This document shows positions 1-64,000 of a stretch of 64,000 nt of DNA, piece after piece. Where the stretch lies: NCBI GenBank assembly GCA_016906335.1, contig JADEYG010000007.1, positions 1,814,001 to 1,878,000 of the forward strand. Reading direction: 5' to 3'. Made by a program: the position numbers and the translations under genes. How positions within the stretch are numbered: position 1 is the stretch's first letter; every line of letters begins with the position of its first letter. Origin of the DNA: Novakomyces olei (lineage: Eukaryota > Ascomycota > Novakomycetes > Novakomycetales > Novakomycetaceae). The notes beneath the pieces were generated by a model, which saw only the letters and a list, made by a program, of their open reading frames with translations, had not been told where the DNA came from and did no database searches.

Positions 1-879
1 CTTTTCATTCAATCTCACTGGCACCCCAGATTTCAGGAGACAAAAGTCTAACTAAGCCTCTAGGCTGATAATTGCGCTATTTAGCGCTCGATTCCATATA
101 ATGCTTATAGCTGGCACCTGGCTCTTTGATCCTTGCCCGAAAGAATCGTCTTTCACTTCATTATGCTATTGTTTTTCCATATTTATTTCTTAATATTATT
201 GAAATCATTGGTAATCAAATCTAACTTCAATTTATTACTATATTCTGTATGTTTTGATATCTTAGGATATTTTTGGGCTTTATCAAGCTCCTGCTTGACT
301 CAACTTGGCCTTTCCAGCTGCTGTAGACTTTAACGCGATTTTTTGGACGCGTTACACTATTATTGGCTTAGCTGACGATGTTAAGAGTCTAATTTAATTT
401 TAATTTAGTTTGATAGCTTTATTCTTTGGTTTATTCTAATCAGTTAATTTATTGTGTTATATCATATGATGGGCGGGAAGCATGGAATCTTGCCAGTCCC
501 TTTTTTCCGTAAAACACATGTCGAAAACGAAAATATATATTCAACACAGAATTGCTATCTATGGATTCTGGATATGATATTGACGGATGACCATAATCAT
601 TTTTAATTATCCGAATGCGAATATATCAGTGAAAGAGTGATATTGAAGATATTTTATCATAAAATAATATGAACAATGAAAGTGAAGCGCTTCCAGTTCC
701 AGAAACGTCAATGATGACAATAAAGGGGCCTTTTTCTCATTCAAAAGGTAAAAGAAAAGAAGCGAAAAGAAATTTTGTCGAAAAATTCATTCAACATGAA
801 ATGTTTTTGAAAATTGATCATAAACGACTATTAGAAAATAAAATAATGACGAATGATGTTTTCTCAATGTGAGATTCAT
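1..879. other. Intergenic, no supported gene
   Basis: AT-rich sequence without a recognisable gene. The short open frames here (for example 669-872 on the + strand, 67 codons, Lys/Glu-rich) match no family I know and lack splice-linked neighbours. The right end is the 3' flank of the cell-wall protein gene. Confidence 0.5.
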
Positions 880-2079
880 TTAGCAGCCGCCAACAAGAGT
901 AAAACCGACGGGAGGCGGGTTGTAGTCCTCAAAAAATTTGACATAGCAGTCCTCTGATTGGCAAGTAAGAATGATATTCTTCCGACCGCCAGCGTTGCAG
1001 CTAAACGACGAAGTTTGCGGCCAGCTCGACTCGGTGATGTCAAGACTTCCGTAGCTGCTACCCATTGAAGGTAAGCTTGAGTAGGAGGTAGAGGTGCTGA
1101 TATCCGAGTTTAGATCCTGTACTGAAATGTGGGCGTCTGTCAAAGTATAGTCCGAAGTCTGCAACTGAGACTTGTCCGGGAAATTAGCCTTCAGCACACA
1201 TTGGCCCTGAACATAGCTTGGCACATCAAACTGCAGGACAACACTTTGGCCGCTATTGCCGATGATCTCAGCAATATACTGGGTACCATACTGCTTATCT
1301 GGCTGGCTGCTCGATACTGGAACAATAAGGTTCGGGTACACGGTTTGCTTGCCGTTAGTATCGCAAGTAGAAGCCGGAGGAGCCGGTTGCTGGCTTGTCG
1401 GCGAAGGAGGAGCAGAAGACGGAGGAGCCGAAGACGGAGGAGCCGAAGACGGAGGAGCCGACGAAGGAGCTGCCGAAGAGACCGGAGGCGGCGAGGGATG
1501 AGGGGTAGCCGGAGGGGACTGAGGAGCCTCGCTTGGAGGGCAGCTGGTCACGGTAGTGTAAGCAACTTCACCATGAGTATAGACAACGGTTTGATATTGA
1601 GGTGGAGCCGACGATGGAGCCGGTGATGGAGACGGTGATGGAGACGGTGATGGAGCCGGAGAACTGCCGCCACTGCATCCAGAGATCTTGATCATAAAAG
1701 AAGAGCAAGACGAGTCAATCTTTTGGGTGTAAATGTTATTGTTACCCTGGCCGGTGGGGCAGTACCAGAAATGACTATCTCCGCTGGCTGTAAAGTATCC
1801 ATTCTCGTCGATGCCAAACATATTATCCCACACAGAATTGTACTCGGGGTTGGAGCACTGGAACTGATGATGATCCGTAATGTAACAGGCGCGTCCGTGA
1901 GAGTCTGTGACCTTGCCGTTCTCAATTGTGGCAACTAGATCGTTCGCCAGATTCTGGCCGCTGCGTACTTGGCCATCTTCAATCTGACCAAGGCCGTCAA
2001 AATGGCAATTGGCATCGCGTTTGACGGGATGCGCTAACGCGAGGGATGACAATAGGGCAATAGCGATAGCGGATTTCAT
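880..2079 (-). CDS. Secreted PIR-like / But2-domain cell-wall protein
   Basis: 399-residue secreted protein. I start it at the second in-frame ATG (2079) because it begins a good signal peptide (MKSAIAIALLSSLALA) followed by a Kex2-type KR; an upstream ATG at 2121 would add 14 polar residues. Residues about 24-135 resemble the PIR cell-wall C-terminal domain (CxxF, the HHQFQC block, the FWYCPTGQ block, paired Cys). Residues about 136-240 are a Ser/Pro/Ala linker with tandem PSSAP repeats, encoded by a 15-bp minisatellite near 1400-1470. Residues about 245-399 match the But2 C-terminal domain, including its YPNLIVPVSSS and YGTQY motifs. But2 was named from a fission-yeast ubiquitin-like-pathway binder, but in secreted proteins it looks like a wall domain. 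Intronless. Probable role: a covalently or disulphide-linked wall component. The domain calls rest on motif memory. Confidence 0.75.
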   Translation of the reverse strand: MKSAIAIALLSSLALAHPVKRDANCHFDGLGQIEDGQVRSGQNLANDLVATIENGKVTDSHGRACYITDHHQFQCSNPEYNSVWDNMFGIDENGYFTASGDSHFWYCPTGQGNNNIYTQKIDSSCSSFMIKISGCSGGSSPAPSPSPSPSPSPAPSSAPPQYQTVVYTHGEVAYTTVTSCPPSEAPQSPPATPHPSPPPVSSAAPSSAPPSSAPPSSAPPSSAPPSPTSQQPAPPASTCDTNGKQTVYPNLIVPVSSSQPDKQYGTQYIAEIIGNSGQSVVLQFDVPSYVQGQCVLKANFPDKSQLQTSDYTLTDAHISVQDLNSDISTSTSYSSLPSMGSSYGSLDITESSWPQTSSFSCNAGGRKNIILTCQSEDCYVKFFEDYNPPPVGFTLVGGC

Positions 2080-3989
2080 GTTGATTTGTTGATGTTGACA
2101 AGGGGTCGCGATCAACTTCAAATGATAGTACAGAGGGGTTAGCGACGCCAGTCTACCTTTTTATAGACTGACCGTTGAGTAGAGAAGGATAAAAATAGAA
2201 CCACGCATCAACCGGCGCCCCCGCATATTATGGGATAGCATCACTTCAAAATTTCAATTCCTCACTTGTTTTCTTCCCTTTTTCTTTACTTTATTCTTTC
2301 TCCTCAAATCATATAGACTGATCCATGAGCCGTTGCATCGTAAACAAACAATGCGTAACGTGCATAAAAGGATTCGCTCCTGACGTATGTCTCAATCTCG
2401 TGAATTGAAATAGAAACAGGCACTTTGTGCAAATATTAATTAATATTCACTAATAAAAACCCGATTAAAATTATTAGCAAAATACTAATAATATTATAAG
2501 CCAAACATATGGTAATTTAATCCAAGATCTCCGGCCGAGATCCGATATTATCGGCAGTTATTCCAAAATGTTCTTGGCTCACGCAATGGCATGCAACGGC
2601 CAAAAGTGAGGAATGCGTGTGACCCTACAATTTTCGTAAAGTATCGTGCATTTCTCTATAAACTTGGCTCGCCCATGCGCAGATCCCACGAATTTGGTGA
2701 TGCTGGCATAACACTGGGCCAACAGATTACCTAGAGCTCTGGTCCATTACCTGTTTTCACGATCGTGTAAGGAGAAAGGCTCGTAAACCTTACCCCGCAA
2801 CGTTGCCTCACTTAATGAGCTTTGCCGGAAATTGGTGCTTAATCGGGTTTGGGCGGTTAACCGTCAACTTTTGTGCCGCATTTTGTTGCTATTTTCATCG
2901 CTCGGTGAGTGCGCTACTTAGCTTCTGCTAATAATAAAATTTCATATTTCCAACCTGATTAGGTGTCAAACCTACTATACTTTTTCTAATTAAAATCAAG
3001 CCTAATCTAAATTGAATCAAAGTACAATGATAAAGTAATTTTATAGCCCACAAACATTGTTGCAAATTCTGCAATTACCTCATATACATCCTCTTGTTTT
3101 AAAAATACCAGTTGAACCCTACATACCGATCGGCGGTCTGGAAATGTACGAGCCACATTACTGGAAAGCATATTTTATTTTCCGGCTTAGCAATCTATCG
3201 GACTATTTCATATAAATTAATCGACGTAAATCGATTTAGGCAACTAATATTGCACGCTTAATGGATTGCGTAACTTTATATTAACGAACTGTCCAGAAGC
3301 ATTTAACATACTTTACGAATTTTATGTCGCATATGTTTTTGGTATTACTAATCCTTGATGAAAATTGCTCTGTCAACTATTATTCAGAGGGAGGGCCCTG
3401 AAAATTACTTCGCCACAGCGAAATAGTTACTGAACTTACAAGTCTTTGCCTATACCTTTCTATAATTTTGTATTCTCAAATGACCGCCAAACTATTTACT
3501 CCTGTGTATCATCTCCTATATAATGTTATATTTGAATATTTATCTCGATATGTCTAATTAGTGGAAAATGTCTTGCGCAGTAATTACATGTCGCGAAGCT
3601 ACCGTGCCTCAAACTCCAGCCTCTAAGCCTCAGCTTTGATTATTACTGGTCCAAAAGCCATAAGCGGATGATGATCTTGACAATTTCATTCTTTTCATAT
3701 ACAAGGAGTCCGTTTGACGCTTTATATTCTCTAATATTGACAGATTAAATTTAGCAGTAATTAGTAGATTGGCCATCAAGAACTCAACCTATTAAAACAA
3801 AACTGTGCAAAAATCCTAATTTACATTGTACCGAATTTCTTTTAACCCAAGGCATTGAGGTATTCTAATGAAAAGAATTGTAAACTTGTTAGAAAAAATA
3901 AAAACTCACGCTGTAACTTTCAAATCTAAAAGACAACAACAATCCGAAAATACGAAAAAATCCATACAACAAATCTTTATATCGGAATT
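2080..3989. other. Intergenic (promoter of the cell-wall gene, 3' flank of the PLC gene)
   Basis: About 1.9 kb, AT-rich, with a TATA-like TTTATAG about 75 bp upstream of the cell-wall gene ATG (near 2158-2165). No further gene, tRNA or repeat was recognised on either strand. Confidence 0.5.
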
Positions 3990-5439
3990 CTATATGCCGA
4001 ATGACAAAATAGTCGCGATGACAATAAAAAATGCAAAATAAACAATGCTGTTGTGAGGTAAAATCGCGGCCGCACCATCTTCGTCTGCGTGTGCCGAGCT
4101 ATACGCTGCCAAGTAGATTGCTTGGTCCACCAAAGAGGGCTCTGTGGTATAGATGTTCTCTCCGTTCCCCATTTCGCGGAATTTATACTCGACACCATTT
4201 GCCACAGCTTCCAATCGAAACAAATCACCATTTGCATAATTGTAGTAATCAGCCAAGATAAACGTTGGGTTCCGTGGATGTTGTTCTTGGCAATTGATTA
4301 AGCCCTGTCCGGCCGATCCATATCCACTCAAAGCATTTGTAATGTTTATTTCTCGAATATCGGGTATGCTGACATCAGTGCCATTGATTGTAGCATCCAA
4401 GAAATGATTAGTCAAGTACATTATGCTGTTGTAAAAGCTCGGCGATCTACCAGGTGGCCGATTGTATTCGCAAGTAAAATTTTGTGTCGTTGAGTCAAAG
4501 GGTGTCTCCCAAATGTTTGAAAATTCATCTAAAATAAAAGGTGTATCTCTTATATTGGCACCAGTATCAAGAAACGTAATCGATTGGGTCCCATTTTGTA
4601 AAAATTCGCCAAGCACTGGCCATTCATCAAATTCATAAGACCGCTCTTGAGGAACCCATGACTTTCTGTTCATACCACTGTTATTATATGCGATTTCAAT
4701 TTGGCCTAGCGTTACCCCCGAATTAACCCATAACACCGTTACAACTGGATATTTAAGCGTCTGAACTAATAAAAAATAAAAAATAAAAAATAAAACATAA
4801 AAAAATATAAATACTGAAACAATGAAAAAATAATGAAATAATAAAAAAAGACAGTCGATGCATACACTCATTTGGATTTCGATCTAAAAACTCTCGTAGA
4901 GCTCTCAAATAATCTACAAGCAATCCTCCGTCAAGTAGGCTACATGAAGTGTGACAGAGATGTATGTCCGCACCTACAGGGTGCAGTTGTCCCTGGACCA
5001 GCCTGACGCCGTTATTAAGCTGTGTAGTCAAATTGTACACTTGATTTGCCGATGGGTCATTTACTCCCACAGCGTAAGAGTTATGAGCGCCGATGTATGT
5101 GATATTAGAGTAGTTTCGTGTACAATATTCCGCATAGCCGTTGCAAATCGTCGGAAAAGGTCTACGACTTGTTGAAGTTCGCGAAGCTGTAGAGTTTGAA
5201 TGGCCAGTTGAGACCGAAGGCACGGGTGTCGTAGCTGCTGCGGACGAGGTCACAGAGTTTGACGCTGAGCTTGTAAAACTGCTCGTGCCTGTAGAAGCAG
5301 TTTGCTGCACGGATCCGGAAACATCCGTCGACTGTAATGACGTACTCGGGCTCGCGTCTGAGACGGAAGACTGGCCGTATACCAATCCGACGAGTGCAGC
5401 GCAATTGCACAAGAGAGCCAAAGCTCTTTTGCGCACCAT
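3990..5439 (-). CDS. Secreted PLC-like phosphodiesterase, probably GPI-anchored
   Basis: Two exons: 5439-4866 and 4765-3990, with a 100-nt intron (donor GTATGC, acceptor TTAG). They give 449 residues. The splice restores the conserved stretch NPNE..YPVVTVLWVN, which reads as one unit in the fungal PLC-like (PI-PLC X-type TIM-barrel) family. Other family marks are a signal peptide at the N-terminus, a Ser/Thr-rich stem (about 22-90), the barrel start ITYIGAHNSYAV, and LVQGQLHP..DIHLCHTSC. The hydrophobic C-terminus (IVYFAFFIVIATILSFGI) looks like a GPI-attachment or membrane signal. The second usual catalytic His region reads LCHTSC, so the active site may be kept, but whether the enzyme cleaves phosphoinositides is unknown. 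Many family members are uncharacterised. Confidence 0.8.
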
Positions 5440-6041
5440 TTGGCCCTAGCGGATAATACGATTGGTCTCTCAAAAAAGTATGCGCAAAGATAATTTAAAC
5501 TGTGATATAATCACTATGACATGTTATCTATTACCCAATATTCGGGGATTCTACCGTTACGCGATTACTAGACTAGGTCGAATTCGGCTAAACGCGGCTA
5601 GATTTAACTGCTAAACTGCGGATTCGTCAAAATTTTCCAGGGCTGTTGCGAACTATTGCCCGGATACTATTTTGAATTCACAAGCCAATGCTCTGCTTAT
5701 CGCTGGAATCAATCATTGACGTCGGTTACTTGATTTTGGTTCAAATCGATGTATTCCAATAAGAACGCCAAGGCTCTAAAAATGGCGTGGAACAATGATC
5801 GGCTTATATGGTTAAAAGCAGCAAGTATAATAGCAGAGTATATACTAGCAGAGTAGTATGAATAAACGGTATGAAGAGCATTAAATGTGTAGCACGAGTT
5901 TTAGATTCGACACGCATGATATATATGACAGAATATATATCGAGTTGGGGGAAACGAGTGCGACATAATCGTGTGCCTCCCTAGTTTAGAGGTACTCTCA
6001 TTGGAGTATGCGAGTTTGTCAACGTTCGTTGAATATTGAAC
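5440..6041. other. Divergent intergenic region (PLC gene and F-box gene promoters)
   Basis: About 600 bp between two divergently transcribed genes. Contains TATA-like tracts (near 5920-5940) and no recognised coding sequence. Confidence 0.5.
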
Positions 6042-7484
6042 ATGGACCTCCCACCTTATACGGAAAAGGCCCCACCACACTGGTTGCCGCTAGTCGTTCA
6101 GTACCTTGATCGGCGTGCACTAGTTGCGGCATGTCAAGTAGACAGGTCATGGTACGAGTGCGCGGTATCTGTTCTTTATCGCTGCCCTTCTCGCTATATT
6201 GTCACTGAGAGCGGTGATGAAGCAGCAATTGGTAAATAATTAAATTAAAATAGTCTAAAAATGTTTAGGCGATACTCGACTTGACCTAATTTCTCAGACC
6301 GTTTTACGCGTTTTTTATCAGGGCTACCGCGGACTCGTTTACAAACTTGTGCATTGGTAAACGCTCTCGAAGTGCAGAATATAAGCGCTAGCAATTCTAT
6401 CAATGACGGATGGCTCGCTCTTGTCCTCGAGCGCCTTTCATCACTGGAGTATCTAAATCTAAGTAACAACACTCTAGTAACTGGGCGTGCCATTGAACGA
6501 GCAGCGGCAAACAGTGCGCGCTACGTAAATATACGTATGCTCCGAATAAGCGGACTCGGTGGACTCTCACGTGCACATGTTTACGCTCTCATCAAAGCGT
6601 TTCCGGCGCTCGAGTCTCTCGACGCTACTGGCGCATCAGATATGAGCAATGAACTGCTCTTTCATATTGCTAAAAGATGCAAACCGCCGGCTACTGTGTT
6701 ATTACGTGGGTGTCGCGGTATAAACGATATTGGAGTCTGCAACATGTTGAGGTCATTTACGGCAGATAATGATTTGCAATTCGATTTCAGTCATACACAA
6801 GTCACAAATGCTACGGCAGCGGTGGTTTGTGATCTCTCTCCTGCTGTGCGTAAACGTATTAAACGACTCGGTTTGGCAGGAACAAAAATAGCGGCTGAAT
6901 CATGGCTTTTAGACTCAATGCTGGCATTGACGTCTCTTGATATGGGGGACGGTACAATGGTGACGTCATCCGGACTTGTAGCATTAAGAACAAGGCTCCG
7001 TAATGGCCTTGTCTTTTTGCGACTAGACGCAGCAGTACTATTGACGGGCTTACTCTGTGACGGTCTGCCTCCCCAAGCGCCAGCGCTAAATTTGCTTGTT
7101 ATAAGCACAGTGCCAACAAGGTTGCGGGCTGCTAATGCCTACTTGCTGGCATCCGTGTTGTTTGAAGTACATAGCGAATGGTCGCGACTGTCCACTATCA
7201 TCCTGCAGATGTCTGATATTATCTGTGCTGGTGGTCATGGAGACGATGAGGATCTGGCCCAAGCGCTGTCTACATTTAATGATGATTTAGAAAGCGAACC
7301 TAAAGAATCGAAAAATGAATTAATAGTTGATACGGTGGCGTATTTAAGGAAGGCTAAAAAGAGTCTTCAGCAGGCGGGTGTGCCTTTAGCTCATCGGCAG
7401 ATTCGTGTGCTGTATTCGCTTGGTGATACTAGGGCCGTTGTGCATGATGAGCATGATTGGCTCAATGAATGGAACTATTTGTAA
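6042..7484 (+). CDS. F-box / leucine-rich-repeat protein
   Basis: Two exons, 6042-6231 and 6298-7484, joined over a 66-nt intron (donor GTAAAT, acceptor TTCTCAG), giving 458 residues. I start at ATG 6042 (MDLPPYTEK). The N-terminal segment (about residues 8-50: LPLVVQYLDRRALVAACQVD, then RSWYECAVSVLY) resembles a degenerate F-box: hydrophobic helix, LxxCxxVxRxWY, then LY. It is followed by leucine-rich repeats (LEYLNLSNN, LRISGLGGLS, LESLDATG, VLLRGCRGINDIGV, LTSLDMGDG). The C-terminal about 110 residues are helical and not repeat-like. By family logic it would be the substrate receptor of an SCF ubiquitin ligase. The F-box is weak, so a plain LRR protein is the alternative. Confidence 0.7.
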
Positions 7485-9141
7485 CAAGCAAATTAAGTTT
7501 CAGACGAACAGCTGTCGAGTTGAGATAGCGCGCGTCGATTGAGTGTGAATTGTTTGATTTTCAATGAAATCTATGTATATACAAATTCGGTTAAGTTTAG
7601 CTTGAGTTATTTTTAATTTGGGTAATTAGGACGCACAAATGGTTGATTTGTATTCAAAAAAAATTCCTTAGTGATGTTACTGGTTTGGTGGTCGTTTCGC
7701 GATATGAGTTACAATTTACTCTTTGAACAGCAAGGACTGCGCTAGCAAAAGCATTTTAATTGGCGCGAAGTACATATTCTGACCTTTGTATAAAGCTTGT
7801 TCAAGGTTTCTAAAAATGTTCTAATAGAAAAATTCGCATTTAATATCAGTGGCAGTTCTACAAGGTTCAACGTGGCGGAATTCTCCTACAAGTCTTTGCA
7901 GATGTGATTGCGGGATAGCATCGTTTGACTGCTCTGCGTATTCTTCACTTACAAAACATCTTCTGATTAAACAATAGTTGTTGACTGAATAATGCGGATG
8001 CTCATTTCTCGCGACTTTACGCGTTTACGTGACTGGTTGTATTGCGATTTAGGGTTAATTTTGCCTTTGCGCCTTCACTATACCTAGTTTATGTAACTAA
8101 TTTGTAAACAGCATTTTTACTCGTGCTGTCCACTTAGAAGAAACGCGCGACATTTGATGCCAATGGAGGAGCGAGCCTTGACAAACGATTACGAACCAAA
8201 CATTCCGTTACATTAAGTATCTAGCGTAAGGGCACCCAATGGAGCGATAGAAACGTTTATTAGTAAGCAAAATTTAAGTTGAGTGACCAAACGCCAAGCA
8301 AAGGTGAAGAACTAATTGCGCTGAACATGGGCGCCTCAATAAGGCAAGGCGGGTCACCCGTATTGGGCAGCCCTATAATCTATGAAACAACGCTAGATTA
8401 TTCGAATCATGTGACAATGATGAAAATCAGAAACGCGGTCTACCAGAATTTGAATAACGCTCGAGCGTTGCGCGAATTTTTTATGCGTGATGTAATACTC
8501 TCTATTGCTTACTATCCTTGCATCATGGTTCGCACGACGTAATATCATCATCAAATAGACGTGCCAGCCGCTAAATGAAGCTAGCAGGCCGAAAATACCA
8601 GATATATTTGTGCAAATAGATCAGCGAAATCCCTTCCCTTGATTGAATCAGCGAACGCTTCAGTGCTGTTTTGAGTGTTAAACCCTAACCCTAGCATTTA
8701 GAAATGTTTGGACTTTTAACTTAGAAACGGGGAAAGAAGGTAGGTACATATAATGAAGAGGAGTTTTGCACGCAAAATAATAGCCGATGAATAGATTGTA
8801 TTACTAAATCGATCACGGAAAACAAAGCATGCAAATCCCTGACCTCTATCATCTAATTGCGGCTGGTATAGTGGGAAGGTATCTGAAACGATGTGACGCG
8901 TTGTATCGAGATATTGTTTTTTTATGATCCTTCTTTACCAAAATTGGCACAGTCTACAACGCATCACGGCACGCATCACGGGTCACGATACGATTGCGAA
9001 ATCAGAAAGAACCAAGGCCGTTAGGCAAAATCTTTCCATTTTTGTAGGCTAAAAAGGGTCTACATTTAAACGTGGAGCAGGATACTGAATGAAGAAAGGT
9101 TCTATTATAACAAAGTTTTCAAATGGGCGGCTATTTACAGC
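7485..9141. other. Tail-to-tail intergenic region with telomere-like motifs and an orphan frame
   Basis: 1.66 kb between the 3' ends of the F-box and CSL genes. It holds two telomere-type motifs: TTAGGGTTAA near 8049-8058 and AACCCTAACCCTAG at 8681-8694. A GTGGGAA, the core of the CSL binding site, lies near 8879. One orphan open frame (8327-8542 from its first ATG, 71 codons, MGASIRQGGSPV...) has reasonable amino-acid composition but matches nothing I recognise. Confidence 0.4.
8681..8694. promoter_or_regulatory. Telomere-repeat-like motif (AACCCTAACCCTAG)
   Basis: Two tandem CCCTAA units in an otherwise unrelated context. In fungi such motifs are bound by TTAGGG-binding Myb factors of the Tbf1/Taz1 type. 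No function is evident here because both flanking genes end toward it. Confidence 0.35.
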
Positions 9142-11827
9142 TCATGGTGTTAGGTAAGATCCCGTACGGAAGATATAGCCATGTTTGGCGAGCAAAAGTT
9201 CCCCGTAAACGTGTGGGGGGATAAATACAGAAACAAGAGACTCAGTGGGCTCAATTCCTTCATACTGAAAATACACAGGATCAATAAAAGTGCACAGATG
9301 ATCGTTAATCCATACAGAGGATTCCTTTAGATTCGACCCGCGAATCTCAAGGTTCTGATTTACTCGCTTGAGCTCTGTGATTACTGGAAAGCTGATCGAT
9401 GACGGTGATTGGGTGCCTGGCCCGTAAAATGTTGTATCCGTAAATCCCGTGGCTACGATGTTCCATAAGCTGGATATCTGGATACTTTCTTCCCAGGTAA
9501 TAACTGGTGTTCTTGGACTTTGATGATCCCAGCATCTCTCGCCTAGCATTTCCCCGTTATCTGCTTTGTTTGCCGTGTACATTCCGAATAGATTCGATGA
9601 TTTGTCATGAAATGATGCGTATTCCATCGATGATTTTTCTGCTTTAGGTATTTCTGTCATGCATGTTCTGCGAGGACTCTGCGCTGAGAGGCCGCTGATC
9701 TCATCTTGAACACACGACAGGTACTGCGTGAGCATCATGTCTCTATTCATTGCATCGGATAGTTCTAGGTTTTCATTATTAGATTTTGAGTGGACTTTTG
9801 AAGATGACGCAGAGTTTGGCATTGTTTGAGAAGATGGAATTTCGAATGCAACTTTAGCAAGCGAGTTTACGGGGTCTCTTAGATTTCCCGGGCTCTGACC
9901 TTGAACAAGTAGTCTGGTCTGTACTTTTCGCAAAATGAGTCGCTGGCTTCGCAATTTGGAAAAGCAAGATTCCAATACGACTTCACGATCGTACATCAAA
10001 GCAGGAGTGTGCTCATCCGGAAAATCACAGTTGAGATATTCACACATGTATATTTTGAATGGTTCCCATGTTGTTGTACTATTGCTCAGAATGCCGTATT
10101 CACTTGCAGAGAAGCTTGCGTCGTTTAGGGTCATTTGAGAGATTGCTCTGGCACTTGCCCTGGTATAGAGAAATTTTGTTGTTCCTGCTTGTCCTTTACT
10201 TCGGCTGAAAAGGCATACTGAGTCTCCATGATGCAAACTCATTTCTGAATTTATGAATGATCTTTTTTGTGATGGTTTGCTAATCACTGAAACTGGTGCT
10301 GATGCGAACGGTCCAAATACCTCATTTGTTGTTTCATCCGTTACTTGGATGTGTATAGCAATGTTTTTAATCCTCTCAATGCGGGAGTCAGGAAAGTAGA
10401 GATTTCTAAAATGACCTCTTGCCCAAACTACCCGTTTATTTGCATTATCATCTGAGACACCATGTGGGTCATATTGTTTTTGGCTGTTCTCTTTCACTAT
10501 TGTCTGCCCCTCTGCATCAAATTGCTCTGGTTTACATTCGTAATTTTCGTCCTGTGTTGCGCAAACAGATATTGCAGGCTGCCTTTCGATGCGATGATCT
10601 TCGTTATTGTCATAGCATGCCTCAAACCATGCCGTGCCAGTCAGGTGTATTAATAACGGCGGACAGAGATACCTAAATGATGTCAGCACATACTCTGATT
10701 GAAATCTGCACTGCTAAATACAACAAAATAATGTTCTAATCATTTTTCTTTGACTGTTTATTCCCTTTTTCTCCATCCTTTTCATGTGTTAATTTTCCCC
10801 AGTCTTCTCTTCGTCTGATTCTTTCTGTCTTCTTACTGCGTACTCTTGACGAAATGTATTATTTAATTACCTTCTCTCCACACCATAACTTTTTTGGGCT
10901 ATTAATCCCGAAAATATCTTGATGGATCGGGATTCTATTCTAGCTTTGCTCCTAGGATCCAGCATATTTTGGATGAGAGCCCTAACTGTGTTAATACTCG
11001 CTTGTCACAAATCAGGTAAGGGTAAAGGAGGAACAGTTGTCAAAGGACAAAGATACTAAAGACAAAAAAAGAACAAGAAAAAACTCAAAAACTTACTGTG
11101 TTTGCAATATCCAGCTATTATCTTTGTTTTCAACCGGGTATCGCCTGATACTACTTTGCTGTGGAGAGTTGTTACTGTACGGCAGATACGATGCCTTTTG
11201 CCGGGACACATGGCTTCTATCTCTCAAATTATGTCGGGGCGATAGCGATCTTCTTGAGGTTCTCCAGGGCTCTGTTATAGCGCTGTTTTGACCAAAATCT
11301 CCAGCTTCGATTGAAATTGCATTGCTGTTCATACTTGACTGTTCTCCTTCCCAATTACCGATAAAAGAAGCGTACGAACTCGGCATGGGGACATTGTTTT
11401 CGGCTCTCTGCTGTGATGATGACGATGAAAAATTTGACGTGTCATACAGCCGAGAGTTGCACAAAAGCTCTTCGTAGGACAGGATTGGATTATCATTGGG
11501 CTGGTAAATGCCATGTTCAACCGCATAGATGTCATCATTTGGCTGAGACATCTCGGCTGTTTGCCAGGCGGCAGCTGCCGCTACTCCGCCTCTTGTGCAC
11601 ATGCTCTTCAGCATGGACAAAGAGCTTTGTGATTGCGGGATGCTAGAGCTGCTGTCATCCTGGCTCTGTATGAAAGTGTCAAACGACGCGTTTGCATTTT
11701 CTTCGAGGATCTGTTGAGGGAGCACATTACCGACAATCAGTGAAGGATCGTCAAAGTAAGGCTGCGACAAGTCTTGCTGCGTAATCTCATCACGCGAACT
11801 AGACTCTTCGCCTGAGAATTTGCTCAT
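9142..11827 (-). CDS. CSL-family (RBP-Jkappa/Suppressor of Hairless) DNA-binding transcription factor
   Basis: Three exons: 11827-11097, 10981-10871 and 10672-9142, giving 790 residues. I start at MSKFSGEESS; an upstream in-frame ATG at 11965 is possible. The small middle exon carries IKIFSGLIAQKSYGVERR and joins YLCPPLLIHLTG. Together these match the CSL N-terminal Rel-like block (animal [20 protein letters not shown]). Then come VSVISKPSQKRS, the beta-trefoil start DSVCLFSRSKGQAGTTKFLY (about residue 430), and the post-trefoil LRKV..DPVNSLAKVAFEI. A C-terminal Ig-like (IPT) segment VITELKRVNQNLEIRGSN lies at about residue 705. The N-terminal about 240 residues are Ser/Gln-rich and disordered, as in fungal CSLs. 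Fungal CSLs (Cbf11/Cbf12 in fission yeast) act without Notch. Insertions between trefoil and IPT make it larger than animal CSL. Confidence 0.93.
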
Positions 11828-13235
11828 AATGCAGTAAGCGCTACGAGTATTAGTTTCGCTTTGTAGCCATAACTTCCCAAAGACGGCTTTTTGGGTATTT
11901 ATAAGACTTCGCAGAGTTTTGTGGAACACTGCGGGAGATTTTCTGCTCGGGTTGAATGAGATCACAAAAACTTTCTAGGGGGAGGTGGTAGATGGAAGAA
12001 GGGAAGTTAAGGAAGAGATTAACAATGATAAAAGAATGAAAGAGAATCACGACAGCAGAGAAACGAAGAAGATATCAAAAAATTTTATATGTAGAGCACA
12101 AAGAACTTATTGTTCGTGCAGATCATTAATGGGGGGCATGTGATTTAAAGGCCTCATGAGGCGTTTTAGCCAATGATGTATCTATTTCAAGCTGGACTAA
12201 TCTTTATATTTATTTTCTTTCCCTTCATTCAAATGTATGTTTTTTGTTCTATTCTTTCTTTTTATTGTTATTTGATAAAAACCATCTGATGTTGTGGAAT
12301 TTGGAGAAAGGGATGGCATCGGCTGAGGACATTGAAGTTTGGTATCAGTCTCGCCACGAGGCAAAGGAAGGAAACGAAGAAGAAATCAGAAAATCGACCG
12401 ACTTTACGTAAGTCAAGTCAGAAGCTTTACATAAAAGTCGCGCGTGACCTCGCAGCGAGTCATGTGAAACAGCGGAAAGTAATAATTTACACATTAATAT
12501 CACCCAAAAAGGCAGTCTAACGAACTATTTTTGAGTCAAAACGCCTCGTATTGGGAAGTTTGGTGCAACATTCCCATCGCCTTGACATGCCAATCGCTCG
12601 AATAAAAGACGCAATAGATTGTATTATAGCGTATATGTAAGCAAACTAGTACACTTTCCAGCTATGAATCAATCTTTTTTGTAATTATTACATAAGATAT
12701 GGAGTAGAACGGAGATCAGAATGTGGATGAGACACCAATCATTCCTCATTTGAGATCAGAGCTAAAAGCTTTCCTTCCGTCTGCTGATTGTTTCGTTAAT
12801 TTTATAAACCTCTTTTGAGTTAAGTTTATAATACATTTGATTCAAACTTTTTACGTTTCATGACTGGACGGCTGTTGAATAATACATTATATTATTTTTA
12901 TTGTTGACTATGAAGTTTATCTACCCATAAATAGAATTGGCCAGTCAGCTGCTGTCAGCTGACCCGTACAGATACTTGTAAATGCCTCATGAGTACTCGT
13001 ACAATAAAATGATAAAAAACTTAGAGATAATAAATAATAAATAATAAATAATAAATAATAAATAATAAATAATAAATAATAATCAAATAATCATTGTACA
13101 CGCTCGAGAGAATAAATGGTCGAGCAAGTACGAGCTGGCGGAATGTTGTAGCCGACAACATTGATTTATTAACAGACAGCAATGATAAATTTGAAGCAAA
13201 TTGTAAGGCTTTCAAATTTTTTACTATTCGTAAGC
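11828..13235. other. Intergenic: CSL promoter and 3' flank of the kelch gene
   Basis: Upstream DNA of the CSL gene. It includes a perfect 10-bp palindrome CCTCATGAGG near 12152-12161 and an AT-rich right half. A heptamer repeat (see separate entry) sits at its right end. No coding region was recognised. Confidence 0.5.
13025..13083. repeat. Heptanucleotide microsatellite (AATAAAT)n
   Basis: About eight head-to-tail copies of a 7-bp AT-only unit, nearly perfect, 150 bp past the stop codon of the kelch gene. It gives a low-complexity open frame on the - strand that is not a gene. Confidence 0.9.
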
Positions 13236-16010
13236 TCAAGTACCATTCTGGTTCTGTTTTATTAGCCGCCAAACCTGTGTCATCGCATCATCCACAGCGG
13301 CGCTTGTTCGGAGACGATCAGGCGCTTTGGAGCGCGCAGGGTCGGCAAAAGGATTCTCGTTTGGTATAATTGACAATGTGCTAGAGCTTCCAATTGAGCT
13401 TTTTGTATAATGGCTTGAAGTGGGTCTCGAATGATAGTGACCATGGGAACTACATTTTTTGTGTTGACCAATTAATTGATCAAGTGCTGCTGAATTGTCT
13501 TGATACGGAGTCACTGCCCTTGACTCGGCAGGCGAAGAAAGAATGGATTCTTTTTCGTTGCTTTGTGAAATATCTGACGGTGCCACAGAAGGAGTCCTTT
13601 GAATTGGCGCCCTTGCTTGCACCTGCTTTACTCGATCTGAGTTTGGTGCAATAGACGGCAAGCCTCTTGTTTCATTGCTAAACATGACCGGGCTCTCGTG
13701 ACTTTTGCCTTTATTCCTCTTCCGCTCTTCGTCAAGGGTTATCAAGTCAGGTACAGTTAACGAAGAGGATGATGATAAAGACAAAGAGGAAGGCGGACTG
13801 GCGTTTACGACTCGCAATTTCAGTTTTGGCGCTGTGAATGAAAGATCTCTGTCTGGACTGGCTACCTGTACCATTCGTTGATTCATGTCGTTCTCTTCGT
13901 TATACGAGGGTTTCCAGCGCTGTGGGGATTGAGGATTATAATCCATCGTTTCCCTCTGCCTACTGCTGACCACTGAGCCTGGTGACCATCTGTTGGCCGA
14001 TTCAGCTGTGACACGTTGCCGATGGTCATTGCCTGCTGAACTCATCGGAGACCGTGAGGCAATATTGTGGGCCATCGCTGGCAGAGTCAGGCCACGGTCA
14101 GCGGCGGGCTGTGATGCTGTTAAATCCCTCGTTTCGTTGTTGTGATTCACATTATTTAAAATCTTATTTCCGTAATTGTCTTTATTGTAGTTGTAACTAT
14201 CATTGCCGTAACCATATTTTTTGTTGGCAATACTATTTATACTGTTATTGTCATCGAACGGATTTCGCATAGGCAGCGGTCGACCCGTTTGACCTCCCCG
14301 TTGAGCATGCATCGTGGCCCAGGCAGGCAAAGTGAATTCCGAGTCGTGATTGAACTCGTGATCATTACTATTGCCATGGAACCACCATTCATCTGGCGGA
14401 TCTAGTGACGGCATACGCAAATGTGTGTCTGAGCCCGACTTGTTTCGCCTTCGAATGCGTGAAATAAGTGTCTTAAAGAAGGACTGTTTGCCATAAGGAC
14501 CGGTGAGCATGAGCTGGCTATTATCCCTTGTGTAAGGAGCGTTTTGGGTCCACTGAAGGCGCCGATGCCTACGACGCCAGAAATAATAGTAGCAAAGTCC
14601 TATAATAGTGCCGGCAAACAGAAGCGAACCAAGAACTGCACATACAGCAATAGCGGCAATGCTGCCTTTGCTCAATCTTTGCCTATTTCTTGTTGTGCCT
14701 GTACGAGTCGGGCTGTCGTTGCTGTTGCTGTTTCCATTACTACTGTTTTCCTGATCTCTCCATATTGTTTTAAGCTGGGAGGATGGCCGGTACTCTGATG
14801 ACCAAGCACCGGTATCAGCAGCAAATGAATACAAAACAAAAGGCGAAGCCATTGTGCCATTGTCGTATTTACCGAAACCAAAAATCGCAGTGCCGTCCGG
14901 TAGCATTACACCTGCTGCTCCACGTAGTCCAGAAAGACTGGCTTCCGTATCGGCACCCGGTGAGATGTCTGCTGCTGCCGAGCTCATCTTTAGGGACAAA
15001 TTGTCTAGTGTGAAATTGAGAAAGCTTGGTGTCGCACTCGTACCGTCAACCGACCCACCTATGAGAAACATCATAGTTTTGTTGCCATCTGCAATATCCT
15101 TATGCCCCAGCATGAGATGATCCTGCCGCGGTGTAACGCTGCTAGCACCGCCGTCGGTCGACAGGAAGGGTTCCTGCTGTTGAGTAGAGACGTAGAGCCA
15201 GGTTCCAGACTCCGTATCAAACGTTGCCCATTGATCGAGACCTACATAAGTGCGCTGCCCGCTCTGCCTTGCTGTTTCCCCAGAGCTTATAAACGCGTTT
15301 TTGCCGTCAAACCAGAGCCCAAATCCTCGCTCGGATACTGGACGCGTCGCGCTGCTTGAATTGAGCGTAGACCATGAAGAATTGGCGGTGTAATACACAT
15401 TCATCTCATTGTAGAGACGAGCATTCACGTCCGATTCGGAACAGGCACTCTGGCCACCAAAATAATATATTTTACCGTCCGAGGCAAAAGCTCCAGCCTG
15501 TGTTCTTCGGACGATAGGCTGCTCTTCGTCCCCTGGCCCCTCACTAATATTTTCGTTATGCGTCAGAGATGGAGACAATGACCATGTCCCTGCTGAAAGG
15601 TTGTAAACCTGTAACAAGGGCACATTTGTGCAGTTTGATTCTTGGGTCTCCCCTAACGAGCCTCCAATGACATAGAGCTGATCTCCGATGGCAGCGGCAC
15701 TGGCAAATGCAACATTATATGCCAAATCTGCGATTCTTGTCCATTTCGGACTTTGCAACGAAAACGAGTTCTCCAGATCGAGTTTCCAAGCATCTCCTAG
15801 AATGTCTCCATCTTTGTTGTATCCACCGGCTAAGTATAGGCTTTTAGAATCAGCCGATAACAGTGACGCCGCTCCATATCTCGACTCCGGTGAAGCGTTA
15901 GAGGTAGCATGCGCATTTTGCTCTGCTGGTGCGGCTGCAGCAAAGATCAGTTGCGCAGACAGAACGAGAAGGAAGACTTTAAGGTTGTGTATTTTGCTGG
16001 ACCACTGCAT
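13236..16010 (-). CDS. Signal peptide - kelch propeller - single-pass transmembrane protein
   Basis: 924 residues from ATG 16010 (MQWSSKIHNLKVFLLVLSAQ), which begins a clean signal peptide ending in AAAAPA. The ectodomain (about 30-400) is a kelch beta-propeller of galactose-oxidase fold, with repeats such as SLYLAGGYNKDGDI, QLYVIGGSLG, KIYYFGGQSA, MMFLIGGSVDG and AIFGFGKYDNG. Next come a Ser/Asn-rich stem, a transmembrane helix (AAIAVCAVLGSLLFAGTIIG, about residues 465-487) and a stop-transfer RRRHRR. A long, disordered, Ser/Asn-rich cytoplasmic tail of about 430 residues has poly-Ser and many S/T-P sites. No copper-radical galactose-oxidase residues are evident, so a surface receptor or adhesion role is likelier than enzymatic activity. 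Fungi have many such unnamed proteins. Intronless. Confidence 0.75.
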   Translation of the reverse strand: MQWSSKIHNLKVFLLVLSAQLIFAAAAPAEQNAHATSNASPESRYGAASLLSADSKSLYLAGGYNKDGDILGDAWKLDLENSFSLQSPKWTRIADLAYNVAFASAAAIGDQLYVIGGSLGETQESNCTNVPLLQVYNLSAGTWSLSPSLTHNENISEGPGDEEQPIVRRTQAGAFASDGKIYYFGGQSACSESDVNARLYNEMNVYYTANSSWSTLNSSSATRPVSERGFGLWFDGKNAFISSGETARQSGQRTYVGLDQWATFDTESGTWLYVSTQQQEPFLSTDGGASSVTPRQDHLMLGHKDIADGNKTMMFLIGGSVDGTSATPSFLNFTLDNLSLKMSSAAADISPGADTEASLSGLRGAAGVMLPDGTAIFGFGKYDNGTMASPFVLYSFAADTGAWSSEYRPSSQLKTIWRDQENSSNGNSNSNDSPTRTGTTRNRQRLSKGSIAAIAVCAVLGSLLFAGTIIGLCYYYFWRRRHRRLQWTQNAPYTRDNSQLMLTGPYGKQSFFKTLISRIRRRNKSGSDTHLRMPSLDPPDEWWFHGNSNDHEFNHDSEFTLPAWATMHAQRGGQTGRPLPMRNPFDDNNSINSIANKKYGYGNDSYNYNKDNYGNKILNNVNHNNETRDLTASQPAADRGLTLPAMAHNIASRSPMSSAGNDHRQRVTAESANRWSPGSVVSSRQRETMDYNPQSPQRWKPSYNEENDMNQRMVQVASPDRDLSFTAPKLKLRVVNASPPSSLSLSSSSSLTVPDLITLDEERKRNKGKSHESPVMFSNETRGLPSIAPNSDRVKQVQARAPIQRTPSVAPSDISQSNEKESILSSPAESRAVTPYQDNSAALDQLIGQHKKCSSHGHYHSRPTSSHYTKSSIGSSSTLSIIPNENPFADPARSKAPDRLRTSAAVDDAMTQVWRLIKQNQNGT

Positions 16011-17286
16011 AGATGAAAACGAACAAGAGAAATGTGTTGATAATTGCAAAGAAATTTATTTGAAAGGAAGGAAGTTTGCCGAACAAGAAAAGATTGGATA
16101 GATTAGCGGAATGGGAACAAAAAGCCGCTCTTCACTGCTCAATTCGATTCGATTCTTAATGATCTTAATGAGCAGAGAGCAAAATATTAAGGCACTACCA
16201 AGTAGAGAAGACTAGTACGTACCAGTGCGCTTGAAAAAATAAAAAATAAAAGTGGAAAAGAAAAAGAAGAGGCCAGTCTCTGTTCCGGACAGAGACTGCA
16301 AGTAGTTTGTGAGATGACCCAGAGCCAGCTGGGTCACGAGAGCAATTTTAACTTAATTGAACAATTTTGTTGTCGCCTTGTCGCGAAGCACTATGATCGA
16401 TTGTTTACATAGTAAACAGACGGTTGCTAGACAGTTATTATGTAAATATATTAGCAAGTAATAGTATAAGCCAAAATTAAGAAGGATTTGAACTATTCTG
16501 TAAAGAAAATAATAAGTAATGGATGAAATGAGCATATGCACGTGAAGTTCAAGCTGCCAAAGAAATAAGACGGTGTTCAATTTATAAGGATAATCGGAAT
16601 AGCTTGCGAAAGAGCCTTCTATAGCTTGGCAAATTATGATCTTAAAATATAAGAATAATTTTAATCTATGTACAATAATTTTCGAGTGTAATGGCATTTT
16701 TTTGGCATTCTAAATTGCCGCTTTTCATACGGCTGTAGCTTTAGATAGGAGGAATGCAAAACAATTGTTGAAATCTAACATATAAGCTCATATTTTTAGA
16801 TGACTTGAAGAGACTGCACGGTGCAAATCGTCTGCTATGAACCATTTGGATGAAAGCTTCCCGTGCGATAGCCTTTTCGGCATAACGACAGCACAGGTGT
16901 TAGGAATTTATCTAGTCTAACTAAATCAGATTTTGCATATAGCAGCCCTCACCATCATCCAGCCGGTTGATTGTTGCATACTGGCTGCCCGTCCGCTTTG
17001 GTATGAGCCAGAAAACTTGGAGGTAAAACTCATTGTCACAAGCGCAAAATGCAAATTAAGAGATTCCTCACCCATATTTCCAACATGCGATATGCTGTAT
17101 TGCAAAGACAAGCGTTTCAGAACGAAGAGCGGCTCAGCTGACAACCTTTAGGTGGATGACACGCGATTTCCATGTGCGCAACCCTAGTCCAAAGTCGAGG
17201 CGCTAGCAATGGCAGTGACACTGAAAATTGAATCAGTACTTGGTGAAATGTGTAATAAATAGGGTTGCAAGTGTTGCAAGTTAAGA
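16011..17286. other. Intergenic: kelch-gene promoter with paired hairpins
   Basis: 1.28 kb between the 5' end of the kelch gene and the 3' end of DPH3. It carries two strong inverted repeats at 16274-16336 (separate entry). No supported gene; the open frames here are AT-driven. Confidence 0.5.
16274..16336. promoter_or_regulatory. Two adjacent perfect hairpins upstream of the kelch gene
   Basis: First hairpin: CAGTCTCTGT, 5-nt loop TCCGG, ACAGAGACTG (10-bp perfect stem, 16274-16298). Second: TGACCCAG, 6-nt loop, CTGGGTCA (8-bp perfect stem, 16315-16336). They lie about 265-325 bp upstream of the kelch ATG, in the promoter or 5' leader. They could be paired binding sites for dimeric factors or RNA structures; the sequence does not decide. 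Confidence 0.5.
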
Positions 17287-17577
17287 TCATTCAATTGCAC
17301 TCTCTAATTCTTCAATATCATAGATGACCCTTATCATCAAAGAGCAAGACTGACATCGAGCGATATCTTCCTCATCCCGAAGTTCATCCTTTAAAAATCA
17401 GCAAATGCGTTGATTAGGCGTGTAAGAGAAATTAAAAAACAAACATTTGAACCTTACAATAGAGATTTCAAACTGATCGCCACAAGGGCATGGAAAGTGA
17501 AAAATTTGCTTTGCTTTGTCCCAAGTCATGTCCTCAATCTCGACCTCATCGTAAATCGAAATAGTCTCTAGACTCAT
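17287..17577 (-). CDS. DPH3: Diphthamide biosynthesis protein 3 (Kti11), CSL-type zinc finger
   Basis: Two short exons, 17577-17458 and 17388-17287, split by a 69-nt intron (donor GTAAGG, acceptor TAAAG), giving 73 residues. [20 protein letters not shown] followed by [13 protein letters not shown] and then [20 protein letters not shown] is the whole Dph3 family signature. All four zinc/iron ligands are present (Cys30, Cys32, Cys52, Cys55). Dph3 is the electron donor for the Dph1-Dph2 radical enzyme in diphthamide formation on elongation factor 2. As Kti11 it also serves Elongator tRNA modification. The family is usually 70-90 residues, so this is full length. It is divergently arranged with ILV5, sharing a 319-bp spacer. 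Recognition is confident; its small exons make it easy to miss. Confidence 0.95.
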
Positions 17578-17896
17578 GGCGCCTTGCCTCGGCCTACGAA
17601 ATACACAATGTCTCAGTATTGCTTCAGACTAGGTCAAAACTAGCTCTTTTCTGATGTTTAAAACTGAATTTTATTGTCGAGCATTTAGATATGTTTTTTT
17701 TAAAGTTAATTATTTTTCTTCTATTACATTGTGCCAGCTACAAACCGTAACACCATTTACAAGTTTGATGGGATAAAAAATAATAATACAATGTATATAC
17801 ACCATAATATAATTGATATATTTTATTCCACCCAGAGGCCAAACAAAAATTTTTCCCATCACAAAACCTCTGTTTAAGCATCCACGAGGCGTCGCC
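17578..17896. promoter_or_regulatory. Bidirectional DPH3 / ILV5 promoter region
   Basis: 319-bp spacer between two divergent start codons, so it must hold both promoters and 5' leaders. The half next to ILV5 is AT-rich. No specific operator was identified. Confidence 0.5.
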
Positions 17897-19108
17897 ATGT
17901 TTAGATCACATATCTTCGCCAAGTCGCGAGCTCTCTCGCGCAATGGACGTGGCCTTAGCTCTACTCTTTCAATGAATCGTCGCATGCTATCATCTGGGCT
18001 ATTGCGTCGCACTGCACTTGCATCGGCTCTGTCTCCCGCAGCAATGCAACAGACACGTGCTTTCAAAAGCATGGATTTTGCTGGTACCAAGGAACCAGTA
18101 TGGGATCGTGACGATTGGCCTCGCCAAAAATTGCAGGACTATTTCAAAAATGACACTTTGGCCTTGATCGGATACGGATCTCAAGGTCACGGCCAGGGTC
18201 TTAATGCTCGTGATAATGGACTGAATGTCATTATCGGTGTGCGCAAAGATGGACCTTCTTGGAAGCAGGCCATTGAGGATGGTTGGGTTCCTGGAAAGAA
18301 CCTTTTTGATGTCGAAGAGGCTATCAAGAAGGGAACTATCATAATGAACTTGCTATCAGATGCTGCTCAGTCGCAGACCTGGGAGAAGATTGCGCCTCTC
18401 ATCACCAAGGGCAAGACCTTATATTTCTCTCACGGCTTCTCCGTTGTATACAAGGATCAAACTCACGTTGTTCCCCCAAAGGACGTTGATGTTATCCTTG
18501 TTGCTCCAAAAGGTTCCGGCCGCACTGTGCGTACCTTGTTTAAAGAAGGTCGCGGAATAAATTCTTCCATCGCTGTATTCCAAGATGTTACTGGCAAAGC
18601 AGAGGAAAAGGCTGTTGCTCTCGCAATTGGCGTAGGCTCCGGTTTTGTGTATAAGACTACTTTTGAGAAGGAGGTCTGGTCTGATCTTGTGGGTGAGCGT
18701 GGATGCCTTATGGGCGGAATTAATGGTCTTTTCCTTGCTCAGTACCAGGTTCTGAGGGAGCGTGGCCATTCACCTGCAGAAGCATTTAACGAGACTGTTG
18801 AGGAAGCCACCCAGTCCCTATACCCGCTCATTGGCAAGCACGGCATGGATTACATGTTTGAAGCGTGCTCGACTACGGCTCGCCGTGGAGCTTTGGACTG
18901 GACGCCTCGATTCTTAGAAGCAAACAAGAAGGTCCTGAACGATCTCTATGATGCCGTTAAGGATGGTAGCGAAGCTAAGCGCTCTCTTGAATACAATGGC
19001 GCTCCTGACTATCGCGAGCGCTTTGCTAAGGAGATGGATGAGATTAGAGCTCAGGAAATCTGGAAGGCTGGACAGACCGTTCGTAAACTTCGTCCTGAAA
19101 ACCAATAA
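17897..19108 (+). CDS. ILV5: Ketol-acid reductoisomerase, mitochondrial
   Basis: 403 residues from ATG 17897 (MFRSHIFAKSRALSRNGRG), intronless. The first about 60 residues are Arg/Ser-rich without acidic residues, a mitochondrial presequence. The NADPH-binding domain shows GYGSQGHGQGLNARDNG and the IIGVRKD loop. The catalytic helical domain shows DLVGERGCLMGG (metal-binding Asp/Glu) and ACSTTARRGALDW. It converts acetolactate or acetohydroxybutyrate to the dihydroxy-acids in valine and isoleucine synthesis (EC 1.1.1.86). In yeast the same protein also coats mitochondrial nucleoids. The length fits fungal class I enzymes. Codon use is more GC-rich than its neighbours, as expected for a highly expressed gene. 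Confidence 0.97.
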   Translation: MFRSHIFAKSRALSRNGRGLSSTLSMNRRMLSSGLLRRTALASALSPAAMQQTRAFKSMDFAGTKEPVWDRDDWPRQKLQDYFKNDTLALIGYGSQGHGQGLNARDNGLNVIIGVRKDGPSWKQAIEDGWVPGKNLFDVEEAIKKGTIIMNLLSDAAQSQTWEKIAPLITKGKTLYFSHGFSVVYKDQTHVVPPKDVDVILVAPKGSGRTVRTLFKEGRGINSSIAVFQDVTGKAEEKAVALAIGVGSGFVYKTTFEKEVWSDLVGERGCLMGGINGLFLAQYQVLRERGHSPAEAFNETVEEATQSLYPLIGKHGMDYMFEACSTTARRGALDWTPRFLEANKKVLNDLYDAVKDGSEAKRSLEYNGAPDYRERFAKEMDEIRAQEIWKAGQTVRKLRPENQ

Positions 19109-19244
19109 ATATATGTATGAAGCGTTTTTATACATTTTTGATTAAGTGATAGGTGTCTTTGCAATATCTCTCAATTTGATTAGTTATTGTCAATAAGCAT
19201 ATAATTAAGAGCTCCTACCCTACATAAACAATTAAAACACCATC

Positions 19245-20818
19245 CTACTCCAATCTTTTCCTCTTTTTCGGTTGCTCTTGAGACATTGTGTGTTCATCTA
19301 TGATGATATCAGGCTGTAAATATTTATTCTCCCCTTTGAGAATATGCTGAGGCGTCGATTGAGAGCCCCTGACAAATTTGGCCACAAAAAATCCAATGGT
19401 CCCGGCTGCACCTGGCTCGCATCTGATACAGCCTCCAGCATTATCTTTGTCCTTAAAGTATTCGTCTAATCCGCGATTTGGCCAGAAGGGAAGCATGCTT
19501 TGCTGGCCAGCTAAAGTCCATCCTCCTTGTATGGCAACTTCAGACTCAAGTACAGCTTCAACGACAATCTCATTTTCAATTGCATGAATAGAGCAAGTTG
19601 AATACGTTATAACTTGAGCTTTAGGGAATTTCATTGCATGTTCAACAATGCGTCTTTGGAAATTTGATAGTGCAGTTAGGCGTTCGGTTTGACTAGCTTC
19701 CATCTTCTCCCTCGTACCAGTCTCCTCTAATAAAAAGTCGAGCCTATTAATTATTCCAGACCCAGAACAGCTTGGATCTAGAAGAATATGACTCGCTTGA
19801 TATATTTTATCGGAATCATTCGCTTTATCGGGATTTATTTGCAAAAAATCCATGTTTCGTACGTTGACTCTAGCGCCAGCTTTATTCAGCATTTGCTTGA
19901 GCATTTCACATCTTTTCGCGTCCCTCTCTACAGCGAAAATTAATCCAATTGAGCGTTTATTTTTCCTATATTGAAGGTCAGCCAAAAGACTAGTTTTATT
20001 TCCTGGCGCAGCACAGGCATCGATGACAATAGCGTCATCTGGAGGATCTAGTATCAAGGCAGGTAGCATACTAGCCTTATCCTGTATTATTAGGCGACCT
20101 TCAAGATAGTCAACATTTGTCGAAAGATCGTGTTTTCCGTCTATTGCAAATACAAATTCCAAAGAGGGGTCTTTGTATATCTTTCCTGGACCTAATTCTT
20201 CGAGAGATTTCACCCACTTGAGCTTTCCAAGCCTTTCAAGAACCTGATCCGGTTCTGATCTTAAACTATTGATTCGTATCCATCTTGCAATCTTTATGTC
20301 TAGGAAGTCAGCAATGGGTAATCAACAGATTTTGAACACACACCTGATTCGACTTTGGCTAAGTCGCGTATGTCTGATACCTTCTGACGCACCATGATTC
20401 TTTTCAGTTCCGCAGAAAGTCTTACTCTGTGCTTAAGTATTATTTTTTCAAGCCTATTGGGGTTCGTAGGGAAGTTCTGACGGCGTATGAAAAGATCGTA
20501 GACCAGCACCAATGCAACATTTTCGCTGAGCTAAACGAATAGTTAGAAAACCGACGGTTTACTTATGGTCGTCGTACTGTCTTTTCAAGTTTAAGAAGCT
20601 GAGAAATTTTGAGCATTTTAATTAACACATTACGATCTGTTTTAATCATTGTTAGCATGATTCCAGAGGTAGTATGATTTACATTTTAACACTTCGCAAA
20701 CAAATCCGAACGTTCGCTTGGGATTTTTGACATTTTTTGAGAAACAAAGAGACTTTACAGATCCTTTCTTTTGTTCGAGCTTTGTTAAAACATCGGCCAC
20801 TTCCTTGAAAAACTCCAT
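19245..20818 (-). CDS. RCM1: 25S rRNA (cytosine-C5)-methyltransferase, RCM1/NSUN5 family
   Basis: Four exons: 20818-20683, 20636-20578, 20530-20344 and 20299-19245, with introns of 46, 47 and 44 nt, giving 478 residues. The N-terminal part (KKGSVKSLCFSKN, VLVYDLFIRRQNFP, ARWIRINSLRSE) matches NSUN5, including the RxN motif. The Rossmann domain has DACAAPGNKTSLLADLQ (SAM binding, about 221). The catalytic pair is LLDPSCSGSG (motif IV Cys, about 300) and YSTCSIHAIENE (motif VI Cys, about 361). The C-terminus ends in a basic KKRKR, a nuclear/nucleolar signal. Yeast Rcm1 methylates one cytosine of 25S rRNA. It ends 136 bp from the ILV5 stop (convergent). Confidence 0.95.
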
Positions 20819-21011
20819 TGAGCCAATCTGAATTACAGACACAAACTCATGAGCCTGAGTGTTTTGAGCAACTCAACTTCAATGTCGGCCGGCCCCTAAA
20901 CGATAATAATTGCCAATAAATTTTGAGTTATGTTGTATTCATGTGTTGAATTATTGGAGTTATTTTGAAGTTCGAATGGTTTATCTAATAATTTATTGTA
21001 AAGTAATGTAG

Positions 21012-22588
21012 GTATAATAATGTATGTGTGAATTATGTATGGTGTTAATATATGGTATTTATGTATGGGGATTAATGTTTGGGGGAATAATAGCTATTAT
21101 TACTAGCGACATTTCAACGAAATGTCAGCTGGTATTATTTTTTTTGTATAATAATTGCATTGTCTAAAATCGAGAAAACCCTAGATATATTCAAGACGGA
21201 ATTATGGCGAAATTCCTTTATATGTAATGTGATTTTATTATGTATAAATCTAGTCAGGGTTTTCGCTTTTCCTTTACGCCATAATTCCGTTTTGAAAAAT
21301 AATTAATGTGGTCATGCCAATTTCCTTCGCATTCCCGCGAATTATGGCGTAATTCTAATTAGAATTGTAGGAAAAACGTGGAGGCAGGGTTTTTTAGGAA
21401 GAATTTTTACGGCTTAATTCCAAAATAATATGGGAATAATATATTAATTTAATTAAATATTAAACAATTAACAAATATTATAAATGCTACAGAACTATAA
21501 GCTATTATAACTTATTGTCAATTTGTCTTGAAAGTTATTATTGATGAATAAATTAATGTTATTATACTTAAAAATGTTAATAAATTATTATAATGGTAAT
21601 AAATTTATTAAAAATTCTAATACTCCATATATTGCAACTTTTAATACTAATGCTCTATTATTTATTGAATAATAAATATATATCCATAATCGCGCCTTTA
21701 GGCCTTCGGGAACCTTTATATTCTTTTCCACAGTATAATATACACGACCCATAAAATACATCCTGGGGCATCATGAGCTTTTTATAAATCTTTAAACCCA
21801 TATATCTCCATAAATACTAATCCAATCTTGTAACCAAATATAAATTTACACTCCTACTGCTCCCCTCTATCCAACCATATACATTTTGTAAAAACACTTT
21901 TCATTCGACGTTTTGTCACCTCTACACATGGACTACACACTCTTAATTTTTCTTATTTTTCTGACGTTTTTCTTATTATACTCTATTACTATGTTGCTTT
22001 CTAATATTTATATTATATTATCAGACAACTATAATATGTGTAGCCCAGCTTGTATAATAATTATATTTATAAATTCAACAACTACCCTTGCAGACAATAT
22101 TGTTTGCCAATTTTTTGGAATTAAGTCGTAAAATATTTTTTCTCTAACTTCGTTCTTACCCCCGTTTATGCCAATTTCCTTAGCATTCCCGCGCAATTTC
22201 CCATATTATATTTTGGAATTTAGCCGTAAAAATTCTTCCTAAAAAACCCTGCCTCCACGTTTTTCCTACAATTCTAATTAGAATTACGCCATAATTCGCG
22301 GGAATGCGAAGGAATTGGCATGACCCCATTAATTATTTTTCAAAACGGAATTATGGCGTAAAGGAAAAGCGAAAACCCTGACTAGATTTATACATAATAA
22401 AAATCACATTACAAATAAATGGAATTTCGCCATAATTCCGTCTTGAATATATCTAGGGTTTTCTCGATTTTTAGACAATGCAATTATTATACGAAAAAAT
22501 AATACCAGCTGACATTTCGTCGAAATGTCGCTAGTAATAATAGCTATTATTCCCCCAAACATAATTCACACATACATTATTATACATA
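21012..22588. mobile_element. Palindromic foldback (long inverted repeat) element
   Basis: Two arms of about 400 bp, 21012-21435 and 22198-22588, are inverted copies that align almost base for base. They flank about 760 bp of AT-rich spacer. Each arm contains alternating-orientation copies of GAATTATGGCG, the near-perfect palindrome GACATTTCGTCGAAATGTC and the perfect palindrome AATAATAGCTATTATT, so each arm folds on itself as well as on the other arm. The outer ends run into 15-bp tandem units (TGTATGGAGGAATAA type). No transposase is visible, and the only spacer frame (21913-22131, hydrophobic, about 72 codons) is unconvincing. It looks like a non-autonomous foldback transposon or large MITE. 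I could not fix a target-site duplication. Confidence 0.7.
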
Positions 22589-22690
22589 CATTATTCTTCC
22601 ATACATTATTCCTCCATACATTATTCCTCCATACATTATTCTACCATGCATTATTCCTCCATACATTATTCCTCCACACATTATTAACCA
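22575..22690. repeat. 15-bp minisatellite (CATACATTATTCCTC type)
   Basis: Six or seven imperfect tandem copies of a 15-bp unit directly outside the right arm of the foldback element. Degenerate units of the same kind (TGTATGGNGNNAATA) lie at 21035-21075 in the left arm, so the array is probably part of the element's ends. Confidence 0.75.
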
Positions 22691-23739
22691 ATACAAGTAT
22701 GCAAACGAAAGGCTACTCACTAAATTTAGTCACTGAATGGATGAAGTGATGTTCAGTCAGAATCTGGCTGTTCCGAAAAAAGCACTTAAAGCTTTAGCCG
22801 TTACTTATATTTCATTCTTCATTCTTCATCTATCCATTCAAGCATTCAAAAAATTTAAATTAATATTGTATTTGCGTATATTTGTAATATTTTATACTGT
22901 ATAGTGCTTTTCAGATGACTCGCAGTAATTAAGACAATAATGTCTGTACCATTAAAATTCGAAGTTTCGTTTATTTGGCGCTAAATTTTCCACCTGGTGA
23001 TAATATAAAAAGTTACTCAAAAAATTTGATATTTGGTCCAGTCAGATTTGCGAAAAAAAAGCGAAGACCCGATTTATTGTCTCTAATTTTCAGTTCATAT
23101 TTTTTTTCATATAGAGAGAGAATGTCTGCATTCATTCATGAGTCGTCCAATGGATTGGATATATTTGCCCATCTTCAATGGAATTGAATCGTCATTGTTT
23201 GCGAAACTTTAAAATTTTCTTCTGCAAGTTTTAATCAACTTCAATCCCCAAAAACATTTGTGATTTTGTCTTAAGTTTGACTTCAAAATACCTTTGATTA
23301 TAATATTGAAATCGTTTTGAAATTCCCTTAATTCGTTCGGTAACTGATGAAATGACCGACATTGATTATAACAGAAATGCCACCTTATGTACGAATTGTC
23401 TGGCCTATCGTAAATTTCTTCAAATTTAAATTTTCTAGAAATTTTCGAGGCCATCTGCAGTGCTCAGAATGTTTCTCTACTTTTTCAACGAGACTATAAA
23501 TACATATAGTACGCTTTTTCTAGGGTTCTGTGAAGAAATGCCGTATTTAATTCGAGTTGATAAATTCATAATCCATTTTTTAAAGCGGCAGTGTGACAAC
23601 CTTATTGTTTCATTTGAGGTGCCCCTTGCGCACCATTCAATACGTTCAAATCTATGCTTTTTGCTTGAAGAAGCCTTTTACGACTAGTGTCTCTTTGAAT
23701 CAGACGACATTTTGCTTTTCACCTTATATATGCTTAAAT

Positions 23740-23945
23740 CTCTTTTTGCGTCTTTCAATGTAAACGATAGCCAAAATGTTATCTGCGCTTTTCACTCTAT
23801 CATCAAACGTTTTGTAGGGCATTTTCCTTTTCAAGCATACTTCACAATTATTATCAATTCTTTTGCTTGATTTGACAGACGAGCTAAATATACTTTTTCC
23901 TCTTAAATTTCCTTAATTTTCAAGAGACAGGAGTTGTGTGTTGCC
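23740..23945 (-). mobile_element. Ty1/copia fossil fragment (pre-integrase zinc-binding region)
   Basis: Reading the - strand gives a stretch with CEVCLKRKMPYKTF, the CxxC-type signature of the copia GAG-pre-integrase/integrase junction, followed by weakly similar sequence. It is short, degraded, and differs from the larger copia fossil next to it, so it comes from a separate, older insertion. No LTRs were found for it. Confidence 0.5.
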
Positions 23946-24471
23946 CAATTTATTTTTTTTTTCTATTCTTGACTCCCTTCGAGACATTCCCAAGCCAATC
24001 TGATGAATACATCTAAGCCATAGTGGGTGAAGCGTCTATAAATAGAGTAGTCGATCAGCGAATTAATTAAAAATATTAGCAATATTAACAATAATAAATT
24101 GCTCACCAAATAAACAATTACAGTAAATGCCCAAGTTTTCTGTGCCATGAAAGTCTTTCGTTTTTGTATTTGCCATTATCTTATTATATATAAAATCCAG
24201 ATAAAAAATTTAGCACGAAATTAAATTGTCAGGAATTACTAAGGCTTTATCGCTTAATATTACAGAACCGATTTCTTTATCGCAAAATATCTCCGTGCTT
24301 TAATATGTTTTTGATTGACGTAAAATCTACCAGTATATTTGGCTGTGCATACGTCCAGTTACTAATCGTCTGATGCTTTATATTTACCTCGATCTCAAAC
24401 ACAAATGTATCGCTTGTTTTTGCATGTAGTTTCTTTTTAACATTCATTTCTATTAATTATGTTATTAATTA

Positions 24472-24723
24472 TGCTGAAATTATTGATGTAAGTATTGTTT
24501 AATAGGTTGTTCGTACGGTTAATATTAATTATCTTACTTCAGTAAAAGACAGTGAAATTCCCCAAGGTCAAAGGGATTCATCCATGGATATGTATATTCA
24601 TATCCAGAACGTAGGTAAGCAAATACGGGGTAAAGACAGATCGTAATAGTTTCAATTTTGGCTAAAGGAATGAGAGTATTTAGAAAAGTAAATTTATAAG
24701 TTGACAGAGTCCATATTTCAACA
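24472..24723 (-). repeat. Left LTR of the copia fossil (3' LTR)
   Basis: 252 bp, pairs with 29169-29421. From about 24545 rightward it is almost identical to the other LTR, while the first about 75 bp differ markedly. Confidence 0.92.
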
Positions 24724-25263
24724 CTCGTCAAGACTCTTAAAACTTATAAAATCAATATCGATTTTATAATTAAATAAATAATAGAATTCACGAGCCATAA
24801 AATAAAGTTGAATAAATTTCGTAAACTTGTTTCTGATTAAATTTTTCGTTAATCCGTCTTCTCTCATCTTTTCTGTAGGACATCTTTGTAATTTGACTAG
24901 TTATTTTTTAATGTAATCCATCACATAGTAGTTTGTATTACTTAGATTTTTAGAGCCTTGATAGTTTCCTCCTGTACCTTCTAGAAGTATACACGCATTG
25001 TTGTCGCAGTTAATAATTGGTATTTAATTTTCCATATTATTGATCTCTTGTAATAGTTATTTGAAATAGAGCACTTAATTGATTGTTATCTTGAGCGCTT
25101 CAAATTCAGCCATCATAAAACTTGGTGTGACTATTTTTTGCTTTCTTGAGTTCCATGCGATCGGTCTATTGTTGTTGCCTATTGAACAAACATATCCTGA
25201 TCCTGACTTGCGGTCAGTAGTGTCTCCTGCAAAGAAAGAGTCAGCTCACGCAAGTATTTCGGT

Positions 25264-26150
25264 TTAAGGTAATCGATAACATGATATATTAATTTCGATT
25301 GTTGAACTCAAATATCTTTTTGTATGGTTCAATGCCAGTAGGTGCTCTTCGTCTTGAAACTTTGTATTTTTACTGAGCATACTTACTGCATATCGCAAAT
25401 CTAGTCTTGTCCATTCTGTAAGATAAATTAATTTTCCGACTATTGTAGCGTATATTTCCAAGCTATTATTTTTGTCATCCGCGGGATGATATAACGCTTT
25501 AATGTTTGCGATCGGATGCGATAATGGTCGAAGATTCGAGTCGGTAAAAGTTTGAACAATAGATTTAGCGTAAGACGCCTGAGATAGTTGTAGAACTCCC
25601 AGCTCTTGATCGTATGTAATATCCGTTCCTAAATATTTTTTTATTTTTCCTAAAGATTTAATGGAATAATGAGATTTGAGATATCGCTCAAACTCATCTC
25701 TTTCTCCATAAACTTTTTCAATTATTAAAAGATCATCCTCATATATTGCAAGAATAATTTTGTCATTAAAATATACTGCGTTGTCTTTCTTTGAATTTTT
25801 GAGGTTGTATTTAATCAAAGTAGAATGAAGTTCATTGTTCTATGATCTTGGTGATTGTTTAAGACCATATAGACTTTTTTCTAACTTGCAAACTTGATTT
25901 TTATTATCTTTTATGCCTTCAAGTAATTTCATGTATACAGTTTCTTTCAATTTTTTTCGTCAGGGAATGCTGTATCCACATAGACATGAAAAATATTGTA
26001 ATTATTTATAACACTTAGTAGGAATTGATGCGTAAGTTTCCTCGTAGTCCTGGTGGAAAATTTGGGTATATCCTTGGGCGTCTAATCTAGCTTTGTAGAT
26101 TGTCTCATTCGTAGCAATTTTGCATTTCATTTTGAAAACCCAGCATTATC
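25264..26150 (-). pseudogene. Copia fossil: reverse-transcriptase region
   Basis: Contains the late RT segment with FERYLKSHYSIKSLGKIKKY, LGTDITYDQELGVLQLSQ and YATIVGKLIYLTEWTRLDLR, the copia counterparts of the RT thumb and connection. The more upstream RT part (about 25830-26150) is recognisable only weakly. Fossil; not a functional gene. Confidence 0.85.
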
Positions 26151-26153
26151 CCA

Positions 26154-27872
26154 CTACATGCTGATTGTCAGATTTTGTAATTTTTTCCATACATTATTTC
26201 TGTTCATTGCCTCAAGTTCTTTACTAAGTGCTTTTTTCCACTCAGAACTGTATGGACCGTTGACAGCTTCATAGTAGCTTTGTGGTTCCATAGGTAGATC
26301 TGTAACATTGTTCGCTTGTTCATCCGGTTTTGTGCTTATTTTGAGGTAATCGTCTCCTTCCAATAAAGGCGATAGCACTTTTCTCAGTTTTTCATTGGAT
26401 ACACCTGGGGACTTTAATTTTCTTTTTCCAGATAATATCTCGGTCAATTCATTGTTATCCCTTTTTTCATCTGCCATGTCAATATGATCAATATCAGTGG
26501 TTTTGTCTTCTTCACTAATATTTTGGATATTTTCAGCCATATCGTCCGCACCATCTAATGATAAGGCCCCAGTTCCAACATTCATTTCATTATTTGTAAT
26601 ATCAGATTTAATTTCATCTGATGTCTTTTCTTGTGCAGTAGATTCAGCATTGTCTGAGTTATCTGTAGATGTGTCCGCTGTATAATAATTCGATAATTTG
26701 TCGCCTTTATTCAAATAATTTCGTATTTGAGACTCATTTGTAGGGGAACTGGTAGTTTCATTTAAATTGTTATTTAAATAACGTTCTAAAAAATTGATAT
26801 CGTAGTTGTTGAGTGAACTACTGCAGGAGGTTTGTTTAAGAAAAATGACATCTCTTGATACAATACGTTTCGCACTTTTCAATTCAGACAAAATATAACC
26901 CTTTTGAGTTTCAGAATATCCTAGGAATATATATTCTTTCTCTCTCTGTTCCAACTTAGAATTTTCTTCTGTTTGCTTATTTTTTCCAATTGCTAAACGT
27001 CCAAAAATCTTTAAATTATACAAGTTCAGTGCTTTTCCATATAACATTTCGAACGGAGTTTTTGGACTCGATTTAGTTGCAATCTGTTTTTAAGATAGCA
27101 CTTGTTAAAATAGCGTCTGTTCAGAACCGTAATGGAACGTTTTTATTTAATAATTTAGCTCTTGCTTTTGACGTTATTGTCCATATGCCTCGCTCTGCCA
27201 CTCTATTTTGTACCAAATTGTTGGGGTCTGATGTATTATTCTAATTTTTTTTGTTAGCATTGATATTTCTGAATTTAAAAATTCAAGCCTATTGTCTTTT
27301 CCAAATATTTTTATTCTTTTTCCAAATTGAGTTTTAATAAATGGAAGAAATTCTGAAAACAGGTTTGGTACTTCACTTTTATCTTTCATAAGATAGAGAA
27401 ACGTATAATCAGATTAGTCTTCTGTAAATGTAACAAAATATTTGTAATTTGATTCGGACTGAATATTAATAGCGCCGCAAACATCACTATGAACTAGATC
27501 AAATAATTGTGTTGGCCTAGTTCTACCATCTGTGGGGAATGGTGTCCTTGTAATGTTTGAGAGCTTGCACGTAGAGCACGCTTCGGTCTCATTAGTACGT
27601 AAATTTTGTAATTTTCCCACTGCTTTTCCGTTTTTCAATTCAATCGTATATTGCTTACTTGCATGGCCAAGACGTTCATGCCATGTTTCGTAAGAATTTT
27701 GTAAAATGGAATTAACTTGTTGAACATTCTCTTTTTGTATAGATATCGTATTAAACGAGTATATGTTATTCTCCTCGTTCAGACGTATAAGCGGTTTGTC
27801 ATTACTCATCATAACTTTATCTCTGTCAGATATCGAGAACGTTTTTTCTCCATTAAATTCTTTTAATAACAA
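26154..27872 (-). pseudogene. Copia fossil: GAG-pre-integrase and integrase region
   Basis: The right part has ETWHERLGHAS, the CxxCK motif and FDLVHSDVCGAI, hallmarks of the copia GAG-pre-integrase domain and integrase start. The middle part (27174-27389) keeps integrase-core similarity. The left part (26154-27047) holds the integrase C-terminal KIFGRLA / EKEYIFLGYSETQKGY block followed by an acidic linker. Fossil, broken. Confidence 0.85.
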
Positions 27873-28063
27873 GTTTATTCCATATTTTGGAGTGTACAGG
27901 ACATTTGATAAAATTTATTTATTATTGTAAACGTCATTAATCTTTAAATATCGTTCCAACTCTTTCAATTGGAGAGAACGTTATTTTTTCCTGTCTGAAT
28001 TTTTGTCTCAACCCTTGTAAAAACATTTTAAATCAAAGCAAATGTGACTAGAAGCGCTTGTAT

Positions 28064-29074
28064 CTAAAATCCATTGTGTAGATTTTTTAGGTACATTCTT
28101 ATATAGTCACAAGATAGGCTCATTTTTATTAGTCGTAATACTATAAACTGTGTGAGATTTGCTTTTTTAGTCTCGTTTCTTTTTCGACAATCTTTTTCGG
28201 TATGTCCATACCTTTTCACAGTTTTGACAGTGTTTTGTATAGGAAAGTATATCAAGCTTGTGCAGCAGCTGATTACTTAGTAAAAAATGAAATTTTACCC
28301 TGGTAATTGTGACTGTCATTGAGAAGACTATAAATAGATCTAGATAGAACTATGTTGGCTAACGAAATTGAATACAACACGTTTCAAATTAACACGTTCG
28401 AAATTATAGATTCAACATTTTGTTCCTTTCCCTTTAGGATTTTTGAAACAATCATTAGCCCTGAGTCCAATTCGTCCACAAAAAGAGCATTTGGGTGTGG
28501 GGTTGACCGATTCCCTATTTGGGAGTAATTTAGCAGTAATTTTAGAGCTAACATTGCGGCGAACGTTCTCCGCAATTTCTTTTGGTAATGCCAATAAAAT
28601 CCCACAGTACGTAAAATACGTGAGCTCCGTAAATCCTAGACGAACGAGACTGATCACGATGTTTCTGTAACCGTTCATAAACTTTTCAGGGTCTCCTCCC
28701 CACAATTTTTGAGGAGCCATGAACTTAGTGGCCACAGCTTCAATCTTTTGATTTACATTTTTGCCAAATTCCAAATCGAGTAATTTAAAGAGCGCTTTTG
28801 GCGATTTTATTCCTTCAATGCGGAAAGTAAGTAGATTTTCGTTTATCGCCTCGATTAGCTTGGCTGTGATTACGAGAACGGTGACTTTCGGGATATTGGA
28901 GTGTTGTTCGCTCTCCAATAATGCGGAGAACCCATGCAGTTCCAATCTGTTTGTAATTTTCAACTTCCATTCACTATACTCGTGCCACGATTTCAACATT
29001 GGAATTATTCCAAGTATTATTGTATTCTTTCTCAAACTATTGGCGAGTCCGGGGGTGACGTCTGGTTGAGCCAT
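28064..29074 (-). pseudogene. Copia fossil: Gag region with zinc knuckles, interrupted by a nested repeat
   Basis: 28412-29074 encodes a copia-type capsid segment (WHEYSEWKLKITNRL, LLDLEFGKN) and a C-terminal CSFCGRIGLRANDC knuckle-like motif. The piece at 28064-28237 has RYGHTEKDCRK, a second knuckle part. Between them sits the 180-bp repeat at 28238-28417. Fossil. Confidence 0.8.
28238..28417 (+). repeat. LTR-like repeat, copy A, nested in the copia fossil
   Basis: 180 bp beginning TATAGGAAAG and ending GATTCAACA, flanked by the 5-bp duplication TTTTG (28233-28237 and 28418-28422). Near-identical to copies B (30422-30602) and C (35994-36171). It interrupts the Gag region of the copia fossil, so it inserted later. 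Read on the opposite strand it starts with TGTTGAATC. Best read as a solo LTR or a short non-autonomous LTR element. Confidence 0.85.
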
Positions 29075-29157
29075 GTTTTTGATTTTTAATAATTTTTATT
29101 ATTAAGAAACTTAACTCCACTTCTAATCACTGAGTAGATGTAATATTTAACCTTCCA

Positions 29158-29168
29158 GGCTCATAACC
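29158..29168 (-). other. Copia fossil primer-binding site (initiator-Met tRNA anticodon type)
   Basis: Eleven bases directly abutting the right LTR. On the + strand they read GGCTCATAACC, identical to the anticodon stem-loop of eukaryotic initiator methionine tRNA. Drosophila copia and yeast Ty5 are known to prime from this internal half-tRNA site rather than from the tRNA 3' end. Confidence 0.8.
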
Positions 29169-29421
29169 TGTTGAAATTATTGATGTAAATATTGCGAGAT
29201 AGATTGTCCAAACGGTTAATATTAATAATTTTGCTACAGTAAAAGACAGTGAAACTCCCCCAAGGTCAAAGGGATTCATCCATGGATATGTATATTCATA
29301 TCCAGAACGTAGGTAAGCAAATACGGGGTAAAGACAGATCGTAATAGTTTCAATTTTGGCTAAAGGAATGAGAGTATTTAGAAAAGTAAATTTATAAGTC
29401 GACAGAGTCCATATTTCAACA
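29169..29421 (-). repeat. Right LTR of the copia fossil (5' LTR)
   Basis: 253 bp, TG...CA. Partner of 24472-24723 and followed by the target duplication AATTA. Its inner end abuts the primer site. Confidence 0.92.
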
Positions 29422-30017
29422 AATTATTTCGTATCGCGCTATCTCAAAAAAACTGTTTTAATATAAAAAATTAAATCCCGGGTTTAATAAAATATTTTTT
29501 ACCCATCGCCATTTTCATCTCAATTCATTCGCATGATCCATTTAAGTTTTATTTTTCTATTTAATCATCTAAATACAAAACAAAGTTTGGTTTGATGCTT
29601 AAGATACGCAATCATTTACGTTTGCTATGAACGTCTGATTTTTGATTAATTTTTTATGATTGTAGAAATAAATGGGGCTAGTTTTTATATAAGCAGAGTC
29701 AAATCTTTTATTGAATTAAGATAATCTAAAGGGCAAGGTAATATGTTTATGTAATGAGTACTTGAGCAGGATTGCGCGACTTTCTAAGCACCTTGAGAAA
29801 ATTAAAAAACTTGAAGTTAAACTTGTTTTATGTGTCCGATGTAAATTCCATATACATCCTCAGTGGTACCAACACAAAGCTTTAATATTACATTCGAGAG
29901 TGTTTAAATAGTATCATAGCTAGTTTTGTGTAACGAAGGTGTATTTCTTGATTGATATCAGTAACATAACTCAATTTGTCGCTATATTTCAACTGCTTTA
30001 TAATTTTTCCTCATTTT

Positions 30018-30182
30018 TATAGCGAGGTAAATCAAGCTTGTGAAGCGGTTAATTTCTGATAAAAGTACAGTTCTAACTTGAGGCATGGGATCTGTTAAAT
30101 CGCAGACTAAATAGAGTTAGATAGGCCCAATACAAATAACGAAAATTGCACACAACATTTATTCAAATTAACTTGTTCAACA
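30018..30182 (+). repeat. LTR-like repeat, copy D (old, diverged)
   Basis: About 165 bp, aligns along its whole length with copies A-C (TATAG..., ATCAAGCTTGTG, TTCAAATTAAC, ...TTCAACA) but with many substitutions and small gaps. The flanking bases no longer match. It is an older member, 240 bp from copy B. Confidence 0.65.
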
Positions 30183-30421
30183 AGATTCTGCAATTTTCAA
30201 CAATTGCCAATCTTATTAGGGTTATGTAATAAGTAAACTTCTGAGCCTTGTTCCACAAATCCTAACGCCTATTTCTTTTTTTTTTATAAACGCCCAATGT
30301 ATGAGCAATGGCTCAAAACAAACTAATATACTCTGCTTCGCAATTCGATAAAGTGGCAAGCTTTTAATTTTTAGGCACCCCGTAAATTTATGATGCCATG
30401 CAAAACTTCTTTCCAATTTAT

Positions 30422-30602
30422 TGTTGAATCTATAATTTCGAACGTGTTAATTTGAAACGTGTTGTATTCAATTTCGTTTGCCAACATAGTTCTATCTAGA
30501 TCTATTTATAGTCTTCTCAATGACAGTCACAATTACCAGGGTAAACTTCATTTTTTTTTCTAAGTAATCAGCTGCTGCACAAGCTTGATATACTTTCCTA
30601 TA
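30422..30602 (-). repeat. LTR-like repeat, copy B
   Basis: 181 bp in the opposite orientation to copies A and C, flanked by the 5-bp duplication TTTAT (30417-30421 and 30603-30607). Nearly identical to A and C. Confidence 0.85.
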
Positions 30603-30899
30603 TTTATCACATGCATAATCGGCACCGCAACAAACGAAAACTGCTGCTGTGATTGCATTACTCTTTATGCTTCTTGTATCGCGCAAATACATTGTAATGT
30701 ATTTAAACTTCTCGGCATTCATTAGTTAGCTTTATCGGACATCTTATCTGGCCTTGAGCATCTACGTATCCAAAGTGTCGAAACTTCTAATTGGCTTGTT
30801 TAAAGAACCGATGTTAAATTTATTTAGCGCTTAATTTAATTGAGACTAACGCTGAACTATATATATACCTAAATTCCTGTCACTGAGTCACTTGTTCGT

Positions 30900-31008
30900 G
30901 TGCAAGGCTTTTGTGCTCAATTCTCGTTATTTCAGTCATTTCTCCCTTTTTTTTTTGAAATCCAATCATCTTGATTTTTCTTCGTGATGCCCAAGCTTGA
31001 TATATTCC
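30900..31008 (-). repeat. Second LTR-like subfamily, copy E3
   Basis: On the - strand reads TAGGAATATATCAAGCTTGG followed by an A/G-rich stretch. It resembles 35300-35390 and 37337-37425. It shares the TATAGG..TCAAGCTTG start with copies A-D and then diverges. The other end was not located. Confidence 0.5.
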
Positions 31009-32609
31009 TATTCAAATTAGAATCCAGACCATTCGCGATATACTCCCCGGTCAATAGGCTTCCCATCAATTTCGGCATCCTTTTTAATTGGTATTCCTTT
31101 TTTAGCCAAACATTAGCAATTAAATTGTTTGATAAATATATTATTACTGCATGCACGTAATACATTTTGAGCTGTCATTGTTTTGACTTTAATTTAATTT
31201 GGCTCCCAAAAGTCAATGGTTTGTCCAGGTTTCTAGACTTTATTTAAAGTTCTTGAATTACATAAAGTATTGCTAGTTTGTTCAATTCATACTTTTCCTA
31301 CATCAATCGAGCTTGGGGAGATCCAGCAAAATCTTATAATACTTATTATGAGGGTTGTCTTACAAATTTTTAAAGCGTGTTCAGTATCGCTAAGCGGCCT
31401 TTTGTATCTACAATAAATCGAAAATTATATTGTGAAACTTATTCACAAAAAGCGGCCTGTGCTCATCAAAAGCATAGCGCCATTTTTTCATTTTTACTCC
31501 AAGCCAAGAGCGGCGTTCTCATGGAGACGCAAATGATTTAAAAAGTCGAGCGAAATACTTTCGTCAAAAAACCGGATATGAAGTAACATATCAAATAATC
31601 AATACTCTTAAAACAAAAGCGATACAGTATTGACGAATGAGCAAAATACTTTAACGAGAAAACTATAACGACAGAAAAACAGAACACAAGCATTTATGAA
31701 AAACGATTGAGCATGTCAATAGCAAATAAGTTTAATCAGAAGTCAACAGAAGCTCGAATAATCGTGTATTATTTAGAAAATAAATTTAATGTATAATGCA
31801 TTTAACTGAACGCTAACATTACTATTTTAGGAATCCGTTCGCTCAATTAAAGATTTGTCAAGTAATGTGTGACTTGTGTTTGTCTTTAGACCAACGACTA
31901 GGAAGCCCAAAATACAAGGCAACTAAAAAGTCCATCTAATATCAGCTAGATAGTCTGGTTGGCCTTTAAACCCATGATGGGATAAAAGATCCTACAAAAG
32001 GACAGAAAAACCGCATTCTATATAATTGACATTTCGCGCGAAAAAAATTTATTATTGCCTTTTTCCTCTTCTGTTAGTTATCTAATTTTCTTCTGCTCGA
32101 CTCTTTCGCTACAGATTATCGACGTGAGATGTTACAGAAAAGTCCTGTTAATTGTTTGTTTAATGGCTTTTATGTAATAATTTACACTACAGCTATTTTT
32201 TGTTTTGGCATGTATTAATTTGGACGGGTTACGCTATAGTTTCAGTGGTCTGCAAGACGCCACTTGCGTCAATAAACCCAAAAAAAAAAAAATAAAAATA
32301 AAAGAAAATAATCACTTGAATAGGGGCAAAATTCAAATTGGATCTAAATAAATAAACCTAAAGCAGAAAATAAAGTCGGTGTCAGAAGGCAAATAAAGAA
32401 ACCTTTGATGAGCTTTTTCGCCACAAAGAAAATATAAATGTAAGGAACAAAGGCCTTCGCAAAGTAATTAAAATCTAATAAGAGACAAGAACAATCAGAG
32501 GTCAGTGACAATATTGTTATGCCAATCTAATAACCGTGTTAAAAAACAATAACAATAGAGTCTAAAAATAAAATGAAATCTATGAAAACGTCAAATAATA
32601 AGGTCAAAT

Positions 32610-33920
32610 TAATTGCACATGAATTTGTTTAACGATTTATTTGCCGCGCCATACAAGAATGCCATTATGATCGATTGTGTTCGTGCCGGTCTTATGTCTG
32701 ACGCTATTTGTGGTAGTGCTTATGCCCCTGCTGAAGTAAATAAATTTGCCATACTACACAAAAAATTGACGTACTTTCTTAAATCCTTTCTTAGTCCTTA
32801 CGAATTCCATGGACCCACTTGAGCAGAACATATAATTACTTTTAGTGGATGACTATCATAAAATGTGTTATGGGTGTTTTTTGGAAACTAAAAGGTCGTC
32901 CACTGTTGCAATCAAAAGCTTCATCAATTTTGAAAAGCTCAGAAAAGTACAGTTATTTCGTTCAGGTAATGGCAGATAATTTAAAAATAAAATTCTGAAT
33001 CAATTATTAAATTAAAATTAAACACTACACTTAAAAAAGATTCCATATACTCCCAAACAAAACGGAATTGCTGAACTAAAAAAGAGGACAATAATAGAAG
33101 GGCCAAATGCAAGTCTGTTGCTTGAAGGGAGGCAGTCAGATATCTTTTAGAAAAGAATGGTAATGCATACAGCTTATGTTTAGAAGTAATATCCTCCTCC
33201 TATCTAAGTGTCTGAAAATCAATTTTATATGACTAAAGATGAAAAAGGTTTTGGTGACCTGGCGACAAGTTAAACAATGCACGGATTGCGACAAAGAACA
33301 ATAAGCTTTTTTTATACGGGTCATCAGCAAATCAAAAAGGACGTCAGTTTTGCAGTTTTGAGATAAACAACTTATCGTATCAAATAACTATTGTTTTGTA
33401 AAAAACGAACAAAAGCATTGTATTAAGGATGATCATCGAAACGAGATATCGAATAACCAAATTTCCGAAATAATAAGTTAAACAATGTCAATTAGTCGAG
33501 ACGAAAACAGAATATTAACGAATAACTCGAAATGACTTGCGCATGAAATACAAGTGTTCGTATATTTGAAAAAGTGTCAGATGACTCTGAGACAGGTGTT
33601 CTGTCAAGATAGTTTTCCGAAAAAAGACAAAGCATAATACAGCTAAAGGCCATGCATTTTGAAACTCCTGATGGGCCGGCTAGCTATAACGAACCACATA
33701 GCGAGAACGATAAGAACTTTTTGTACCACGCGATTGATGACGAGCTAAGAAGCATGTAGAAACCTAAAGCGTGGGGAATTGTAAAATTACCTACAAATTA
33801 TAAGCCCTTTGGACGCAAATGGGTGTTCAAAATCAAAAGAGACGAGAACAATGAGGAAATAGAATATACGGTCAGATTAGTCGCTCAGGGCCTTTTGTTA
33901 CGTTTTTTGGACGCCTAGTT
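32610..33920 (+). mobile_element. Ty1/copia fossil on the + strand (integrase and RT remnants)
   Basis: Remnants in copia order on the + strand. Around 32840-32900 there is an integrase piece (LLVDDYHKMCYGCFLETK), and around 33040-33120 one with the PKQNGIAE motif of the integrase core. Around 33680-33905 the start of the reverse transcriptase keeps AIDDELRSM and KWVFKIKRDENNEE..VRLVAQG. It is heavily degraded, with many breaks and no LTRs recognised, so it is much older than the element at 24.5-29.4 kb. Confidence 0.75.
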
Positions 33921-34019
33921 CCTAATATAATTTTTGTCGGTACAGTAGAAACGAAAAGGAAAAAGATATAAACAGAGTACTGAGAAATATGACACTGCTA
34001 CGAGTGTGAGTGCATATAA

Positions 34020-35060
34020 TATCTTTAATATGACATCTTTAATATAATATCTTTAATCTTTAATCTTTAATATAATATAATATGTATATATAATATAATA
34101 TGTATATATAATATATCTAATATCTAATATCTAATATATATAAAATAATATATTATAATATAATGTTTAATAATATTTCAAATGATTAATAAATTAGTTA
34201 ATCAAAGTTTTTAATTAAAGTTTTTAATTAATTTATATTAAATTGGGTAATAGAAAGTTAATGAACATATAAATATTTATATTATAATATAATATATATA
34301 TTCTATATATATTTATAGCTATAAATTATAATATATGTATTATACATACTAAATTATATTTACAAGAGATTTAATTATATTTATAAAATATTAGATTTAT
34401 TTAATATTATATTTGATTTATATTTATATTTATATTTATATTTACTTTAAATAAAAAAAAATAATTAATTTTTTTTGCACCATAAATATAGTTAACATTT
34501 ATAATATTAGTCATTTGTTTAATATTTAATTAAATTAATATATTATATTTATACTAACTATAAATCAATAAGTTTATTATTAATTATAAACACACAATAA
34601 CCTTATATATATGATACTGATAATGATAATAATAATAATAATGATAGGTGTTTAAACAAACATATATTTATATTAAATAATAAGTATGGCATAAAAATAT
34701 ATATATATATATAATTAAACTTTGATATTGCAAAGAAAGTTTAATTATTGTATTATATAATAATTAAAAACATTACATTTTTAATACCAATTTTTAATAT
34801 TTTACATCTTAATTTATTAAATATAATTATAGATTTATTTATATAACATTTACTGGGATAACCATAGAGCTTTTTTTTTCCGTTTTATCTATAGACGAAT
34901 AGTTCATTTACACTTTCGTCTCCATATTTTATTTTATGTTGTATGACCAATATAGCATTTTTTATTGTTGTTTATTCTATTCTATTGAATTTCTTATATA
35001 TATTTATATTTTATATTATTATATTCTATATCTATATTTATAGCTAAATAAATAAAGAAA
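34020..35060. repeat. Extremely AT-rich low-complexity tract
   Basis: About 1 kb made almost only of A and T (TAATATAATATC-type and ATATTTATA-type runs, ATAATAATA near 34630). No coding potential. Such tracts are common in fungal centromeric or other heterochromatic DNA, or can derive from mitochondrial intergenic DNA. Confidence 0.8.
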
Positions 35061-35299
35061 AAGAGAAGAGAAGATTAGAGAAGAGACACTTTAATTTTTA
35101 TATGCTTATTATAAAACATCTTATAAATAAATATTATAACAATAATTAATTAATAATAATAATGAATTTTTATAACAAAATCAATTTTAAATGACAATAC
35201 GAGTGTGAGTGCCTCCACAAAACAAACTTATGAAAATGCTTCTAAAACCAAAATCCAGCAAATCACTGGAGAATACATGTGTCGCTGAAGCAAGATTAT

Positions 35300-35390
35300 A
35301 GGAATATGTCAAGCTTGGACGCCACAGAAAGAGAACAGGAAGGCTGGCTACAGAAAAGATGAGGAAAGGCTGGAATAGCTGGAAATTAAT
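35300..35390 (+). repeat. Second LTR-like subfamily, copy E1
   Basis: Begins TATAGGAATATGTCAAGCTT, then GGACGCCACAGAAAGAG..., similar to 37337-37425 and to the reverse complement of 30900-31008. The far end is not defined. Confidence 0.5.
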
Positions 35391-35993
35391 TGCCATATTT
35401 GCTGAAATAGAACTAGAGAATCAATAAAATTTGCATACTATTCAGCTCTAAAAAATTATTTCTGGTTCTTTTTGAACGTAAATATAATATTTTATAATTA
35501 GGGGACATATGGAGACCGTTAACAGCGAATTTAAAGCATGCATTTATACAGAGACTTCAAGAAAGTGCACCAACTTCTTGTAATGAGAAAAGATTACAAT
35601 ATAGAAACACGGGTCTTTGAAATTGACTATTGCAAAACAATATCAAAAATTACCAAATATTTTGGTTATCAAATTTAACAAAAAACATATTTGATTTCAA
35701 CATTTATCAAATTAAATGAAAAAATAATTGAACAATCAAACAGAAGAAGATGTAGAAAATTTTTGTTAAGAATAAGCAGGCATTTTTTATTTACGAGAAA
35801 CTTATGCGGAAAGGTATCAACAAATTCTGCCACTGAATGTTTGGAATTCCTACAACAAATCCTACATAGTTTCAATTTAAAAAAAAAGGGCTAGTTTTAA
35901 ATATCAAGTGGAAATTAGTATGACTTTTGACCAAAAGACTCTGATACTGACTACGCTAGCTACAGATTTGAAAGACACTTTACATCTGAAATG

Positions 35994-36171
35994 TATAGGG
36001 TATATCAAGCTTGTGCAGCAGCTGATTACTTAGAAAAAAAAATGAAGTTTACCCTGGTAATTGTGACTGTCATTGAGAAGACTATAAATAGATCTAGATA
36101 GAACTATGTTGGCCAACGAAATTGAATACAACACGTTTCAAATTAACACGTTCGAAATTATAGATTCAACA
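35994..36171 (+). repeat. LTR-like repeat, copy C
   Basis: 178 bp, flanked by the 5-bp duplication AAATG (35989-35993 and 36172-36176). Nearly identical to copies A and B. Confidence 0.85.
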
Positions 36172-37336
36172 AAATGGAATCTTTTTGGAAAATTAAATTA
36201 TACTCTTAGCTTTTCAAGCCAAACCTTATTCCCCTTATCTGTATGCAAAGCAGAATATGCACGTGCATGTTCAGCAGCTATTATCAAATTGACAATACCA
36301 ATTTAACTACAAAAATGCTAGATCCAGATCGCTCAATTTGGTTTTGTTTTGTCAAAAGCAAGCATTCCAATGTATCATGTTTCTATAAAATCTGGGTGAA
36401 GAACGGGTTATTTTTACGGATTTGCAAAAAATGCTGATGTCTAAATAAAGCAATTTCGCAAAAAGAGGTTGTTTATCAAAAAAAAAAACGTTTGTACGGA
36501 AGTTCCTAAGTTGAATATCGCGGGCTTGTGACCGATTGTCGGAATTGTTTCAAACTTTAAAATTTCCAATGATTTTTTCTGTTTGGATAATATACCTTGT
36601 GCAACATTACATAGCGGAGAAACAACTCCCCAAGACTCATTAAAGCTTAAGCGAGAAGCTAGTTAAACAATGTCACCGAGGCAGAAACGATCGGTTAAAA
36701 CAAATACGACAGTTAGATAAAACGCTGACAGATAGCACAGATGACTATACCGTTAAATGCTTTACTAAAAGTATGTAGAGACAAAATTATACAATTAATA
36801 TAATTTTGTTATCATAAAATAGCCTCTGTCCTGAAATTATCATTGTATTATCGATCTATTTATTTCAATCTATTATATCAATATCGATGTCTACATTATT
36901 AAAAAAATGCAGTGAGACTTCGAAAAGTTTTAGTGTTCTTTACAGTCAAAGAAGTTGAACTATTTATTTGTAATCCAAATGTCTGCAGTAGTTAATTGTT
37001 TCGGGTGCAAAAACACATTTTTGCAGATCAAAATAACCCTCAAATTCTAAATAAACATTTTGAACAATTTTTGAGCACTTTTCTCCGAGTGATATGTGAT
37101 TTTGACCTATGTTTATTTAAAGCTTTGATTTGCGTGAACCTGGCCTGAAACTAATTAAATTTAAATCACAATTTATTTTCAGATTGAACTTCCTAAAATA
37201 ATGGTATTAAACCAGCAAGAATACAAAGAAAAAAACGGTCGGTCCACATATTTATTCACATTATTTGTTTTAGCATTAATCAATTTCATTTTAGCAATAG
37301 CGGCTTACAACAACTTACTGGCGAAACTATAAAGAT

Positions 37337-37425
37337 AAAGAATGTGTCAAGCTTGGACGTGACAAAAACAAAGCAAGATGACTGGATACTAAGAAAAGAT
37401 GGAGAATGGTTGGAATGACGGGTAC
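37337..37425 (+). repeat. Second LTR-like subfamily, copy E2
   Basis: Contains TGTCAAGCTTGGACGTGAC followed by the same A/G-rich body as copies E1 and E3. Third member of the subfamily. Confidence 0.5.
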
Positions 37426-37440
37426 CAAAAGCAAGAGGCT

Positions 37441-40400
37441 TGCACCATCAAACTGTGTCTCAGTGGCTATTATTAAAACAAAAACTAGTACAGCATTGGT
37501 ACAATTACAAAAGAAGCTAATAGAAATACAGCATTGATCTTTTCAAACAAGCCAATTCGAAATTTCTAAAAAACCAATCTAAAATGCAGCTAACTCAAAC
37601 GAAACGACTATCTTCATTGGAGAAATATTTTTCTTTATAAACAATTAGTTTAGCCTTATTTCGACATCCTTGGAGTCTCTATACCATCAAATGATATAAA
37701 AGCTCTGTTTCTACTAATACATATTTCAAATTATAGCAAATATATAGTCAAGACACACATGTATTCCTCAAAAGCCAATATGTCACTTATCTGCATGTAA
37801 ACTTCAATATTGCTTCAGCATGTGTTAGCATTATTCATAATGGAAGTGATTCCAATCAGAACGCAGTATCAAGGCATATCATAAGCAGACTCAACATAAT
37901 CAAATTATATAGCTTTCCGTTAAAATTTGGTATATTAGCATATAACTGGTATAGTCAAACTAAAACTATTGGTTCAAATATGCATCATCTATAGCCTTAA
38001 ATGAAATAAATTCAACAAGATTAATTTTTCAAGCCCCAATAGTTCATTTTAAAACACTATTTAGTCTCGTATCTTGACATTTAAAAGAAAATTTCTTTGG
38101 TCAAATTTGAGACTCACCTCTAGAAATAATAGAAAGATAATTTCTATTGGAATCATTTATGTCTAATTTGCGCACACATTGAGAAGACAACCTTTGCATT
38201 TTAAAACTGATGAGTCCTAACGTCATACTTTATTTACAAAGAGCCCCACTATTATGCTCATTTAAAGCTAAATATCTTTATTTGTAATTGATTCCGGCCT
38301 AATTAATGACTTGTTCACTCGTTACTAAAAACATTCATCATGATACTACGCCCAGCATTCGAAAAATCACAAGTATTAGGACATTCACGTACCTTTGAAT
38401 TATAGCAATTTTTGTGGAAAAAATTTAACGGCCAACCATAACGTTTGTTGTATTCTTTGTATGCTCATAAACCAAAACTCTATGATTATCCGTTAAGGTA
38501 ATCTACGATTATAAGACATACCATGATTGGTATTTTGTATACTGGCAGCTTACTTATTAAACAGTTTCGCATTCAGCTCTATTAGCGAAACATACAAATA
38601 CCTCATACAGTAAATAACAATTAGAATTAATTGTTTGCATTAAATGGATCTTCCTCTTTATGGGAAATTTCCTGCAGGATTTTTCATAATTAATATCGAT
38701 AGAAACCTCAACTTTGGAACGAGAGTTTGCATTTGATTTAATTTATTGTATCACTTGGGGGATAATTTCCAATAATTCAATATTTTCATTAATGGTCATT
38801 ATTACTTTACTATAAATACACATAGATCTATAAATATAATACTGACGAATCCCGTATTTTTATTCTGCATGAATTTGAATCCCTGAAACATAAATCAGAT
38901 TGTGATTGAAATGTTCTAATAACCTCGTCTAAATTTGCAATGATAGTTTATTGTACTCTAACGTGTTTTCTTTTTTTCCGTTGTTTTCTTCAAACGATAT
39001 AATGTCAGCCATAATCGGCCAATGTGATTTTCCAAATATAATTAAACATATCGCGTCCATGAGCAAAAATAGATAATCTATCTACCACACGAGAATAATG
39101 GTACACTGTACGGGCTTCTTGATAAGTATTATATTAATTTTATGATGTGACTGGCCAGAAACTGTTTTAGTTTGTCGTAGACTTTTTCACATTGTATAGT
39201 ATTATACAAAAATTTTTGACTTTGAATTACCAATATAATTAATTATAATATGGTTGATAGATACAAAATAAGAATGCTTTCCGAAATAGTTACAGAAGAA
39301 CCGTAGCAGAAACTTCTTAGATGAATAGTATAGCATTTGGTGATCAAATATATCATATCGATAAATCAAATTGGCACAGACCAATTCAATTATCTTCACC
39401 AATTATCTTCTGAGTCATCTAAATCAAGAAAGAAAATATGAATTTAATTTTTTTGAATCCTGAAACTATATTTTGGATGAGAGTGACTAGTCTCTGATGA
39501 TATCGGTTGCAACTGAACTTAAGTGAGCACAAACATAAGAATGAAACAATTTATAAACAAAGACGGACCAGCTAGGGCGTTCTTACACTTAATTCATTCA
39601 TCCACAGCTTAGAATTGAAAGCACTAAACCATATCTATTTAATTTTACGGCCACAATTTTACAAGAGTTTTTTCTTGCTTCACTTATTTAGAAACGATAT
39701 CAACACCGTAACCTACTCATAACATGTGATGTAACACTTTCCAACTGTCAGGGTTGCGCAAAGTCCTTTGGTACGTTAGCCATAATTGAATTTGTATCTC
39801 AAATTCACAATTATCTCGAGAAATTATAAACGAATACGTCAAAATTATCATCGTGAGGCAAAACGTACGATTGGCCAATATGAGCAATCAGCTTATTTTA
39901 AGCTTAATTTCAATGTGAGCTACTGCTTAAAAATATCTTGAAAGTAGACCAGAGAAATATTGAAATTTTAAATTGGAATTGATGCATTACGATTAGAACC
40001 ACTTTATAATATAAATCAACCAAAGCTACTAACCTAAAAATATAGCATAAATGCAATGCCTTGGTTTCACATACAATATGAAATCCATTTCATTCAATCA
40101 AGACGCTAAATATTCTATTGAAAAAATACTCGGGATTTTGTAACGTAATTTTTGTTGTATGGGTTCATGATTATGATTGTGTACCTTGTCAGCTTTTCTC
40201 TTCATGTTTTCGTCACGGCATTTCAAGCATAATCTCTGTTACTTCATAATTTTAATATGTTTTCTTTTAATAATCCAAAAAGAACGACTATCTGTGTAAT
40301 TCAGATCGACTCAGAGAGAAAGCTTACGGCCTCTTGCGCTTGCAGCGTTCGTAGCTATGATTTTAATTAAATTTAGGGTATATATGGTTCATACGCCGTG

Positions 40401-40496
40401 CCAATCAACAACACTGGTGCTCTTCAGACTGGAGATAGCGGTTGAAAATGAAAACGTGAGCATGCGCCAATAAATTGATTGGTAAATCAAAAAATA
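37441..40496. other. AT-rich DNA, nothing recognised
   Basis: About 3 kb at the right edge of the desert, without a conserved frame, repeat or RNA gene that I can identify. Its last part is the 3' flank of the SSADH gene. Confidence 0.5.
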
Positions 40497-42462
40497 CTAG
40501 GCTATGGAAAATGTGGCTGACTTAATGACAACAAACTCGTCTATGCCGTATTTGGAGCCTTCACGACCCAATCCGCTCTCTTTCACACCACCGAAGGGAG
40601 CGGAGACGCTCGATATCATACCAGTGTTGACACCGACCATTCCGACCTCAAGATTTTCTTGTAGACGCCAAGCACGTTTTACATCTCGTGTAAAAACATA
40701 CCCTGCCAAGCCAACATCAGAATCGTTTGCCAGTTCGACGACTTCATCTTCAGTTGAAAATTTCCAAAGCGCAGCAATTGGACCAAACGTCTCTTCGTGA
40801 GCTATAGCCATTTTTTGATTCATTCCTGTGATTACAGTTGGTTCAAAAAAATTGTTGCCAATCGAGGATTTTTTGCCGCCAATGTTCAAGACTCCACCAT
40901 GCTTCAAAGCGTCTTCAACATGCGATGAAACTTTCTGTAATGCGCGATCATGGATCAGCGGTCCGTGTGTAACACCTTCTTGGAAACCATCTCCCAATTT
41001 GAATCCTTTCACTTTCTCAACAAGAGCGTTTGCAAATTTTTCATATATTCCTTCTTGGACAAATATACGATTGGCGCAAACGCTATTAAATAAAGAGAGG
41101 CAATGTTAGAAGTCGATATCAAATACTAATGTCATACCATGTCTGACCGGATCCGCGAAATTTACACGATATTGCGCCATTCACGGCCTCTTCAAGATCG
41201 GCATCGTCAAACACAATAAAGGGTGCATTGCCTCCGAGCTCTAGTGATACTTTCTTTATTGTGCCCGCACTTTGGGCCATCAAGATCTTGCCAACACGCG
41301 TCTTGCAGAAAGAATTAGTAAGTATTCTTAATGATTTCCTCAATATTACCGAGCCCGTAAAAGAAATCTTTCGTACTACAGGATTAGATGTGAGTTCTTC
41401 TCCGATAAGTGGGCCATTCTCAAGACCAGCAGTTACGACATTAATAACGCCTTTTGGAATTCCCGCCTGCTCTGCTATTTTGACAAAAGCCAGACATGTA
41501 AGAGGTGTGTATGAATCTGGCTTAATAACGACAGTGCAACCAGCAGCGAGTGCCTTGGTGCATCAGTAAGTTTGGCATTCCAATTTTCAATGATAATCAT
41601 ATTATGAGTAGTAATTTTTTGCATTTGTTTTTATTCAGTTGTTTTTTGATTTACCATAGTGACTTACCGCGCCAACTTTTCTTGTGATCATAGCAATAGG
41701 AAAATTGAAAGGCGTAATGATTCCACACTAGTTCGTTAATATAAAACTAGCCAGAGAGTGAATCCTTAGTTTCTTACCACTCCAACAGGTTGTTTGGTGA
41801 CAACGACTCGATTCGTTATGTTTTCTGTGATAATTGTATCACCGTAAATTCGAGGTGCTTCCTCAGAAAACCACTCTAAAAACGAGGCTCCGTAGGCGAC
41901 CTCTCCCTTGCTCTCGGTGAAGGGCTTGCCATTCTCTGCGGTTATGATAGCCGCCAGTTCCGATTGTTGCGTCATAGACATGTCAAACAAGCGACGCAAA
42001 TGTCTTGAGCGTTCGCGAGGGCTCGTGTTTTTCCAAGAATTAAACGCATTTTTAGCAGCCACAATGGCCTCCTTGGTCTCTGCAGCTCCCATGTCTGGCA
42101 CATGCGCCAACACTTTTCCCGTTGACGGGTCTTTGAATTAGCACTTCCAGCTTAATGAATAAATGATAAATAGATGCGAAACTAATTGAATTGGACAATT
42201 GAAGTCAGATTGGAACGTTATCGTAGACGAAAGGGGTACGAACAAGCCTACTTGTAACGGCAAATGATTTTTTCGACAAGGCATCGCGCCATTCACCATT
42301 GATATAGCCCTTGTCGGCGGGGATGTTCAAGGTAGATGCCATTCTATATTTCCTCTGCAATTTATGCGATAAGTGAAAATAGAGTGAAGGTGATGCCGGA
42401 TTTTCTCGTAATACTCTTGCAGCCCGGAATGACAATGGATGCCGAAATATTTTAGCTGCCAT
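40497..42462 (-). CDS. Succinate-semialdehyde dehydrogenase, mitochondrial form
   Basis: Six exons: 42462-42252, 42130-41778, 41727-41668, 41553-41350, 41301-41138 and 41082-40497, giving 525 residues. Introns are 121, 50, 114, 48 and 55 nt. All joins restore family motifs: FAVT|NPSTGK, QPVGV|CGIITPFNFP, KVGA|ALAAGC, FTGS|TRVGK and GQT|CVCANR. The catalytic Cys (about 331) lies in GQTCVCANRIFVQEG, its codon split by the last intron, and the general-base Glu is in LELGGNAP. The enzyme oxidises succinate semialdehyde to succinate (GABA shunt; yeast Uga2, bacterial GabD). The first ATG yields an Arg-rich, acid-poor leader (MAAKIFRHPLSFRAARVLRE), suggesting mitochondrial import. A second ATG (MASTLNIPAD) could give a cytosolic form. 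Confidence 0.95.
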
Positions 42463-42905
42463 GGTGGGCGCCTTTTTTATGTACTCTGTATCCCCCTACT
42501 GAACAGTTTTAGCGCGGGGTCGATTGCTTAATTGTGCCGTAGCGGTAAATATCAATAATTAAGAAAAATAAGATTACAGTATCAAGTGTTGAGAGTAATA
42601 TTGCATGCATTATTTCGTCATACTAATATGCTTTATGTCTCCGTTTGACAATGTATCTTAATGTAATCCATCCCCACCTCTTATCATCTGCCTATTATAA
42701 TGGTTTAATACATGCTTTATCTACTTAACAATGAAACGTAATATTAACATAACATTGTACTAAGACCCAGTCTCTCATAGGTACGTACATAGATCCAAAT
42801 AGTACAGTACACGAGTATACGCACTTTCTCTTGGTTCTAGGCGAACACCAAGATAAACTGGTCTTTTCTACATCAGTGGAAGCTCTACTTGGTTTTCCAG
42901 TTCCG
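42463..42905. other. SSADH promoter / dihydroorotase 3' flank
   Basis: 443 bp between the head of the SSADH gene and the tail of the dihydroorotase gene (same strand). AT-rich; no gene or specific site was recognised. Confidence 0.5.
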
Positions 42906-44080
42906 CTAAACCCACTCAACCTTCCATCCAAGGGCTTCGCCAGCCATGAATGAACGCACTTGCAAGTCATCTAGACCCCAGACCTCTTGCACTTTGTCCG
43001 TTGTTCGCACCAGCCTTATACGTTCCGGAGATGTTGCCTCTGTAATACCGTAAAATTCGCGGCCAAAACGCGACGAAAAATCTTCAAGACGATCGAGTTT
43101 GTTCCGCGAGTCAAATGCCTTGGCTAGTAAAGGCAAAGCGATTGGCTGTGTAAAGCATCCAGCCGCCGTCCGTAGGCCTCCCCGTTTTGCGGAAATGGGA
43201 TGTGGGGCACTGTCACTGCCAAAGAAGAATTTTTTATTTCCGCTTGTAGCAGCATCAAGCAATGCTTCACGATCAGAGGGCAGCTTCGCCACCGGCTTGC
43301 AAAATGAGAAAGGATCGTCACACCAGTGGTTGATGGTAAGGAATAAATGGTGGGCCGTAATTGTCCCTGCTACAGTGTCGCCGCACGCTAGAACTGTGTT
43401 AATGGCATCCTTCGTACTGCAATGCTCTAAAACGATGCGTAGCTTAGGAAATTTAGAATGCAACTCGAGCAAAGTAGGCAGGAATGCCGACTCTGCCGAC
43501 ATTACAGTGTTTTGTGATCCATGGGACGGCGGAACTTCGCCATGAATATTAAGCACCAAGCCGTGCTCTTCCATTGCTTTGAAAGTCGGATAGAAAGGCT
43601 CGTAACTTTCAATACCACCTTCAGAATTGGTTGTCGCGCCTGTTGGCCTTTAGCATGATCCTTGTTCTATACACGAACCTTTTGGGTATGATTTAACACC
43701 GCTAACTCCAGCAGCTTTAGCCTCTTTTATAACTTGCGGGGTAATTTCTGGCGACAAATAAAGCGTCACTAAGAATTGCACATGGGGTTCGAATGCTTCG
43801 AGCTCCGTTTTGTACTCCACCGCCCGTTGCACGCTCGTAATTGGTGGGACTAAATTCGGCTTTCAAACGCGCAAATCAGTATAATTCTTTTGTTTTTATA
43901 ATTTGGAAATAAAGAGCGTCAAAATTCAAATACCATGACATAAGCCAGCGAGCACCCTCCCTTGCGCACCGTCGGAGCGACAATCTCGGTCATCTCGCCC
44001 TGTCGAAGATGCACATGGAAATCCGCACCAGGCGAAATTTCAAGGCTATCAGGCGCCTTACTCGATACTTCAGTTTTCAT
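42906..44080 (-). CDS. URA4: Dihydroorotase
   Basis: Three exons: 44080-43934, 43859-43679 and 43639-42906, with introns of 74 and 39 nt, giving 353 residues. Metal ligands of the PyrC/Ura4 class are all visible: DFHVHLR (His22, His24), the carboxylated lysine in VKSYPKG (about Lys105), NIHGE (about His142), EHCST (about His182) and the catalytic Asp in FGSDSAPH (about 252). The substrate-binding YVMPNLVPPI is also present. It cyclises N-carbamoyl-aspartate to dihydroorotate in pyrimidine synthesis (EC 3.5.2.3). It is a stand-alone enzyme, as in fungi, not fused to CAD. The second intron is unusually short (39 nt), but the join KG|ATTNSEGG is well conserved. Confidence 0.96.
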
Positions 44081-44875
44081 ATCGAACGATTCGCGCACTA
44101 AAAAATCGTAAAATCACCAGTTCAAACCTCAATCACCCTTCAGATTTGGTGCACTAAAGCCGAGCAAGATATAAAAAAGTGCAGCATCAAGATTATTGGC
44201 TGCGATTCTTGATATGAATTGAAATGAAATATAATGCAAGGTCAATCAATTACTGGTAATATATAACCATAAAAAATAAATTTAATACCTACCACATTAA
44301 TCCCCCGCGCTTCTGTATGAAAATCTTAATATCATATTAATTCTTGGTTATGAAGAAAAAAGAGGTAAAAAAGTTAATATAATAAAAGACACATTCATTC
44401 TAGCGACTGTTTTGTGCTGCTAACGCTGACACGTATATTTATGTAGTTGCTTTGGTGTCGCCACGTGGTGTAGGCCATCTGGACTCATACACCGATGAAC
44501 CCACACTGTATAGAGTTAAATGCATCTTGAACGCATCAGATTGAGGTCGATTCGCTCATGATTTCCTTGTGTTACTTGTTACAAAATCTACTCTTCCCCA
44601 AGTTTTTTAAGCCTACCAATACCAATAATCAAATATTAAAATGCCCCAACGTTTGCGCTATAATTGTAAATCAAAAGTGCATTTGCCATACTGATCACCA
44701 TAGTCTCGGGATTTGAATGAACAGTTTTGATACGTACATCATATCCGTAAGTGGACGTAATATCTAGCCGAATACGCGTTATATAGTTACAACAGTATAG
44801 ATTAATACCAAACTAAATCTGATCCTTCGAAGGATATGCATGCAAGAACGCTAGAAAAAAAGCACAACTCATCCG
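44081..44875. other. URA4 promoter / Myb-gene 3' flank
   Basis: About 800 bp. Contains one CACGTG (44462-44467), about 380 bp upstream of the URA4 ATG. No gene was recognised. Confidence 0.45.
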
Positions 44876-46762
44876 CTAAATGCTCTGATAAATAGTGGGC
44901 GACTGTCTGTATTTATTCATATACAAAGACGAGTCAGGTATCCTTAATGCTAATTGCTGCCAACGAGTGCGGCACTGCCGCTGGCTTCTGCTACCATTCA
45001 TGTCTCGTGAAACGCGAATCCAAGACAATCCATATTTGGCAACAGCAGCACATAGTTTCTCATCTTCGGCATCAGACCAGCGACCTTTACTGAGGTTCGG
45101 GTCCAGCTTCTCCGTGTATCGGGCTATTATTTGAGCCCTTGTCCTAGGGCATGGCATCCTGGCAGCTACCCATGCCCAATCTATTGCCAAGGGTCCTCTT
45201 TTATCATTAGGCTTTGTCCCAGTCGTGTTACTCTCGTCTCTCTCGCAAGCCTGCAGTGCTTCTTCAACCAAAGAGATAAGCATCGCATCCTCAAGTTTGG
45301 TCCAACGTCCCTTCGTGCTTTTTTGTGCACTTATTTCCTTGAGTTCTTCGTCGTCGTCTTCTTCGTCATCACGTACATTGTGAGCAAAATTAAAGGGTTT
45401 TTGGTCGTGAAAATAAGCTGAAGAGGCAAAGTCCATTGAGTCACCACTAAACCCATAGTTATCGATGCTTTCTTGGTGTTTTCGTGCTGCTGCCAAATGT
45501 GGTGAATGCACTTTATTATCCCCTTGTAATCGACGCTCATCAATCAAGCTATGTTTCGAGATATTAGCGTCCATGACGTCGCATTTATCAGTACTCAAGT
45601 CATATTGATTGGTTTCATCGCTATAACTTTCCGCGTATATGTCCTCAGTCGCACTTTCATCTGACTTCGCGCTGTCTTGCTCGGACACCATCGTGAACGT
45701 TGGGAAATACGATGTAAAAGCGGAGCTTTGGGGAGGATATGGCGTCCTTTCGCTCGGAGTGTAAGGCGTCATTATTATAGGGTCCGCGTCACCAGAAGTC
45801 CCTATCAGATCAGGTTTTTCTTTACTGTCTGCGCTGTAATCTTTTCCCTTGGAATACTTAATCTTGCTTTTGTCCCGTGTTGGTTCTTGCCGAATGCTTG
45901 CAGATACAGATGCGGAAGAAGTATTGGCTTCTGACCCTGTATGCGGCTTTTGCCTATTCATACTTTTGGATGGCATTGTAAGCGTCCATCTGGGTTGTGT
46001 TCTATTGTACACTGCGTACGGAAAGGTTCCATTGACGGCATACGACGTCTGATTAGGGTATGCGCATACTCGGCTGTTGCGTATCGAAGGAGCTGAGTAG
46101 GGAATTTTTCTTTGTGAATGAGGTTTTTCGTCTCCGAGGAAATGAAGTCCTAAACCCACATTTTCTGGAGGACATTGGTTTGCCGTTTCGCGGCCTTTGT
46201 CTTCAGGAACGGCTGAGAAATGCTGGTTATAATTTATCGTCCATTCATGTGAAGGTGACAGGTTGTGCTGGCTTTCTGTGCCAGGGTTAGAGTATTGCTG
46301 ATTGATATCATGAAATTGAAGGCAGGTATGAGCCGGAGAATGTGTGGTCTTTTCGCCAAACGCCTGTTTGTTGTAATTGTTACTGACAAATTCGGCAAAC
46401 GAACGACTATCAGAAATGCGATTGTGTAGCCCTTCCGGTTTGAAGGCGTCTAATGAAGGAGAAACGTTTCCAGTTCCGTATTCTAGTGCCGAAGAATCGT
46501 GAGTATGGCTGTCTGTATCGTTTGAAACTTGTTCGCTATAATAAGGATGTAATTTATAGTGAGTATTTGTATTAAAGAACCCTGAACATGACGGCTGTTC
46601 TCGTTGCAGATGGATTCCTGAAGCGCAAGCGTAAGAGTCATCAGATTCGGGGTATCCCATGTGACCTGCAAATTCTAAATCACCAAGATATTTATCATGC
46701 TCGTGCTCCGCCGCATATGAATAGCACGGGTATTGAAATGGTGACTGTCCTGGCGTTAACAT
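44876..46762 (-). CDS. Myb/SANT-domain transcription factor
   Basis: 628 residues, intronless, ATG at 46762. The DNA-binding part is C-terminal (about 480-615). A first Myb repeat (KGRWTKLEDAMLISLVEEAL, with an insertion, then WAWVAARMPCPRTRAQIIARY) is followed by a canonical repeat (KGRWSDAEDEKLCAAVAKYG, LSWIRVSRDMNGSRSQRQCR, TRWQQL). The second repeat keeps the three spaced Trp residues. The first about 450 residues are Ser/Asn/Tyr-rich and disordered, with an acidic DDEEDDDEEL just before the Myb region. A sequence-specific regulator is the straightforward reading. The R2R3-like spacing also resembles SNAPc/Bas1-type fungal Myb proteins, but I cannot assign an orthologue. Confidence 0.82.
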   Translation of the reverse strand: MLTPGQSPFQYPCYSYAAEHEHDKYLGDLEFAGHMGYPESDDSYACASGIHLQREQPSCSGFFNTNTHYKLHPYYSEQVSNDTDSHTHDSSALEYGTGNVSPSLDAFKPEGLHNRISDSRSFAEFVSNNYNKQAFGEKTTHSPAHTCLQFHDINQQYSNPGTESQHNLSPSHEWTINYNQHFSAVPEDKGRETANQCPPENVGLGLHFLGDEKPHSQRKIPYSAPSIRNSRVCAYPNQTSYAVNGTFPYAVYNRTQPRWTLTMPSKSMNRQKPHTGSEANTSSASVSASIRQEPTRDKSKIKYSKGKDYSADSKEKPDLIGTSGDADPIIMTPYTPSERTPYPPQSSAFTSYFPTFTMVSEQDSAKSDESATEDIYAESYSDETNQYDLSTDKCDVMDANISKHSLIDERRLQGDNKVHSPHLAAARKHQESIDNYGFSGDSMDFASSAYFHDQKPFNFAHNVRDDEEDDDEELKEISAQKSTKGRWTKLEDAMLISLVEEALQACERDESNTTGTKPNDKRGPLAIDWAWVAARMPCPRTRAQIIARYTEKLDPNLSKGRWSDAEDEKLCAAVAKYGLSWIRVSRDMNGSRSQRQCRTRWQQLALRIPDSSLYMNKYRQSPTIYQSI

Positions 46763-49583
46763 TTGTTTAATTGAATGCCTGCGCGAGTTGACACAAAAGG
46801 AACCAATTTTTAAAAGAAGTCAATCGCCCGCAAATATGTATTTGGCTGCAATTGCCGCTAAATATGAATTCGGGTTTGTTTGCCTCGTACTCCACGATAT
46901 GAGACGTCTGTATCTACCGCGATGTGTTGAGGCTTTAGACCAGCGTATTCATGGCACGGACTGAGAGATATTTGCATACGGCGGATCCAATTGTTCGGAA
47001 TGGTGAAGGGCACAGAAGGGATGGATCGCAATTAAATATATCGTCTCGTCAAGCTATCTCTGTAGTATTGGAAAACATTTTAACATTGACCGATAAGTCA
47101 CTTGCGACACAATAGGAGTTCCGATTAGTAGATACCCCCATTTACGGAACGTATGAGAAATAGCTTGATGCACATCAGAGACATTTTATGACGCGGGCAT
47201 GACTCTCAAAAATCTCACTTTCCACCGGGTTTTCCTATTTGGGGCTATGTCTCAGACACTTTTGAGACATACATAAGCAATGTTGCTGATTTGGAGCAAC
47301 GGTGATTATGAACGGGTCCCGTTTGGGAGGATGGCTTTGCTACTCACATTTTTTAGGAAACGCTGTGTGCCCTTAATATCGCTTGAATATATTGCGCAGC
47401 TGTCTAACGGCAAGTAAATTGAGAATTGGGGCAATTTTGAGGGAGCTCAAGACTGCTTTTACAACTTGCTACGTATTTGGCAGCTTTGCTTTGACGTGGT
47501 GGCTTTTCCGTATTATTATGAAGTCTTTTTGTTCTGGCCTTTTCGAATTTATCTCTATTCTTCGTTAACAACCTAGATTTTCCCATGTGATAGATAGCCT
47601 TGTATCCCAGATAGCATCTACGCTAATTTAAGAACAATGTGCCCATAAATGCCGTAGATTTGTGGTGATAAGACGCTTGAGTTGTTTGACCACTTCTAGG
47701 CTCCCCGCCACATCAACAATGAAAGTGGCGTATTCTACGTTTTGGAACTCACGTTATCCCCCCCCATATCCTCAAAGGTTTATTCACACAATATATTTCT
47801 AACTTGAAAGCACGCCTTCTTGATAGATGAAGCGCACAGTCTTTTTTTAGCAGCGTGCGTGAAAGGGGTAAAAATAACAATAAATCTGTAATAGAAGTAC
47901 ATCTGTACATAAGTAAATAAGTACATCTTTAGAATTATCATGAGTGGCTGCATAAAAGTATCCAATAATAGCCTTTATACATTATCCAAAAGGGACATGC
48001 AGACTAGTGCTATGGAAAACTCATAACAGCACTAATAGGATAGAATCTTTAGATATAGTCTTGATCATAGCCATCTTGACATGTTCTCAATCTGGATATC
48101 GCCCAAACCGATAGAAAGTGACATCTGCCGTTTCAACGTGTGAAACTTGATCGCCATGACGGAGAGTGTGACGAGTAAGAAATATTATGGAAAATGATTT
48201 TTGCTATCTGCGTAATAAAAATTCCAATGTAAACGAACATATAATATAATACCCCTCAGTAATTGTCAAGTGCAGCTGGGTTGACCCACCCACGTCTCCA
48301 GCACTTGCTCATTTTTTGATAGCTAAGCAGTCACCAATGCCGAGGTCTTTTTGATGTAGCATGTTGGCATAATGATCCATTCTCCAGAGCTGGCATCATG
48401 CCAGTCACTTATCACGAACTTATTGAGATTTATCCAGCGGCACATTAGGTTTCACATGGACTTGAATCGTGCAAAATTGCCGAGACAGTATAACAATATG
48501 CGGAGCTATAATTTCCACTCCCATCGAGTTTCCAATGCATTTGTCGGCCATAATACGGGAAGATAGAAAAGAGCATTGAGTGTGCAAAGCCATATGATTC
48601 GCTATGAAAAGACAATTAGCCATCGTTTAGGCAGCCTATCATAGAGGATATGATAAACAGAGGATATGAAGCAATAGCGAACAATTGCACACGTTAAACA
48701 CACCCTTATATTGTAGGCATTATAGCCGGACCCAAAAAACTATCTACGACCGTTAGTATATGCCCTTGGGGACTATTTCGTCGCTACCGGGAATTCGGTA
48801 CAAGACAACGGTTTGTAACGCAATTTCACATAGGTCCTTAAACGACGGACATCGTCATATTACTTTGAAACATCTTGTCTAATGTTATAAGCGAGCTGGG
48901 GCCGAATAAAATCCAATGATTTTATCAGTATATAACAGCATTGTGATATATGACATTATTACCCGAGATGAAAGAATGTGTCTCAGCTTTTCGGAGATAT
49001 ACATGTGCATAACATTCAAGTGGGAACGGCAAATATGCGGCTACATTTGAGACAATTTAAATCAATAGACTTCGGCGGTTAAAATACCAATTACCGGTTG
49101 GATACATTACCGGAGCACAATTATAACAACCGCTTCTCCATAAAGCGCCGCGTATTATTTTAAACTATAATATACTAGCAAGTATGATCGCCAGCAGCGA
49201 AGATCGAAACTAAGAAAGCTAAATTAATACAGCCAAAATTAAATAATAAAAAGAATTGGCCAATGCGTCGTATCGTATACAATTCTAACCACAGTATATT
49301 ATGGACATGCAACAGAGAATAAGCAAGCTAACCACTAAAGACTGCATGAAGCTTTGAGAAAGCGCGTACTTTTCATATTGCAATAGTGTAAATCTGAAAA
49401 CTTTATACTCCCTTTTATACACAATTGAAGCTTAGCAATGTACCTTCTGTCCCCTCTCAACAAGCTGCCAGTCTCAAAGTTGGAATTAGCAGCATAGCGA
49501 ACGCACTTGATTGCCCTATAATTTTCAAAAATTTCTTTTCATATATATCCAGAATTCTGGCCTTCGCAGTAGGTCCTCGATAA
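46763..49583. other. 2.8-kb divergent intergenic region
   Basis: Between the divergent Myb and lysyl-tRNA synthetase genes, and long for this gene-dense arm. No conserved frame was seen. At 48267-48307 a 7-bp stem CAAGTGC/GCACTTG encloses TGGGTTGACCCA and is followed by a run of T (48312-48317), a possible structured-RNA or terminator-like element. The rest is featureless to me. Confidence 0.45.
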
Positions 49584-51527
49584 ATGCTGCGAGGCGCAGC
49601 GTGCTTACGAGGCAAACCTTACCGACTGAATCAAGTGGTAAGCAACATAATACGGACTCCACAATTGCACAAAAGATGGCTGGGGCTCGCATACCGTCAA
49701 ATCATACGTCAAAAAATACCAGTAACACACCAACGACTTGTATGCGAGCGGCGAGCCAAATCAAGCGTTGCTCAAGCAGGAGGATACCGATGCAAAGAAA
49801 GATCTTCTCCCCATGAGAGAGATCGCCAACTGCTTTTTCGAAAACACAATATTGAGCAGTATCCGCTCATTGGCATACAGGAACCCAACATATTACGAGT
49901 GGACGATCCCAGACTAAAGCAATGGGGTACCTTGATTGGAAGCGGGCAAGTATTAGACGATAGGACGGTACCTACAACAGCAGATCCCCGAATCTCAGAG
50001 ACTTTTATTCTGCGTGGTCGGGTGCGGTCGATACGTCGGGCATCACGGAAATTGATCTTTTATGACATTATCGCCGAACAAGCACAATTTCAAGTAGTGG
50101 CCGACTTGGGCCGAAATAGGGATGAACAGATCCATTCCTCATCTTCAAAAGGTGCAGTGAATTCTGTAACGATTGAAGAAACGTTTTTTTTACGCACTAG
50201 ACTGCTCCGTGTGGGAGACATTGGCGAGTTCAAAGGCAAACTGGGAAAAACTGCTGCTGGCCAGCTTTCTCTCTTTGTTGAAAATGTACAAATTCGATTG
50301 CTCGCGCCTTGTCTTCATATATTACCAGAGCAACCGTTCACGGAACGACACAAGAAATTTGAGTTGAGGCACGTTGATCTGCTCATCGACAACCAAGGTC
50401 CAACAGCCATTAGGGCACGATACAAATTGCTCAAATGTTTACGTAGTCTATTTGACAAGCGGGGATTCATCGAGGTCGAGACACCTTTGCTAGCGCCTTC
50501 TCATGGTGGTGCTAATGCGGAGCCCTTTGTTACCAAATCAAGAGCCTTGGAGAAACATGTGGATGAAGGCCTTGTTCCAAAAAACAATACCAAAAACCCT
50601 AACATTGATCGTGGACGGTTGGAAATGCGCTGTGCTCCAGAGCTCTGGCTAAAGCGTCTAGTTGTTGGCGGGATGGAAAGAGTTTTTGAAATAGGCCGCG
50701 TTTTTCGTAATGAGGGCATTGATTCTACACACAACCCAGAGTTTACAACTATGGAGTTTTATCAGGCTTACGCTAACCTTGAGGATACAATGGACTTTAC
50801 GCAGCAAGTGCTGAATGCTGCATGCGAGGCAGTATTGGGCGATAGCAAATTCACAACGGTTTTTCAGGGAAAAGAAATTAACGTCTCTTTTAGTAAATCA
50901 TCCGTATTCCCTCGCATAGACTATATAGAGGCAATTGAAAAGGGCTTGGGCACAAGCCTTCCAGAGAAAATGCAAGAGGACGAACAGACACAGAAAGCGC
51001 TGCTTTGCGTATTGAACCGAGCGGATTATAGGCCACCGGCTGACGGCGATTGCGGACCGCTTGAAAACATGTCTGTATCAAGGCTTTTGGATACTCTGTC
51101 GAAGAGCTTTATTGAACCTTGTTGCGTGCAACCGACTTTTGTTATGAACCATCCTCATCTCATGTCACCCCTGAGCAAGGCCGCTACTGGCCGAAATGGG
51201 ACTAGTATCGCACGACGATTTGAGCTTTATGTGTTGGGCACAGAAGTTGTCAATGCCTATGAAGAACAAAATGATCCGGAGGCTCAGGCCAATAGTATGA
51301 ACTCGCAGGCTTCTGCTCGTGCGCTTTATGCAGACAAAGAGTCTCTACCTTTTGATCAATCTTTTGTCGACTGCCTGACATGGGGCCTTCCACCGACCTG
51401 TGGCTGGGGAATGGGGATAGACAGATTTCTTATGATGCTGCTTCAACAGCCAAACATCTCGGACGTTTTAGCCTTTGGCGATTTGCACCGAGTGCGAATG
51501 GCCTCTGAAAGCACAAGAAGGAATTGA
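49584..51527 (+). CDS. MSK1: Lysyl-tRNA synthetase, mitochondrial
   Basis: 647 residues, intronless, ATG 49584. The first about 90 residues are rich in Arg/Gln with almost no acidic residues, a long mitochondrial leader. An OB-fold anticodon-binding domain follows (about 140-245: LRGRVRSIRRASRKLIFYDI, then DIGEFKGKLGKTAAGQLSLF). The class II core has FELRHVDLLIDNQ, motif 1 near GFIEVETPLL, motif 2 GRVFRNEGIDSTHNPEFT and motif 3 GWGMGIDRFLMMLL. GGANAEPFVT and FEL..GTEVVNAYEE are lysine-specific. Resemblance to bacterial-type LysRS plus the leader fits the separate mitochondrial enzyme (Msk1) rather than the cytosolic one. It is longer than usual because of insertions around residues 320-340 and 470-500. 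Confidence 0.95.
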   Translation: MLRGAACLRGKPYRLNQVVSNIIRTPQLHKRWLGLAYRQIIRQKIPVTHQRLVCERRAKSSVAQAGGYRCKERSSPHERDRQLLFRKHNIEQYPLIGIQEPNILRVDDPRLKQWGTLIGSGQVLDDRTVPTTADPRISETFILRGRVRSIRRASRKLIFYDIIAEQAQFQVVADLGRNRDEQIHSSSSKGAVNSVTIEETFFLRTRLLRVGDIGEFKGKLGKTAAGQLSLFVENVQIRLLAPCLHILPEQPFTERHKKFELRHVDLLIDNQGPTAIRARYKLLKCLRSLFDKRGFIEVETPLLAPSHGGANAEPFVTKSRALEKHVDEGLVPKNNTKNPNIDRGRLEMRCAPELWLKRLVVGGMERVFEIGRVFRNEGIDSTHNPEFTTMEFYQAYANLEDTMDFTQQVLNAACEAVLGDSKFTTVFQGKEINVSFSKSSVFPRIDYIEAIEKGLGTSLPEKMQEDEQTQKALLCVLNRADYRPPADGDCGPLENMSVSRLLDTLSKSFIEPCCVQPTFVMNHPHLMSPLSKAATGRNGTSIARRFELYVLGTEVVNAYEEQNDPEAQANSMNSQASARALYADKESLPFDQSFVDCLTWGLPPTCGWGMGIDRFLMMLLQQPNISDVLAFGDLHRVRMASESTRRN

Positions 51528-51653
51528 TAAGCAGATTTGTTTGAATTATAAAGACATTATACATGCTCGTCGCCGTATACAAATTTGCATAGATATTTAT
51601 ATGTATATAATACACAATCCATTACCATAATTTTTACAAAAAACCCGTTTCCT

Positions 51654-52361
51654 CTACGACCGAGACTCTGGCTGTTTTCCCTTTGCAATCGCCTGCCCTG
51701 CCTCTTCATTTCTTTCTGAAACTGTAGTGATAAAACTCCGTCCACTACGTGTCCGAGAATGGTGCCTCTCTTGATCATACCGTTGAAGTGCTCGCTGATA
51801 GCTTTGATTCGAATTTCGTCGAATAGAATCCGGAACTGATGACATAGCCGGCTGCATGTATGAAGTGATTTTTTGCTGCTGCAATAAAGGAGCATGCTCA
51901 CCAGCCGTGGCCGCTGCTGCTTCAAGGTCTCTTCTTGCCCGAAATTTAATTTTTGTATTATCAGTACCATCATCGGAGTGGCCTGTGATTTCGTCGTCTT
52001 CATCGTCCACATTAATATCATCATCGTCGTCGTCGTCGTCGTCGTCGTTTTCATTTGAAAAGGATCTTATGTACTTTGCAATTAAGAGCACAAACAACGT
52101 CCCGAGCGAAATAGCCAGTACAGAGCCGAAAAGACCGCCCATTGTCATGAAAAAGGACATCGCGGATACTTGATTTGTCAGTAAGCGTATGAACTCAACA
52201 GAGCCAAACATATATAGATAGTGTAATAGAAAAATTGGTCACAATACCCTGGCAGCCTGGACCTTTAGTCCGCAGCTCCCATCTTTCATGGATTCCTCCC
52301 ACGAATCCATTAGTGGAACAAACAGACGAGTTAAAAGCCGGCTCCCATATACCACGAGGCG
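51654..52361 (-). CDS. Small single-pass membrane protein, conserved-looking, unnamed
   Basis: Two likely exons: one ending at 52248 (5' limit uncertain; the first convenient ATG is at 52361, with open frame up to 52490) and 52193-51654. The 54-nt intron (GTATTG..TTGAG) joins SCGLKVQAAR to FIRLLTNQVSAMSFFMTMGG. A one-exon model from ATG 52211 is the alternative. Features: a hydrophobic helix (FFMTMGGLFGSVLAISLGTL, then FVLLIAKYI), a run of about ten Asp (encoded by a GTC/GAC microsatellite near 52027-52050), and an Arg/Ser/Gln-rich C-terminal tail. No family is confidently recognised. Confidence 0.55.
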
Positions 52362-52490
52362 CATACACACAAGCTTCGCTCTGTCAAAATTTAGACTAGA
52401 AACTGCATACAACAACGTACTAGAGGACAATAAGCGCAACCAGGCAAGTCGATACACTCCTGGCACGTTGCTCGCGAGAGCAAATGGCAA

Positions 52491-53111
52491 CGATCTTTTG
52501 TTTTGTTAATCACTTTCAACGTCTAGTGTTATTCTTACAATATGACGAGTCTTTCATGGCTGGTCAAGGGAGCTAAAATTGCCACAAATTTGCCTTGGAA
52601 GTCAAAAGCAAAGACAATTCAATGATCCAAACAAGAATTGAGCTTGTCAAAGCATAAACTGCTCTTCCCCGTGAGCCTTTGCTGCGCGATTGTGTCACTG
52701 CTCCGAATACGTATATATATTTAATTGCACATCCATGTCCACTGATAATAAATTATACATGATGCGATTATTATGCATCGCCGTATACGAGTAGATAACT
52801 CTCTATAGCTAGGCTATAAGTTTGTTTACCTATGTACATTTAGCAGACTGCGAAAAGCCCGCAATACATAAACACCGCTTTTCTAATATATAGCGATCTC
52901 ATATAGCGTAAACAATGTACTGACTGCCCTTTTACCCAAAGCCAGCCAACTCTACTATTTATTGCCGTAAAAATTTTCTAGTCTGACGGATAATAATTAA
53001 AGGTAAACCTTATACAAATCCTGTAGAACTATATACAATAATCTAGTACAAGTAACCCGTTCCAGAGCACGCGAGAGTGAGTGAAGAAACCGCTGCAAAG
53101 GGGGTATATAA
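52491..53111. other. Intergenic, 3' flank of the kinase gene
   Basis: About 620 bp of AT-rich DNA between the kinase stop codon and the upstream part of the membrane-protein gene. No gene or RNA was recognised. Confidence 0.45.
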
Positions 53112-56015
53112 TTATTGCATCGACGAAGATGCCTTTCGAGATCCGTTTTCGCTACTCGCGGTAATGAAAAATCCAGCATCATCATCGTCCTCATCGTCGT
53201 CATCACCATTCGGTTCCGGCTCCTTATCATAATCGCCATTGTCATTATTATCATTATTATCATTATCATGTTCACCATTATTATGGTCTTTGCCCTTGCG
53301 ATCATCATTAATGTCATTATTTAAATCATAAATGTATCCCTTGCTGACACCTTTACCGCCCTCATCCAGAGTAGCCAGAGCAGACATGTCTCGATTACGA
53401 ACTGCATGCTCGGAAACGCTAGAGCCGGCATCGACAGGTCGGGCATCGGTATCGACATCGCCTACGAGTCCACTTCCTTCATAATCATTGCTTTTGCTTT
53501 TAGTTGTGCCTAATTGCTGCCCGTATTCGTGTGCAGTGTAATCAGTATACGCGTCTGGATCAGAAGCAAAAAAGTGCGTCTTTGCTGCATCGGCAACCTG
53601 CTGCTGAGCGAGTCGTAGATCTTCACTATCTGAAAAGGAAGAAGCTTCACTCGAAGAAGAATTCAAATTGTAAGGAGACATTTCCTCCAAAAGACTACCA
53701 CTGCCACCGCTGTATATATGGCAATCAAGGTTCGATAGGGCCCTGGACCTTTGGATCGGTCGTCTTGGAGAGTAATCAATCGATTCCTGAGAGTGAGAGA
53801 GCTTAGATCCAAAGCTTGAATTTAATAAATTTTGGCCCCAAGACCCAGATCCAGATCCAGCTGGTGTGTTGCGCGCCTCCTGTTTTAATTGCTGCTTCTC
53901 GTGCTTCCGTAGATTCTGACGAGTCTCATCGTCCAAAGTATCAAGGGATGTCGAGTCAAAATTGCGATTATTATTGTTTCGAGGCCATTCAGTCGGCCTT
54001 CTAAACACCATCTGTCTGTCTTGGCTGCTGACGGACGACAATTCGCTCGTGGTCTTTGACACATTATGCATTGTAAACAGGTTGCCGCTTGCTTTATTGG
54101 CTTTTGTGTTTTTTGAGTCCATTTGTTCTTCCTCCTCTTCCTCCTCTTCTTTGTTTCTGGAATGTGCATCTTCCTCATTGTCACCTCCCTCGTCGTCACC
54201 ATCATGATTTTCGTCCTTTTCATGACTATCCGCCTGTGTCTTTCCCAAGGTTGTTTTACCAGCCTTACGTTCTACTGGCTGTCTAGTCCCGCTAGACTTG
54301 CTGCTGGAAACAAGAGCCTTGTCAGCTGACGCAGCCCGAGTTCTTCCGTCAATTAGACTGCTTCCTCGGGAAAGACCGGAAGTGAAACGGTAAACTCTTG
54401 AGCCCAATCGTCGGAAATTCCGTTTGAGCCGGTCTACAATCGACACGGCTTGGCGTACGTCATCGGAGGACACTTCAACAGTGCCATACACACTCGGGTC
54501 TGTTCCCTCAATCCAGGCTTCAGGATCATCCAGATCTTGGAGCGTCCACGGATGCCTCTTCACTTGAGGCAAAGTTATACGTGTTTCCGGGTCCTTGTCC
54601 AGCAAGCGACGCAGTAAATCACGACATGAATCATCGACTCCTTCACGCTCGGGAATAACAAGCTCGTCTTTGCAAATGTGTCGAAATAGATCAAACTCTG
54701 TATCACCAGTAAAAGGCACACGGCCAAAAAGAAGGCAGTAAAGAGTCACTCCCATTGCCCAGATATCAATAGCCTTTGTAATCCTGGGCATTGGCTTATC
54801 AAAATCAGTTGAACATAATTCAGGGGCGAAAAATGCTGGAGTCCCTGCAGTCTTGGCCAACTCCAAGTCTGAAGTTGTTGATGATTCATTTTCGCCATTC
54901 ACATCATCATCATCACGCATTTTGCTAGCATCGTGAGAGATGTACGATACTCCAAAGTCCGATATTTTGACCGAATGGTTCTTTGTCCATAATAAATTGG
55001 CGGGCTTAATGTCCCTGTGAATGATTCCTTGGTAATGCAGGTATTCGATACCCAGAACAAGATCTCGGAAAGAAGATCTTGCCTGGTTTACGCTTAAAAC
55101 TGGTTGACCGTTTTTGGTCTGCCATATAATCTCACCGCCCACCATATATTCAAGCACGAGGCAAATCTTATTACTCCGCGGATCGTCCATCACTTCACGG
55201 AGTCTTACCACGTGAGGGTGCACGCATTTCTTCAAGATTGCTACTTCTCTCCGTATCTGTTCTTCCTGACTATTCGCAGTATTAGCAGCTCGACCGAGTC
55301 GCCGTCTGCCTGTGCGCGGTATTATTTTGATAGCAACATATTCGTTGTTAACAACGTCTCTTGCCAATTTGACTTTCCCGTGAACACCTCTCCCCAACTC
55401 GTGAATTATTTCATAGCGATTTATATACTTGCGACCGGATTTTGCGTCCACGTGCTTGTTCATAACATGCGTCTCCTTCACGTCGCCCCAGTTTTGTACT
55501 TCCTTCCATTCTGATTCTGAATAATTGGACTCGTCAAAACTTGGACCTGGTGTCTTGCTGTTACTACTAGTCCCACTGCCCATCCTCCGTAGGTGCAGCC
55601 TTTTGAGCTTGGGAATAGCACTGCTCGACGTTGAGCCATTGGCGCTTCGAGGTATTAGCTGTGATGACGATGGCTGTTGCTCTATCTTTGCAGAGACCGT
55701 GCTAAACGTCGCTGGTCCCAGCATGTCATCATCCCGTTTTCTGAGCAGACCCAAAGTCACGGAAGACCGCCTAGTCATGGCCTCTATAGGCCGAGCCCCG
55801 ACGATCCCATTTCCAGAGTATGTATTTAGAGCGGAAGATGGTGCTGATATCGGTGTAGCCGTGTCCCGACTTAAATCGCTGTTTGAAGGCTGGCCCTGTT
55901 GTAGCGGCGAGGCTGGCCTTTGCAGCAAGATTGAAGAGCCATCAGAGGTGGTAGATGAACGACATGACGCAGTACTGGAGCTTAAAGCCGGCGGGGGCAG
56001 TTTCGGCTCCGTCAT
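53112..56015 (-). CDS. CaMKK/Sak1-Ssp1-type protein kinase (Snf1/AMPK-activating kinase)
   Basis: 967 residues, intronless, ATG 56015. The kinase domain spans about residues 198-510: YEIIHELGRGVHGKVKLA (glycine loop), VAIKIIPR (Lys), HRDIKPANLLW (catalytic loop), ISDFGVSYIS (DFG), AGTPAFFAPELC (APE) and IDIWAMGVTLYCLLFGRVPF. Two features are typical of fungal Sak1/Elm1/Tos3 and fission-yeast Ssp1 and their animal CaMKK relatives. These are the AGTPAFFAPE activation segment and a family-specific Arg/Gly-rich insert after the ATP-lysine (RTGRRRLGRA). The N-terminus is Ser-rich. The C-terminal about 400 residues are disordered, with acidic poly-Glu and Asp/Asn repeats. The family phosphorylates the activation loop of Snf1/AMPK in glucose and stress signalling. 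Confidence 0.9.
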   Translation of the reverse strand: MTEPKLPPPALSSSTASCRSSTTSDGSSILLQRPASPLQQGQPSNSDLSRDTATPISAPSSALNTYSGNGIVGARPIEAMTRRSSVTLGLLRKRDDDMLGPATFSTVSAKIEQQPSSSQLIPRSANGSTSSSAIPKLKRLHLRRMGSGTSSNSKTPGPSFDESNYSESEWKEVQNWGDVKETHVMNKHVDAKSGRKYINRYEIIHELGRGVHGKVKLARDVVNNEYVAIKIIPRTGRRRLGRAANTANSQEEQIRREVAILKKCVHPHVVRLREVMDDPRSNKICLVLEYMVGGEIIWQTKNGQPVLSVNQARSSFRDLVLGIEYLHYQGIIHRDIKPANLLWTKNHSVKISDFGVSYISHDASKMRDDDDVNGENESSTTSDLELAKTAGTPAFFAPELCSTDFDKPMPRITKAIDIWAMGVTLYCLLFGRVPFTGDTEFDLFRHICKDELVIPEREGVDDSCRDLLRRLLDKDPETRITLPQVKRHPWTLQDLDDPEAWIEGTDPSVYGTVEVSSDDVRQAVSIVDRLKRNFRRLGSRVYRFTSGLSRGSSLIDGRTRAASADKALVSSSKSSGTRQPVERKAGKTTLGKTQADSHEKDENHDGDDEGGDNEEDAHSRNKEEEEEEEEQMDSKNTKANKASGNLFTMHNVSKTTSELSSVSSQDRQMVFRRPTEWPRNNNNRNFDSTSLDTLDDETRQNLRKHEKQQLKQEARNTPAGSGSGSWGQNLLNSSFGSKLSHSQESIDYSPRRPIQRSRALSNLDCHIYSGGSGSLLEEMSPYNLNSSSSEASSFSDSEDLRLAQQQVADAAKTHFFASDPDAYTDYTAHEYGQQLGTTKSKSNDYEGSGLVGDVDTDARPVDAGSSVSEHAVRNRDMSALATLDEGGKGVSKGYIYDLNNDINDDRKGKDHNNGEHDNDNNDNNDNGDYDKEPEPNGDDDDEDDDDAGFFITASSENGSRKASSSMQ

Positions 56016-57660
56016 GTGATTGTATGGAGGAGAAAAAGAAGGCGAGTATTTAAACTAAAACTAGTCAAAGGGCTCCTCCGTACGAAATGTAAGGAAAATT
56101 ATACCGGTTCTGCGCGGCAAACAACCCCACGCACGACCGACGCTAAAACAAAACAAGAAAGAAATCAAAAAAGAATCAACAGTAAAGGTATAAGCTTGGG
56201 AATTGCGAGGCTTTTAAAGCCAGAGATTTGGTCAGTCAATTATGCCGCGAGAGCAAAAGAGACTCTACGCAGATAAGCGCAAAAATTGCGCCTTTAACGC
56301 GAGAATGCCCCAATCTATTGAACGTTCCCCTTGTCTCTGCAGATTTGTAATGTTTTGTTTTCTGTTTTGCATGATATAATATACTAAATCATAAGCCAAC
56401 AAGTATTTATTATATTATCAATAATAACTACATTAAATAATTCACTATCTATACGATTAATTATTAAATTACATCCTTCGCTATTACCGCAGCAAGCTTT
56501 GTCGTTATTATGCCCATTTCGAGCCAGGAGGAAGGGAAATGCAAGCAAAATAAATCCTCACATTGGCTAAAGAGAGCGATTTTTTTCTCCACCAATGTCC
56601 AACGGTCAAGTAATTGAGTCGGGGAAAAACAAGCTGGCATGATTCTCAAGAGGATGTTTTCATTGACGGAGCTGATACGCGTACGTAATTTTATTTCCTA
56701 CTTTGTGCGCACATCTCTAATGTTTATTAGACGATACAGCTTTCAAAATACAAATTAGGATACTGCCGTTACAACTCCATATACTATTTAGTATAATTCG
56801 GTCCAATCTAGTACTAAACTCGTATTTCATTATGCAGGCGCAATTGTGCCGTACGTGGGGCATACTTGAATGCGGACGACAAATGCTGGACATAGCTTTT
56901 GCAATATTAATAATGACGCTAGAAAGTTGAGAATGTACAATAACTTAGCCTTACATGTAGACTATATGGGCAAAAACGAAAAATCGGGATTGTCCGGGCA
57001 CCATATTTTTGTGATTAATATAAAGTTAAATTAAAATTTAAAATTTATGATTGACTCCTACATACTGATGCACTTGATACGCACCAACTTATCCCCGGCT
57101 ATTTGCTTGCTTGAATCTCTTCTGCACGATCCTCAGACTCGGGACCACGTGGCGTAAATTGTCAAATATTCACGTGACGCTGTATTAAAAGCCCGACCAA
57201 TGTTGAGTAATTAGATATGCTATAGATAAAAGTAATTTAATACGCGCCATACCATTGTGGCGCTAAACAAGTGGGAGCGATGCGGTGTCATGGGCGGCAC
57301 GTGAACTCTGCACAATGTGATACTTGTCGTTCGTTTATCAGTAGATAAGGGCTTATGTATTGTTGCGTTGTCACACTTGTGCATGAGCATGTGTTATCTA
57401 TTGAGAAAGTAGAGATTACTTGGTTGAATTTGTTATTAAAAAAGGAGAAGCGCTTTTCATTGTATTCTGCTTAGAAATTGCACTATTTGGAAATCTGTAT
57501 ATTATACTATTTAACCTTGTTAACACTGTCTATACATACAATAATAGATGCCTGTGGCCAAGTTAGATTGTACAGCATTTTCCAGCGGTCTTACCGAGCT
57601 AACTCTACCTCTAACAATGTCTCGACCAGGACCTGGTAGGCCAGATCGGCTTCACTTCGT
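56016..57660. promoter_or_regulatory. Kinase upstream region with three CACGTG boxes
   Basis: 1.64 kb upstream of the kinase gene and downstream of the carbamoylase gene. Three CACGTG hexamers lie at 57146-57151, 57171-57176 and 57298-57303. CACGTG is the core of bHLH sites (Cbf1/Pho4 type). Their distance from the kinase ATG (about 1.1-1.3 kb) is large. No coding region was recognised. Confidence 0.45.
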
Positions 57661-58650
57661 TCACTTCGTGACCTCGATACCTGTCTGGTTGACAATTCTA
57701 CCGTAGTGCTCTGTGCGCCGATGGCGACCGAAATCAAAAATAAATTTGCGTCCTTGCAAACATGCATCTAAATCAATGTCTGCTGTAATCAGTTCATCGT
57801 CCTGCGATACCGTCTCAGCGACAATATGACCTTGGGGGTCGACTATAAGACTGTGTCCAATCAACCCATACTTGCCGTCGTCGTAACCAGCTCGAGCGGC
57901 AGAAATACTCCAGACGGAGTTTGTATACGAATGGGCCTGCATAACCAGTTTGTGATGGAAAACTGCATCCTTTTCATACTCCTCTTTGCTCATATTAAGA
58001 TCGTACCCATTGCCATGTGGAGCAAATGTCGGCGTGTTGTAGCCCACACATACTAGCTCAACGCCCTGCAAAGCGTAAGAACGCCAAGATTCTGCCCACC
58101 GACGGTCATTGCACACCATCATTCCCACCAATGGATCTTTTGCAGGCTCACCGGGGAAAAAACCTGGTAAGCGAAATGCTTCAAAGCCCAGGTTTCCGGG
58201 TTTGAAGTATTTTTTCTCCAGCTGGTTAAGCGCTTCTGGATCTGGCAGTGGCTCCGCCGTGCCTGGTAGATGAATTTTCCTATATTTTGCTACGACGCCA
58301 CCTTGCCTTCCCACCATAACCGCAGTATTGTACCGCTCTGTTTCGCTCACTTTCTCCGCGTATCCCACGCAAACAGCAATGGCGCAAGCTTTTGCCTTAT
58401 CAAAGAAGGGCTTCAGCTCTTTGGAAGAAAGCACATCTTCCGGCTCGTAGAAACGGTCGAGACTCTCGCCCTCAAGACCAACATGACGCGGGAAAAATGT
58501 GGTAAATGTTGTCTCTGGGAAGCAAACAAGTTCAACTTTGCGCTTTGCAGCTTCATCTAACAAAGCATTGAGTCTTAATACTACAGATTCTTTGCTATCG
58601 TCAACACCAATAGCGCCGACCTGGGCAGCCGCTGCTTTTATGACACGCAT
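57661..58650 (-). CDS. Nitrilase-superfamily amidohydrolase, D-carbamoylase-like
   Basis: 329 residues from ATG 58650 (MRVIKAAAAQVGAIG); frame upstream to 58749 lacks an ATG. The catalytic triad of carbon-nitrogen hydrolases is complete: Glu46 in CFPETTFTTFFP, Lys125 in KYRKIHLPG and Cys180 in MMVCNDRRWAESWR. The VCNDRRW, GYNTPT and FHHKLVMQAHSYTN motifs are those of bacterial N-carbamoyl-D-amino acid amidohydrolase (DCase, about 304 residues). They distinguish it from beta-ureidopropionase and from Nit1/Nit2. It would hydrolyse N-carbamoyl amino acids to the free acid, CO2 and ammonia. It is slightly longer than bacterial DCase because of an insert near LPGFFPGEPAKD. Intronless and bacterial-like, so ancient transfer is possible. 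Confidence 0.88.
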   Translation of the reverse strand: MRVIKAAAAQVGAIGVDDSKESVVLRLNALLDEAAKRKVELVCFPETTFTTFFPRHVGLEGESLDRFYEPEDVLSSKELKPFFDKAKACAIAVCVGYAEKVSETERYNTAVMVGRQGGVVAKYRKIHLPGTAEPLPDPEALNQLEKKYFKPGNLGFEAFRLPGFFPGEPAKDPLVGMMVCNDRRWAESWRSYALQGVELVCVGYNTPTFAPHGNGYDLNMSKEEYEKDAVFHHKLVMQAHSYTNSVWSISAARAGYDDGKYGLIGHSLIVDPQGHIVAETVSQDDELITADIDLDACLQGRKFIFDFGRHRRTEHYGRIVNQTGIEVTK

Positions 58651-59150
58651 TAGGGAGATTGCGAGGAGCGATATTGCTTGTTTTAACCAATGATTTGGCG
58701 CTGTTCTTGGAGCGAAGGCGCGGAGAGTGCGCCAGTATTTATCTATCACACATTCGTCTATCGGAGACTAATCTCGATATCTATGTGGGGGTCACTATGT
58801 GAGGCCCCCACTGGCCCCCACCGACCCGCACAATAACGCTCACTTATCTGATTGTCCCATGATCGTGAGTATAAACGCTGATCAGCTTGTGACGTTTGCA
58901 CAACGTTGTAGAATCATATTTAATTCAATGGATAGCGCACGACTTCACAGTCTCTGATGAAGCCTTCACCCATCCACAGCTTATTATTATTTGCCGATCT
59001 TAATCTAAACGCGCACTGCTAATATATCTATCTCGAAAGACGAATATAACAGATACATTATTAATGTAGCATAGACCATCATCACAGGTGGTATTCGTGA
59101 GTAGCGGTAATGTGTGTTTAACGCGAGTAAAGCATACCGACTCTGCCCAA
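58651..59150. promoter_or_regulatory. Divergent carbamoylase / SEC6 promoter region
   Basis: 500 bp between two divergent start codons, comprising both promoters and leaders. CCCCCAC repeats at 58785-58820 (three GGCCCCCACTGG-like units) are the only GC-rich feature. Confidence 0.45.
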
Positions 59151-61741
59151 ATGGAGGAGAAGCCGTCGCTTCGGTAAGCGGAAACTGCAACGAGAAACTT
59201 ATTGACTGTTAAAGAATTCGGGAACTTTTACGGCAACCTGATGTAAGTTTATTCTTTCGTGATATGATGTATCTGGCTGGCACTTTGGGTAACCGCGTTC
59301 TAGGATCTTGCCAAAATCCCAAATCTCATTGAGAAAATCACAAAAAATAAACAGCTTGTCGACTCCCGGCTCGATGCAAACCTCCGTCGACGTGAAGGGG
59401 AACTGGCTGTAAGTTATAGACTGGAGAAACATTCGACTGATATTGTGGCAGACGGCTTTAGCGTTCTTCACCCAATCACAGCAGGATATTAAAGCCGTAA
59501 AAAACGAGACACTACGCATCGATAAACTATGCTCCACTTCGAAAGATCAAGTGGACGAATTTGCGTTTATCCGCAAGGTAAATTGTGAATATAATATGGC
59601 AAAGAACCATCAATGAGCTAACTGAATAGATATCAAAAGTACATAATAACTTTGTGACTACGTTCAAAATGGTAGCAAGTCTCAGAACCATGCACGCGGA
59701 ACTTGATGCCATAGAGTCAATGCTTGACGAAGACGATGACGAGAACGGTACACTTCTTTTGTTTGATTTCTTTTGTTTGAACTGGTTGCACTCTATTTTA
59801 TCTTTGAAAGTCGACTAATGACAATAATATGAATAATTAAACTGGATCATTACTGACGTTCATTCATTTTAAATAGCGGAGCATTCGGACGGCTACCTTC
59901 TTCCATTGCATTTCAAGCTCGTGCGTCTGAACAATTTTCATGATCAGGCATTAATTCAGGCCAAAAGCGCGGATGCTGACGTGAGAAGCTCACTCGTTCA
60001 ATACTTTGAGAGGCTGGAACAGGTAAATGATACATTTGAAGAGCGCCTATGGACGATTGCCGCCAACATATTATGGATTGCGGAGGCAAGGCAAAAAAGC
60101 TTGGCAGTTCGTCTGGCCTGTATAATCGATACGGAAGAGCGTGCGGATGCCCGTGCTCAAGCAATGCAAGCTGCTATAAAAGGCCACAATGATCCTCATC
60201 GGCAGCTGGATCAAGGTTCAATGATGCAGGTCTCCAATAGGCAGATGAGGGGGTTTTTAACGAAATTTATGGACGCTGCAAAAGCGTCAGTTGACGACAA
60301 ATTTGAGGGTTTCCGAGACCAAGAGGGCAGTGGTGCAATACTGGAGAAGAGTGGCTGGATTCTCAAGGATTTGACAACATTGAGAGACGGTTTGCAAGAT
60401 TGTTTCCCTAAAGAATGGAACTTTGTCCATCAAATGATATCATTCTATCACGGTAATGTTTATAAATGCCTCCAGTCTGTTCTTGAATCAGAGCCTGATG
60501 CAGCGACAATTCTCGAGCTCTTAAGTTGGGTCGAAACTTACTACGAACGTGTCAAAAAACGGTTCGGTGTCGAACGAGATAGTCTGACCCCTCCTCTGGT
60601 TGATGGACGGCAAGATCAGCTAATCGACGAGTACCTGACAATGTTTGTTCGCAAACAGCGCGAGTGGGTAGCAAAGATATTTGAGGATGACGTCAAGGTT
60701 TTCACAGAGCGAACAGGCGAGCCAGAACAAGTTGAAAATGAATACGTATTGCCTGGATCATTGCATATCCTGCAAATGCTCTCTCAGCAAGTTGATGTTG
60801 CTGCCAATTGCGAGCAAGATCGTGTTCTTTCTTCCGTTGTACAAGAGCTTTTAAAGACACTGCAAGAGCTGTACAACAAGTGGAATCTTATTTTGAATAA
60901 AGAGATTGAAAAGCAAGTTTCCACTCCTGATCAAGTTCCTGTAGGCCTGGTTGAGTATACGATTGCTCTGGCAAATGGAGTATTAAAGGCTATTAATTTT
61001 GCGCAGGATGTTTCAGACTTTGCAAAGCCCAAATTAGCCGCTCATATGTGGTCGAGCCTGGAACCATTTTTGGACAGCGCCCTCAATTCATTTATAGATT
61101 TTGTTGACGTTTGTGCGGGTGCCGTTGTTAGGGTTATTGGAGCTGATATTGAAGGGCCCTGCTCATCACTTTTCACGGCTTCATGGTATGGTGGCGATCA
61201 GTTGGGAACGATAATTGCGACTGTAAGGGATTATTGGGATATAATACTTTCGAAATCCAATCATTCACTAAGCAATATGATACTGCTCAAGATTTGGCAA
61301 CATATATTCCGCAGTTATATAATGGCAGCAAAATCAAAAAAGGCTAGTCCGTTTAAAAAGAAGAATGGAGCCGTGGTCGAAGAAATCAGAAGGGATATGG
61401 TGGCCCTGGTCGAGTTTAATAATAGCTGCAAGACCGCTGATACTTCACTCATTCAGGATTATCTACGATTAGTGGATACTGTTGTTCTGAATCTGGTACA
61501 AACGGAAAATATCGAAGACGTTGAGGCTTATGTTCTGGCCGCCCGAGAAGCTTATCCCGAGATCCCTTCCCAGGTTTTTGAGGATTTGATCTCTAATCAT
61601 CAGGCATTGGATAAGTCTACGACAAAAAAGGCACTGGCATTTGTGCGTGGATTGCCTGCTGGTAATGCAGAAGGCGACCCTGCAAAAAAATCAACTTGGA
61701 CATTACTCAATTTATCTTCGAGTAACAACGCCGTGAGTTAA
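59151..61741 (+). CDS. SEC6: Exocyst complex subunit Sec6
   Basis: Six exons: 59151-59173, 59215-59242, 59304-59408, 59485-59577, 59630-59747 and 59877-61741, giving 743 residues, normal for Sec6. The second exon is a 28-nt micro-exon. The spliced N-terminus reads RIRELLRQPDDLAKIPNLIE, DSRLDANLRRREGELA, ISKVHNNFVTTFKMV and YLLPLHFKLVRLNNFHDQ, matching the Sec6 helical start. The large last exon carries ERLEQVNDTFEERLWTIAANI, FVHQMISFYHGNVYKCLQS, PVGLVEYTIALANGVLKAI and LLKIWQHIFRSYIMAAKSKK. Sec6 is a core exocyst subunit that tethers secretory vesicles at sites of polarised growth and binds the t-SNARE Sec9. The splice between exons 3 and 4 is the least certain. Confidence 0.93.
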
Positions 61742-62169
61742 ATAAATTGCGTGAATGAGGAGTATGCTTGGTGGTAATTTGGGCGTTTGTGTATCATTAT
61801 TTAGAGGTCAATCGAGCCACTGGTTTTCTTTGCTTTTTCCTTTGTTGCCTAGTATGCTCTTTCCTACACGGAGTATATTGCTAAAGCGAATTTTGATATT
61901 GCCCATGGAATGATCCGTAGTTCGCATTACTCTGTACTAACTCTTAATCATTTGCCTTAATTTTTTAAGTAGACAATCTGCCACAGTGTAATCCAGGGAG
62001 TATAGATAATTAATTAACCCTAACCCTTGTAGTCACTATAGCGCATGCAATATACACAGCAAGATGTTCTCTATAAGAATGCCTATCGCTCAGGGCCTCA
62101 TTATTATATATTTGATTAATATATATACATAATTAATATATACTGAAGGATATTCGGCGACTGAGAAAT
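61742..62169. promoter_or_regulatory. Upstream region of the NIP30-like gene with a telomere-like motif
   Basis: AACCCTAACCC at 62016-62026, about 145 bp before the ATG of the next gene, a position where TTAGGG-binding factors commonly act in fungal housekeeping promoters. An AT-rich palindromic tract (TTAATATATATAC) follows near 62118-62145. Confidence 0.45.
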
Positions 62170-63122
62170 ATGGTTCATGAGGGCGAAAGTGACGAATGGC
62201 AGCGAGCACGGAAACGTGTCAAGGGCGAATCAGTAGAGAACGACGCACATGAGGCGATTTTAACCGGTGGTAGTAGGCTCACAGATTCTGAACGGGGAGG
62301 CACATTATATGATCAGCTCCAGGAAAACAAACGCATCGAAGACGCTAAATGGCAGGAGGAGCATGCAATGTGTATGTATATTATCAAGATATTAGAGACT
62401 GACTAGAGTGAACAGTACATTCGTTTCGGGCTTTGAATGAAGAGGAATTGAAATTTATTGAGGAGCTAAAGCAAAAGGATGCCATCAGGGCAAGGAGAGA
62501 AGAAACTCTGGAAAAGCTCAATGAATTCAAAAAGTATGAATACCCTTGTTTGCATCTAGAAATTTATGGCTAGAATCATTGTCGGTCATATTGATTCAAT
62601 TTCTTTTCATTAAACAACTCTGAATTTATTTTTAGTGGTTCTTTCATTCATGTTTCAATTATTTATGATGTGCACGTTTGGATTTGTTTACTATCCATAA
62701 ATGTAACATTTACTAACGCATAAAGATCTCAATTGATCTTATCGGGAGCCAATGGAGACGTACAAAATGTTGCAGCAAACGAAACTGTGCCCGCAAGGAT
62801 GACTTTTCCTAAAATGAGACGACCAGCTCACATAAAAGCAGACCCGAGTCTCCAAAAGTCACGGAAATCTACACCCACCGATAATGAGCAAGCGCGTAAA
62901 GCAGATGATTTAGTGTATTCATCACCTTTGATTACTGAATTAGGTGCTAAAATCGTCGCAAAATCTGATGAAAATGGCGATAAAAAGGCAGAAGATGGGA
63001 AATCCACTGAAGTATCAGCGAAGCCACTTAATGCCGAACCAACGATCAAAAAGAAGGCCAGAACGATGCTAGTTGCTTACGGCTCCGATGATGATGACGA
63101 TGATGATGAAAATAAAAAATAA
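62170..63122 (+). CDS. NIP30/FAM192A (PSME3IP1)-like nuclear protein
   Basis: Three exons: 62170-62371, 62416-62533 and 62726-63122, giving 238 residues. The first two encode the NIP30 domain: TLYDQLQENKRIEDAKWQEE, then FRALNEEELKFIEELKQKD and RRREETLEKLNEFKK-type helices (here RARREETLEKLNEFKK). This matches human FAM192A (LKENKDVKEEEWKEQ.. LDEDETNFLDEVSRQQ). The rest is charged and disordered, ending in ARTMLVAYGSDDDDDDDENK. The acidic stretch recalls the CK2-phosphorylated tail by which the human protein binds the PA28gamma proteasome activator. Fungi generally lack PA28gamma, so the partner here is unknown. Introns are 44 and 192 nt, and the second is longer than usual for this window. 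Confidence 0.85.
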
Positions 63123-64000
63123 AGTGAAAATGTATATGAAGCTTATCATATCTCACGAACTAGAGCTAGAAAAGCGCAAGAATGAGCTCGAACATGACAG
63201 GCATTTCTCTTACTGCTATAAGATGATGCTTTATTTCTGTTTAGTCTCTCAAAGGTCACCAGAAACTCTGGTTTCTGGGTTAACCAGACGCAAATGGCTC
63301 CTGAGACGAATACTTCTCAAGGTGCACCAAAACGACAAAAATCTCTTTTTTTTTTCGAACAATCTTGGTCACGAATTCTTTGAACGATCATCTTTTAATG
63401 AATAATTACAGTTAAGCCGCAATAAAAGCCTTTCTGTTTTACTTTAGTTTTATTTTTTTGGGTTTGATCTTTGAGACTTACCATGTTGCTTGTTCGATGA
63501 TGATGCCCACTCTTCTGCCGCCATTTCGCACAGTGACTTATCAAAAGCAAAACAAGGAGGGCTTTAATTGATAAAATTATGGAAATTACTGGAAATAATC
63601 CTAAGGCTCAGTCATTGTGATAGACAAGAACTTTGAATTATGGTGCCCCAGTTTGCACAAATAGAACAAAGCGCGACTCGGTTTCATAATAATTTGACTA
63701 CGATGCACAAACTAAAGAAACACGTTAATTATAAGAACAGCTCACATATAAATCAATATGAAGTTTTTTGTGCTGTTTATAGATTTATATATAGTCATAT
63801 TAAGTAAGTATATTGAATGATGCTTCATACTTCATATGACAGAGTTGTAGACCGCCAAACATCGGCTGTTTGAGAATGTCGGTTCATGAATCGCTGAACC
63901 TTTTTGTGACGCGGGAGGTGTACACAATATTACCTACTGTCGGATCGGCTCAAGGAGTTCACATAAATCGGCTCGATGGCAATATTACAATGAAACGTAA
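63123..64000. other. Right-end sequence, no firm gene
   Basis: Contains an open + frame from about 63139 (MKLIISHELELEKRKNELEH), possibly a read-on of the NIP30-like 3' end. On the - strand a candidate first exon at 63524-63482 (MAAEEWASSSNKQH) stops before a good donor GTAAGT. No downstream exon could be joined to it convincingly. The remainder is AT-rich with nothing recognised. Confidence 0.35.

Follow-up and report, generated by a model that had tools for sequence, protein, structure and literature searches.

Loss of chromosome number in the yeasts studied has been traced mainly to telomere-to-telomere fusion (PMC3141009). Chromosome fusions in Kwoniella are described as marked by inversions, and one of two models for them involves a telocentric or acrocentric intermediate (PMC11185503). 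Human cells are documented to capture mtDNA at their chromosome ends (PMC6690834), and palindromes are reported to follow telomere loss in yeast (PMC4981268). Singly, these ingredients are already known; no description of an mtDNA-sealed internalised subtelomere in a budding yeast was found among the open-licence papers listed, which is a weak negative. Here a foldback is described from a 64-kb stretch of DNA, referred to as the window (C7:1814001-1878000), in a genome of 14.34 Mb and 15 contigs. Contig C7 is the longest of the 15 (2.62 Mb) and carries telomere repeats at both ends. Positions given without a contig are those of the window.

Structure of the foldback

The inverted arms reported by a first-pass annotation of the same DNA are borne out: aligning 21070-21427 with 22209-22567 gives 360 columns, of which 349 agree, 5 are substituted and 6 hold gaps. 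Divergence between the arms is 1.4% (5 substitutions in 354 ungapped columns), or 1.1% for piece B alone. Their longest stretch of exact inverted identity measures 93 bases; in 200 random first-order Markov sequences no such stretch exceeded 19. The repeated unit in alternating orientation and the two palindromes were also found where they had been placed. GAATTATGGCG occurs at 21199, 21339 and 22348, and its reverse complement at 21277, 22287 and 22428 (three per orientation); a 16-base palindrome occurs in two copies, at 21086 and 22536; and a 19-base palindrome is present at 22511 as GACATTTCGTCGAAATGTC and at 21108 as GACATTTCAACGAAATGTC, the left copy being one base off symmetry. The ends merge into a minisatellite, as had been noted, with a 15-base period on the right (22546-22685) and a weak 14-base period on the left (21018-21084). 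Such inverted arms may be fragile. Rfam at gathering thresholds and a tRNA scan with bacterial settings gave nothing within the 64-kb window.

Likeness to living chromosome-end DNA spans approximately 20986-22695, excluding 21436-21740. The parts, from left to right, are as follows (strand in parentheses).

20944-20985 (+): first third of a dispersed element, E (~130 bases), cut near its position 38; matches at interior places on C1, C9, C15 and C7.
20986-21085 (+): subtelomeric minisatellite, apparently now inverted; matches the minisatellite after the core in living subtelomeres.
21086-21180 (+): left-arm piece A, with the 16- and 19-base palindromes; 1 substitution relative to living copy L016.
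21181-21436 (+): left-arm piece B, broken off at 21436; 5.0-6.9% substitutions relative to living copies, 10.1% for L026.
21436-21489 (+): mtDNA-like insert, piece 1; 49/54 to C6:62462-62515 and 50/54 to a nuclear insert at 34 kb.
21485-21669 (-): mtDNA-like insert, piece 2, in a nad4-like frame; C6:60853-61051, 2 substitutions in 183 ungapped columns plus 18 gap columns.
21659-21740 (-): rest of element E, reversed; matches C1:1445459, C9:1589087 and C7:1963573.
21750-22208 (-): core of the subtelomeric element; ~89-92% over most subtelomeric copies.
22209-22456 (-): right-arm piece B; matches living subtelomeric copies.
22457-22551 (-): right-arm piece A; matches subtelomeric copies.
22546-22695 (-): subtelomeric 15-base minisatellite, inner side; repeat period and subtelomere match.

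Relatives of the arms at chromosome ends

Most contig ends examined carry telomere repeats, written TTAGTTAGGG or TTAGTCAGGG. These fit the TTNNNNAGGG form of the Yarrowia clade, reported from all but one of the species of that clade studied (PMC6746865), which makes a budding yeast related to it the likely source. The left arm and the centre, used as queries, both find strong matches at chromosome ends. In one search, 40 matches beyond the window were strong (E-value of 1.8e-104 or less); none of them is more than ~36 kb from the end of its contig, and all share one polarity, which for the small contigs C8, C10, C13 and C14 was taken relative to the end with telomere repeats. Forty is a lower bound, because scores were computed for 40 of 57 candidates, and a weak copy in a chromosome interior may have escaped. 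The remaining rows of the 57 are the window itself and 16 weaker ones: one in mtDNA, nine short and of the same polarity, and six of ~30 bases and opposite polarity. The last six lie inside living copies, where an inverted repeat of the element itself probably accounts for them.

The window copy is the sole internal copy found (40 of 55 and 40 of 57 candidates scored). It sits 0.79 Mb from the nearer end of C7, not near a chromosome end, and is a displaced copy. The exact 19-base palindrome occurs at ten places, nine within ~20 kb of contig ends and the tenth in the window.

Living subtelomeres read, toward the telomere, piece B, core, minisatellite. Piece A lies ~330 bases inside B in four of the five fetched copies other than the window; in the fifth, L022, it is reversed and has no adjoining B. 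The genome has just two occurrences of the exact 21-base junction of A and B, and the window holds them both. Relative to living copies the window unit differs by 5.0-7.2% in piece B and 6.7-8.8% in the core (~10% and ~26%, respectively, relative to L026), whereas living copies differ among themselves by 1.0% on average when L026 is excluded (28 copies, 29 rows; 29 copies and 30 rows with L026, L017b and L028 being the same physical copy). Polarised by L026, the window branch carries 30 changes and the family branch 6, with 3 others, a weak polarisation because L026 is rich in indels. Arms that stand 5-7% from living copies and 1.4% from each other call for gene conversion, homogenised tandem units or a lost subfamily.

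Two side observations concern the chromosome ends in general. The inner boundary of the subtelomeric unit is sharp, at CTAGATATATTC (29 living copies, loci L009-L026), and the sequence that precedes it sorts the 29 copies into 18 groups, as if entire end blocks had been added to broken ends. Isolated two-unit telomere motifs occur off the very ends at six or more places (C1:700245, C1:1185291, C1:1235052, C4:1133636, C4:1350814 and C3:12175).

Flanks and probable centromere

Ordinary genes lie close by on the left flank, among them a KARI gene at 17.9-19.1 kb and an RsmB/F-NSUN5-like gene at 19.2-20.3 kb. The first ~1.26 kb of the right flank (22696-23950), searched separately, has only its own match in the genome. 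From 23955 onward there are repeats that also occur in the surroundings of LTR clusters on C1, C9 and C12 among the matches listed (39 of 74 candidates scored, a search that missed even the full place of its own query and is silent on absences). Further features to the right are the following.

26154-27914 (-): broken LTR-retrotransposon remnants; PF25597 and PF13976.
28238-28417 (-): 180-base LTR of the probable centromere cluster; repeat distribution.
30415-30610 (+): 180-base LTR of the probable centromere cluster, the copy used as query; repeat distribution.
34041-34854 (-): second mtDNA insert, within the LTR cluster; C6:62098-63067, 74%, 60 substitutions in 799 ungapped columns.
35994-36172 (-): 180-base LTR of the probable centromere cluster; repeat distribution.

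We take the remnants with PF25597 and PF13976 to be copia-like. All 33 matches of the 180-base LTR fall into eight clusters, one each on C1, C2, C3, C4, C7, C9, C12 and C15 (31 of 31 candidates scored); every large contig except C5 has a single cluster, and C5 has none. Telomere motifs are present at the left end only of C5, and the left end of C12 is without one; that C5 and C12 are one chromosome is a guess. Some budding yeasts have centromeres marked by single clusters of Ty5-like LTRs (PMC12711049), for which reason 24-37 kb, judged from repeat distribution only, is probably the centromere of C7, and the clusters of the 180-base LTR are the probable set of centromeres. A second LTR family (24472-24723 and 29169-29421) is present on chromosome arms too and lends the centromere no support. 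An inverted-repeat centromere at the foldback itself was considered and set aside; the palindrome is subtelomeric, and the feature found once per chromosome is the adjoining LTR cluster.

Mitochondrial-like sequence in the centre

Contig C6 carries COX1 exons (five matches, three above the curated cut-off) and is therefore mitochondrial. The frame on C6 from which piece 2 stems matches PF00361, and from its sequence we take it to be nad4. Piece 1 scores 83 against a shuffle maximum of 56, and piece 2 scores 305 against a maximum of 69 (100 second-order shuffles of two mitochondrial loci). The centre thus matches the mitochondrial contig beyond chance and is classed as a nuclear mtDNA insert. 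An organellar origin, which the first-pass annotation had raised for the structure, is borne out for this centre; the arms belong to the subtelomeric repeat family.

The low divergence of piece 2 (2/183) and that of the arms (5/354) are compatible with one fairly recent event. Piece 1, at 5/54 from mtDNA and 4/54 from the 34-kb insert, is out of keeping with so small a divergence in piece 2; as piece 1 matches that insert at 50/54 and mtDNA at 49/54, it may have been acquired from there secondhand.

The ~0.8-kb insert at 34041-34854 is more diverged than piece 2 and has a neighbouring stretch of mtDNA as its source. It explains a kilobase of 13% GC at 34 kb, which had been a candidate for the centromere core and was set aside on its match to mtDNA. 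Contig C6 (96 kb) repeats itself at an offset of ~72.35 kb, as if a circle of ~72 kb had been assembled beyond its start.

A probable local inversion

The two parts of E in the window are complementary: the left part runs up to about position 38 of the element, and the remainder lies reversed in the centre. Elsewhere, among seven places fetched, E is whole in five, interrupted in L047 and represented by its first part only in L049. As a family (L047-L053 and the window parts), E has ~130 bases with weakly inverted ends and is dispersed over C1, C7, C9 and C15.

Flipping 20986-21749 on paper raised the alignment score of E for six of seven copies, L049 being unchanged, and raised the score of core plus minisatellite for seven of seven living copies tried. 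Breakpoints were also tried as a grid of 936 pairs, with five of the seven E copies and three living subtelomeres as references: the E test peaked at 20991/21740 and the subtelomere test at 20966/21750, and the joint optimum was 20986/21740. With approximately 20986-21740 flipped back, E is whole again and the living order of core, then minisatellite, is restored. The locus then reads left flank, E, mtDNA, B-A-minisatellite, core-B-A-minisatellite, right flank. All units of this tandem subtelomeric array then point the same way, with the telomere side of the array toward the mtDNA and its inner side toward the LTR cluster. A local inversion of ~0.76 kb appears well supported because the two breakpoint tests use unrelated repeat families; the subtelomere half is weakened by the self-similarity of the minisatellite. 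What looks like a foldback is a tandem subtelomeric array with one of its units inverted, and such an inversion can mimic a foldback transposon.

Discussion

We favour reading the structure as an internalised chromosome end and consider this somewhat probable, with a repair patch as the main rival. A chromosome end beside its centromere would have lost its telomere and broken inside a tandem subtelomeric unit; the broken subtelomere would then have been joined via captured mtDNA to the DNA of another arm beside E; and an inversion of ~0.76 kb, simultaneous or later, would have flipped one of the two units to give the foldback. In support of an internalised end, subtelomeric units lie 0.79 Mb inside a contig that is telomere-capped at both ends, mtDNA-like sequence adjoins the broken edge of one of them, and the flip makes E whole and restores the living order of core and minisatellite. 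Against it count that no telomere motif of two exact units is found inside C7 among the matches listed, that the flanks need not once have lain on different chromosomes, that piece 1 is more diverged than piece 2 would lead one to expect, and that the arms are closer to each other than to living copies. A simple end-to-end fusion is not what the locus presents, since after flipping back one side only is subtelomeric. More specifically, and tentatively, the short-arm end of a telocentric chromosome may have been joined via captured mtDNA to the broken arm of another chromosome, leaving a scar with a later micro-inversion ~1.3 kb from centromere-type repeats; this narrower version we hold at a little short of even. 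On this reading the foldback itself is a scar, without function of its own as an element.

Under the rival reading, captured subtelomeric DNA and mtDNA filled a double-strand break next to the centromere, part of the fill was then inverted, and no chromosomes fused. Insertion of mtDNA at breaks is known (PMC7407515), and the flipped-back structure is indeed subtelomeric on one flank only. Further mtDNA inserts are likely in this genome, with one at 34 kb and candidate AT-rich matches at C4:536202, C7:380435, C5:411607, C1:1384577 and C12:49400. A patch would, however, take over 1 kb of subtelomeric DNA as well as two pieces of mtDNA; no further internal subtelomeric copy was found (40 of 55 and 40 of 57 candidates scored); and no contig is longer than C7. 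Had part of E been left on the right flank, a patch might have been favoured; none was found there, which does not decide the matter because E is whole once flipped back. We regard a patch as possible and rather doubtful. A misjoin of chromosome ends or a chimeric mitochondrial read would be an artefact of the kind to which subtelomeres, being hard to assemble, are prone; yet the window unit stands 5-9% from living copies (more from L026) that differ by 1.0% on average (28 copies), the mtDNA-like pieces bear substitutions and indels, and the adjoining right flank is single-copy, which makes an artefact very improbable.

Another candidate is that two subtelomeres simply fused head to head, the filler being mtDNA and a fragment of E, with no inversion afterwards. 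As they stand, the arms face each other with end-derived DNA on both sides and minisatellite on both outer sides, and capture of mtDNA in telomere fusions is possible, as in human cells (PMC6690834). Against this model stand the complementarity of the E parts and the breakpoint tests: the two parts bracket a segment whose flip also restores the order of core and minisatellite, and the head-to-head arrangement is gone once the inversion is flipped back. We consider it improbable. Least credible of all is the foldback transposon with long terminal inverted repeats that the first-pass annotation had raised as one possibility. Long arms and nested palindromes speak for it, but each of the 29 living copies compared has a single-armed unit, the 40 strong matches all sit near ends in one polarity, the centre is mtDNA-like, and no second copy of the inverted plan was found (40 of 55 and 40 of 57 candidates scored). 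No target-site duplication was seen by eye at the ends, both of which run into minisatellite. That proposal was to fall on a match of the arms to a repeat family, and as far as this genome goes they match one, the subtelomeric family, with a secondary inversion to explain the fold; it was rejected.

Should the joining of a telocentric chromosome be correct, the locus would record at sequence level a kind of karyotype change for which, in yeasts, gene order has mostly been the evidence. If the flanks stem from two chromosomes, this would be a budding-yeast case in which the DNA of the joined end itself survives next to the centromere that was kept, the seam being marked by mtDNA, and the order of end loss, joining, inversion and centromere loss would be readable from the sequence.

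Like the telomere-to-telomere fusions with centromere loss described for budding yeasts (PMC3141009), an internalised end would bring end DNA inside a chromosome with one centromere kept. The events in that account are read from gene order, and its telomeric translocations leave no telomere-like DNA at the points concerned; here, unlike there, subtelomeric DNA persists, on one flank once flipped back. The telocentric or acrocentric intermediate (model A there) and the inversion at the junction recall the Kwoniella fusions (PMC11185503), where the inversions described are pericentric and telomeric arrays were not found at the junctions, whereas the present inversion would measure ~0.76 kb and subtelomeric DNA survives. 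With human telomere fusions (PMC6690834) the locus would share the joining of mtDNA to a broken chromosome end; those fusions are somatic, with mtDNA in n = 4, and the present case is the sequence of one yeast assembly. Fusion sites of the Indian muntjac (PMC2760882) likewise have end DNA adjoining centromeric repeats inside a chromosome; there telomere arrays and satellites remain, and here a subtelomeric unit and LTRs.
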